Positions 1 through 40,472 of a stretch of DNA of 40,472 nucleotides are shown piece by piece (positions within the stretch are counted from its first letter, which is position 1; every line of letters starts with the position of its first letter). The notes beneath the pieces were generated by a model. That model saw only the letters and a program-made list of their open reading frames with translations, made no database searches and was not told the DNA's origin. The DNA is taken from positions 1-40,472 of IMG/VR virus record IMGVR_UViG_3300029309_000093; one strand, given 5' to 3'. Source of the stretch: a virus. The translations under genes and the position numbers were made by a program.

Positions 1-15
1 AAAAATTTAACAACT

Positions 16-29
16 AAACAACTAAAACT
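16..29 (+). promoter_or_regulatory. translation leader repeat, copy 1
   Basis: AAACAACTAAAACT directly abuts the ATG at 30; a partial extra copy (AACAACTAA at 9-17) precedes and overlaps it. No Shine-Dalgarno sequence is present. Confidence 0.6.
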
Positions 30-185
30 ATGGAATATTTAGACCTTAAAATTAACGAAGAATTATATCTACAAATTAAATTTGAACAAGAGGGTATTGT
101 ATATGATTTATATAATAAGCAAGATCAATTAATAAAAGAATTAGGATATACTTTTTATTATGAAATTAAAACCTCAAACAACTAA
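30..185 (+). CDS. small hypothetical protein (51 aa)
   Basis: A complete 51-codon frame runs from an ATG placed directly after the leader AAACAACTAAAACT to a TAA that lies inside the next copy of the same leader. The product is rich in Glu, Lys, Tyr and Ile and shows no signal peptide, membrane segment or motif I recognise. It is the first gene of a string of tiny early genes on the plus strand. The leader and the tight packing are the main support that it is expressed. Function unknown. Confidence 0.55.
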   Translation: MEYLDLKINEELYLQIKFEQEGIVYDLYNKQDQLIKELGYTFYYEIKTSNN

Positions 186-189
186 AACT
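176..189 (+). promoter_or_regulatory. translation leader repeat, copy 2
   Basis: Perfect copy of the 14-base leader, abutting the ATG at 190. Its internal TAA (183-185) is also the stop codon of the preceding gene. Confidence 0.6.
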
Positions 190-324
190 ATGAAACAAAA
201 ATATACAATTAACATATTAGATAGGGAAGAAACATTTTATATATGCCAATATTGTGGTGGAGAACACTCAACGATTATTTACTGCGAAGAAAGAGATTCA
301 GATTTTTGTGAATCTTGCTATTAA
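190..324 (+). CDS. small zinc-ribbon-like protein (44 aa)
   Basis: A 44-residue frame starts directly after a perfect copy of the 14-base leader. The second half carries a C-x2-C pair (CQYC, about residues 19-22), a lone Cys, and a C-x2-C pair at the C-terminus (CESC). This is the usual layout of a small Cys4 zinc ribbon. Proteins this small in phage early regions often bind host proteins or nucleic acid, but nothing here shows which. The gene lies 4 bases after the preceding stop and 17 bases before the next start. Zinc binding is inferred from Cys spacing only. Confidence 0.6.
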   Translation: MKQKYTINILDREETFYICQYCGGEHSTIIYCEERDSDFCESCY

Positions 325-327
325 TTT

Positions 328-341
328 AAACAACTAAAACT
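328..341 (+). promoter_or_regulatory. translation leader repeat, copy 3
   Basis: Perfect copy of the leader, abutting the ATG at 342, in a 17-base intergenic gap. Confidence 0.6.
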
Positions 342-584
342 ATGGAAATAATAAGATTTTATAATAACAACAATGACGAAGATTTCTTCAACTATATTTA
401 TGATAATATAGGTAGCGATATCGCTATTATGCACGACTTGACTTGCTCGATCTTGAAAATCAAAGGTAAGTATCATATCGACTATCACGGAATAAGAGAT
501 AGAAACTATGAAAGAGTTTATAAAGAAAAAGCACTAAAACTATTTAAACAACTACAAACATGGAACGACACGATTACGATTTAA
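342..584 (+). CDS. hypothetical protein (80 aa)
   Basis: An 80-residue frame follows a perfect copy of the AAACAACTAAAACT leader, which abuts its ATG. The protein is acidic in the first 25 residues (an Asn/Asp run) and more basic later; no known motif or membrane segment is visible. Its last 25 bases overlap the next gene, whose start is inside it. Early-region hypothetical, function unknown. Confidence 0.6.
   Translation: MEIIRFYNNNNDEDFFNYIYDNIGSDIAIMHDLTCSILKIKGKYHIDYHGIRDRNYERVYKEKALKLFKQLQTWNDTITI
546..559 (+). promoter_or_regulatory. translation leader repeat, copy 4 (diverged)
   Basis: AAACAACTACAAAC, slightly changed at the 3' half, abuts the ATG at 560 although it lies inside the coding region of the previous gene. 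Confidence 0.5.
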
Positions 585-841
585 AAAAACTTGAGGATAG
601 CATGATTGATGTTACCTCTGAATTAGCAGAAGTTAATCACTTTTCTCTTACCATATACTTTACATATAAAAATGAAAGGTATGGGGCTTCTTGTTATTAC
701 GAAGTTCATGGACAAGGAATATATAGCGTATATGTACAAGGATTAGATAAGGATCTGGAGATTACTGATGAGCTTCATGATAGGGTAGATCAATATTTTA
801 GAGAAGAGTTTCACATAGATGAAAAAACTTTGGATTGGTAA
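560..841 (+). CDS. hypothetical protein (93 aa)
   Basis: A 93-residue acidic protein whose ATG follows a slightly diverged leader copy (AAACAACTACAAAC) lying inside the end of the preceding gene. The middle part alternates hydrophobic and aromatic residues as expected for beta strands (SLTIYFTYKNERYGASCYY region). Its TAA shares a base with the next ATG (TAATG), so the two are probably translationally coupled. Not recognised; function unknown. Confidence 0.65.
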   Translation: MERHDYDLKKLEDSMIDVTSELAEVNHFSLTIYFTYKNERYGASCYYEVHGQGIYSVYVQGLDKDLEITDELHDRVDQYFREEFHIDEKTLDW

Positions 842-1089
842 TGACTAAAATATTAAACCAAAATGTTTTAGCTCATATATACCTGGTCGATATAAAGTTC
901 AAACACCAGGAGAATACCTATCGAGTCCAATGCGATTACTACTCAGATACGGGCGTTGAAAACATTGATGTATATAAAGATGAAGTTTGGTTAAGTCCAT
1001 TCTCCAACAAAAAAATATACAATGTAGCAACAGAAGTCGTCTATGATTTAGACGTCAAACAAACCTGGAAAGATGATCCAGGAGTATAA
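841..1089 (+). CDS. hypothetical protein (82 aa)
   Basis: I place the start at the ATG at 841, which shares its A with the preceding stop codon, rather than at an upstream TTG. The protein of 82 residues resembles its upstream neighbour in composition: a strand-rich middle with many aromatic residues and a charged C-terminus. The two could be distant paralogues, both having a hydrophobic strand followed by a Tyr-rich stretch, but this is weak. Function unknown. Confidence 0.6.
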   Translation: MTKILNQNVLAHIYLVDIKFKHQENTYRVQCDYYSDTGVENIDVYKDEVWLSPFSNKKIYNVATEVVYDLDVKQTWKDDPGV

Positions 1090-1159
1090 TATAAATAAGT
1101 ATTTACGAAAAGATAACATAAATATTATTACGATACTACTTAAATATTCTGAAAATTTA

Positions 1160-1167
1160 TATCTTTG
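1160..1167 (+). promoter_or_regulatory. putative Bacteroidota -7 box (TATCTTTG)
   Basis: TATCTTTG matches the TAnnTTTG -7 element of the Bacteroidota primary sigma factor. It ends 4 bases before the ATG at 1172, so transcription from it would begin at or beside the start codon. I see no TTTG -33 element at the expected spacing. Confidence 0.4.
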
Positions 1168-1171
1168 CAAA

Positions 1172-1378
1172 ATGAGTAAGGAAATTTGCAATAATTGTGG
1201 TAGCAAAAAATTAGTATTTGAAAAGTTTGAATACTGCGGTGAGTATGCTTCACATGATTATTTATGTTTAGATTGCCACGATCAAGGCAAAATATTTTAC
1301 GATATACAATACACTCTAACTAAAAACTATATAAACAAAAATGAAACCATTCATGCAATCAAGAAAGAAAAAGCATAA
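1172..1378 (+). CDS. zinc-ribbon-like hypothetical protein (68 aa)
   Basis: The frame is open from further upstream (an ATG at 1073 gives 101 residues), but I prefer the ATG at 1172: the -7 box just before it would give a leaderless transcript, and the Cys motifs begin immediately after. The 68-residue product has CNNC near residues 6-9, a Cys near residue 22, and CLDC near residues 33-36, a Cys4 zinc-ribbon arrangement, followed by a basic C-terminus. It overlaps the next gene by 38 bases. Role unknown; nucleic-acid or protein binding is an inference. Confidence 0.55.
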   Translation: MSKEICNNCGSKKLVFEKFEYCGEYASHDYLCLDCHDQGKIFYDIQYTLTKNYINKNETIHAIKKEKA

Positions 1379-1538
1379 ACAATATGTAGGTAACTTTATA
1401 CTTACCTTAGATTTTGAATGTAATCAATTAAGAAAACAATTAAAATCTGTAAACGATAAAACAACGATAAAAAAGTTAATATTTAAAACTTCACTTCAAG
1501 AAAAATACAGAAGAAGATTGCAACTTTTAAACTTTTAA
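1341..1538 (+). CDS. small basic hypothetical protein (65 aa)
   Basis: A 65-residue, strongly basic frame (an RKKKHK patch near residue 8 and KYRRR near the C-terminus) starts inside the end of the preceding gene and stops 2 bases before the next ATG. The long overlap of 38 bases is unusual; an in-frame ATG at 1353 would shorten it. No motif recognised. A nucleic-acid-binding role would fit the charge but is speculative. Confidence 0.45.
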   Translation: MKPFMQSRKKKHKQYVGNFILTLDFECNQLRKQLKSVNDKTTIKKLIFKTSLQEKYRRRLQLLNF

Positions 1539-1540
1539 TT

Positions 1541-1708
1541 ATGGAAGGTCAAATACAAATGTATCATTACAGACTAGAGGCAATAATTAAAAAAGTTAAG
1601 GAAAGCGTAATTGAACTTGAAGAACTAGAGGCTACCTCTGGAAACATGTCTTACGATCAATCTAAAATACTCCACAAAATTATAACGGAATTAAAACAAA
1701 TACAATGA
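1541..1708 (+). CDS. small helical hypothetical protein (55 aa)
   Basis: This 55-codon frame fills the otherwise empty space between two longer genes. Its TGA overlaps the next ATG as ATGA, the typical coupling overlap in this genome. The sequence is helical and charged with heptad-like Ile/Leu spacing (IIKKVKESVIELEELEA), so a short coiled coil is plausible. No known family. The tight packing is the main support. Confidence 0.55.
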   Translation: MEGQIQMYHYRLEAIIKKVKESVIELEELEATSGNMSYDQSKILHKIITELKQIQ

Positions 1709-2016
1709 AAGAACACATATTTAAACAATATTTAGAAAACATATTAGAATATTTAGGTATAACCCAGGACGAATTATTTGAAAAAACTAAAAGAGATGAA
1801 ATTGTAAAACCAAGGCAAATGCTTTTTTATTTATGTAATGTAAAATCTAACATGGGGCAAAAAGAAATAAGCGGATACATAAAAAAATTAAATTATGATG
1901 TCACAGAGGAAACAATATATTACGGAATAAATATCTGTAAAAAATTGATTGAAGAAGATACTGATTATGTTTATATTATAGATAAACTATCACAAATTGA
2001 GCAAGACATTAAATAA
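1705..2016 (+). CDS. DnaA domain IV-like DNA-binding protein
   Basis: A 103-residue protein that resembles only the C-terminal DNA-binding domain (domain IV) of the replication initiator DnaA. Residues about 17-40 carry the region equivalent to the basic loop and PRQ-x3-YL helix (here IVKPRQMLFYLC), followed by a helix-turn-helix-like stretch and a TIYYGI segment where DnaA has TTVLHA. There is no room for the AAA+ ATPase domain. It probably binds DnaA-box-like DNA as a phage regulator or origin factor (inference). Its start overlaps the upstream stop by 4 bases. A second domain IV-like gene lies at 8639-9061. Confidence 0.55.
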   Translation: MKEHIFKQYLENILEYLGITQDELFEKTKRDEIVKPRQMLFYLCNVKSNMGQKEISGYIKKLNYDVTEETIYYGINICKKLIEEDTDYVYIIDKLSQIEQDIK

Positions 2017-2056
2017 AATTTTTGAAGAAGCTGAATTGGATTCCAACACTACTCAA

Positions 2057-2404
2057 ATGAGCGGTAATGGATATAAGGCTTTTATGAAATTAGGAATTAA
2101 AATAACTAAAGATTTGGAAACCAACAAAATTAAAATATTCGATCATTCCTCTGGTGGTAATTACTATGTTGAAATGAACGATATATCTCGCCATGTTATA
2201 TTAAATAATGGCTGGGTAATGGGCGTGACGAAATTAACTTTAGATAAATATAAATTTAAACTTGACAAGATTAAAGAATACATATCGCTTGAGTTAAACG
2301 GAAATCAAAGTAAAAAAAGATTAAGTTTTTTAAAAGATTCACGCCAACAAATACTTCACAAGTATTACAAATTAACACAAAAATTAAATAAAAAAAATGT
2401 ATGA
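2057..2404 (+). CDS. hypothetical protein (115 aa)
   Basis: The frame is open from a TTG at 1997, which would give 135 residues and overlap the upstream gene by 20 bases; I list the first ATG, at 2057, as the conservative start. The first half looks strand-rich with Gly and aromatics (GNGYKAFMKLGIKI), the second half is a basic helical region ending in a Lys/Asn tail. No known motif. The neighbouring genes suggest a replication or early regulatory role, without direct evidence. Confidence 0.6.
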   Translation: MSGNGYKAFMKLGIKITKDLETNKIKIFDHSSGGNYYVEMNDISRHVILNNGWVMGVTKLTLDKYKFKLDKIKEYISLELNGNQSKKRLSFLKDSRQQILHKYYKLTQKLNKKNV

Positions 2405-2525
2405 ATATCAAAAGAAAATTAAAGCTATATATTTGATAGCTGAAACACTAAACGAAGACTCAATTAATAGAGTTATAAAACGATTAACTAAAATGAAATC
2501 TAATGGCAACAAAAACTACAACTAA
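2397..2525 (+). CDS. possible small basic protein (42 aa)
   Basis: A 42-codon frame overlaps the preceding stop by 8 bases and the annealing-protein gene by 23 bases, and it covers the 98-base gap between them. The product is helical and basic. Overlaps of this size occur elsewhere in this arm, which makes it credible, but there is no motif and no separate expression signal. Confidence 0.4.
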   Translation: MYEYQKKIKAIYLIAETLNEDSINRVIKRLTKMKSNGNKNYN

Positions 2526-3120
2526 GAAATCTACATTTGACGTGCTTAACGCAATCAATGTTAACGATAGGACAGAAATGAAAGGAAGACTTACATATCT
2601 GTCTTGGTCGTGGGCTTGGCAAGAGGTTAAAAAAACTTTTCCAGACGCCACCTATACATATTATACAAATCCAGAAACCAACTTACCTTTTTCTTTTAAA
2701 GAAGGAGTCGGTGCATTCTGTCATACATCTGTAACAATCAAAGGTGAAACACTTGAAATGTGGCTTCCTGTTATGGACAACAGAAATCAATCTGTACTAA
2801 AACCAACTTCAACTCAGATCAATACAACTCTTATGAGGTGCTTAACTAAGAACTTGGCTATGCATGGAATGGGTCTTTACATATATGCTGGGGATGATTT
2901 GCCCGTGATAACTGCTGAAGATATCAGCAAATCAAACGAGCAGAGCAAGAGTAAAAAGGTAAAGGTAACAGAAGAAAATTGGTCAAAAATAGTGGAGACC
3001 GCTAAGAGGTTACAATCACAAAAAGTAAAGTGGGATACTATACTTGCAAGACTAATGGATAAATACATAGTAGATATGGATCAAATTGAAAAACTTAAAA
3101 AAGAGCTTTATGGAAAATAA
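2503..3120 (+). CDS. Sak/DUF1071-type single-strand annealing protein
   Basis: This 205-residue protein matches the DUF1071 family of phage single-strand annealing proteins. Visible hallmarks are YLSWSWAWQEVKK followed by a P-D-A-x-Y segment (about residues 32-50), a LPVMDNRNQ segment in the middle, and R-C-L-x-K-N-x-A-M-H-G-M-G-L-Y-I-Y-A-G-D-D-L-P (about residues 112-134), close to the family's conserved block. Such proteins anneal complementary ssDNA during phage recombination. The exonuclease gene follows with an 11-base overlap and an SSB-like gene after that, the usual two-component recombination set. The C-terminal 70 residues are a basic helical tail. Confident on family, less on exact biochemical role. 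Confidence 0.85.
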   Translation: MATKTTTKKSTFDVLNAINVNDRTEMKGRLTYLSWSWAWQEVKKTFPDATYTYYTNPETNLPFSFKEGVGAFCHTSVTIKGETLEMWLPVMDNRNQSVLKPTSTQINTTLMRCLTKNLAMHGMGLYIYAGDDLPVITAEDISKSNEQSKSKKVKVTEENWSKIVETAKRLQSQKVKWDTILARLMDKYIVDMDQIEKLKKELYGK

Positions 3121-3889
3121 GATAATTGATAAGTTAAGAGATGATGTTCAGTATTATGGAAAGTACGGGCAAAAATGGTTGTCAAACAGTGATATAAAAA
3201 CGTTGCTCAACAATCCAACTGAATTTAGATTACCGGTGCAACCAAACGAAAATCTTGAGAAAGGCAGATTGTTTCACCAGCTTATACTAGAACCAGAGAA
3301 AGCTAAAACCTTTCCGATAGCTGATGTATCTCGTAGAGATTCAACATATAAAAAGTTTTTAGAGGAGAACAACCTAGAGTTTGCTTTGAAAAAATCTGAA
3401 GCTGATGAAATAAAAGAGCTTGTTGATTGGTTCATGGATGAAAAAAACGAGAAGACAAAGGCAATGAAAGATTACCTTTTTGACTTTGAGGCTAAGTATG
3501 AAGAACCAATGGTGGGAGAGATTATGGGTCATCCATTTAAGGGAAAGGCAGATATCATAAGTAAAGAAATGATTATTGATCTTAAGACTTCTGGTGATGT
3601 ATCAAAGTTTACTCGCAATGCACCATTTTATTTTTATGATACACAAGCATACATATACCAAACTCTGTATGGTATGCCAATGGTATTCTTTGTCGTGGGC
3701 AAAGAGTCTAAAACTATTGGGACTATGAAGAACAAAACTACCTATGATGTAGGTATATTTAATCCTACATCTGAGACCATTGAAAGAGCTAAACAAAAAG
3801 TTGAACAGGCTCTCTATCATTATGATAAGTATTTTGCAAAGGACGCAAAGGAAAGTATAGATTCAATAATCTATAAAGGAGAATTTTAA
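3110..3889 (+). CDS. PD-(D/E)XK exonuclease (RecE/YqaJ-like)
   Basis: A 259-residue nuclease of the DUF3799/RecE C-terminal type. Counting from the ATG at 3110, G52-R-L-F-H56 corresponds to the N-terminal G-x3-H motif, GKAD148 and IDLKT (D157, K159) supply the catalytic acids and lysine, and Q179-x-Y follows on the next helix. In this family the enzyme resects dsDNA ends to give ssDNA for the annealing protein encoded just upstream. A TTG at 3086 is in frame, but the ATG at 3110 overlaps the previous gene more modestly and is the likely start. Complete in length for the family. Confidence 0.85.
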   Translation: MENKIIDKLRDDVQYYGKYGQKWLSNSDIKTLLNNPTEFRLPVQPNENLEKGRLFHQLILEPEKAKTFPIADVSRRDSTYKKFLEENNLEFALKKSEADEIKELVDWFMDEKNEKTKAMKDYLFDFEAKYEEPMVGEIMGHPFKGKADIISKEMIIDLKTSGDVSKFTRNAPFYFYDTQAYIYQTLYGMPMVFFVVGKESKTIGTMKNKTTYDVGIFNPTSETIERAKQKVEQALYHYDKYFAKDAKESIDSIIYKGEF

Positions 3890-3902
3890 TTAAAACAATA
3901 CT

Positions 3903-4154
3903 ATGAGTACAACTAAATACAAACACAAAGAAGGCAGGGGATCCTTGTTTAAAAACACATATAAGGACAAAGATACTCAGCCGGATTTAAGGGGAACTAT
4001 GACTGACTTACAAGGCAAAGAGTTTGAAATCTCAGCATGGGAGGGACAAACACAAGCTGGCGATTATAAGTTATCAATTCAAATGAGTGAACCTTATCAA
4101 AAAACTGAGGACAAAACAAAGGACAAGGAAGAGAAAGACAATTTACCTTTTTAG
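3903..4154 (+). CDS. small SSB-like protein with acidic tail
   Basis: An 83-residue protein with a short strand-rich core (about residues 28-60, LRGTMTDLQGKEFEISAWEG then a YKLSIQMSE strand) and a charged tail ending in DNLPF. That ending imitates the D-D-D-I-P-F tip with which bacterial SSB recruits partner proteins. Its place after annealing protein and exonuclease, and before the primase-helicase, fits a ssDNA-binding accessory protein. It is shorter than a usual OB-fold SSB, so the assignment is an inference from tail, context and composition. A terminator follows 18 bases downstream. Confidence 0.5.
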   Translation: MSTTKYKHKEGRGSLFKNTYKDKDTQPDLRGTMTDLQGKEFEISAWEGQTQAGDYKLSIQMSEPYQKTEDKTKDKEEKDNLPF

Positions 4155-4172
4155 TTCATGTTTTAATGTTTT

Positions 4173-4227
4173 GAGGGAAGGTAGTTTTTCTTTTTCATAT
4201 TAATAGGTTAGCCTTCCCTCTTTTTTA
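4173..4227 (+). terminator. Rho-independent-type terminator
   Basis: GAGGGAAGG at 4173-4181 pairs perfectly with CCTTCCCTC at 4212-4220, with an AT-rich loop of 30 bases that can extend the stem by two pairs, and TTTTTT follows immediately. It lies in the only sizeable gap of the plus arm, separating the recombination genes from the primase-helicase operon. Confidence 0.75.
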
Positions 4228-4239
4228 TTTAATTAAACA

Positions 4240-6660
4240 ATGCAGGTAGTAACAATATTTCAAAACATACGAGAGACTGAAACACCCTTTTTTAAGGATG
4301 TATCTTACATCTTACAAAGAATCAAAGAGGGTAAAAACCAAGACCTAGTAAAAAAAATAAGACAAGAAAAAAATAAAACTAAGAGGAATGATCTTAAGAA
4401 AAATCTACCAGCAATTTGTTTCTCTGGTCAGTTCAATAAAAGATCTGACTCTGCATTGGTTGAACACTCTGGGCTAATATGCTTGGACTTTGATGGGTAT
4501 AAAAAGAAAAAAGAATTACTTGAGGACAAAGAAAAGTTTCAGAAAAATAAATTTGTCTTCTCTGTTTTTGTCTCACCTTCCGGCAATGGATTAAAGGTTA
4601 TAATAAAAATACCAGCAGACCCAGACAACCACACAAAATATTTTAATTCACTCAAGAAAGAGTTTAACTCTGTTTACTTTGATACGACTTCAAAAAATTT
4701 ATCCAGGGTTTGTTACGAATCTTATGATAGACTGCTTCATGTAAACACAAACTCTTCAGTATGGGACAAAATAGAAGAAGAGGAGTATGAAGAGAAAAGC
4801 ATTATAAAGGATGTTCCTTTACTGAAAATCACAGATGAAAATAAAATTATAGAGATACTTACTAAATGGTGGCAACAAAAATATCCAATGGTTGAGGGGC
4901 AAAGAAATCAAAACGTTTACGTTTTAGCAAGGGCGCTCAATGAATTTGGTGTTGGAAAAAATATTGCATTATATGTTTGCAATCAGTATGAGTCATCTGA
5001 TTTTCCAAAAAGAGAAATACAAGCGACAATTGATTCAGCTTATCGTAATACATCTGATTTTGGAACTAAGTTTTATGAGGATACAGAAACCATAAACGAG
5101 ATAAAGCAAAGGGTAAAGAGGGGTGATTCAAAAAAAGATATACGAAGAGATTTACAGAACACCGAGATAGAGATAGATGATATTGAGGCGGTTATTGAAA
5201 ATGCTGAAAAAGATGAAGACCAAAAGTTTTGGACAAAGAATGAAAAAGGGACTATAAAAATTGTACCTCTTCTATTTAAAAAGTTTTTAGAAGACAATGG
5301 TTTTTATAAATATTGCCCACAAGATAGCAAGAACTATGTCTTTGTTAAGGTTACTAATAATCTTATAGATCATACAAGCGAAAAAGAAATTAAAGACTTT
5401 GTGTTAGATATATTGTATCATTATGAAGATGTATCAATCTATAATTACTTTGCAGAGCAAACTAGGTTCTTTCGTGAAGAATTTCTTACACTTTTAGGCA
5501 CTATTGACATATATTTTATAGCAGATACTAAAGATTCATCATATTTATATTACAGAAACTGTGCTGTTCAAATTAAGAAAGATGAGATTGTAGCCATAGA
5601 TTACTTGGACCTTGGTGGTTATGTGTGGAAGGATCATATTATTGACAGAGCCTATAAAAGATGTGATAGTTTTGAGTGTGATTACAAAACTTTTATAGAA
5701 AATATATGTGGTAAAAACCAGGTGAGGACAACATCTATGGAGTCAACTATAGGATTTTTAATGCACGGCCACAAGAACCTGTCTTACTGCCCAGCAGTTA
5801 TACTCAACGATGAGGTTATATCTGACAATCCAGAGGGCGGGACAGGTAAAGGAATATTTATGAACGCACTAAGTCACATGAAAAAGTTAGTAACTATAGA
5901 TGGAAAGGCGTTTGATTTTGCTAAGTCTTTTGCTTATCAGTTAGTGTCAGCAGATACGCAGATACTTTGCTTTGATGATGTAAAGAAATACTTTGACTTT
6001 GAAAGATTGTTTAGTGTAGTGACAGAAGGTCTTACTCTTGAAAAGAAAAACAAGGACGCTATAAAGATACCATTCAGCAAAAGCCCAAAAATATCTATTA
6101 CTACAAATTATGCAATAAAGGGTGCCGGTAATTCATTTCAAAGAAGGAAGTGGGAACTTGAATTATATCAGCACTACAACAAAAACTTTACTCCACAAGA
6201 TGAGTTTGGTAGATTATTTTTTGGTGACTGGGATGATGAAGAGTGGTGTGTGTTTGACAACTATATGATACAATGTCTTCAATTATATTTAAGAGAAGGA
6301 CTAATTGAAAGTGAATTTGTAAACCTTAAGATAAGACAATTGTCTGCTGAGACTAGTCATGACTTTATAGAATGGTGCGGATTACTTGAGGGAACTCAGC
6401 CAAACTCCAAGCTTGTTCCAGAGGTTAGGTTAAACACGAATGAACTTTATTTAGATTTTGTGCAAGAGTATCCCGACTATTCACCAAGGGCGAAGATGTC
6501 TATTAGTAGAATTAGATTCAACAAATGGCTATATTCTTTTTGTATGTATAAGGAGGGTGTGCCACCGGAAGAGGGCAAGGATTTAAATGGGAAGTGGATC
6601 ATTATGAAACAAAAGCCCGAAGATAATAATAGTAATGAAACAGAATTTATACCATTTTGA
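4240..6660 (+). CDS. primase-helicase (VirE-N/BT4734-like primase + SF3-type helicase)
   Basis: An 806-residue fusion. Residues about 60-165 look like the BT4734/VirE N-terminal primase-polymerase fold: LDFDG (D83, D85) as the metal motif, SPSGNGLK at 112-119, and D148 followed by an LSR turn at 154-156. Residues 200-275 resemble a primase C-terminal helical domain. The C-terminal half is an SF3-like helicase: Walker A PEGGTGKG at 531-538, Walker B LCFDDV at 576-581, and an ITTNY sensor segment at about 620-624. It should prime and unwind DNA at the phage fork. No DNA polymerase gene is seen, so host polymerase is probably recruited. The stop overlaps the next start. Confidence 0.85.
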   Translation: MQVVTIFQNIRETETPFFKDVSYILQRIKEGKNQDLVKKIRQEKNKTKRNDLKKNLPAICFSGQFNKRSDSALVEHSGLICLDFDGYKKKKELLEDKEKFQKNKFVFSVFVSPSGNGLKVIIKIPADPDNHTKYFNSLKKEFNSVYFDTTSKNLSRVCYESYDRLLHVNTNSSVWDKIEEEEYEEKSIIKDVPLLKITDENKIIEILTKWWQQKYPMVEGQRNQNVYVLARALNEFGVGKNIALYVCNQYESSDFPKREIQATIDSAYRNTSDFGTKFYEDTETINEIKQRVKRGDSKKDIRRDLQNTEIEIDDIEAVIENAEKDEDQKFWTKNEKGTIKIVPLLFKKFLEDNGFYKYCPQDSKNYVFVKVTNNLIDHTSEKEIKDFVLDILYHYEDVSIYNYFAEQTRFFREEFLTLLGTIDIYFIADTKDSSYLYYRNCAVQIKKDEIVAIDYLDLGGYVWKDHIIDRAYKRCDSFECDYKTFIENICGKNQVRTTSMESTIGFLMHGHKNLSYCPAVILNDEVISDNPEGGTGKGIFMNALSHMKKLVTIDGKAFDFAKSFAYQLVSADTQILCFDDVKKYFDFERLFSVVTEGLTLEKKNKDAIKIPFSKSPKISITTNYAIKGAGNSFQRRKWELELYQHYNKNFTPQDEFGRLFFGDWDDEEWCVFDNYMIQCLQLYLREGLIESEFVNLKIRQLSAETSHDFIEWCGLLEGTQPNSKLVPEVRLNTNELYLDFVQEYPDYSPRAKMSISRIRFNKWLYSFCMYKEGVPPEEGKDLNGKWIIMKQKPEDNNSNETEFIPF

Positions 6661-7883
6661 AATTTAGAAAATACCAATTAGAAATTATTGACAAAGCATT
6701 TGATGTGCTAGTAAAATATGGTTTCGTATACTTGTCTATGCAGGTGCGAACAGGAAAGACCTTGACTGCTATGGGTACAGCTCAGAAGTTAGGTGTTGAC
6801 AATATGTTATTTGTGACAAAGAAGAAAGCTATCTCCTCCATAGAGGATGACTATAAGTTACTAAAGCCTAAGTTTCATATTAACGTTGTAAACTATGAAA
6901 GTCTTCACAAGGTTACTGGCAAGTATGAATGTATTGTGCTTGATGAAGCACATGGTATGGGAGCATATCCAAAACCAAGCAAGAGAACCAAGATGATAAA
7001 GCAGATTATAAAAAAGCAAAATCCTTTTGTAATACTTATGTCTGGCACACCCACACCAGAATCATTTAGCCAGTTGTATCACCAGGTATATGCGTGTCCT
7101 CACAATCCATTTAAAAACTACGTAAACTTTTATAAGTTCGCTAAAGATTATGTGGATGTGGTGCAAATTAAAATAGGCGCTATGCCACACAATAATTATA
7201 GCCGAGGCAAGCAAACCATTTTAGATCGGATGAAGCCTTATATGATATCCTACACGCAGAAGGAGGCAGGATTTAAAGTCGAAACCATTGAGAAAGTATT
7301 GAAAGTTAAGATGTCTGACCTTACCTATAATATGGTAAAGCAACTGAAAAAGAATTTAGTTATTGAGGGTAGTGATGAGGTGATACTTGCTGATACAGGA
7401 GTTAAGCTAATGATGAAGTTACATCAGCTTTTTTCTGGGACTGTGAAATTTGAGAGCGGGAAAGCTAAAGTAATTGATTATTCAAAAGCTGAGTTTATAC
7501 GCACTCAATTTGAAGGCATGAAGGTGGGTATATTCTATAAGTTTAAAGCTGAATATGAGGCTTTAAAACACGTCTACGGCGATAATCTCACAACAGATCT
7601 GTCTGAGTTCAGGGATACTAATAAAAATATAGCATTACAAATAGTAAGTGGAAGAGAGGGGATTAGTTTGAAGCAGGCAGATTGTCTTGTTTACTACAAT
7701 ATAGATTTTTCTGCTCTTAGTTATTGGCAGTCACGTGACAGAATGACAACTAAAGATACATTACAGAATGATGTATACTGGATTTTTTCTGAAAATGGAA
7801 TTGAAGACAAGATATATCGCATGGTTACTAAAAAGAAAGATTACACCTTAAAACATTTTGAGAAAGATTTACTAAGTTTATAA
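6657..7883 (+). CDS. SF2 DEAD/DEAH-type helicase (SNF2-like)
   Basis: A 408-residue two-domain helicase. Motif I is QVRTGKT (29-35), motif II DEAH (96-99), motif III SGTP (129-132), motif V region SGREGISL (331-338) and motif VI QSRDR (358-362). Layout and length match compact phage SNF2-type helicases. The start must be the TTG at 6657, which overlaps the upstream stop as TTGA: the next in-frame ATG lies just before motif I and would remove the Q-motif region. It probably remodels DNA or protein-DNA complexes in replication or recombination; the exact substrate is not readable from sequence. Confidence 0.85.
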   Translation: MKFRKYQLEIIDKAFDVLVKYGFVYLSMQVRTGKTLTAMGTAQKLGVDNMLFVTKKKAISSIEDDYKLLKPKFHINVVNYESLHKVTGKYECIVLDEAHGMGAYPKPSKRTKMIKQIIKKQNPFVILMSGTPTPESFSQLYHQVYACPHNPFKNYVNFYKFAKDYVDVVQIKIGAMPHNNYSRGKQTILDRMKPYMISYTQKEAGFKVETIEKVLKVKMSDLTYNMVKQLKKNLVIEGSDEVILADTGVKLMMKLHQLFSGTVKFESGKAKVIDYSKAEFIRTQFEGMKVGIFYKFKAEYEALKHVYGDNLTTDLSEFRDTNKNIALQIVSGREGISLKQADCLVYYNIDFSALSYWQSRDRMTTKDTLQNDVYWIFSENGIEDKIYRMVTKKKDYTLKHFEKDLLSL

Positions 7884-7885
7884 AT

Positions 7886-8086
7886 ATGAAAGAACAAAAA
7901 TTAATTGAGATGAAAAACAAGCTTGACAAGCTTGATCAAATCATGCAACAGGTAATACAAGAGATGTATAATCTTAAAAACTTATCTGTTGGTACGCTTG
8001 AAACTATAAAGCGTATGCCAGATTATGACAAAGCTCTTGAAAAGCTTAAAGAAGATTCCAAGAAAGAAAAGCAATCAAAAGATTAA
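7886..8086 (+). CDS. small coiled-coil protein (66 aa)
   Basis: A 66-residue, very charged helical protein with a heptad pattern over residues 5-32 (Leu/Ile/Met at a and d) and a Lys-rich C-terminus. It starts 2 bases after the helicase stop, so it belongs to the same operon. No family recognised; an adaptor role between replication proteins is possible but unsupported. Confidence 0.6.
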   Translation: MKEQKLIEMKNKLDKLDQIMQQVIQEMYNLKNLSVGTLETIKRMPDYDKALEKLKEDSKKEKQSKD

Positions 8087-8087
8087 T

Positions 8088-8095
8088 TAAATTTG
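8088..8095 (+). promoter_or_regulatory. putative Bacteroidota -7 box (TAAATTTG)
   Basis: TAAATTTG fits TAnnTTTG and ends 4 bases before the ATG of the VRR-NUC gene, the same geometry as at 1160-1167. No clear -33 TTTG is seen upstream. In AT-rich DNA a chance match is possible. Confidence 0.35.
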
Positions 8096-8099
8096 TATA

Positions 8100-8339
8100 A
8101 TGACTGAGCAGCAAATTCAAACTAAAAAAATTAAAGAGCTTGAAGAGTGCGGTTATTATGTTTTAAAATTAATGAAGACAAACAAAAATGGTATACCAGA
8201 TATCTTAGCATTACACCCTACCTATGGAATTGAATTTTATGAAATTAAAAAACCAAAGGGTAAACTGTCAAAGCTTCAGGCGTATCGTTTAAAAGAACTA
8301 CAAGAACATGGATTCAAGGCCGAGGTTTACAGGGGATGA
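8100..8339 (+). CDS. VRR-NUC domain nuclease
   Basis: A 79-residue stand-alone VRR-NUC protein. The PD-(D/E)XK core is clear: NGIPDILAL (G31, P33, D34), then EFYEIKKPKGK with the catalytic E48 and K50, and LSKLQ with Q60. Stand-alone phage VRR-NUC proteins act as structure-specific nucleases, possibly Holliday-junction resolvases. The position in the replication operon agrees with that. Length is typical for the phage single-domain form. Confidence 0.8.
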   Translation: MTEQQIQTKKIKELEECGYYVLKLMKTNKNGIPDILALHPTYGIEFYEIKKPKGKLSKLQAYRLKELQEHGFKAEVYRG

Positions 8340-8652
8340 AGCTTATTACCAAATGGAAGATGAGTTTCTTGAAGAGCTTGAGATGTTGCCTCCACTTTAT
8401 GGAGCGGCTATTATCATGCAACTAGATAGACTTGCTCTTGATATGTATAATGAAAATAAACTTAGAAAACCGTCAAAAAAATTAGGCATGGTGGCAGGTG
8501 TAGTACCATTAGAGGATGCTCTTTTTTTTAAAGTTGAATATTTAAATTCAAAAAGTATGCACCCTTTATTTTATAAATTTAAAATTATCACCTCTGATGA
8601 CTACCTTGACTATTTGAATTTAAACAAAGCAATTAAACATGAGAAAGACTAG
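8308..8652 (+). CDS. hypothetical protein (114 aa)
   Basis: The frame starts at an ATG inside the end of the VRR-NUC gene (32-base overlap); an ATG at 8353 would avoid the overlap and give 99 residues, so the start is uncertain. The first part is acidic and helical, with a Leu/Met-rich segment (AAIIMQLDRLALDMYN), the rest strand-rich. Its end overlaps the DnaA-like gene by 14 bases. Not recognised. Confidence 0.6.
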   Translation: MDSRPRFTGDEAYYQMEDEFLEELEMLPPLYGAAIIMQLDRLALDMYNENKLRKPSKKLGMVAGVVPLEDALFFKVEYLNSKSMHPLFYKFKIITSDDYLDYLNLNKAIKHEKD

Positions 8653-9061
8653 CTATGTCAAAGACTTAAAAATTATTAGAGATCTTGTTGAATCTTACGT
8701 TGGTGTAAATATATCTTGTCGAAGTAGAAAACGAGAAGTTGTTTATGGGCGAGCTATATATTATCAATTAGCTAGAGATTTTACTCCACATCCCCTAGCT
8801 CTTATAGGTGGAGAAATAAATAAAGATCATTCAAGTGTGCTTCATGGTCTTAAAACTTTTAAAAATTTTAGAAGATGGAATGAAAAACAATTGATTTCTA
8901 TATATCATAAAATAAGTAGAAAATTAAATCAAAACATTTTCTTTGATAATTCTATTAGAAATAAAAGTGATGAACAAAAGTTTGAATTTTTACTTCACCA
9001 CTACATTACATTGAAACAAAAATATCAAGAAATTAAATCTAAACTTGAAAAAATTTCATAA
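8639..9061 (+). CDS. DnaA domain IV-like protein (DnaA helix-turn-helix)
   Basis: A 140-residue protein whose residues about 15-75 follow the layout of DnaA domain IV: V-G-V-N-I then SRKREVV (basic loop), a YYQLAR helix, an IGG turn, and KDHSSVLHG (62-70), which corresponds closely to the DnaA signature RDHTTVLHA that contacts the DnaA box. A basic, coiled-coil-like tail follows. The AAA+ domain is absent. Similar stand-alone proteins occur in phages of Bacteroidota. It may mark the phage origin, compete with host DnaA, or regulate transcription; these are inferences. The overlap with the upstream gene suggests coupling. Confidence 0.75.
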   Translation: MRKTSYVKDLKIIRDLVESYVGVNISCRSRKREVVYGRAIYYQLARDFTPHPLALIGGEINKDHSSVLHGLKTFKNFRRWNEKQLISIYHKISRKLNQNIFFDNSIRNKSDEQKFEFLLHHYITLKQKYQEIKSKLEKIS

Positions 9062-9082
9062 CTTAGGATAAGTTTGCTTGAA

Positions 9083-9319
9083 ATGAATTATTCATTTGAG
9101 GATATAGAAAAGATTTTAGGTTTTACATCTTGGAGTGACCGAAAAAAAATTGACACTTTATTAGAGGTTGACGCAAATCTTTACTGTAATTTAGGAAAGG
9201 AATCTTCAAAGACTGAAGTTGAAAAGATAAAAATTCAGTCAAGGAAAATTTACAGAGCAATCAAGACTATCGATAAGTATTGGGGAGGAATGATGTTAAG
9301 AGAAAATATAGAATTATGA
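9083..9319 (+). CDS. small HTH-like hypothetical protein (78 aa)
   Basis: I use the ATG at 9083 rather than a TTG at 9074. The N-terminal stretch SFEDIEKILGFTSWSDRKKI has the spacing of a helix-turn-helix (helix, G-F-T turn, helix), and the rest is basic. It could be a small DNA-binding regulator; the match is by eye and modest. Its TGA overlaps the next ATG (ATGA). Confidence 0.55.
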   Translation: MNYSFEDIEKILGFTSWSDRKKIDTLLEVDANLYCNLGKESSKTEVEKIKIQSRKIYRAIKTIDKYWGGMMLRENIEL

Positions 9320-9504
9320 ACATCTCTCCGCCAGAACAGAAAAGAATACGCAACATAAACTTTATTATGGACGATCTTCACGAGTCCGTAAATAATATCT
9401 ACGAACTATTAATAGACCAAGAATACAATCAAATTAAAGGAGAGGTTTCTAAGATGACAACAAAACTTAAAACCATAACAGACTCCCTTAATGATGAAAT
9501 TTAA
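9316..9504 (+). CDS. small hypothetical protein (62 aa)
   Basis: Start taken as the ATG at 9316, which forms an ATGA overlap with the previous stop; an upstream TTG at 9280 is less likely. The 62-residue product is helical with regular Ile/Leu/Met spacing (MDDLHESVNNIYELLIDQ), suggesting a short coiled coil. It overlaps the phosphoesterase gene by 14 bases. Unknown function. Confidence 0.6.
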   Translation: MNISPPEQKRIRNINFIMDDLHESVNNIYELLIDQEYNQIKGEVSKMTTKLKTITDSLNDEI

Positions 9505-10210
9505 CGACTTCCGGCCTAGGCTTAAAGGCAATAAAAAAATAGCATACGATAATTTAACTAAGAAAGAAAGAAGAATTTTAGTTATTGGAGACCTTCACGC
9601 ACCATTTGAACTTGAAGGTTACCTAGAATTTTGTATGGAAACTTATGCTAAATATCTTTGTAATCAAGTTGTCTTTATAGGAGACATTATTGATAATCAC
9701 TACAGTTCTTATCATGAAACTTTTAGTGACGCACTTGGTGGTGCAGATGAACTACGTTACGCAATCAAAGCTGTAAAAAAATGGAGAAAAGCTTTTCCAA
9801 AAGCTGATGTAATTATAGGAAACCATGACCGTATGGTTATGCGAAAAGCTCAAACCTCCGACATTCCATCTATGTGGATCAAGTCTTATAACGAGGTTCT
9901 GGGCACAGATTGGAAGTGGGAAGAAAGAGTGGTTTACGATAACGTTCAGTACGTTCATGGTGAGGGTGGCACGGCGAGAACAAAAGCTAAGAACGATATG
10001 ATGTCAACGGTGCAGGGTCACATACACACTCAAGCGTATTGTGAATGGATGGTAGGTAGAAACTTTCGTATCTTTGGCATGCAAGTAGGTTGTGGTATAG
10101 ATACCACGTCATACGCAGCAGCTTATGCTAAGCATTTTAAAAAGCAGGCAATCGGATGTGGCGTAGTCCTTGGTGGACACACGGCAATAAATTGTTTAAT
10201 GGAATTATGA
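9491..10210 (+). CDS. calcineurin-like metallophosphoesterase
   Basis: A 239-residue enzyme with every core motif of the family in order: GDLHAP (D-x-H, metal site), FIGDIIDN (GD-x2-D), GNHDR, VHGEG (His), and GHIHTQ (G-H-x-H). Such proteins hydrolyse phosphodiesters or phosphomonoesters with a two-metal centre; in phages they have been linked to nucleic-acid or protein dephosphorylation, substrate unknown here. Two adjacent ATGs (9491, 9494) could serve as start. It is the last sizeable gene of the early operon and its stop overlaps the following tiny gene as ATGA. Confidence 0.85.
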   Translation: MMKFNDFRPRLKGNKKIAYDNLTKKERRILVIGDLHAPFELEGYLEFCMETYAKYLCNQVVFIGDIIDNHYSSYHETFSDALGGADELRYAIKAVKKWRKAFPKADVIIGNHDRMVMRKAQTSDIPSMWIKSYNEVLGTDWKWEERVVYDNVQYVHGEGGTARTKAKNDMMSTVQGHIHTQAYCEWMVGRNFRIFGMQVGCGIDTTSYAAAYAKHFKKQAIGCGVVLGGHTAINCLMEL

Positions 10211-10293
10211 AAAATCCTAAATTAAATTTTGCAGTAGTATTTATAATAAATATTGTGTTATTATATTTTTTACTGTGGTATGTAATTAATTAG
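10207..10293 (+). CDS. single-span membrane peptide (28 aa)
   Basis: A 28-codon frame begins at the ATGA overlap with the phosphoesterase stop. After a short polar and basic start (KNPKLN) almost every residue is hydrophobic (F-A-V-V-F-I-I-N-I-V-L-L-Y-F-L-L-W-Y-V-I), one full membrane span. The last 8 bases overlap the end of the convergent 1862-residue gene. Its position at the end of the early operon and its topology would suit a tiny holin-like or membrane-targeted peptide, but size alone cannot decide this; an AT-rich chance frame remains possible. Confidence 0.5.
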   Translation: MKNPKLNFAVVFIINIVLLYFLLWYVIN

Positions 10294-13200
10294 ATTTAAG
10301 TTTTCTTTTTAAAGCTCTAAGTCTTGCCTCTGCACTACCAGGGCCATATAGTTTTTTGTAAAGCTTTGGATTTAATTTTCTAAGCTCAGACTTGGACAAT
10401 TTACTTTGCCTTTGCTTATACTCTTTATTACGTTTAGCATTAATAATTCTTCTTACATCTTTATAAAAAGGAAGTAGACCAGCGTTACCAGAAATATCTA
10501 AAAGTATATTAGCATTCAACTCATCTTCAGCTCTTTGCTTCGCTGATTCTGTTTTTCTAGTTTGAGTTCGCTGAATTAGTTCATAATTCCTTTCAAGTCT
10601 TCTTAAAATTGTACCATACGGCCCAGCAAAAAGTGTCGCTAAGTTAGTCATCAAGTTTTCTGATTCTAAATCTTTTTTACCAAGTTGAGAATATACAATC
10701 GAATGTTTAAATGAATCGTACTCTTCATCACTTCTTAATGATCCTAAATTATTTTCATTAAATCTTTCAAGTCCATAAGCTATAGCTGCAAAAGGAACAT
10801 TACCCATAGTTTGTCTGGTAAGTAAGGTTAAGATTGAACCAGTCAATGATCTTTTTGTTTCATCAACGAGCTCTTGCACTTCATCTATATCATCCTCATC
10901 TCTTTCTCTAAATGCTTGATCAACATTGTCGCTTAACACTTTATAAATAATTTGATACATTGACATTCTTAATGTAATTCCTAACAGCAATCCCATCGCT
11001 TGTTTTTCACTTATTGCTCCTTGATTAAACAAAGCGTTTACAGCGGTACGTGCTGTGGTATATTCAAAAGCAAAAAAGTTAGACATAAAAGCGTTTGCTT
11101 GACGATAAACTTGAGCAGCCACACTTGCGTCAGGATTGTTTTTAAATTTTTCTATAGCTAGTATCGGGTTTCTGGATGTAGTTGACATTATTGCTTGTTT
11201 GTCAGCTGCAATTGCTGCTTTGTTTATGGCCTCTGCATATTCATCAGTTAAATATATTGACTCACCTGGCCCTTCAGCCATCTTTCTTATGTCGTCTTGT
11301 GTTAATCTTATTCCTGTTTCTTGTTCAAACACTCTTACAAACTCACCTAAATACAAAGGTCTACCGATCATCTGATCAGGATAGGAAAGTATTTTATTAG
11401 ATAAATCTGCCGTAAAATTTCGTAATTGTTTTGGCCCATAGTTTAATATTTGTAACATTATATTTTTTAACTGAGGAGCTGCCTTTCCAGCTTGACTTGT
11501 ATATTTGTCTACTCCTAAATCATCCACTAGCTTACCTGTTATTTCGTCTATGTTAGCTAGTTTAGTAGCTTCAGTTGAACCTATATTGCTTAAAAAGTTT
11601 AACATAGTTGCGTTTTCTTTTGCTACCTCTCCATAATTATTTATACCATCTAATGTAGCATCTGGATTAGCCGCTATGGCAAACAAAAAGTTAGAAGATA
11701 GTTCGGCTACAGCTCTTGGTGCAGAAACCAGGGCAGCTTCATAACCTATTCTTCTTATTTGATTTAAAAGAGATGCGGTAGCACTTGGATCAGAGTTTAT
11801 AGAATCAAATGTAGAAGCTAAAGCTCTTTCCATTGATCTTTCTAAAGCTATCAAAGCTTGCCTTTGTAATTTATTTAACCCTTCTGTTTTTTTCAAAGTA
11901 TTTATCTTCATTCTGAATTTTCTAATTTCATTAGTCATATAAAAGTCTAATAAAATATCATCCGTTGCTTTCATTAAAGCATAAGACGGATCAAAATTTA
12001 ATGCTTTAGCACCCTTAGTTCTTTTTTCTATTGTACCAGACTTAGCAGAAGCTTTTGTAAATATTTCTTTTCGTTCATTATATGCAGCATTATATTTATC
12101 GATTTGCCTATACAAAACTACATGCTTAACATAATTATTAAATAAGTTTACTTTATTTTTTCTAAGTATAGCGGAAACAAAATCTGTTTTATCGGCTAAA
12201 TTATCAAAAGCTTTACGATATTCTTCTACCGCCTTATTCATGTTAGTTGAAAAAGAATTTTTAAGTTTATTTAAATCAATTTTTCCATCGACAGTAAATT
12301 CATTTTTTATTTCTTCTAGCATTTCGATAGTTGCATCTGCTTCCGCAGGGGACAAATCTTCATAATAATCTATAGTTTCATCTATAAAAGCAAGAGCAGG
12401 TGGTGTCAAGTCTTCTTCTTGATTAGTTTCAATAGGGTTAGACTCATGCTCTAATTGTAAAAGATAAGTCATTATCTTCATTTTATCTTTTGTTATTTCA
12501 TTCTGCGACCTTTCAACTCTTTTATTACCATCAAAAGCAATTAACTTTTCTATTGATTCTATAGATTCTTTAAGCACGTTACTTCTTTGTACATCATACT
12601 GAGAAAAGGCAGCGGCTAATGGTCTAATTAATTTTTCAAATATGGTAGTATCATTTGCGTTTCCTAGTAAATCATCAAACACTGTCTTAGGATTTGATTT
12701 GAAAACTGCTTCAAAAAAGTTTCCTGTTTTAATTAAATTTAAAGCCCTTCCTATAGTAAAAAAAGATTTTCTTAACCCACCCTGTAATCCATCGGTAGAA
12801 ATGTTTTCTACTTTCGATGTAAGTGGTTTTATATCTTTTCTTGTTTCAACTATATTAACAAGGTCATTAGCTGCGGCTGGAACAAAACCTGCGTTAATAT
12901 TTTTCTTGACCAGCTCTAATTGTTTCAATCTTCTAATGTCTGAATCTCCTTCTTCGGTCTCTTCAATAAGTAAATCTAAATCTTCATCAGTAAATCTTTT
13001 TATTTTATTAGCTAAATCACGTGAAGCTTTTTCTAATCCTTGATTTATTTTCATTGGCATAGAAAGGATGTCTGTTTTTAATTTATCTACATCTACTTCT
13101 TCAACCTTGCCTTCTGCTACATCTTCTATCTCTTTGTTTATGCCTTCAATTAACTCATTATATAAAGCATCTGCATCTTCTTTTAGTTTTCTAACTTCTG

Positions 13201-15874
13201 GAAGATCTCTAAGGACGGCTTTTCTTTGTCCTATTTGTTTTGCTAATTCATTGTATCTAGTAAGAACATCTGCTGGCATAACCCCTTCTTTGATAGCCGC
13301 TCTAATATCTTTAGGTTGAATTGTAAATATATTTTTAAGAACTACAGTCGTACCTTCTGTTCCAAGTTTACCTTTTTTAATATTACCTAACGCATTTTTT
13401 CTATTTCTATTGTCAATGGTTTTCTTTCTTTCTTTTTCAACAGCTTCTTTTTTAGCCTGTTTAACTTCTTCAGCTTGTTGTTTTTTTGTTTTTTGTTGAG
13501 AAGCCATCTCTTCTTCAAAGGCTGCTTGTGCAACCACATCCTCAGCTTGCCTTTGTATTTCTTCTTGTGTAGGAGCGTTTATTACAGCATCAATAATAGC
13601 TGGAGTAGCTGGTAAACCTGTAACTTCGGTAAATTTTTCTTTTTCTGAAATTAAATCTTCTCTTAATTTTCCTTTTAATCTATTTTCATAAACTTTTCTT
13701 GTAGGATTTGTTTGAATAAATTCTGCGATTTCATCAAATTCAAATACATTACCATTACTATCTCTAAAACCATCCTCTAAATTTTGTCCTTTTTTTTCTT
13801 TAGTTGCAACCCAAGTTTGAACAAAGCCAGGGCCTAATTCTCTTAAAGAGGAAAAACCAAAATATTTTTGTAAAGATTCAGGGGTGAACTTTGTTCCAAA
13901 CAACGATTCTAAACCAGAGTCTATTTGACGTAGGGTTTGATCTATATCTTTTATTTGTTCTTGTAAAGCTATGGTGTTGTTTGCAAGATCTCTGGCATTA
14001 TTGCTTTCTCCTGGATTCGGAGATCTTTCTCCCTCGTCAACATTTATTTGTCCTGATTTAATTATTTTTTTAGCTGTTGCTCTTTTAGTATTAGGAGATC
14101 CTGTTAACTCAACTACTTTATTATCTTCAATAGTATAGTTTTTTCCTTCAATTTTTGCTGGAGTAGTTACCTCGCTCTCCTCAATCTCAACCTCAGTCGA
14201 GACCTCTTCGGCTGGTTTCTCTTCTGCTTTGATTTGCTCGGGTGTATCCTCTCTGGCAACCGGCTGTTGTTCGGTGTCTCCCTCTCCCACTGCTTTGCTA
14301 TCTGGGGCAGGTTCTTGAACATCCAACGTCTCTGTGCTTGGCTTTTGAATGGCATCTAATTTATTTTCAAAATCATCTTTAAGTTTAGCAGCTTTTTTTT
14401 GTCCTGCTAATGTTTTGTCTTCTTTAGCGTTATCATATTGATTTTGTAAAGATACTAATTCCTCAATATCTTCTGGAGTAGCTGCTTCACGTTGCTCAGG
14501 AGTTAAACTTTTTTTCATATTTAACTCGTCTAATAGTTGTTTCTTTTTTAATTGAAACTCATTGTTTAAAACAGGGTTGTCTGTAATTTCAATGTTGATA
14601 GCATCTAATTCTAAATAATTTTTAGATTTTTCAATAACATCTTTAACAAAATCCTCTGAAACCTCTTCGGTGTTCACTTTGTATTTAGGAACTTTTGTTA
14701 CTCCTGTTATTGTACCTATTATAGATGGGCTTGCTACTTCTCCTATTGCTTCAAAACCAATCTCTGCAACGTCCATTTCTTGACCTGCTGCTGCCCTACC
14801 AATAGCTTCTCCAGCTCCACCCCCAATCGCTTGCACACCTACACCTGCCACACCAGAGGCTATTTGTCCGGCTTTTGTTCCTAATTGTACCGCAACATTC
14901 TTACCTACATTTGCTCCAACACCTGCCGCTAAACCACCTGTAAGTGCGCTAATAGTTGATATAGTAGCTCCTCTAGCTAATGATCGTCTAGTAATATTGC
15001 TCATAGCCTCATCATCTTCAAGGATAGTTCTTATATTATCGTCGGTAAAATCTAAACCTTTTTCGTTTAATTCTTCTTTTAAAAATTCTGTAAAAGATAA
15101 TCCTGTTTCCAAAGCTCCTGTCATTCCAAGTATTGCACCTGCTCCCGCTCCTGCTGTACTTGTTATAGGAGCTAGTATACCACCAGCTGTCCCAGCTAAT
15201 GCTCCCGCTCCTGCACCAGTTGCTCCCGCACCAATCGACGCTGGATTTAGCATGGCTCTGAGGGATGATACAGCAACCTGTATTGCAGCCGTTGGATTTT
15301 TAGCTATACCTTTTAAAAAACCTTTAACACCTTTTCCTTCAGCTTCATATATCCTACTAAAATCTTGCATCTCCTCTGAAGGTGCAAACGATTCCATGTT
15401 CTCTACAGCTTCAATATATTGGTCTAAATTTTTATCTGATACATTTGATCCAGATGCAAAAACTTTTAGGGCATCATCTACTGTTGCACCCTGACCAGCC
15501 CCTGTCTTCCAGGCTCTGTATATATCTCCTAAAAAATCAGTGACCTCGTTTTTACCGAAAGCTCTTTCAATTGCTGTGTCTTTTTCAGCAGTAGGAGTTA
15601 CATTAAGACGTTGGTTTCTTGATAATGTGCTGGGCTGAGAAGTACCAGTTTCCAATTCTGAAACCATATCGATTTCGGTTTCGTCTTTTTTTTTTAATCC
15701 TAAAAATCCCGAAAAATCATCCATCGATCCTGCATATCCTTGTTCAGTAAAAATTGTGTAAGTTGCGTCTAATGCCTCTGAGTTTGTGTCAAGAAGACTA
15801 ACAAAGTCTTCAATACTACCATTGTAGCCTTGTTCAGTAAAATATTCATAAGCTGCCTGTAATGCTTCATTCAT
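10286..15874 (-). CDS. giant internal virion / DNA-ejection protein (1862 aa)
   Basis: The last gene of the virion arm. The N-terminus has two copies of a 27-residue repeat (residues 2-28 and 32-58; consensus EAL-x-A-x-Y-x2-FTEQGY-x-GS-x2-DF). Two Gly/Ala-rich stretches, about 196-256 and 300-365, look like glycine-zipper membrane-inserting segments. The rest is mostly charged helices and long coiled-coil-like regions, with a strongly basic C-terminus. Length, terminal position after two other internal-protein-like genes, and membrane-active segments suit a protein packed in the capsid and ejected to form the DNA channel, as T7 gp15/gp16 do. No lytic transglycosylase motif was seen. Function is inferred. 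Confidence 0.65.
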   Translation of the reverse strand: MNEALQAAYEYFTEQGYNGSIEDFVSLLDTNSEALDATYTIFTEQGYAGSMDDFSGFLGLKKKDETEIDMVSELETGTSQPSTLSRNQRLNVTPTAEKDTAIERAFGKNEVTDFLGDIYRAWKTGAGQGATVDDALKVFASGSNVSDKNLDQYIEAVENMESFAPSEEMQDFSRIYEAEGKGVKGFLKGIAKNPTAAIQVAVSSLRAMLNPASIGAGATGAGAGALAGTAGGILAPITSTAGAGAGAILGMTGALETGLSFTEFLKEELNEKGLDFTDDNIRTILEDDEAMSNITRRSLARGATISTISALTGGLAAGVGANVGKNVAVQLGTKAGQIASGVAGVGVQAIGGGAGEAIGRAAAGQEMDVAEIGFEAIGEVASPSIIGTITGVTKVPKYKVNTEEVSEDFVKDVIEKSKNYLELDAINIEITDNPVLNNEFQLKKKQLLDELNMKKSLTPEQREAATPEDIEELVSLQNQYDNAKEDKTLAGQKKAAKLKDDFENKLDAIQKPSTETLDVQEPAPDSKAVGEGDTEQQPVAREDTPEQIKAEEKPAEEVSTEVEIEESEVTTPAKIEGKNYTIEDNKVVELTGSPNTKRATAKKIIKSGQINVDEGERSPNPGESNNARDLANNTIALQEQIKDIDQTLRQIDSGLESLFGTKFTPESLQKYFGFSSLRELGPGFVQTWVATKEKKGQNLEDGFRDSNGNVFEFDEIAEFIQTNPTRKVYENRLKGKLREDLISEKEKFTEVTGLPATPAIIDAVINAPTQEEIQRQAEDVVAQAAFEEEMASQQKTKKQQAEEVKQAKKEAVEKERKKTIDNRNRKNALGNIKKGKLGTEGTTVVLKNIFTIQPKDIRAAIKEGVMPADVLTRYNELAKQIGQRKAVLRDLPEVRKLKEDADALYNELIEGINKEIEDVAEGKVEEVDVDKLKTDILSMPMKINQGLEKASRDLANKIKRFTDEDLDLLIEETEEGDSDIRRLKQLELVKKNINAGFVPAAANDLVNIVETRKDIKPLTSKVENISTDGLQGGLRKSFFTIGRALNLIKTGNFFEAVFKSNPKTVFDDLLGNANDTTIFEKLIRPLAAAFSQYDVQRSNVLKESIESIEKLIAFDGNKRVERSQNEITKDKMKIMTYLLQLEHESNPIETNQEEDLTPPALAFIDETIDYYEDLSPAEADATIEMLEEIKNEFTVDGKIDLNKLKNSFSTNMNKAVEEYRKAFDNLADKTDFVSAILRKNKVNLFNNYVKHVVLYRQIDKYNAAYNERKEIFTKASAKSGTIEKRTKGAKALNFDPSYALMKATDDILLDFYMTNEIRKFRMKINTLKKTEGLNKLQRQALIALERSMERALASTFDSINSDPSATASLLNQIRRIGYEAALVSAPRAVAELSSNFLFAIAANPDATLDGINNYGEVAKENATMLNFLSNIGSTEATKLANIDEITGKLVDDLGVDKYTSQAGKAAPQLKNIMLQILNYGPKQLRNFTADLSNKILSYPDQMIGRPLYLGEFVRVFEQETGIRLTQDDIRKMAEGPGESIYLTDEYAEAINKAAIAADKQAIMSTTSRNPILAIEKFKNNPDASVAAQVYRQANAFMSNFFAFEYTTARTAVNALFNQGAISEKQAMGLLLGITLRMSMYQIIYKVLSDNVDQAFRERDEDDIDEVQELVDETKRSLTGSILTLLTRQTMGNVPFAAIAYGLERFNENNLGSLRSDEEYDSFKHSIVYSQLGKKDLESENLMTNLATLFAGPYGTILRRLERNYELIQRTQTRKTESAKQRAEDELNANILLDISGNAGLLPFYKDVRRIINAKRNKEYKQRQSKLSKSELRKLNPKLYKKLYGPGSAEARLRALKRKLKSN
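15701..15871 (-). repeat. two direct repeats in the N-terminus of the ejection protein gene
   Basis: Codons 2-28 and 32-58 encode the same 27-residue unit with FTEQGY and GS-x2-DF constant. At DNA level CCTTGTTCAGTAAAA occurs in both copies, with further similarity around it, so the duplication is probably recent or under conversion. Confidence 0.75.
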
Positions 15875-15876
15875 CT

Positions 15877-17547
15877 TTAATCAATATTATTATTCTGAGT
15901 TTTATTGATAACATTTTTAATTTTATCTACACCTCCTATCACATTTTCTACTTCCACTTTTTCTTCATCAAATACAGGAATATTCCTGTAATCGTTGAAT
16001 AATTTTCTGTTAGGAGCGCTGAGTAATTCCGCTATATTGTCTGGAGTTATTTGAAGTTTGTTTTCTTTTGCGTAATCTATAGTCTCTAAAATTGAATTAA
16101 ATTCTACTTGAGGAGAATATTTGATAGGTAATACAATTGGCTCAGTAAGCACTCCAGGAATGTTTATTTCAACACCATAAGTGGCGTCAGTATATTTAGT
16201 CCTTGGAGGGGTTATGGATGGCGGGGTATAAGCTAATTGTCTAATTAAATTACCTAAAGGTGAACCTCCTTTTTTAGGCGGCTCTATAACAATAGTATTT
16301 ACTACTGCATCTTTCATTCCTTGATGATTTAATACAGATTGTAAGCCATCGACAGTATTTTGTATATTTTTACTTTTAAAAGAATTACTGTTTAATTTTT
16401 TGATATAATCTATTGGTTTAATAAATTTATCTACAACACCTGAAGGAGCATCAGGATCTACCATAAAATTATCAGCGTCTTTATAAGATAAAGAATCAGC
16501 ATCTACGTTTGCTTTTTGTGTAGCTAAGGCTAAATTATCTTTAGCAATTTGTATTCTTTCTCTTTCATTTTTTAACTGTTCTTCTTGATACCTACTAATT
16601 TCATCTTTTACTTCTACAGATATGGAATTATTGATTTCATCTGTCACTATATCTAACGCAGCTTTCCTATCAAAATCATACTTGCTAGTATTCATGTCAT
16701 AGTATATTGTTTTAGGGTCATTTTTTTTGCTAGGATCTTTAGTTATCGTATAACCATTTTGAGCAAGTATACTTATTATTTGTGATTGGTCTCCTACAAT
16801 AGCCTCAGCTAATCCGTTTATGGCAGCTTCACCAGTTTTAGCGTCAACTTCTACGCCTTGAATAGTTGTAATTACTTTTCCGTTTTTAGTAAATTTTCTA
16901 ACTCCTCTGTTTTTTAAATTTTCTGATATAACGTTTTTGTAATTATAAGATAATTTTTCATCTGAAGATAAATACCCAAGCTGACTAACATTAACTATCT
17001 CATCTGTAGGATTGCCATCTTCATCAGTTTTCACTAGTATTAATTCATTTGTTCCAGGGTCAACAATAGCAGTAGTTTTTTTGAAATCCAACATGTCGGA
17101 TGCTAGCTGTAGTTGAAATATAGACTCTGCGCTTAATTTATTATCTGGATCATTAGACTTTGCTAAATCCATCAATCTGTCATAGTTGTCATTAAAGTTT
17201 TTAGAATAAAGAAAAAAGTTTTCTGTGCTGCTTTTAAGATTAGCCCTTTTAGTATAATATTCTTGCTCAGATATTTGACCTGTCTTTAATTTATTTAATA
17301 AATCTAATGAAGCCACTGAAGCTTGGTTGGAAAACGAACCAACAACGTTATTTAAATCTGTGTTATAACCCTGTGGTTTATTAATTAAATCTTTTTGCAG
17401 TTGATTATATTCTGTCTGAATATCATCCTTACGTTTCTGACGGTCAGCTTGATCAGCTTTTATTCTGTCAGTAAAACTCTTACTTATTTCTCTCCAGTTA
17501 ATTTGTACTGGGTCGTCATCTCTTACGTATCCGTATCCTAATGCCAT
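15877..17547 (-). CDS. putative internal virion protein (556 aa)
   Basis: A 556-residue protein without signal peptide or membrane span, mostly charged helices (notably 25-60 and 300-350) with a strand-richer C-terminal third that has a Pro-rich segment (TPPSITPPR). No enzymatic motif is visible. It lies 2 bases upstream of the giant ejection protein gene and 3 bases after a small Gln/Ala-rich protein; the trio resembles the internal core gene order of podoviruses (gp14, gp15, gp16 of T7) in layout, not in recognisable sequence. A cargo or ejection role is inferred. Confidence 0.55.
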   Translation of the reverse strand: MALGYGYVRDDDPVQINWREISKSFTDRIKADQADRQKRKDDIQTEYNQLQKDLINKPQGYNTDLNNVVGSFSNQASVASLDLLNKLKTGQISEQEYYTKRANLKSSTENFFLYSKNFNDNYDRLMDLAKSNDPDNKLSAESIFQLQLASDMLDFKKTTAIVDPGTNELILVKTDEDGNPTDEIVNVSQLGYLSSDEKLSYNYKNVISENLKNRGVRKFTKNGKVITTIQGVEVDAKTGEAAINGLAEAIVGDQSQIISILAQNGYTITKDPSKKNDPKTIYYDMNTSKYDFDRKAALDIVTDEINNSISVEVKDEISRYQEEQLKNERERIQIAKDNLALATQKANVDADSLSYKDADNFMVDPDAPSGVVDKFIKPIDYIKKLNSNSFKSKNIQNTVDGLQSVLNHQGMKDAVVNTIVIEPPKKGGSPLGNLIRQLAYTPPSITPPRTKYTDATYGVEINIPGVLTEPIVLPIKYSPQVEFNSILETIDYAKENKLQITPDNIAELLSAPNRKLFNDYRNIPVFDEEKVEVENVIGGVDKIKNVINKTQNNNID

Positions 17548-17550
17548 GTC

Positions 17551-18258
17551 TTAATCTGTAAATATAGGTGCAAATAAACCTGGTTGACTTATTAACATAG
17601 GGTCTATTTGGCTTACCGTTTGTATATTAGCATTACCTAATCTTCTTGTCCTTCTTGTAGGATTTTGTTGTCTTGTAAATTGTTTTGCTAGTTGTAAACC
17701 TTCTCTTCCAGAAAATAAATCTGCACCCTCAAATCCAGCCGCTGCAATATCAAACATTCCACCTATAGCTTGGTTCATAGCTGAAGCTCCCATTTGTTGT
17801 GCCTGCTGTGCTCTTTGCTGCTGTCCTATTGCTTCTCCTAAGTCTAAATCTACTTTAGCTCCCTGAAGTCTTGATTCTTCTTGAGCCACCATCTCATTTA
17901 ATCTTTGCTGTTCCCTAGCCATAGCAGCTCTTTGCTGAGCTTGCTGTTGTTGCTGAGCCATAAGGACTCTTCCAGCCACAGCGCCAGCTCCTCGCTGGTC
18001 ACCCTCTAGCCCTGCTTGTAAAGCTGATGCGCCTGCTTGAGCTAAAGCTTCTCTTTCAAGTTCAAAAGGTTCTTTGGCTATACTTAGACCTTCTAAATAA
18101 TTTACATCTAATTTTGATTTAGCCTCATCAAAAGCTTTTTGTGCAGCTATTTCTGCTTGTTGTTGTAGTTTTCTTTGTTTACCAGCCTGCGCAAAGCTCA
18201 TGCCTGACCCAAGTGCAGCTGAACCTATTGAAACTAATGCTGCTGTTTCTAAACCCAT
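17551..18258 (-). CDS. putative small internal virion protein (235 aa)
   Basis: A 235-residue protein starting with a Gly/Ala/Ser-rich hydrophobic N-terminus (AALVSIGSAALGSGMSFAQAG), followed by a long Gln/Ala-rich helical core (for example MAQQQQQAQQRAAMAREQQ) and a basic RRTRR patch near residue 205. This composition is typical of the small internal or ejection proteins of podoviruses such as T7 gp14. Family placement rests on composition and gene order only. Confidence 0.6.
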   Translation of the reverse strand: MGLETAALVSIGSAALGSGMSFAQAGKQRKLQQQAEIAAQKAFDEAKSKLDVNYLEGLSIAKEPFELEREALAQAGASALQAGLEGDQRGAGAVAGRVLMAQQQQQAQQRAAMAREQQRLNEMVAQEESRLQGAKVDLDLGEAIGQQQRAQQAQQMGASAMNQAIGGMFDIAAAGFEGADLFSGREGLQLAKQFTRQQNPTRRTRRLGNANIQTVSQIDPMLISQPGLFAPIFTD

Positions 18259-18259
18259 A

Positions 18260-18661
18260 TTATAATATTTTAATTAATTCAGTAGAAATATTTCCTTTTT
18301 TAAAATTTAAATTTAAATATGTCTCAATTAAAAACCTATTATTGTTGTTTGCAAATATATATTTCATACCGTTTTTTTTACTTACAGATGTTAAGTTTTC
18401 AATTAACATTTTTAAAGTTTTCTTTCTTTCTATTCTATGGTCTTTATCTGATATTATCCATTCTATCCAAGATACTTTAGAGTTTGTAAAGTAAATAAAT
18501 CCTGCACAAATAGGTTTATTATTAAGCAAAACCATTAAACCACCCTCGCCTTCTTCTGGTAAAAAATCTTTTCTTGGAGGTTCAAAACCCCAGTCTTTCC
18601 ACCATTTTACCAACACATCATCATAGTCAGATGGATTTAACTTTCGTATATTAAATTCCAT
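18260..18661 (-). CDS. GNAT-like N-acetyltransferase (133 aa)
   Basis: A 133-residue protein with the layout of a compact GNAT fold: an IRKLNPSDYDDV N-terminal strand-helix, a conserved WWKDWGFEPP-x-KDFLP segment, central strands (GLMVLLNNKPICAGFIYF), a WIEWIISDKDHR strand-turn in the position of the acetyl-CoA loop, and a helix plus C-terminal strand. The acetyl-CoA loop is not the textbook R/Q-x2-G-x-G/A, so the family call is moderate. The ATG at 18661 is chosen over a TTG 9 bases upstream because a -7 box stands 6 bases before it. It sits between tail and internal virion genes; it may modify virion or host proteins (inference). Confidence 0.55.
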   Translation of the reverse strand: MEFNIRKLNPSDYDDVLVKWWKDWGFEPPRKDFLPEEGEGGLMVLLNNKPICAGFIYFTNSKVSWIEWIISDKDHRIERKKTLKMLIENLTSVSKKNGMKYIFANNNNRFLIETYLNLNFKKGNISTELIKIL

Positions 18662-18667
18662 TCTATG

Positions 18668-18675
18668 CAAAGATA
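18668..18675 (-). promoter_or_regulatory. putative Bacteroidota -7 box (TATCTTTG)
   Basis: On the minus strand TATCTTTG ends 6 bases before the ATG of the acetyltransferase-like gene, in the 20-base gap after the upstream gene. Geometry implies a leaderless or nearly leaderless transcript. No -33 element at standard spacing. Confidence 0.4.
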
Positions 18676-18681
18676 CTAAAT

Positions 18682-20268
18682 TTACGGAAAGCTTTTCATA
18701 ACTTCCGATTCTACAGCAAATAATTCAGTTGCTGTTGTGTTAGCATTTTCAAGTGTGATTGTCATTTCATGACCTAAAATTCCTACGTCCTCTGCCTCTG
18801 TATTTCTTAATCCTAATATAAAAGGAGTGGACTCACCTATAATTACATTTTGTGTAAAGTTAGTGTTAACAAATATTCTATTTATACCACTTACTAAGTT
18901 AACTTCTATATTGGTTATTTGACCACTAAAATTTATAGTGGTGTAAGCTCCTTCAGAAAAATAAATATAATCACCAATACTTAACATACTTATATCCGTT
19001 ATAGGGTTGACTGAAAAATTTAATGTAAGAACATTGTTAGTTTCAGACCAAGAGGTTGCCTTACCAATTCCTTGTGCCGATCTATATGCGTATTCTCCTG
19101 GAATTGCCGGTGTTGTTCCCGTCTTTCTAATGTAAGCAAAATATGCACCCTCTTTCTTTTCAAACCACCTAAAGTCTACAAACCCTCTAGTCTGTATATC
19201 TGATTCCATAGTTACAGTCCAAGCAGAATCAGATTCTAAATTTAATGATTTAAAAATTTTATTTTCTAAAGGATTTTGATTGAAAACTGTAGTAATTTGT
19301 GAATTAAATTGTTCACCATAATAATTGTTTCTAGTCTCATTAGTGTTGTGTCTGTACAAATTACCGCCCTTGAAAGAATATAAATAGTTATTCATACCTA
19401 TCATCAAATCAGGATTGTAAGAATAAAAAGACGGCCATCCTTTTACACTTTCGCTATAAGACAAGGTATAATTAGTTGTTATAGGTGATGGTATAGGCGG
19501 AACAGTGCTAGGCGTTGGAGGTGTGGGAGGTGTAGGGGCTGGCGGTGTAGGGCTAGGAGAACTACATTCATTACTATTGTAAACTAAATTGTTTTGCCCA
19601 CCCATGTATCCGTGATAAAAACATTCATAACTAATTGTTCCATATCCACCTACAACAGTTATTGTCACGTCTCCCCAATAATATTCGTAAGTATTTCCAT
19701 CAAGTCCAGTTTTGATACCAGCTAGATTTGTTCCAGTATAAGTAATTACATTAGTCAGATTATAATTATGAAATGCAATAGGATGCGCCGCAGGTATATC
19801 TTTCAAAACATATATACCAACGTTTGTTGCAAAAGGTTGAAAATATATTCCGTTAAATTTAAATACATTTACACCGTTGACTACACCAAAACTAACCGTG
19901 TTTTCTCCTTGTAAACAAGAAACTGTCCCTGGAGTTGGAGCTGGTGTAGGAGGACTCGGAGGCTGTGGAGGCGTTGGAGGCTGTGGAGGCGTTGGTATAG
20001 GGCTTGAGTTTTGATCTCCACATTGAGTTGAACAACTAGTGTCGATAGGCCCTTCAAAGTAACCATCAGTTGAAACTAAATTTATATAACCTGCACCTGA
20101 CAATTGTCCGTAATGTCCAGATGTGTCAAGACATACCTTAATTAATTGATTTGGCTGTATCGTAACTTCATCCAATCCAACTAAATCTGTTGCACAACAC
20201 CCTATTTGCCAAGTACACGGTTGATTAGCATCAAGTGGACAAATTAACTGATAAGTTTTACAGGACAT
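18682..20268 (-). CDS. Pro-linker tail/fibre protein with cupredoxin-like domain (528 aa)
   Basis: A modular 528-residue protein. Residues 1-88 are a Cys-rich N-terminal domain (ten Cys). A Pro/Thr/Gln linker (about 90-114) leads to a domain at 115-235 with the ligand pattern of a type 1 copper site: H162, then C216-x2-H219-x2-M222 in YECFYHGYMGG. A second Pro/Thr linker (238-262) leads to a strand-rich C-terminal domain ending the protein. The linkers resemble those in the 2220-residue tail protein nearby, and a hydroxylase and a glycosyltransferase lie between the two genes. Probably an exposed tail or fibre component; binding of copper is inferred from motif only. Confidence 0.65.
   Translation of the reverse strand: MSCKTYQLICPLDANQPCTWQIGCCATDLVGLDEVTIQPNQLIKVCLDTSGHYGQLSGAGYINLVSTDGYFEGPIDTSCSTQCGDQNSSPIPTPPQPPTPPQPPSPPTPAPTPGTVSCLQGENTVSFGVVNGVNVFKFNGIYFQPFATNVGIYVLKDIPAAHPIAFHNYNLTNVITYTGTNLAGIKTGLDGNTYEYYWGDVTITVVGGYGTISYECFYHGYMGGQNNLVYNSNECSSPSPTPPAPTPPTPPTPSTVPPIPSPITTNYTLSYSESVKGWPSFYSYNPDLMIGMNNYLYSFKGGNLYRHNTNETRNNYYGEQFNSQITTVFNQNPLENKIFKSLNLESDSAWTVTMESDIQTRGFVDFRWFEKKEGAYFAYIRKTGTTPAIPGEYAYRSAQGIGKATSWSETNNVLTLNFSVNPITDISMLSIGDYIYFSEGAYTTINFSGQITNIEVNLVSGINRIFVNTNFTQNVIIGESTPFILGLRNTEAEDVGILGHEMTITLENANTTATELFAVESEVMKSFP
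19564..19926 (-). other. cupredoxin-like domain within tail protein
   Basis: Encodes residues 115-235. The HPIAF strand supplies a His, and the C-x2-H-x2-M motif near the end supplies Cys, His and Met, in the order of type 1 copper proteins. Similar H-P-F and Y-Y-C-x2-H-x2-M-G-G patterns recur in virion proteins of marine phages, as I recall them; metal occupancy is not shown. Confidence 0.55.
19958..19993 (-). repeat. perfect 18-bp tandem duplication in Pro-linker
   Basis: GGAGGCTGTGGAGGCGTT (plus-strand reading) occurs twice back to back without mismatch, encoding two six-residue units of Pro, Thr and Gln in the first linker. It is a likely site of length variation by slippage. Confidence 0.85.
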
Positions 20269-20284
20269 ACAAATAAATTATGTA

Positions 20285-20292
20285 CAAATTTA
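20285..20292 (-). promoter_or_regulatory. putative -7 box (TAAATTTG)
   Basis: Minus-strand TAAATTTG lies 16 bases before the ATG of the cupredoxin-domain tail gene, in the 40-base gap after the glycosyltransferase gene. Fits TAnnTTTG; chance match possible. Confidence 0.3.
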
Positions 20293-20308
20293 CAAAAATT
20301 TATTGGTG

Positions 20309-20932
20309 CTAATTAAAAAACCCCCATGTACCTGTTTGATGGTGTTTAGTAAATCTTATTTCTTTTGAGTTATTAAACAAATCAGCTGGTAATATTTCTA
20401 TTGAGTCATAATAATTTGTTTGAATAAATTCAGATAACGCTATAGGACCAACAGTTTTTCGCACTATAAAACCTGGTATATGCTCTTCAATATTAGGATA
20501 CTTAGAAACATTATCTATGTTACTTATAATGTTTTGTCTACAATACAAAAGATAGTCGCTCCAAAAATTATTTGGAGGTGATATCATCAAACTATTTTGA
20601 ACAAATTCATCATCACTGCTAGCACCTATTATGTATATTTTATTTTTATTTAGTTGATGTAAAAAGGGAGATATTAATTCAACATCCATGTCAGCATATA
20701 CACCTCCTATATTTTCAAGTATTACATATCTTACGTAGTCAAGTTTAAAAATTTTGTGAAGCTTATCTAAAATTTTAAAAAACTCTAAATCATAACACTT
20801 TAAATAATCGTCTATTTCTTGATCGTTCCAAATCTTCACAACACAGGTATATTTTTTCCATGATTTTAAACATTTGTTCCATAACACAGGCCATTTGTTT
20901 TTGTCTTCTGGGGCTAAAAAATGGACAATCAT
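20309..20932 (-). CDS. GT32-type glycosyltransferase (Gly_transf_sug, DXD)
   Basis: A 207-residue glycosyltransferase of the Och1/capsular-polysaccharide DXD type. The core block K63-L-D65-Y-V-R68 then YVILENIGGVYADMDVE carries the Arg and the metal/nucleotide-sugar D81-M-D83 motif characteristic of Gly_transf_sug. A C-terminal GPIALSEF segment (after residue 160) and HHQTGTWGFF end match the acceptor side of this family. It would transfer a sugar from a nucleotide-sugar; the acceptor is unknown. The start overlaps the hydroxylase-like stop by 4 bases, so the two are probably co-translated. Lying among tail genes, it may glycosylate tail proteins (inference) rather than DNA. Confidence 0.85.
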   Translation of the reverse strand: MIVHFLAPEDKNKWPVLWNKCLKSWKKYTCVVKIWNDQEIDDYLKCYDLEFFKILDKLHKIFKLDYVRYVILENIGGVYADMDVELISPFLHQLNKNKIYIIGASSDDEFVQNSLMISPPNNFWSDYLLYCRQNIISNIDNVSKYPNIEEHIPGFIVRKTVGPIALSEFIQTNYYDSIEILPADLFNNSKEIRFTKHHQTGTWGFFN

Positions 20933-22176
20933 ACAAGCTTATAATGCACGTAAAAGTTTCTAAAATATTTTCCACCGAACATTTCTTTTCTTGCATGCTT
21001 ACATATTGCTGATTCATACAGTATCATATCGCCTGGTTGTGCATAAACTTTATACCACTCACCATCATGTCCTTGAATATCTAACGGCCAATCATCAGCG
21101 TATTTTTTATTTTGACATCCACAAGTTAAATCTTTATCAACAATAATAATTGATGATATGTGATGTGTTTGCACCCTATCAACATGTTCTTTAAGACTTG
21201 AACCTTTTTCGTATGATCTAATGCCATATATGAAAGATGGTTCTAATTTTCTGCCACAAAAATCTTCGTGAGTCTTTTGCAATTCTTTATGTAGTATTTT
21301 TTTTACAGAAGGTATATTGTCAAAACTTAAAAGTTTTGTATCTCCAGGTACGTAAGTATCTTTTCCATCAAAGCTTTCAACAGTTTCTTTATCTTTAATT
21401 AAATTATAACAATCCAAAATTAAATTCCACATATCTTCAGGACATTTAGTCAACTCAAAACCATTTTCAGTAAGTTGAGGTATTGGTTGATTTGCTTCTA
21501 CAGTTTGTGTTGCCTTTACAATTCTACTCTCCATAACAGGCTCTTTTTTTTGAACCACCGCAGTTTCATAAGGCACAGGTTGTAGTTTTTTATACTCCTC
21601 ATATTTATTCAAATCACCAACACCATCCCATTTGTTTTCTCTCCACCAAGATGTTACAATATATTTTTTTCCAGATTTTACTGACACCCCTTCATGTAAT
21701 GTATCTGTAAGGGTAATTCCATTATCCATATTTTTCCACCATACAGCCTTACCCTTAACAGGTTTTACTAATTTATTTAAATTAGGAAAATTTGTTTCGC
21801 CACCTTCATAATCATCATTAAGATATACCATTAGAGTGTGTGTTCTATTTCCTGAAGCTCTACAGTGCATATTGTAAGCAGGACCAGTAAAAAAATCATT
21901 ATGTGGTCTAAAGTATTGACCAGGTTCATATAGCTGGCCTTGAAGCGATTCTCCTTTTTCTATAGGTAATTTTAAATAATCTGATATTTTTTGATGAACG
22001 TTTTTTATTACATCAACATTCGGGTCTAAATTGCTTGTTGAAGATGTTCTATGATTTGTTATATCTGACCTGTCTGTGCCTCCCACTACAACAGAAGAAC
22101 GTGAGTGGTTTGCATCTATTAATTTAATTATTTCATCACACTGTTCGTGCGATAAGAAATTAGGAATTTCATGCAT
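20929..22176 (-). CDS. tandem 2-oxoglutarate/Fe(II) prolyl-4-hydroxylase-like dioxygenase
   Basis: A 415-residue protein with two double-stranded beta-helix dioxygenase domains. Domain 1 (about 1-180) has the prolyl-4-hydroxylase pattern: RPHNDFF with iron ligands H92 and D94, a YLNDDYEGGET segment, the distal iron His H161 (TLHEGVSV) and K171 ten residues later for 2-oxoglutarate. Domain 2 (about 240-415) has H331-V-D333, distal H394 in ICKHAR, a PGDMILYE strand before it, and K403/R406 for the co-substrate. A Pro-containing linker joins them. Both sets of catalytic residues look intact. The enzyme may hydroxylate prolines in the Pro/Thr linkers of the flanking tail proteins (inference from context). 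Confidence 0.85.
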   Translation of the reverse strand: MHEIPNFLSHEQCDEIIKLIDANHSRSSVVVGGTDRSDITNHRTSSTSNLDPNVDVIKNVHQKISDYLKLPIEKGESLQGQLYEPGQYFRPHNDFFTGPAYNMHCRASGNRTHTLMVYLNDDYEGGETNFPNLNKLVKPVKGKAVWWKNMDNGITLTDTLHEGVSVKSGKKYIVTSWWRENKWDGVGDLNKYEEYKKLQPVPYETAVVQKKEPVMESRIVKATQTVEANQPIPQLTENGFELTKCPEDMWNLILDCYNLIKDKETVESFDGKDTYVPGDTKLLSFDNIPSVKKILHKELQKTHEDFCGRKLEPSFIYGIRSYEKGSSLKEHVDRVQTHHISSIIIVDKDLTCGCQNKKYADDWPLDIQGHDGEWYKVYAQPGDMILYESAICKHARKEMFGGKYFRNFYVHYKLV

Positions 22177-22210
22177 TTGATTTAATTTGATTTATATAAA
22201 GGTATTAAAA

Positions 22211-25200
22211 TTATTGTTGCTGACAAAGTAGACAAGGACCAAATTGACCATTAGACCATTGTCTATAATATGAGCCGTTAGCTACATAAGTGTCCGCAAC
22301 AGAAGTACCACAATTAGAGTCAGTTCTAAAAAAGTTAGATGCTTGACAGAAAGATGAATTGTTAAAGTACATTGTTTCAGAACGAAATGGATTACAAGCT
22401 AACGTAGCAGAATTTCCAGTTGATATATTGTTTATAGCAAAACAAGTTGGCGCTGGCGGACTCGGAGGTGGCGGCGTTGGTGTAGTTCCTTGACATAAAG
22501 AACATGAAGCAAAATCATCATAGTTTGAATATAAAGGACCAGTGCTACCTCCAAGAGTTGAATATTCATAACAAATACCAGATATCTTTAATACATTAGG
22601 GAAACTTGTTCCAGAAGGCCCACTTACATAAGCAACAACGTCACCTCCATCACAAGCTAAATACTGACCATAAATTATAGGCGGCGTAGGAGGCGTTGGA
22701 GGTGTTGGAGTCGGCGGAGGGGTAAAGTTACCACAAGAACCTTGAATTGCTGTTGTAGTTACGTTATACGTAGAACTTGCAACATCAATTGCGATAATTT
22801 CCCAATATTTTGAATCATCAGGTCCACCTGACAATGTAACTGCTAAACCTACGGCAAAGCCAGATCCATTTGTTATATGAACATTGTATTCAGTTCCGCT
22901 TGATTGATAACATTCTCTTATAGTCACTCTCTGAGAAGTTGGAGGTACTGGAGGAACTGGTGGTGGTGCAGGTGTTATAGGTGGACATCCTGTACTTGTT
23001 CCAACTGCTATTATGTTGCTTCCTAATATACGATCTGACGTTGTTTCTAGACCAGCAGTTCCGTTATAACGATAATAATCATAATCATCACCACTACCAG
23101 AACCAGATGAACCGTCTACATATCTTTGACTATTTTGTGGAGCTTGACTTAAAAATTTATATCCCCCTTGAGGAGATGTTCCATCAGCTCTGGGACATCC
23201 AACTAAGAAATAATAAAGACCCGATGGTGTTGACGGTGGTAAAGTAGGCCAATCAGAACAATCTTCTACTATAGCCACATAAGCTAATGTGACTAGGTGA
23301 TTGGATGTACCAACAGCAGTAATTTTATAATTAGCATCACCATCAAATACTGGATATGAGGATACTGGTTGTCCATAATTACCATTTAATCTTAATGAAG
23401 CATTGACGATAAAATCTGACACAGTAATAGAACCGCTTGAAGGTATATTGTTAATTCTAATAATATAAGATGGTCCTGTACCATCACACAATTGTATTGT
23501 AAAGTTTTCATTAGAGAAGCCTGTTCCTCCTCCTCCATCATCATCATCTCCAACACAAGCATCACAGTTATTAAAAGTGTCTGTAGTAACATCGACACTA
23601 GATGTAGTGCTTGTGCTTGCTGAGTAACTATAACATGTTCCGTTATACTTAATTACATTAGGGAACGGAGTAGTTTCTATTATTCTAAATATTTGTGTTA
23701 AAAGATTATCTTCACAGCCTAAATAAGTTGCATATACGTATGTAGGCGCAATTGTTGTTGTCGTTTCTGTTGAGCCAACTCCTATACCATGCTCATTTAT
23801 TGCGTAAGCAGTTACATAATATGTAGTGCTTTGCGATGCACCTCCAAAGTAGTAGGAGTAAGATCCTGTTGATGTACCACCCTGTATATATTTTGTATTA
23901 TTTAAATATGAAGAATCTGTTCCTATGTAAAAACCTCTTTCAGTAACAGTTCCATTTGCGGTATCAAGGCTACCATTTGCTGTAAAAGCATTGTAAGCAA
24001 TATTCGTAGATGAATTTGTAGTCATAGCTGGCGCATTGCTTGGTGTTGGTGTAGGTGTAGGCGCTGCCGCAATACAAGTAGGGCAATCAGTAAATTCATC
24101 CGATCCTGTTGGTATGTCAAGAGATGAAAGCACTGATACTGTTGTTGGACTTGAATAACATACATTTTGAAATCTTACTACCGCAGGGAAAGTATATCCA
24201 ACAGCTGCTCTGAAAACAACAGTGTTAGGACCTTGACACTCGGTATATCTTTTGAAATCAAATGATGGCGTTGGCGTTGGTGTAGGCACGCTAGCATTTC
24301 TATAATCATAAATAAGATATAAATGATTTTCAGGTGTTGTAGGAGTAGGCACTGTAAAACTTCCGGTATAAAGTTCAGGAGCTTTTAAATTGTTAATTGG
24401 AATTGTAGTTTCTAAACCTAGGAGGGTAGTAATATCAGACTCTGTGTTTGAATATATTTGGTTGCTTCTTACAAAACCTAATGAATTATTTGCAGTATCA
24501 AATATAAAATCATCAAATTTAATTTTATTTACACCTAAAGTCATAACAGAACCGTTAGTTGGAATACTTCCAACACCTTGGTCACCAACTATTTTTTTAA
24601 ATTGTGATATAACAAAAGACCCTGTTCCAGTTCCAAAAGGAACTAAATCAGACTGTGTGGAGGATACTAAATATCCATCAGACCAGCTTAGTTCGTTGTG
24701 AATAAATTTACCTGCATCGATAGCGCTTGTTACACAGACGCTATAAACATTTAATAGTGTACCGGATGGACATTCCACCGTTATTTCTATTGTATCATCT
24801 ACAGTTGCATTAGAGGTTAAAGTAATTAAAACTAAATCATCAGTGCTTACATTTTTTTCAAAAGTAAATGTACCGCTTGTATACACCACTCCGGTGGTTG
24901 TAACGTTATTGTTGTAAGTAGCAGATATTGTATACCCTACTACACCTATGCCTCCTTCTGTCGTAATATCATCTCCCCCTTCAGTAATAATATCTTGCGA
25001 TGTAGCTTCAGTAATTATAGGTTGAGGTCCTTCATTTGGAATTTCATATCTAACAAGAACTGTTCCTTCTTGAGGCTCTAAGTCTACACAGTAAAGTATT
25101 TCTTTACCAGCCGGTATTGTAACATCTCTGGAAACTCCACAAGCAGTACATTTAGCTACCTCGGGTTTTAAAACAGTGTTTGAAGTTAAAACATACTCAT

Positions 25201-28200
25201 TCATATAAGGATCGTAAGCTCCAAGCTTTTGAGTAGTAAAAGATTTAGTAAATAAATCTCTAAAAAAGCTTCTCATTCCTGCCTCCGATATAACCTCTAA
25301 CCTTTCATTTTGAGCAGAACTTCCAATTAAATGAATAACAGCGCTTCTTTTTCCATCAGTAAAGTATTTACTTTCTCCCCATACGGCAAAACTTTCTGGA
25401 TTGTTACTTATTCCGTAATTTTCTATTCTTGCTATTTGTTTACCTAAAACAGAAGGCACAGCTGTTAGTTGTCCTCCACCAGTTGCGTCGGTTAGTAAAT
25501 CTTTACCAGCTAAAACATAAGATATTTTATCCTCTTGTAAAACTAATATATCATCCTTTCTAGCAAATAATATTTCTACATCTCCGAAAGTTTCTTCAAG
25601 TGCTTTAAAGTTTGCAAGTCCTAAATTAAATTCGTTTAGTTTATTTACATTAGTTTCATCATTAAAAACGCCACTATATGTTAAATCAGCAAATCTATGA
25701 GCTTGTTGAAAAGTAGTATTATTAGTTGTAAAAGTTCTGTTACCTAAATTAAACTGTTTTCCTACAGAGGAATCTTGAATCTTATAACTTTCTACTCCAT
25801 TTCCAAATGTAAAACAATTTGAAAAATTTAAACTTACAGTTGCCGCTACTTCTTGAGCTATGTTTTGATTTACTACATTTCCAGAATGTTGACCTATGCT
25901 GTCAATACTAAATGATTGTGATCCTTCATACCATAAATCAGGCAGTGCATCCACTGGTTTGGTTTCAAATATTACCTCAGCTTCTCTTCTAAAAACAGTA
26001 ATGTTTACAGTAACCCTCGATCTTTTTGCTGTGCTATTACCACAACATCTAGTACCTGAAACCATTAAATAATAATTATTTGTTGCAGTGTCTTTATATA
26101 GTCTGTAGTAATTATTATCAGTTAAATCACCTTCTGATGAAGGACTATCTGTATCGCCTCCAAAAACTGTTGATGCTGAAAGGTCATTAAAACTTCCATT
26201 TGGTATTGATGTTTTAGCACCTGCCGTAGATGCCACTGAGTTTATAAAAATATTACCAACTGGATTATTACCACTAAATGCAACTTCAGGGAAAACTATA
26301 GCATTATTTTCAATAACACCTTCAAAATTTTCACCTTGCACAAATTCTTCCCAGTTTGAATAAGTATCACTACAAATAAATGTGTGGTCTAAAATACTTG
26401 TCCTTCTTTCACACGCACCAACACCAGATCCAACTCCTTGTCTATTTTGATCTACAGTAATTCTTACTTCTGAACCTGCGGGTAAATCATAATTACCATT
26501 TGTTAAACCTGGAATAGTGTCATCAAACAATGGGTAAGCAACCATTGGGTATCTATTAGTGTCACTAGCCACTAATGTATCAACCTTAACATCAATAATA
26601 TTACCTACGGTTGATTCAGCTGCAAAATTTATATTATTAAGCTTCATGTATGTACCTCCAGGCACGGGAATATCATTACCACCAGAGTCTTTTGGATCAA
26701 TAAAGTCGGCAGATTGAACAGAAATATCTAACACTTGAGTAGTTGTACAGTTTCTTAAAGGACCAGAAGCATCTCTTTTTACTATTAAATCATCTCCTAT
26801 GTTTACTTTTTTTATATTATCACCTTGTAACAAAAAGAAAACTTCATTGGAGTTGGGGTCTTGAAAATATAAGGAGGTATAAATAGTGTCATAGGTATCT
26901 TTATCTGCTTTTATACAAAACTTATATCTGGTAGCAAAACTGGGCGCTCTTTGACTTGCTGGTATACTTACGTTTATTGTATTCTTAGTCGCAGATGTTG
27001 AGCAAGGAAAATTAACAGTATTCAGTTTACTTACTAACGCCGTAGATGCTCTGTTAAAAGAATCCATGTAAATTATACCAACTTCATATCCCCTATTACT
27101 GTGTAAGCTAGATGTGTTTCCAATTCTTCTGATTGAAACATTTGCAGATGTGAATTTGTAATATTCTATAAAAGTATTAGAACCTCCATTCTCTAAATAT
27201 TGAGCTGCTAATATTTGTATTGTTAAAGCATTAGTATTAGTTGTGTCTTGTAATATAAGTAAAGGTTCTCCTTTACTGGGTAAAGCAGCTGTGGCATTTG
27301 TTATACCTGTTTGTTGCAAATCATAAGTGGGTGTGGTAAGCGTTGATGATAAACTGTTATTAAATAAATCTGTTAATGTAATTCCTGTACCCGCCTGAGC
27401 ATTAGCAACAGTTTGAATATCTGCTTGTATTGATCCCAATTTTGCCTTGAAATCAGCTGAAGCAATTAAATCACCTAATGGGTCACTTGAAGCTGTAAAA
27501 TCTTGAGACAAAATATAAGTAAATCCGATGCTTGTACTAGGTGTTGTTCCTGTTGTGGTTGGACTACCAAAAAATTGACTGTGAATAAATGTAAAATCTA
27601 TACTAATTTGTGCTCCTACAACAAAATCACTTGTTAAATTATTAAAATCTAAAATTAATTTAGTGTCGGCAATATCTCTACTATCACCAAAAGCTTCATA
27701 TCTTATCCCCTGGTCTATAGTAATAGGAACAATACTTTCTCCTAATCCTTCACTAGCACCAGTAGCCACGAAATCAAGATTAACTTTTTTGTTTTGAACA
27801 TCAACTAAATCATAACCCTCAACATAATTACCATAAACCAATCTATTAGCCATCAAAGTTTGAGCTTTAGCTAATGTAGGAACATTGTCAAATAATCTTA
27901 ATATTTCTGCTTCTGGTAAAATAGAAAATATTTGAGCTGCATCAAAAGTAATTTGTTCATTTGAGCTATTATCTGGTATTGAATTTTGCGCTTTGTCTAA
28001 TCTCTGTATAACTTTAATTGTAGGGTCATTTGCCTCTTTAAATAATATGTCTATACCCTTGACAAGTTTACCACCAGAATTATATCTAACTATGGCTGCA
28101 TTAAATGAATTAAGCATCCCATTATTAGCAAAAGTAGCAGGCGAAAAAGCAAATCCACTAGGTAAAAAAGCTGGTTCACTAAATTGAGAGGGCGCTGAAT

Positions 28201-28873
28201 ATTCATCATTGCTATACTTATATCTATAAGCAAAACAAATAAAATTTTCTGTTAAGTAAGTATCTTCATTATTTGCTTTAATTAACTGAACAGTAGGAGC
28301 GCTTAAAGGTGGTTGTTTTACTACTTGTATTTCCCTTGAATCAAACTGGTCTATATTGTTTACAGGGTTTGCATAATTTCTGTTTATGTTAATAACTCTA
28401 GGAGGATTAAAATTATCTGTAAAGAATAACAAATCATCTATTTTGTCAATACCAGTAATTAAAAACTCAGGATTAAAATTTAAGGTTGTCGATTGACTAA
28501 ACCCATTATCTATACTAATTACATGATAATTGACTCCTCCGGTTTCTACATTAAAAGAAACAATAAGGTCTAACTTGCCTGTGTTTCCATTAGTAAAAGC
28601 AGGGTCATGTACAAACCAATATATTGTTGCTCTAGCACTATCATCAAATGCACCTATACATTTTGCGGAATCACTAAGTAGAACACCATTGATATAAGCT
28701 AATTGAGTTAAAATGGAATTACCTTTGGAATTTTCTACCGAACCTACTTCTGACTGTTCAGTTGACCCTAATCTAACATTCAAAGCATTAGTATATTCAC
28801 CATTAGGAATAAGCCTTTCATCAAGGCTTTTATTCATACGGCCTGCTATAAAATTTCTTTGAACGTTTGCCAT
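22211..28873 (-). CDS. giant modular tail protein (nozzle/muzzle-like N-terminus, Cys-rich receptor-type C-terminus; 2220 aa)
   Basis: The N-terminus (RNFIAGRMNKSLDERLIPNG, then NALNVRLG) resembles the start of phage tail nozzle/stabilisation proteins (T7 gp12, P22 gp10, crAss muzzle type), and roughly the first 1400 residues are strand-rich as in a beta-propeller. From about residue 1530 the protein changes: short P-T-P linkers alternate with three copies of a Cys-rich module (1541-1600, 1715-1773, 2069-2127), one fibronectin-III-like module (1614-1711) and two or three other strand-rich Cys domains; it ends in CLLCQQQ. This C-terminal part is probably displayed outward for receptor binding. 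It follows the connector-type gene by one base and precedes the hydroxylase-like gene. Confidence 0.75.
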   Translation of the reverse strand: MANVQRNFIAGRMNKSLDERLIPNGEYTNALNVRLGSTEQSEVGSVENSKGNSILTQLAYINGVLLSDSAKCIGAFDDSARATIYWFVHDPAFTNGNTGKLDLIVSFNVETGGVNYHVISIDNGFSQSTTLNFNPEFLITGIDKIDDLLFFTDNFNPPRVININRNYANPVNNIDQFDSREIQVVKQPPLSAPTVQLIKANNEDTYLTENFICFAYRYKYSNDEYSAPSQFSEPAFLPSGFAFSPATFANNGMLNSFNAAIVRYNSGGKLVKGIDILFKEANDPTIKVIQRLDKAQNSIPDNSSNEQITFDAAQIFSILPEAEILRLFDNVPTLAKAQTLMANRLVYGNYVEGYDLVDVQNKKVNLDFVATGASEGLGESIVPITIDQGIRYEAFGDSRDIADTKLILDFNNLTSDFVVGAQISIDFTFIHSQFFGSPTTTGTTPSTSIGFTYILSQDFTASSDPLGDLIASADFKAKLGSIQADIQTVANAQAGTGITLTDLFNNSLSSTLTTPTYDLQQTGITNATAALPSKGEPLLILQDTTNTNALTIQILAAQYLENGGSNTFIEYYKFTSANVSIRRIGNTSSLHSNRGYEVGIIYMDSFNRASTALVSKLNTVNFPCSTSATKNTINVSIPASQRAPSFATRYKFCIKADKDTYDTIYTSLYFQDPNSNEVFFLLQGDNIKKVNIGDDLIVKRDASGPLRNCTTTQVLDISVQSADFIDPKDSGGNDIPVPGGTYMKLNNINFAAESTVGNIIDVKVDTLVASDTNRYPMVAYPLFDDTIPGLTNGNYDLPAGSEVRITVDQNRQGVGSGVGACERRTSILDHTFICSDTYSNWEEFVQGENFEGVIENNAIVFPEVAFSGNNPVGNIFINSVASTAGAKTSIPNGSFNDLSASTVFGGDTDSPSSEGDLTDNNYYRLYKDTATNNYYLMVSGTRCCGNSTAKRSRVTVNITVFRREAEVIFETKPVDALPDLWYEGSQSFSIDSIGQHSGNVVNQNIAQEVAATVSLNFSNCFTFGNGVESYKIQDSSVGKQFNLGNRTFTTNNTTFQQAHRFADLTYSGVFNDETNVNKLNEFNLGLANFKALEETFGDVEILFARKDDILVLQEDKISYVLAGKDLLTDATGGGQLTAVPSVLGKQIARIENYGISNNPESFAVWGESKYFTDGKRSAVIHLIGSSAQNERLEVISEAGMRSFFRDLFTKSFTTQKLGAYDPYMNEYVLTSNTVLKPEVAKCTACGVSRDVTIPAGKEILYCVDLEPQEGTVLVRYEIPNEGPQPIITEATSQDIITEGGDDITTEGGIGVVGYTISATYNNNVTTTGVVYTSGTFTFEKNVSTDDLVLITLTSNATVDDTIEITVECPSGTLLNVYSVCVTSAIDAGKFIHNELSWSDGYLVSSTQSDLVPFGTGTGSFVISQFKKIVGDQGVGSIPTNGSVMTLGVNKIKFDDFIFDTANNSLGFVRSNQIYSNTESDITTLLGLETTIPINNLKAPELYTGSFTVPTPTTPENHLYLIYDYRNASVPTPTPTPSFDFKRYTECQGPNTVVFRAAVGYTFPAVVRFQNVCYSSPTTVSVLSSLDIPTGSDEFTDCPTCIAAAPTPTPTPSNAPAMTTNSSTNIAYNAFTANGSLDTANGTVTERGFYIGTDSSYLNNTKYIQGGTSTGSYSYYFGGASQSTTYYVTAYAINEHGIGVGSTETTTTIAPTYVYATYLGCEDNLLTQIFRIIETTPFPNVIKYNGTCYSYSASTSTTSSVDVTTDTFNNCDACVGDDDDGGGGTGFSNENFTIQLCDGTGPSYIIRINNIPSSGSITVSDFIVNASLRLNGNYGQPVSSYPVFDGDANYKITAVGTSNHLVTLAYVAIVEDCSDWPTLPPSTPSGLYYFLVGCPRADGTSPQGGYKFLSQAPQNSQRYVDGSSGSGSGDDYDYYRYNGTAGLETTSDRILGSNIIAVGTSTGCPPITPAPPPVPPVPPTSQRVTIRECYQSSGTEYNVHITNGSGFAVGLAVTLSGGPDDSKYWEIIAIDVASSTYNVTTTAIQGSCGNFTPPPTPTPPTPPTPPIIYGQYLACDGGDVVAYVSGPSGTSFPNVLKISGICYEYSTLGGSTGPLYSNYDDFASCSLCQGTTPTPPPPSPPAPTCFAINNISTGNSATLACNPFRSETMYFNNSSFCQASNFFRTDSNCGTSVADTYVANGSYYRQWSNGQFGPCLLCQQQ
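22493..22669 (-). repeat. Cys-rich tail module, copy C
   Basis: Encodes residues 2069-2127: Y-L-x-C, then a FPNVLK strand, G-I-C-Y-x-Y, and a closing C-x2-C just before a Pro/Thr linker. Same order of landmarks as copies A and B. Confidence 0.7.
23555..23731 (-). repeat. Cys-rich tail module, copy B
   Basis: Encodes residues 1715-1773: T-Y-L-G-C, FPNVIKYNGTCYSY, then F-N-N-C-D-A-C. An acidic/glycine spacer (VGDDDDGGGG) follows instead of a Pro linker. Confidence 0.7.
23741..24034 (-). other. fibronectin-III-like module in the tail protein
   Basis: Encodes residues 1614-1711. The order T-E-R-G-F-Y-I-G-T (first strands) then STTYYVTAYAINEHG is that of the FN3/Ig-like module very common in Bacteroidota surface proteins (ERGFVYG, then TTYYVRAYATN). 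Likely acquired from, or shared with, the host. Confidence 0.6.
24074..24253 (-). repeat. Cys-rich tail module, copy A
   Basis: Encodes residues 1541-1600: R-Y-T-E-C, a FPAVVRFQNVCYSS segment and a closing C-P-T-C. Flanked on both sides by P-T-P-T-P-T-P-S linkers (about 1530-1537 and 1605-1612). Confidence 0.7.
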
Positions 28874-28874
28874 T

Positions 28875-29795
28875 TTATTTTATCCACTTGTTTTCACCTC
28901 TTATGTTCATCAATAGTCTACTTGGGTGAATGTTGCTAAGTCTTATTTTGGCATTTCTATACAACGCCTGTTTATCTCTTTTTGCTCTATTAACAATATA
29001 TTCTTGAACACCAAATTTATTATTTAAAAGGGAATATTTGATATATGCGTATAAATAATCTTCAAATAATTTATTAACCTTAATGTTTGCATCATTTCCA
29101 TTTTCCATTCCATCTGATATGTATTGTAAAATACATTGTTGGTTTGCCATTGTTGAATCAAAGTTAATAACTCCGTTAGCTTTATCAATTGTAAATGTTG
29201 GATTGAAATTAGCTGTTTCTGTATTCAAACCATATCTAGCTCCAATTCTAGATTCATATATATCGTCTTCGCAATCATTACAACCTGGATTTACGGCTTC
29301 TTCTCTAATATCATTTAAATAAATACTTTTCAATTGTCCGTTTGTTCTGGCGGTATCCAGGTCAGATGTCTGTGTGTTAACATTGTTACTGCTATCATAA
29401 GTGAATGTAGATGATGCAGATTGAACATACTGAGTTGCTGATTGAACTTGAATATTTTCTACTAAATCTCTGATAACGTTATCTTTAAATAAGGATAGCT
29501 TTACCCAGTTTACATAATCTGAAGGTAAAACAAATTTTAAGTCATCATAAATTTTTAATTCTAAAGATTTTAATTCATTTAATGCATCATAATTTAACTC
29601 TTGAATTCCTCTTTTTGCAAAAAACAAAATTTTAAATCTGTTTACATTGTTTACTAGTGCGTGATTACCCTGATACATTAATAAAAAGTTTTTTACTACA
29701 TCATTTAATGAAACATATTGATAACTACCAAAGTTTGCATTTGTGGGATTTACGCCATCATTTGTATAATATTTTTTTTGATTTATATAAGCCAT
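28875..29795 (-). CDS. tail ring/connector protein, crAss-like (306 aa)
   Basis: A 306-residue structural-type protein. The segment FKILFFAKRGIQELNYDALN followed by a K-S-L-E-L strand and L-P-S-D-Y-V-N-W-V (about residues 52-105) resembles a block I associate with ring or tail-tube proteins of crAss-like phages, and the LPxDYVxW part is also seen in podovirus tail tubular A/gatekeeper proteins. The C-terminal half is helical with a basic end. Its position directly before the nozzle-like gene fits a head-tail connector or ring protein. One base separates it from the next gene. Confidence 0.6.
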   Translation of the reverse strand: MAYINQKKYYTNDGVNPTNANFGSYQYVSLNDVVKNFLLMYQGNHALVNNVNRFKILFFAKRGIQELNYDALNELKSLELKIYDDLKFVLPSDYVNWVKLSLFKDNVIRDLVENIQVQSATQYVQSASSTFTYDSSNNVNTQTSDLDTARTNGQLKSIYLNDIREEAVNPGCNDCEDDIYESRIGARYGLNTETANFNPTFTIDKANGVINFDSTMANQQCILQYISDGMENGNDANIKVNKLFEDYLYAYIKYSLLNNKFGVQEYIVNRAKRDKQALYRNAKIRLSNIHPSRLLMNIRGENKWIK

Positions 29796-29797
29796 AA

Positions 29798-30532
29798 TTA
29801 TTTTTGATTATCTAAGTTCTGTTCGTCTGTTAAACCATATTGCACCACATCTGCTTCTCTTATAGATACTCCAGCATATTGCAATATTTTAGCAACTAAA
29901 TCGTTTGTATCATCTATTGGTAGTTCAAAATCCTGATAGTCAGCTGCTGTCTGGTCAAACATTGGCTCACCATTATATAATGTAATATAGGTCCATTTAG
30001 GATCTTTTGGATATCTTATATATTGAGCCTGCACATCAGACCCTGAATTTATTGTTTCAGGAAATATTGTTATTGAGTTTCCTTCTTGAGTATAAGCAGG
30101 AAAAGATGTATTAGGTGTTGTCAGTAAAGAAGTGTTTAAAAGAGTAATTTTATTATGAGTAACTTTTTCTGCTTGACCTAATAAATTACCCGCTGAATAA
30201 CATAAAACTTTATTAAGCAAATAATAATCTGATCCAGTAGTGGATTCTGAGGGTAGGAAATAAGTGCTAGTACCAAGTGTTTTTTGTGTTAAAAAAGCTG
30301 TCACAGAAAACGTATCAATAACTTCTTCATATCCTAATTTTATATTAGCATAACCTGTACCCGAAAGCCTTGCATTTTCTTCGTTTATTTGTTGATTATA
30401 ATTATAAAAATATTCATCAAACAAATCTAATTGTGCTTGTTTAGCAAACAAATTAAAATCATTAGGAGATATATACCCATAATTATTTTTATTAATAATT
30501 GCAAGCACTGTGTTTCTTACAGAATTAATCAT
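29798..30532 (-). CDS. putative head-tail connector/ring protein (244 aa)
   Basis: A 244-residue protein with a helical N-terminus (NDFNLFAKQAQLDLFDEYFYN), a strand-rich middle and a closing helix (TNDLVAKILQYAGVSIREADVV) after QAQYIRYPKDPKW. This layout resembles connector proteins found between capsid and tail-tube genes in podoviruses and crAss-like phages. No enzymatic motif. A -7 box lies 16 bases upstream, after the terminator of the preceding unit, so it may start the tail operon. Confidence 0.55.
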   Translation of the reverse strand: MINSVRNTVLAIINKNNYGYISPNDFNLFAKQAQLDLFDEYFYNYNQQINEENARLSGTGYANIKLGYEEVIDTFSVTAFLTQKTLGTSTYFLPSESTTGSDYYLLNKVLCYSAGNLLGQAEKVTHNKITLLNTSLLTTPNTSFPAYTQEGNSITIFPETINSGSDVQAQYIRYPKDPKWTYITLYNGEPMFDQTAADYQDFELPIDDTNDLVAKILQYAGVSIREADVVQYGLTDEQNLDNQK

Positions 30533-30547
30533 TTGAAAATCTTTTTA

Positions 30548-30555
30548 CAAAGATA
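30548..30555 (-). promoter_or_regulatory. putative -7 box (TATCTTTG) for the tail operon
   Basis: Minus-strand TATCTTTG stands just downstream of the terminator at 30561-30591 and 16 bases before the connector gene ATG. The terminator-then-promoter order supports a real transcription restart here. Confidence 0.5.
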
Positions 30556-30560
30556 CACAA

Positions 30561-30591
30561 AATAAAAAAGCACCCTGGATTTGGGTGCTTT
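30561..30591 (-). terminator. Rho-independent terminator after the small capsid-region gene
   Basis: On the minus strand AAAGCACCC, a 7-base loop (AAATCCA) and GGGTGCTTT form a perfect 9-bp stem followed by TTTATTTT. The plus strand lacks a T-run after the stem, so the terminator works only for the minus-strand genes. Confidence 0.85.
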
Positions 30592-30616
30592 CTCGCTGTC
30601 GATAGTAAAGGAAGGA

Positions 30617-30901
30617 TTATATTGTTCCAATTGCAATACTAGTAAATACTAGTCCGCCATCTTTCGATACTGGTACTGCTGCGTTTGTCCAAGAAGTTTC
30701 TGCTGCTTTTACAAGCGCTGCATTTACATTCTCAGCAAAACCTGAAGTCAGTCCAGTTCCAGTTACCGTTAATTTGTGTGTACCATTAGCCAGAAAAATA
30801 TCTCCTGCAGTAGAGCTTGCTGTCTCTACATAAAGAACTTGATCTGTGTTAACGTGTACATTACCGTCACTTGCTGTATCTAAAGTTATATATTTTGCCA
30901 T
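30617..30901 (-). CDS. small beta-rich virion protein, possible capsid decoration (94 aa)
   Basis: A 94-residue protein rich in Thr, Ala, Gly and Val with short beta-strand patterns and no Cys. It forms its own transcription unit: a TAACTTTG box stands 29 bases upstream of its ATG and a strong terminator 25 bases after its stop. A short, separately transcribed strand-rich gene beside the capsid gene suits an abundant decoration or cement protein. That role is inferred; no family was recognised. Confidence 0.55.
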   Translation of the reverse strand: MAKYITLDTASDGNVHVNTDQVLYVETASSTAGDIFLANGTHKLTVTGTGLTSGFAENVNAALVKAAETSWTNAAVPVSKDGGLVFTSIAIGTI

Positions 30902-30930
30902 GTTAAAAATTTTATGGGTTAAACAAAAAG

Positions 30931-30938
30931 CAAAGTTA
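30931..30938 (-). promoter_or_regulatory. putative -7 box (TAACTTTG)
   Basis: Minus-strand TAACTTTG overlaps the stop codon of the preceding gene and lies 29 bases before the ATG of the small virion protein. It is identical to the box before the scaffold-like gene (34468-34475). No clear -33 element. Confidence 0.45.
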
Positions 30939-31739
30939 CGAATTTTTTGCTAACGCTTTTAGATGCTTATAAGACTCTAAACCCTCGTCACTTTGAAAAT
31001 AAGATGATATAATAAACAATGGGTCTTCACCGTAGGGTATATTACACATTTTCTTTTTATTTGAAGGTGTGTTAAACCATACCTCACGTTTTTGATTTCT
31101 CATTTGTATCAAACCTTTATCTAAAATATTTTGAATCATAGCTGTAAATTTAAGAGTAGGGTCTTTTAAAAGTTTCATAAAACCTGCTGGGTCTTGTTTT
31201 GCAAATATTAAGATATCTCTTCTAAGCTCTGAGGTAGTAACTTTTGATACATCCTTTTGAAACAGAACTCTTGAAACATTTTCTACCTGCTCAACCGTAA
31301 GTTGTCTTGCTTCTATTAAAGCATCAACTTCTAAGTTTAAGTCTTCAACTATTTCAGCAGCCTCTTTTGCTTTATTTATTTCAACAAAAGTTTTTCCGTT
31401 GCCTGGATGAAGCGATAGAAACTTCTGTAATATTTGATTGTTTTTTGGAACGAACAAAAATCCGTCTTCAAAAACTATAGGCTCAACAATTGCATTATCA
31501 TCTTGCTCATCTTGAAAAGGTGAGTTTTGATTACGTGCATATCTTAATGGTCTATTCATACCAGTTTTTTCATCAAAGTGCAATAGAGGATATCTTGTAG
31601 TATGCCTTGATGCCAATATCAAAGATAATGGTGCAATTTCTCTGGTAAGTTTATAGCTTTTGTCTACAAATTTAGGAGTAGACTTTTTGGGTGTTTGAAT
31701 TACTGTGTCCACTTGTGGACTTTTCTTTTCTTTTTTCAT
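30936..31739 (-). CDS. hypothetical protein in the capsid region (267 aa)
   Basis: A 267-residue protein with a basic N-terminus (KKEKK, KKSTPK), a FEDGFLFVPKNNQILQKFLS segment (about 91-110), a long helical middle with many Glu/Ala/Leu, and a C-terminal part with RNQKREVWFNTPSNKKK. I do not recognise the family. It is located between the major capsid gene and the small possible decoration gene, after a terminator that would lower its transcription relative to the capsid gene. A head-associated role is suggested by context only. Confidence 0.55.
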   Translation of the reverse strand: MKKEKKSPQVDTVIQTPKKSTPKFVDKSYKLTREIAPLSLILASRHTTRYPLLHFDEKTGMNRPLRYARNQNSPFQDEQDDNAIVEPIVFEDGFLFVPKNNQILQKFLSLHPGNGKTFVEINKAKEAAEIVEDLNLEVDALIEARQLTVEQVENVSRVLFQKDVSKVTTSELRRDILIFAKQDPAGFMKLLKDPTLKFTAMIQNILDKGLIQMRNQKREVWFNTPSNKKKMCNIPYGEDPLFIISSYFQSDEGLESYKHLKALAKNS

Positions 31740-31762
31740 TTGATTTAATTTAATTTAAATTT

Positions 31763-31791
31763 AAAAAAGGGGCACAATTATGTACCCCTTT
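31763..31791 (-). terminator. terminator/attenuator after the major capsid gene
   Basis: Minus-strand AAAGGGGTAC, loop ATAATT, GTGCCCCTTT form a 10-bp stem (one G-U pair) followed by TTTAAATTT, giving six Ts at the stem end. It lies 10 bases after the capsid stop and before the leader of the next gene. I see no new -7 box after it, so it probably attenuates rather than ends transcription. Confidence 0.8.
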
Positions 31792-31801
31792 GAATTAATT
31801 A

Positions 31802-33259
31802 TTAATCTTGGAATAAGAAGAAGTTGTTTGCACCTAAAGTACATACAGCTCTCTCACTCAAGAAGTTTACTTGCATGTTATCGATATCATTAGTCGCAGC
31901 ACCACCAGCAGAACCAGTAATCCACGTCTTATATCTTCTGTCTTCTGTTTCAGAAGCTCTATATCTTACATGTAAGAAAGGTCTCTTAGCATTTTTACCA
32001 AGAATTTGGTCATAAACACTTGTAGAACCAGCTGGAACTAATAGTCCATTGATTTTACCTGAACCTGCACCTGATGGTAAACCACCTCTCATTGTAGGGT
32101 CGTTTAAGTATTTCCAATCAGTCTTATAGAAATCGTATCCTCTTCTAAATCCAGAGAATCCTAAGTTCAATGCCATTTCTTCGTCATTGTCAAATAGACC
32201 GTAAGAAGTACCACCCGCTCCGTAAGAGTTTTGAGCAGCTAACATATCGTCCATATCAAAAATGAATTGTCTGTTTGCGAAAATTACATTTTCTTCAATA
32301 GCTCCTTGTTTGTCTAGTCTACTAATGATAGAATCGAAATCTGCTAGGGTAGTTGGGTTACCACCATCCCAGATGTTTCCTCTATTTGCAACTGCAAAGA
32401 AGATACCGTCTGACCCAGCACCTGGGTTAGCAGCACCACCTGAGCTACCTAAGATAGCAGCAGCACCAGAGTTTTGCTCAGCTGGTACAGCTTCAATCAT
32501 AGCTGTTTCTAAATAGTCATCGAATCTTAATCTTGTTTCGTGCTCAGATTTTAAGTACCATAGGTATCCTGTCGCACCATCTTCTGTTGTAATTTCAATC
32601 CAACCGATTTGAGCCATATCAGAACCAGATACGTTGTAAGTATCTTTTATGATAATAGGCTTGTTATCAAAGATGAAGTCGTTAGATTCTAGTGAACCTA
32701 CCATACCTGCTGTTCCTTTTTTAAATTCTGAACCGTAAATGAATACTGTTACATCTGAGTTTGCTGCACCAGTACCTGCTGTTACTAAACCACCTGCTTC
32801 GTAAAAGTCAGCTGTGAACTGTCCTCTACCACCACCGGCATTGTTTACTGCACTTACTACTGCTTTGTTAGAACCTGAACCATCGTTTTGAACAATCATA
32901 ACTGTTTGTCCTACTCTGATTACTTGCTCCGCATTTGTAGGGTCTAAAGCATCATTTACTTGGAATACTACTTGGTCATCACCAGCGTTTCCACCAGATC
33001 CAACTTGAGTATATTTTGTGTGTAACCTACCTTGCTCAGCCCATTTAATAAGGTCTGAATTTGTAGGCATCTCCGCTCCCACCATTCTTAAAAATGATGA
33101 AATCGTTCTATTACCGTATCTTTCAAATTCTTTTTCATAAGTATCAGGTAGATACTGATTTAAGAAATCAAAATTTACAATATAGTTTTCTGAGGTTGGA
33201 GTTCTTTCCGAACTCGGAGTTAGAGCGAACGTTGGTGTCGCTTTTACTTGTCCTGCCAT
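31802..33259 (-). CDS. major capsid protein
   Basis: A 485-residue protein with the size and features of a HK97-fold capsid protein: an N-terminal arm (SENYIVNFDFLNQYLPDTYE), an EFERYGNRTISSFLRMVGAEMP helix region near residues 43-64, a Gly/Ser/Ala-rich middle, and late strands (RPFLHVRYRASE, KTWITGSAGG). The N-terminal part resembles crAss-like capsid proteins by eye. It follows portal and scaffold-like genes, the standard order, and has a terminator right after it. Gly-rich codon use is the least AT-rich of the window, in keeping with high expression. Name rests on length, composition and synteny. Confidence 0.75.
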   Translation of the reverse strand: MAGQVKATPTFALTPSSERTPTSENYIVNFDFLNQYLPDTYEKEFERYGNRTISSFLRMVGAEMPTNSDLIKWAEQGRLHTKYTQVGSGGNAGDDQVVFQVNDALDPTNAEQVIRVGQTVMIVQNDGSGSNKAVVSAVNNAGGGRGQFTADFYEAGGLVTAGTGAANSDVTVFIYGSEFKKGTAGMVGSLESNDFIFDNKPIIIKDTYNVSGSDMAQIGWIEITTEDGATGYLWYLKSEHETRLRFDDYLETAMIEAVPAEQNSGAAAILGSSGGAANPGAGSDGIFFAVANRGNIWDGGNPTTLADFDSIISRLDKQGAIEENVIFANRQFIFDMDDMLAAQNSYGAGGTSYGLFDNDEEMALNLGFSGFRRGYDFYKTDWKYLNDPTMRGGLPSGAGSGKINGLLVPAGSTSVYDQILGKNAKRPFLHVRYRASETEDRRYKTWITGSAGGAATNDIDNMQVNFLSERAVCTLGANNFFLFQD

Positions 33260-33281
33260 TTTATATTATTTTAAATTATTA

Positions 33282-34445
33282 TTACGTTTTTTTAATACTC
33301 TTAATTCTAAGTCCTCGGCTTGATGGCTGAGAAACAGATTTAACTTGAAAACCTGATTTAACAGAAACTTCTGGAGCGCTGCGTTCATCCATACTTACGT
33401 TTTTGGTTTTACGCATTACTTCATCTGTAGCCTGTGATTTGCCTTGTTCATAAAAAAACTGAGCAAATTTTTCAGGATTCATAGCTATTGCTAAAGAGCG
33501 GTGGTATCCTTCTGCATCTTTTAAATACCCATTAGCATCTAAAAATTTATTTACAAAATTCATAGGTGTTTCCTGAGCTTTTTTAAGATCAGAGGCACTA
33601 CCTGGATTATAAACGATATTTGATTCTCCTATTTTGAATTTAAAACCTTTAAACTCAGGACTGAATACTTCATCACTTTTTTTGCTAAACCATTGTCTTT
33701 TTTGGTTAGCTTCATCCTCTTGAGCTTTAGCACTCTCAATATATTGCCTATACTGAATTATTTCTTCGTTAACAACATTGGCAGAACTTTCTCTTGACTC
33801 AAGAGGCTGTTTGTATAACTCTTGCTGTTGTTTAAGAAACTTTTTAGCTTTAGCAATTTCTTTTTTCTTTGCTAGTTTTATTTTTTTAATCTCAACGGGC
33901 TCATGTATTTCTTCATCATACACAAAATCCTCCATTATTGACTCTATGTCTTCTGCATCTAAACCTTCTTCTGTTATAGAATAATATTCACGAAGCAAAG
34001 CATCTGGACTTAAATCAGTGTAATCTTTTTGCAATTTTGCAAAGTCACCAAAACCACGTCCAGTTTCTTTTTTATATTTAAGGTAAGCTGCAACGTCTTC
34101 TGGAAGAGGGTCTGCCTCTTCTCTGTTGCTGATTAATTCATCAATAGAATTAACTTCTTTACCATATCTTTTTCCAATATATGAAAGAACTTCATCTTCA
34201 GCCAACTCTTTATTTACAGGTGGCTGCTCTTCTACTGGAGGAGACTCTGTCTCTTCCTTTATTTCTTCTTTTTCTTCTTCTTGTACATTTTCAACTTCTT
34301 TAGTTTCTTCTTTTACTTCAACTTCTTGAGGCTGTGCATCCTCTTGAGTTGTATTTTGAGTTTCTTCGTGCTTATCAAGTAACTCTTGTTCTATTTGTTG
34401 AGACGACTTTTCTTCAGTCGTAACCTCTCTTACTTTTATATCCAT
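33282..34445 (-). CDS. scaffold-like acidic protein (387 aa)
   Basis: A 387-residue protein with a very acidic N-terminal third (Glu-rich runs between residues 1 and 95), a central helical part (KKKEIAKAKKFLKQQQELYK near 200) and a basic C-terminus (SSRGLRIKSIKKT). Highly charged helical proteins with a basic end encoded between portal and capsid genes are typically capsid scaffolds. No protease motif is visible, so scaffold removal would need another enzyme or exit without cleavage. Its own promoter-like box lies 22 bases upstream. Confidence 0.65.
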   Translation of the reverse strand: MDIKVREVTTEEKSSQQIEQELLDKHEETQNTTQEDAQPQEVEVKEETKEVENVQEEEKEEIKEETESPPVEEQPPVNKELAEDEVLSYIGKRYGKEVNSIDELISNREEADPLPEDVAAYLKYKKETGRGFGDFAKLQKDYTDLSPDALLREYYSITEEGLDAEDIESIMEDFVYDEEIHEPVEIKKIKLAKKKEIAKAKKFLKQQQELYKQPLESRESSANVVNEEIIQYRQYIESAKAQEDEANQKRQWFSKKSDEVFSPEFKGFKFKIGESNIVYNPGSASDLKKAQETPMNFVNKFLDANGYLKDAEGYHRSLAIAMNPEKFAQFFYEQGKSQATDEVMRKTKNVSMDERSAPEVSVKSGFQVKSVSQPSSRGLRIKSIKKT

Positions 34446-34467
34446 TTAATTTAATTTAATTTATTTG

Positions 34468-34475
34468 CAAAGTTA
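34468..34475 (-). promoter_or_regulatory. putative -7 box (TAACTTTG) for scaffold/capsid genes
   Basis: Minus-strand TAACTTTG lies in the 47-base gap between portal and scaffold-like genes, 22 bases before the ATG. The gap also holds the A/T-rich leader AAATTAAATTAAATTA. No -33 TTTG at standard spacing. Confidence 0.45.
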
Positions 34476-34492
34476 CGCAAAATTTAAACACA

Positions 34493-36928
34493 TTATCTTG
34501 GTTCAAACTCTGCTAAATCAAAACCATCTAATGTATCCTCGTTAGATTCAAAGTTCTGTGGAGGAAGATTATTCTTTCTTTGAGTAATCAATTTAGATTG
34601 TTCTGTGTTTTGTTGACTAATTCTATCACTCTTAGCTTTTTCTTTATCTGCTTCTCGTTGTGATAGTTGAGATTGCGTCATTCCTTGAATTTGCATATTA
34701 TACTGAAACTCTTGTTGCATTAACTGAGATTTGAGTTGAGCCTCTGCTTTTTGTTTTTCTATTTCAAAAGCTATATCTGCTTGTCTATATTGCATTTTAG
34801 CTTGAGTCTCCATTTCTATTTTTTTCATTGCTACCTGTGCAGCAAGTTCTTGAGACTTTAATTGCTGTTGTGATATCATAGCTTGCTTTTGCATTTCTTT
34901 TTGTTGGTCTTGCTCTTCTTTAGCTTTACGTTTCACTTTTAAAAGTTGGTTGGCTAACTTTAAATTTTTAATCTCTCTAATATCTATTGCGTCCTCTAAG
35001 TTAATATCACCTTTAGATAAAGCCATTTGAATATTTTGCTCAAGCATAGCTTTTTGTTCTTCATCTGGAGATAGTTCTATAAAAATACCAAAGTCATAAA
35101 TATAAAGATCAGATATTTCTCCTAGTATACTCACATTATATTTTCCAATCTTATTTATAAAATCTTCTTTAAAGTCTGAATATTCTAATATATCCGCTAC
35201 TCTATAAGTTAGCGCTTCTGCTAACGTACGATATATGTAAAGACTTCCGTCTAATATATGGCGAGTAGCGGTATTAGAACTTAATGCTGCTAATTTTTGT
35301 ACTCCTACTAAAGCGTCCGAATTTGCTATAGTACCGTCTCTCGCTTCATTTAAGCCTGTTACAGCACGAATCATGTCTAAGTAGTGGTTAAGGTTACCTA
35401 TAAGCATTTGTGCCTTAGAAGCTCCCGAATTGCTTGTAAGCTGTTGTATGGGTATTTTACCTTGATTAAAGTCGCCTTCTTGAGTATAACTTCTCCCTAT
35501 AACACTACCTGTCTGAAAGTATAGTCTCAGTGCGTCTTCAGGATTGTATGAAGATCCTGTTCCTAAATCCACTTCGTTTAAACCATCGGCGTCTATATAT
35601 ACACCATCGGGTACTGTTCTTGCTATGACTTGTTGGAGTTTCAAGTGTGTTACTTGAATTAAATCAGCATAAGGAATCATTCTTCTAACTAATGATTCAA
35701 TAACTCCTTTGTACATTCTAGGAGCAACGGCTACGTAATTAGGTATAGCGTGCTGAGATGAAGACTTAGGTCTTACCATATTTTTAGCTAGCTCCCATTT
35801 TAAAACAATATTAGTTCCCATTACCATAACACCATCATACCATACATCAATTGTTTTTTCTACTTTTTCAAAATTACCCTCTTCCATCATTTCTTCTGGA
35901 GGATTAAAACTGTCGTCCTTTTCAATCATTCTAATATTTCCATTATCATTTACTTTTTTCTTATAAACCATTTTTTTTGTGGTTTTATAATTAAAGTAAA
36001 GAAGCGTACAAGTATCTCTGTAAAAAATATCATTTTCATAAAACTGAGCAACATTGAAGTAATTATACCAGCTTTGAGAATATTTAGAAATTTGATCTAA
36101 ATCTTCTCTTGTAAGTGTTGGGTCTATTTTATTTAATTCTGTAATAGGGACTGTTTTGATTTCACCCCAGTAAAAACAATCTTTAAAGTGAGGATCTTCC
36201 GTATAACTATAAACCACGTTAGCTGGGTCTACATAAGATACATCTACACCTGAACCTGGTAAAAACTCATGTTTAGCTACCGCCATTCCAGTAACCATAA
36301 TATCATAATCTAATCTCTTCCTTATATCGTTGTAATGATTTTCTTCAAACATTGTATTGATAGCTTCTTCTTCAGCAATCTCAATAGCAGGTTTATAATT
36401 TAAATTCATGTACAAAGACAATTCTTCATCGCTTGCAGGTAGTTCATCAGGATTCATGATAAAAGGATCGAATCCTGTATTTTTCTGCACTACTTCTAAA
36501 ACATCTTTGGCTGCCATCTGGCCCTCAATCATATCTTGGTATTTACTCCTTTTAGATTGACTTAATGCATCTTGAGCGTATGCTTTTACTTTGAACAACC
36601 TGTCGGACATACCATTTACAACAATATCTACAAACTTAGGTATTATTGGGACTGGTGTCCAATCTAAATTTAAGTAAGACAAATCTCCGTCTACAGCTAA
36701 TTCATTTTTATATTTTGCAATTGATTGTTCGCCTCTTGCATAAAGACGTAACCTGTTAAAATCCCTCCACTGACTATAGTATCTACATCCGTTGGAATCT
36801 TTTCTAAACCATTCGTATTGAATAGCTTGTCCTATTTGTAATCCAAATTCAAAAGTTTCTTTTTCTGCATCAGAAACAAATTGACTTGGAAATCCAACAG
36901 ATGAAATATTTATTGTAACTTCTTTCAT
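34493..36928 (-). CDS. portal protein
   Basis: An 811-residue portal of the large, crAss-like size class. The N-terminal half has WTPVPIIPKFVDIVVNGMSD (about 91-110) and a long helical region; EHNYNDIRKRLDYDIMV-like sequence and GSGVDVSYVDPANVVYSY (about 226-245) match the stem/wing part of such portals. The C-terminus from about 690 is a long Gln-rich helix (QQQLKSQELAAQVAMKKIE), the likely barrel extending into the capsid. The ATG overlaps the TerL stop by 4 bases. The dodecameric ring would serve as DNA entry and tail attachment. Confidence 0.8.
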   Translation of the reverse strand: MKEVTINISSVGFPSQFVSDAEKETFEFGLQIGQAIQYEWFRKDSNGCRYYSQWRDFNRLRLYARGEQSIAKYKNELAVDGDLSYLNLDWTPVPIIPKFVDIVVNGMSDRLFKVKAYAQDALSQSKRSKYQDMIEGQMAAKDVLEVVQKNTGFDPFIMNPDELPASDEELSLYMNLNYKPAIEIAEEEAINTMFEENHYNDIRKRLDYDIMVTGMAVAKHEFLPGSGVDVSYVDPANVVYSYTEDPHFKDCFYWGEIKTVPITELNKIDPTLTREDLDQISKYSQSWYNYFNVAQFYENDIFYRDTCTLLYFNYKTTKKMVYKKKVNDNGNIRMIEKDDSFNPPEEMMEEGNFEKVEKTIDVWYDGVMVMGTNIVLKWELAKNMVRPKSSSQHAIPNYVAVAPRMYKGVIESLVRRMIPYADLIQVTHLKLQQVIARTVPDGVYIDADGLNEVDLGTGSSYNPEDALRLYFQTGSVIGRSYTQEGDFNQGKIPIQQLTSNSGASKAQMLIGNLNHYLDMIRAVTGLNEARDGTIANSDALVGVQKLAALSSNTATRHILDGSLYIYRTLAEALTYRVADILEYSDFKEDFINKIGKYNVSILGEISDLYIYDFGIFIELSPDEEQKAMLEQNIQMALSKGDINLEDAIDIREIKNLKLANQLLKVKRKAKEEQDQQKEMQKQAMISQQQLKSQELAAQVAMKKIEMETQAKMQYRQADIAFEIEKQKAEAQLKSQLMQQEFQYNMQIQGMTQSQLSQREADKEKAKSDRISQQNTEQSKLITQRKNNLPPQNFESNEDTLDGFDLAEFEPR

Positions 36929-39171
36929 CTAATTAATTCACTTATAGTTCCTCTATTATTATATGTTGCAAAGTTAAGACTTATTTTTGATTGTTTTTTC
37001 TGAGGCAAATAAACATTTTTTTGGTTAGCCATTATTGCCAGTCCAGAACTAATACTTGCATCAAATTTAGTCCTGCTGCTTATATCAAACCTAGCCCAAT
37101 CCTCTAATGTTCTTGTAAAATACATAGACCCCATTTCATCTATAGGTCTGTATGTGGAATCTAAGTCAATACCCACATATTTTTCTATATATGACTCAAT
37201 AGCCGCAGCATGAGACTGTTTGACATCTTCACTTGTATTAGGTATACCACCTAACTCTTTTTCAGTTTTAGATAATTTATTATAATGTTTATCTGGTCTA
37301 TTCATACAAAAACCTCTGTATCCTCTATTTTTGAAATGATACAATAATCTAGGTTTATTGTTTTCAACAAGAATTGGCATACCATAAAAAACACAAGCCA
37401 TTAGAACTTCTTCAAAAAATATTTCTGCTGTTTGTGGTCGAGCAACATATTCTAAAAAAAACTCATTGCTAGGAGCTTCTTCCATATTATATTTAGTCAA
37501 TCCATGAAGAGCTCCATTAGATCCTCCTCCTCCAACTGTACCAGAAATATCATAACTATCGCAACCAAATGCTCCAATATGTTCGTTTATGGGAAAATAG
37601 ACTCCATGTTTTTGTATTTTTTTATTTGTCAAACCTTTGTTGGGTGTCCAGGAAACTTTAAATCTACCTCGGGAATCAGGAGTCCACACAACCTCAGAGT
37701 CTTTAACACCATCTTTCCAGTAAAATCTTCCTCTTGTTATATGGTGTTCCATAATTAAAGAGTCATTGTAATCTATTTGCTGATATATTTTTGTAAGGTT
37801 GAAAAGAGAGCTTTTGCTTTCATCTCTAAATGCGTGTGATTCACTTCTTGGGAACTGTCTATAAAACTCATTTAAAGCATCAGCATCTTTTTTCAAAGAG
37901 TCAACTTCTGCTTTCCAATAATCAATAGCTCCTAAAGTAATCCATTCACCATCCACGCCTCTTACAGGTTTATCAGGTGTATAAAAAACAGGCATACCAT
38001 ACACATCTATAAAACCTTCCATATTCCATTCCATTGGAATAAACAAAGAATATAAACCTGATTTGGTTTGACCGTTTGCATTTCTGTTCATTATATTAGA
38101 ATCCTCGTAAAGTTTTTTGAAATTTTCACCACCTTTACTCAAAGCATTCGAGGTTGAACCCATCATACACTTACCTATAATTTTACTTCCTAGTCTCAAA
38201 CAAGTTTTAGTTACCCTCCAGTTGTTCTGTATGTTATTTGGTTTTATCCATTTACCCGATTCATCATGAACAAGCAGTAAAAGTTTTTCTCCATCATAAG
38301 AGTTGTCATCTGTATTTTTCCAGTCAATGGTAGTATCAAGACCCGTGAGCTCTTCATCTACTTCATCATACATATTCTTCTTTGTTATTTTAGCTGCTGG
38401 AACTCTAAAAGCAAGTTCTGTTTTAGGTTTATCCATACCATCTTGAATAGGTTTGAAAAAAAATGGAAGTCTGTTAGCTATGGGTACAACTTTATCTGTA
38501 AACATTTTTTTAGCATCAGAACCTGTTTTAGACAATATACCTACCCTGGAATCTTTAGCAAGTGTTCCTGTATTTACACATTCTGAAGAACCCATAAATG
38601 AAAACCCAGATCTTCTAATTTTTAAATAGTCTAAACCAAAACATCTTTTATCTGCTTTACAAGCTTCCCAGTATAAGAAAAATATTCTATTAGCCTCTCT
38701 GAAATCTGGATATCCAACATCTATACTAGTCCACTGTAAATACATATAATGAGAGCCTGTTATGTATGTTGGTTTACCGTTGTTATAAAACCAATAGCCT
38801 AACTCTCTTTTATCAAATTCTTGTTCTATGTAATCAATCCATTTGTTTTTGAAAGCTGGTGGCCTTTCGTTCCATTGAAATATAGAACTGATTCTGTTTA
38901 GCTCTTTTGGTATTTCAATTCTTTCCCAATATTGTAATTCTTTTTTTTCATTTCTAGAAAATACTTGCTTTGGTTTTTCTGGAAGCGCAATGGCTAATCC
39001 ATTTATATTAATTATATCACCAATCTTTCCCGATCTTGATATAACAACCATATCATATTTTTCATTATAACCATATATCCAAGTTTTTGCAGTGTTCTTT
39101 TTTTTCATAACACCTTTTGGAACATAGCTATCTATTAAATGATAAAGTTTATTTTGACCTTCTTTCTGCAA
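36925..39171 (-). CDS. terminase large subunit (TerL)
   Basis: A 748-residue packaging motor of the crAss-like type. Landmarks: YITGSHYMYLQW (136-147), a variant Walker A region KIRRSGFSFMGSS (184-196), Walker B LLLLVHDES with D303-E304, coupling motif CMMGSTSNA (335-343), and the RNase H-like nuclease domain starting at GAFGCDSYDISG (D538) with LVENNKPRLL (E603 region) later. The frame opens with a TTG at 39171 overlapping the upstream gene by 23 bases; the first ATG is at 39108, so the start is uncertain by 21 codons. ATPase plus nuclease drive genome packaging. Confidence 0.85.
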   Translation of the reverse strand: MQKEGQNKLYHLIDSYVPKGVMKKKNTAKTWIYGYNEKYDMVVISRSGKIGDIININGLAIALPEKPKQVFSRNEKKELQYWERIEIPKELNRISSIFQWNERPPAFKNKWIDYIEQEFDKRELGYWFYNNGKPTYITGSHYMYLQWTSIDVGYPDFREANRIFFLYWEACKADKRCFGLDYLKIRRSGFSFMGSSECVNTGTLAKDSRVGILSKTGSDAKKMFTDKVVPIANRLPFFFKPIQDGMDKPKTELAFRVPAAKITKKNMYDEVDEELTGLDTTIDWKNTDDNSYDGEKLLLLVHDESGKWIKPNNIQNNWRVTKTCLRLGSKIIGKCMMGSTSNALSKGGENFKKLYEDSNIMNRNANGQTKSGLYSLFIPMEWNMEGFIDVYGMPVFYTPDKPVRGVDGEWITLGAIDYWKAEVDSLKKDADALNEFYRQFPRSESHAFRDESKSSLFNLTKIYQQIDYNDSLIMEHHITRGRFYWKDGVKDSEVVWTPDSRGRFKVSWTPNKGLTNKKIQKHGVYFPINEHIGAFGCDSYDISGTVGGGGSNGALHGLTKYNMEEAPSNEFFLEYVARPQTAEIFFEEVLMACVFYGMPILVENNKPRLLYHFKNRGYRGFCMNRPDKHYNKLSKTEKELGGIPNTSEDVKQSHAAAIESYIEKYVGIDLDSTYRPIDEMGSMYFTRTLEDWARFDISSRTKFDASISSGLAIMANQKNVYLPQKKQSKISLNFATYNNRGTISELIR

Positions 39172-39427
39172 AACCTTGTTTTGTATTTGTTTGACTTACA
39201 CTATCACCAGAATTTATAACCTCTTCTTCGGAGTCTATTTTACTTAAAATTTCAAAAGCATCAAATATTGCTAGCTTTTTTGTAGCCGCTGCATTTTTCA
39301 GTCTATCTGCTGCCAATTCGTCATCAGGGTCTGGTTTAATAATATCTTCTTTGGCTACTTTTATTAACTGCTCCACAGCTCTTCTGCCTGCATGAATGAT
39401 TTCTTTTTTTAAATCTTCTGATTTCAT
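39149..39427 (-). CDS. putative small terminase subunit (92 aa)
   Basis: A 92-residue, mostly helical protein with a conserved-looking DDELAADRLKNAAATKKLAI segment (about residues 35-54) followed by F-D-A-F-E-I-L and an acidic then basic tail. Its gene overlaps the TerL start by 23 bases and the upstream GroES-like gene by 4. Position immediately before TerL and small helical character suggest the small terminase subunit, but no DNA-binding HTH is obvious, so this is a context call. Confidence 0.5.
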   Translation of the reverse strand: MKSEDLKKEIIHAGRRAVEQLIKVAKEDIIKPDPDDELAADRLKNAAATKKLAIFDAFEILSKIDSEEEVINSGDSVSQTNTKQGFAERRSK

Positions 39428-39990
39428 ACTTTGATTGTTATTTGATGATCGTACATTCTATATAATTTTTCATTGTCTACTATAAATTCATACTCGCTTT
39501 CTGGTTTAAATATTACTTTATCACCTGCCTTTACGCCCTTTGAATTTAAATAATTATTTGAATATTTCATAACAGCCACTAAAGGTTCTTCTGTCCCAAG
39601 CTTTGATATAAAAGATTTTTCAACTGGCACTGGTTTTACAAAACAATATCTGTCATGACAAAACCACTCTCCATCTTGTTTATACATAAAAAACTGATCT
39701 TGTTCTATAAAAAACAAATTGTCTTTAAAAAAACTTTTGCCACTTTTTTGTCTTCCTTTCATATCATTGTAATATTTAAATACATTATGGTGTACAAGTA
39801 ATGTGTCTCCCTCTTTGATTTTGCCAGTATAACCAATAGGGGTAGACACCACTATTCCTTCTCTGTTAGATGCTTTGTGGTTTTCTTCTGATGTGCTAGT
39901 AACCAAATCAACACCAGATATGTTTTTAGTATTTACATATCTTTTATTTTCTTTAGGCTTTACAATAAAGTAAAAAGGCGACTTCATCAA
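39424..39990 (-). CDS. tandem GroES-like protein (phage co-chaperonin candidate)
   Basis: A 188-residue protein with two GroES-like beta-barrel halves. In the first, EGIVVSTPIGYTGKIKEGDT (44-63) matches the G-x-V-V-x3-P-G then V-K-x-G-D-x-V-L pattern; in the second, RYCFVKPVP (114-122), then KGVKAGDKVIFKPESEYEFI (151-170) and LYRMYDHQITI match the barrel and C-terminal strand of GroES. A mobile loop like GroES would lie in the Ser/Glu-rich stretch 31-43. It probably assists capsid or tail folding with host GroEL, as T4 gp31 does (inference). Located just upstream of the terminase genes. Confidence 0.65.
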   Translation of the reverse strand: MMKSPFYFIVKPKENKRYVNTKNISGVDLVTSTSEENHKASNREGIVVSTPIGYTGKIKEGDTLLVHHNVFKYYNDMKGRQKSGKSFFKDNLFFIEQDQFFMYKQDGEWFCHDRYCFVKPVPVEKSFISKLGTEEPLVAVMKYSNNYLNSKGVKAGDKVIFKPESEYEFIVDNEKLYRMYDHQITIKV

Positions 39991-40211
39991 AAATTAATAT
40001 TATATTCTACTGAGACGGGCATATTAGAGTTAAACTCTTTCCACAAAAGAATCTCATCATTTTGTTGTATCCAAATTTTAATACTGTTTGTTTGCTCTAC
40101 ATGCTGTATAAGATGTATGACATACTTTCCTCCTAATATCTCTTGACCTACAATATAGTGCATAGCGTCAGATTTATAGTTAGGTCCTATAGATATCTTT
40201 CTAATGTCCAT
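39987..40211 (-). CDS. hypothetical protein (74 aa)
   Basis: A 74-residue protein with alternating hydrophobic strands (MHYIVGQEIL, YVIHLIQHV, SIKIWIQQND, VSVEYNINF), probably a small beta-sheet domain. It leads the terminase operon, with a -7 box 20 bases upstream, and its stop overlaps the GroES-like start. Not recognised. Confidence 0.6.
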   Translation of the reverse strand: MDIRKISIGPNYKSDAMHYIVGQEILGGKYVIHLIQHVEQTNSIKIWIQQNDEILLWKEFNSNMPVSVEYNINF

Positions 40212-40231
40212 TAGATTAAATTTAATTTATA

Positions 40232-40239
40232 CAAAGATA
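40232..40239 (-). promoter_or_regulatory. putative -7 box (TATCTTTG) for the virion operon
   Basis: Minus-strand TATCTTTG stands in the 36-base gap between the 41-residue gene and the 74-residue gene, 20 bases before the latter's ATG. It may start the main late transcript. No convincing -33 element. Confidence 0.45.
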
Positions 40240-40247
40240 TAAATAAA

Positions 40248-40373
40248 TTACCTGCCTTGACCTCTATATTTTTTCTTGTAAGCTGTTTGACTTCGACTGG
40301 CGTTTTTACTATGAACACCAGGTCTTTTTTTCTTAGGTCTTTCTATATAAGCGTAAACTGTATTACGAGCCAT
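40248..40373 (-). CDS. very basic small protein (41 aa)
   Basis: A 41-codon frame encoding an extremely basic product: ERPKKKRPGVHSKNASRS in the middle and YKKKYRGQGR at the end. Short proteins with K-K-R-P-G-x-H and K-K-Y-R-G-Q-G-R elements recur near terminase genes in uncultured phages of this kind, as far as I recall. Charge suggests nucleic-acid or capsid-DNA binding. It has an A-rich leader and sits just upstream of the terminase operon promoter box. Confidence 0.65.
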   Translation of the reverse strand: MARNTVYAYIERPKKKRPGVHSKNASRSQTAYKKKYRGQGR

Positions 40374-40387
40374 TTTTTTGGATTGAT

Positions 40388-40465
40388 TTAAATTTCTCTG
40401 CTCCCCTTGAACCGAAGTAGGCTACATAGACGGTAATAAGCAAACTTTTTAATAAGTCCACCCAT
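40388..40465 (-). CDS. possible tiny basic protein (25 aa)
   Basis: A 25-codon frame with its own ATG, preceded by an in-frame stop (TAG) two codons upstream, encoding a basic, aromatic product (starts MGGLIKKFAYYRLC). It ends 14 bases before the start of the 41-residue gene. Support is limited to tight placement and composition; only 7 bases of window remain upstream, so its control region is out of view. Confidence 0.4.
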   Translation of the reverse strand: MGGLIKKFAYYRLCSLLRFKGSREI

Positions 40466-40472
40466 CCACTAT

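Follow-up and report, generated by a model that had tools for sequence, protein, structure and literature searches.

The question raised by this locus is whether a phage encodes the means to hydroxylate and glycosylate its own tail. The stretch of DNA analysed (40,472 nucleotides, referred to as the window) is part of a 41.6-kb viral contig from IMG/VR, and an earlier note on it had proposed that a tandem prolyl-4-hydroxylase-like (P4H) dioxygenase and a DXD-motif glycosyltransferase (GT) encoded there modify the Pro-rich linkers of the two genes on either side. On sequence grounds the source phage is a marine crAss-like bacteriophage. The terminase (TerL), portal, co-chaperonin and ring-type genes of the window match crAss-like families, and the gene order is common to the window, to Cellulophaga, Flavobacterium and Maribacter phages and to an uncultured podovirus from Manatee Spring; the known kin of such phages have marine Flavobacteriia as hosts. 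Membership in the crAss-like muzzle group is met by PF25729 (E = 4e-17), phrog_14478, TerL, portal and the conserved synteny. All window features described below lie on the minus strand.

A gene pair within a split muzzle gene

Judged from their homologies, the two linker-encoding genes correspond to the N-terminal and C-terminal portions of a single tail muzzle protein. The N-terminal part (22211-28873, 2220 aa; phrog_14478, E = 1e-203) consists of a conserved core of approximately residues 1-1527, which aligns with a linker-free homolog in locus L002, and a C-terminal extension (about residues 1528-2220, 22211-24292) of small Cys-bearing modules and Pro-rich linkers. The C-terminal part (18682-20268, 528 aa; PF25729 crAss_MUZ_C, E = 4.3e-17; phrog_38031, E = 8e-84) carries a linker-bearing N-terminal extension followed by the conserved muzzle C-terminal domain (residues 267-528, 18682-19470), a homolog of the C-terminal end of the muzzle that Cellulophaga phage phi40:1 encodes in a single gene. 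The ends of this undivided muzzle, found also in Flavobacterium phage elemoF, match both window genes, while the muzzle is split without an intervening gene in phi46:3 and with one other gene between its halves in the Manatee Spring phage. In the window, the P4H and GT genes occupy the split.

Among the 20 larger window proteins, only these two contain Pro-rich linkers, as the earlier note had held. The 2220-aa protein has four, namely PTPTPTPSNAP (residues 1605-1615, 24029-24061), PPITPAPPPVPPVPP (residues 1964-1978, 22940-22984), PPPTPTPPTPPTPP (residues 2052-2065, 22679-22720) and PTPPPPSPPAP (residues 2132-2142, 22448-22480), and the 528-aa protein has two, PIPTPPQPPTPPQPPSPPTPAPTP (residues 90-113, 19930-20001) and PSPTPPAPTPPTPPTPSTVPPIPSP (residues 238-262, 19483-19557). 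The maximum number of prolines per 20 residues reaches 10 and 13 in the two proteins, respectively, and does not exceed 5 in any other larger window protein. The linkers are restricted to the parts flanking the split, after about residue 1527 and before about residue 267, respectively, and these split-flanking extensions are absent from linker-free relatives that lack the P4H. Between the linkers of the longer protein, a Cys-bearing motif (Y-x2-C ... FPxV ... G-x-CY) occurs in three copies (residues 1543-1573, 1717-1748 and 2071-2102). In the structure of crAss001 (PMC10172136), the muzzle forms a hexamer at the tip of the tail, and insertions in its crass and IG2 domains make its length variable; from homology to this protein we infer that the linkers of the window phage form stalks projecting from the tail tip.

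The P4H gene (20929-22176, 415 aa) and the GT gene (20309-20932, 207 aa) have the coordinates, strand and lengths initially assigned to them, and the end of the former overlaps the start of the latter in a common 4-base ATGA (20929-20932). The N-terminal catalytic domain of the P4H (residues 1-200, 21577-22176) matches PF13640 (E = 1.2e-16) and phrog_61 (E = 3e-30). Searches against PDB sequences retrieved the Bacillus anthracis and Chlamydomonas P4Hs, both with the single sequence (1e-27 and 2e-16) and with a profile (5iax, E = 2e-37; 2jig/3gze, E = 2e-27). For the AlphaFold prediction (pLDDT 85.6) the top fold match is 3gze, the algal enzyme in complex with (Ser-Pro)5 (TM 0.78, normalised to the target length; E = 1.9e-15). 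Next in order come the P4H of Bacillus, vCPH from a chlorovirus and the human C-P4H; EF-Tu-binding or -modifying P4Hs and the Rps23 hydroxylase Tpa1 are also among the structural matches. The iron triad H92, D94 and H161 and the 2-oxoglutarate residue K171 are conserved in 32 of 32 aligned homologs. R111 and W177 are equally invariant and correspond in the alignment to Arg161 and Trp243 of the Chlamydomonas enzyme, residues with presumed roles towards the substrate. By sequence, this domain is closest to peptidyl prolyl 4-hydroxylases; prolyl hydroxylation itself is inferred.

The C-terminal half (residues 226-415, 20929-21501) is, according to its predicted double-stranded beta-helix (pLDDT mostly above 84 in the domain) and residue counts, another 2-oxoglutarate (2OG) oxygenase domain with its own conserved triad: H331, H394 and R396 are present in all 32 homologs and D333 in 30. 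It matches phrog_2954 and has no match among PDB sequences. The PHROG labels "ferrochelatase" and "DNA endonuclease" attached to families that match the P4H 2OG oxygenase domains (phrog_2954, phrog_3531, phrog_2297) look misassigned. Locus L117 (4988-6220) encodes a tandem P4H whose second domain lacks the HxD motif, and L125 and L159 carry the second domain without the first, so that the tandem form is not obligatory.

The GT matches Gly_transf_sug (PF04488) with 37.5 bits against a cut-off of 23, has its DXD motif within YADMDVEL and shows a weak sequence match to the Och1 mannosyltransferase 9n3s (E = 0.003). It is approximately 40% identical to the C-terminal half of a GT60-GT32 fusion in L059 and L095, and is matched neither by PF23452, the family of the plant hydroxyproline O-arabinosyltransferases (HPAT), nor by PF11397 (GT60). 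The low dN/dS values of the P4H (0.06-0.10 versus relatives) and of the GT (0.05 versus L007) indicate that both genes are under purifying selection.

Hydroxylase, linkers and sugar enzymes in relatives

Muzzle loci were collected by a scan with the muzzle C-terminal domain, which does not select for P4H and gave loci of both kinds. The loci are mostly metagenomic fragments, all scan counts refer to the matches listed, and a linker was counted where 6 prolines fall within 14 residues. Among the matches listed, 79 deduplicated muzzle loci comprise 40 with P4H and linkers, none with P4H but without linkers, four with linkers but without P4H, and 35 with neither. The comparative check suggested by the earlier note thus lends support to its central idea, with linkers at 40 of 40 deduplicated muzzle loci that have the hydroxylase, the modification itself being inferred. 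A scan with the P4H sequence yielded at least about 65 tandem-enzyme relatives located between muzzle parts, all with linkers where the flanks are visible, and among the matches listed tandem P4H genes in muzzle loci are accompanied by linkers in 44 of 44 cases and by a sugar enzyme in 43 of 44. In the muzzle tree the linker-bearing phages form nearly one clade and the linkers arose about once; because of this near-single origin, the 40/35 division reflects few independent events rather than 79 independent trials, and Fisher p-values, which ignore shared ancestry, are not a true measure of significance.

Each of the four loci with linkers and no P4H (L104, L108, L156, L165) has a gene of the GT60 family, and the remainder of their contigs likewise yielded no P4H. 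Retaining glycosyltransferases without the hydroxylase, these four qualify the support for the reading of the earlier note. L104 and L108 have very long PTPTPT linkers and encode, besides GT60, a protein of 762 aa that contains a pair of GT32-like domains. They constitute a natural P4H-loss variant, and since linkers persist in them, hydroxylation is not required for having linkers. Except for the four loci with GT60, those negative for P4H contain neither muzzle linkers nor the sugar enzymes described below. In most of the P4H-negative muzzle loci L120-L168 (e.g. L121, 6879-8111) the split site is filled by a variable gene of 200-640 aa; those tested had no Pfam match, and the gene is possibly receptor-binding.

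At the position occupied by the GT in the window (the sugar slot), the muzzle tree shows 13 or more changes in the type of gene that follows the retained P4H. The slot holds a GT32-like gene alone, as in the window, or none, an HPAT-like transferase, a GT60, a GT60-GT32 fusion, an O-fucosyltransferase with a carbamoyltransferase, a radical SAM protein with a GT60, or sugar epimerases. Several occupants are thus homologs of known hydroxyproline (Hyp)- or polypeptide-directed transferases, which is in keeping with the proposed linker modification. Seven of 14 members of the HPAT-like group match PF23452 (best E = 4.3e-8); the HPAT-like GT of L227 scores 46.1 bits against a cut-off of 23.9, five records lie above the cut-off, and none of 14 control genomes gave a match. 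For the HPAT-like GT, a fold search brought up nothing more specific than generic GT-A structures (TM about 0.5), and PDB sequences gave no match. Among the matches listed, 40 newly scanned HPAT-like loci contain P4H in 39 cases and linkers in 37, some of them being contigs already present in earlier scans. GT60 genes in the slot match PF11397 with E values from 1e-14 to 1e-76; the family was met in L059, L064, L067, L087, L104 and L156. GT60 comprises Ser/Thr-directed GlcNAc-transferases acting on Ser/Thr-rich mucin domains as well as the Hyp-directed enzymes of Skp1 (PMC8724618); as it holds members of both kinds, its presence indicates protein O-glycosylation and not which acceptor is used. 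The close lineage L015-L019 as well as L083 and L084 have P4H and linkers and no GT in the slot, and no PF04488 gene was found in the contigs of the L015-L019 lineage that were examined.

Two further gene sets were observed in the slot. An O-fucosyltransferase, a carbamoyltransferase and a small PhyH-like gene travel as a group (L113, 5080-7882; L125, 4757-7912; L233, L247, L249). A radical SAM/SPASM protein lies between P4H and GT60 in L064, L067, L117, L135 and L159, which may point to an additional modification of peptide or sugar.

A scan with the second oxygenase domain also led to phages of other kinds. Among the matches listed, 60 of 62 tandem-P4H loci include a sugar enzyme, versus 7 of 31 loci with single-domain P4H-like genes; outside muzzles the corresponding counts are 17/18 and 4/27, and those for same-strand linkers 6/18 and 2/27, with one further linker case on the strand opposite to the tandem P4H in L226. 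In the siphovirus L250 the order is tape measure gene, a gene for a 1141-aa linker protein, P4H and HPAT-like GT, and in L227 and L253 tail-fibre or baseplate-type genes lie upstream of the linker gene and P4H. No long Pro linkers were found in the non-muzzle, tandem-P4H contigs L219 (63 kb), L236 (52 kb) and L223, all of which may be fragments. The tandem P4H may therefore have other substrates as well.

A general equation of phage P4H with linkers was rejected, since single-domain genes (Erwinia, Salmonella, Microcystis, cyanophages) are near linkers in only 1/16 and 1/11 cases. Synechococcus phage S-SCSM1 was considered as an independent case, having a domain-2-type oxygenase next to an O-fucosyltransferase as well as two virion tracts rich in Pro, and was set aside as uninformative because its genome contains many other 2OG oxygenases. 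One tract, 109 residues long and built mostly from Pro-Arg and Pro-Gln pairs, lies in a virion protein (L181, 23462-31273), and the other, a Pro/Thr/Ser stretch, in the central spike (L183, 6258-9017); the genome is rich in glycosyltransferases as well as 2OG oxygenases. In cyanophages, 2OG oxygenase clusters with a tryptophan halogenase were seen in L185 (8563-12426, beside tail/structural genes) and L177 (6879-10231). Degenerate-pattern scans of approximately 85,000 bacterial and archaeal species genomes, which divergent members may escape, confirmed neither a tandem P4H nor an HPAT-like GT.

Substrate and acceptor of the proposed pathway

We consider it probable that the window phage hydroxylates prolines of its linkers and attaches sugar to them, most likely on Hyp, although there are no biochemical data. 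Of the features that define a Hyp-linked glycosylation pathway, a Pro-rich acceptor protein encoded together with a P4H and a GT is present, and a Hyp-glycan in the product is inferred. In the proposed mechanism, a virion-decoration cassette would have been inserted at the split of a crAss-type tail muzzle gene. Newly synthesised muzzle halves carry extensions in which Pro/Thr-rich stalks connect small domains. Acting in the host cytoplasm, the tandem P4H would use O2, Fe(II) and 2-oxoglutarate to convert linker prolines, its inferred substrate, to 4-hydroxyproline. The adjacent GT would next add sugar to the linkers before assembly, most likely on the hydroxyproline, with both the order of the steps and the acceptor atom being inferred. 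Stiff, sugar-coated polyproline-II stalks would then be displayed at the tail tip, a display likewise inferred for this phage, and may benefit it by spacing binding domains from the tail, resisting proteases or altering surface recognition. In relatives, as the gene comparisons show, hydroxylase and linkers are kept while the sugar enzymes are swapped.

Action of the GT on hydroxyproline is the weakest step for the window: its enzyme is GT32-like and belongs to neither Hyp-directed family, which leaves the acceptor undecided between Hyp and Thr/Ser. The P4H might only hydroxylate proline and thereby stiffen the polyproline helix, while the GTs decorate Thr/Ser in the manner of mucins as a separate modification. 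Thr and some Ser are indeed present in the window linkers, some GT60 members are polypeptide alpha-GlcNAc-transferases with Ser/Thr-rich mucin domains as acceptors (PMC8724618), L104 and L108 combine GT60 and the double GT32 with Thr-Pro-rich linkers in the absence of P4H, and phages of the L017/L019 type have P4H without a GT in the slot. We nevertheless regard two unconnected modifications as unlikely, as the HPAT-like enzymes are kin to a family named for Hyp and accompany P4H in 39 of 40 loci, the long linkers of several P4H-positive loci consist of (PV)n or (AP)n and are devoid of Ser/Thr, and loci of the O-fucosyltransferase type are poor in Thr. Pro runs free of Ser/Thr extend to as many as 35 residues in P4H loci and to no more than 6 in the linker loci without P4H, a difference expected if Hyp is the acceptor where P4H is present and Thr where it is absent, the latter group comprising only four loci.

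That the enzymes act elsewhere altogether, the P4H on host EF-Tu or ribosomal proteins and the GT on host surface polysaccharide or phage DNA, appears very unlikely to us. The EF-Tu-related P4Hs and Tpa1 among the structural matches, the tandem-P4H contigs without linkers and the many phage 2OG oxygenases away from linkers would fit such substrates; however, the tandem P4H is found with linker-bearing muzzle parts in 44 of 44 cases and is encountered again next to linker genes in phages of other types, and the GT families of the relatives are protein O-glycosyltransferase families. Even less credible is the notion that the muzzle split is merely an insertion hot spot on which P4H and GT landed as unrelated accessory genes. 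It draws on the variable 200-640-aa gene without Pfam matches in the slot of P4H-negative relatives, but mere cargo is spoken against by the strong purifying selection, by the retention of P4H through at least 13 changes of the adjoining genes, by its position next to linker genes outside muzzle loci too, and by the absence of these sugar enzymes and of muzzle linkers from P4H-negative loci other than the four with GT60.

Beyond the window, we lean slightly towards extending the proposed hydroxylation and glycosylation of linkers to a mobile, modular Hyp-glycan pathway that acts on tail-tip stalks and is shared by unrelated tailed phages, in which a constant tandem P4H is combined with interchangeable first transferases, plant-like HPAT or protist-like GT60, the stalks being phage counterparts of extensins.

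Relation to known systems

A close parallel is the plant and algal pathway for Hyp-rich glycoproteins, in which P4H and HPAT/GT95 act on extensins. Shared features are the peptidyl P4H fold, acceptor stretches rich in Pro/Ser/Thr, the HPAT-family transferases of relatives and, in some of these, sugar-nucleotide epimerases. In contrast to that pathway, the presumed acceptor is a phage tail protein, the compartment would be the host cytoplasm and not the ER/Golgi, and the window GT is GT32-like. The modification of Skp1 in Dictyostelium and Toxoplasma, where a cytoplasmic P4H is followed by a GT60-family transferase, resembles the order P4H-GT60 of many relatives, but it concerns one proline in a signalling protein rather than many Pro-rich linkers, and the window has no GT60.

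Among viruses, mimivirus first hydroxylates a structural protein of its own and then adds sugar to it through the collagen lysyl hydroxylase-glucosyltransferase L230 (PMC9614988), as is proposed here for the phage. L230 differs in that it is a fused enzyme of a eukaryotic virus that modifies lysine in collagen Gly-X-Y repeats; the window does not meet these criteria, having separate overlapping genes and linkers that are not Gly-X-Y. The chlorovirus PBCV-1 has a P4H of close fold (vCPH, PDB 5c5t), for which hydroxyproline in viral proteins has been proposed (Eriksson 1999, as cited in PMC9301287). Unlike the window enzyme, vCPH has a single domain and belongs to an algal virus, and no linked GT cassette has been described for it. 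Mycobacteriophages have virion proteins that bear glycans, which we propose for the window phage as well, and we know of no hydroxylase in their system. There, capsid and tail-tube subunits are glycosylated on an acceptor other than hydroxyproline (Freeman 2023, as cited in PMC12619734). The crAss001 muzzle gp44 is a homologous tail-tip protein with length variation driven by insertions, yet the accessible part of its description mentions neither Pro-linker extensions nor inserted enzyme genes (PMC10172136). Each half of the proposed pathway is therefore precedented, by collagen hydroxylation and glucosylation in mimivirus, by the chlorovirus P4H and by virion glycosylation in mycobacteriophages. 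A phage pathway combining hydroxylation and glycosylation of tail linkers was not found in the literature searched, in agreement with the earlier note, which knew of none.

In viromes of the Baltic Sea, P4H genes rank with the most abundant auxiliary genes, and their use to viruses "remains cryptic" (PMC9301287). With the present analysis, one family of viral P4Hs gains a concrete and testable substrate and pathway. If the proposal is true, a group of 2OG oxygenases and glycosyltransferases encoded by phages would be explained as enzymes that modify the virion, and these phages would be a source of compact Hyp-glycosylating enzymes that may function in the bacterial cytoplasm. Phages would thereby gain a chemistry known from plant walls and from protist Skp1.
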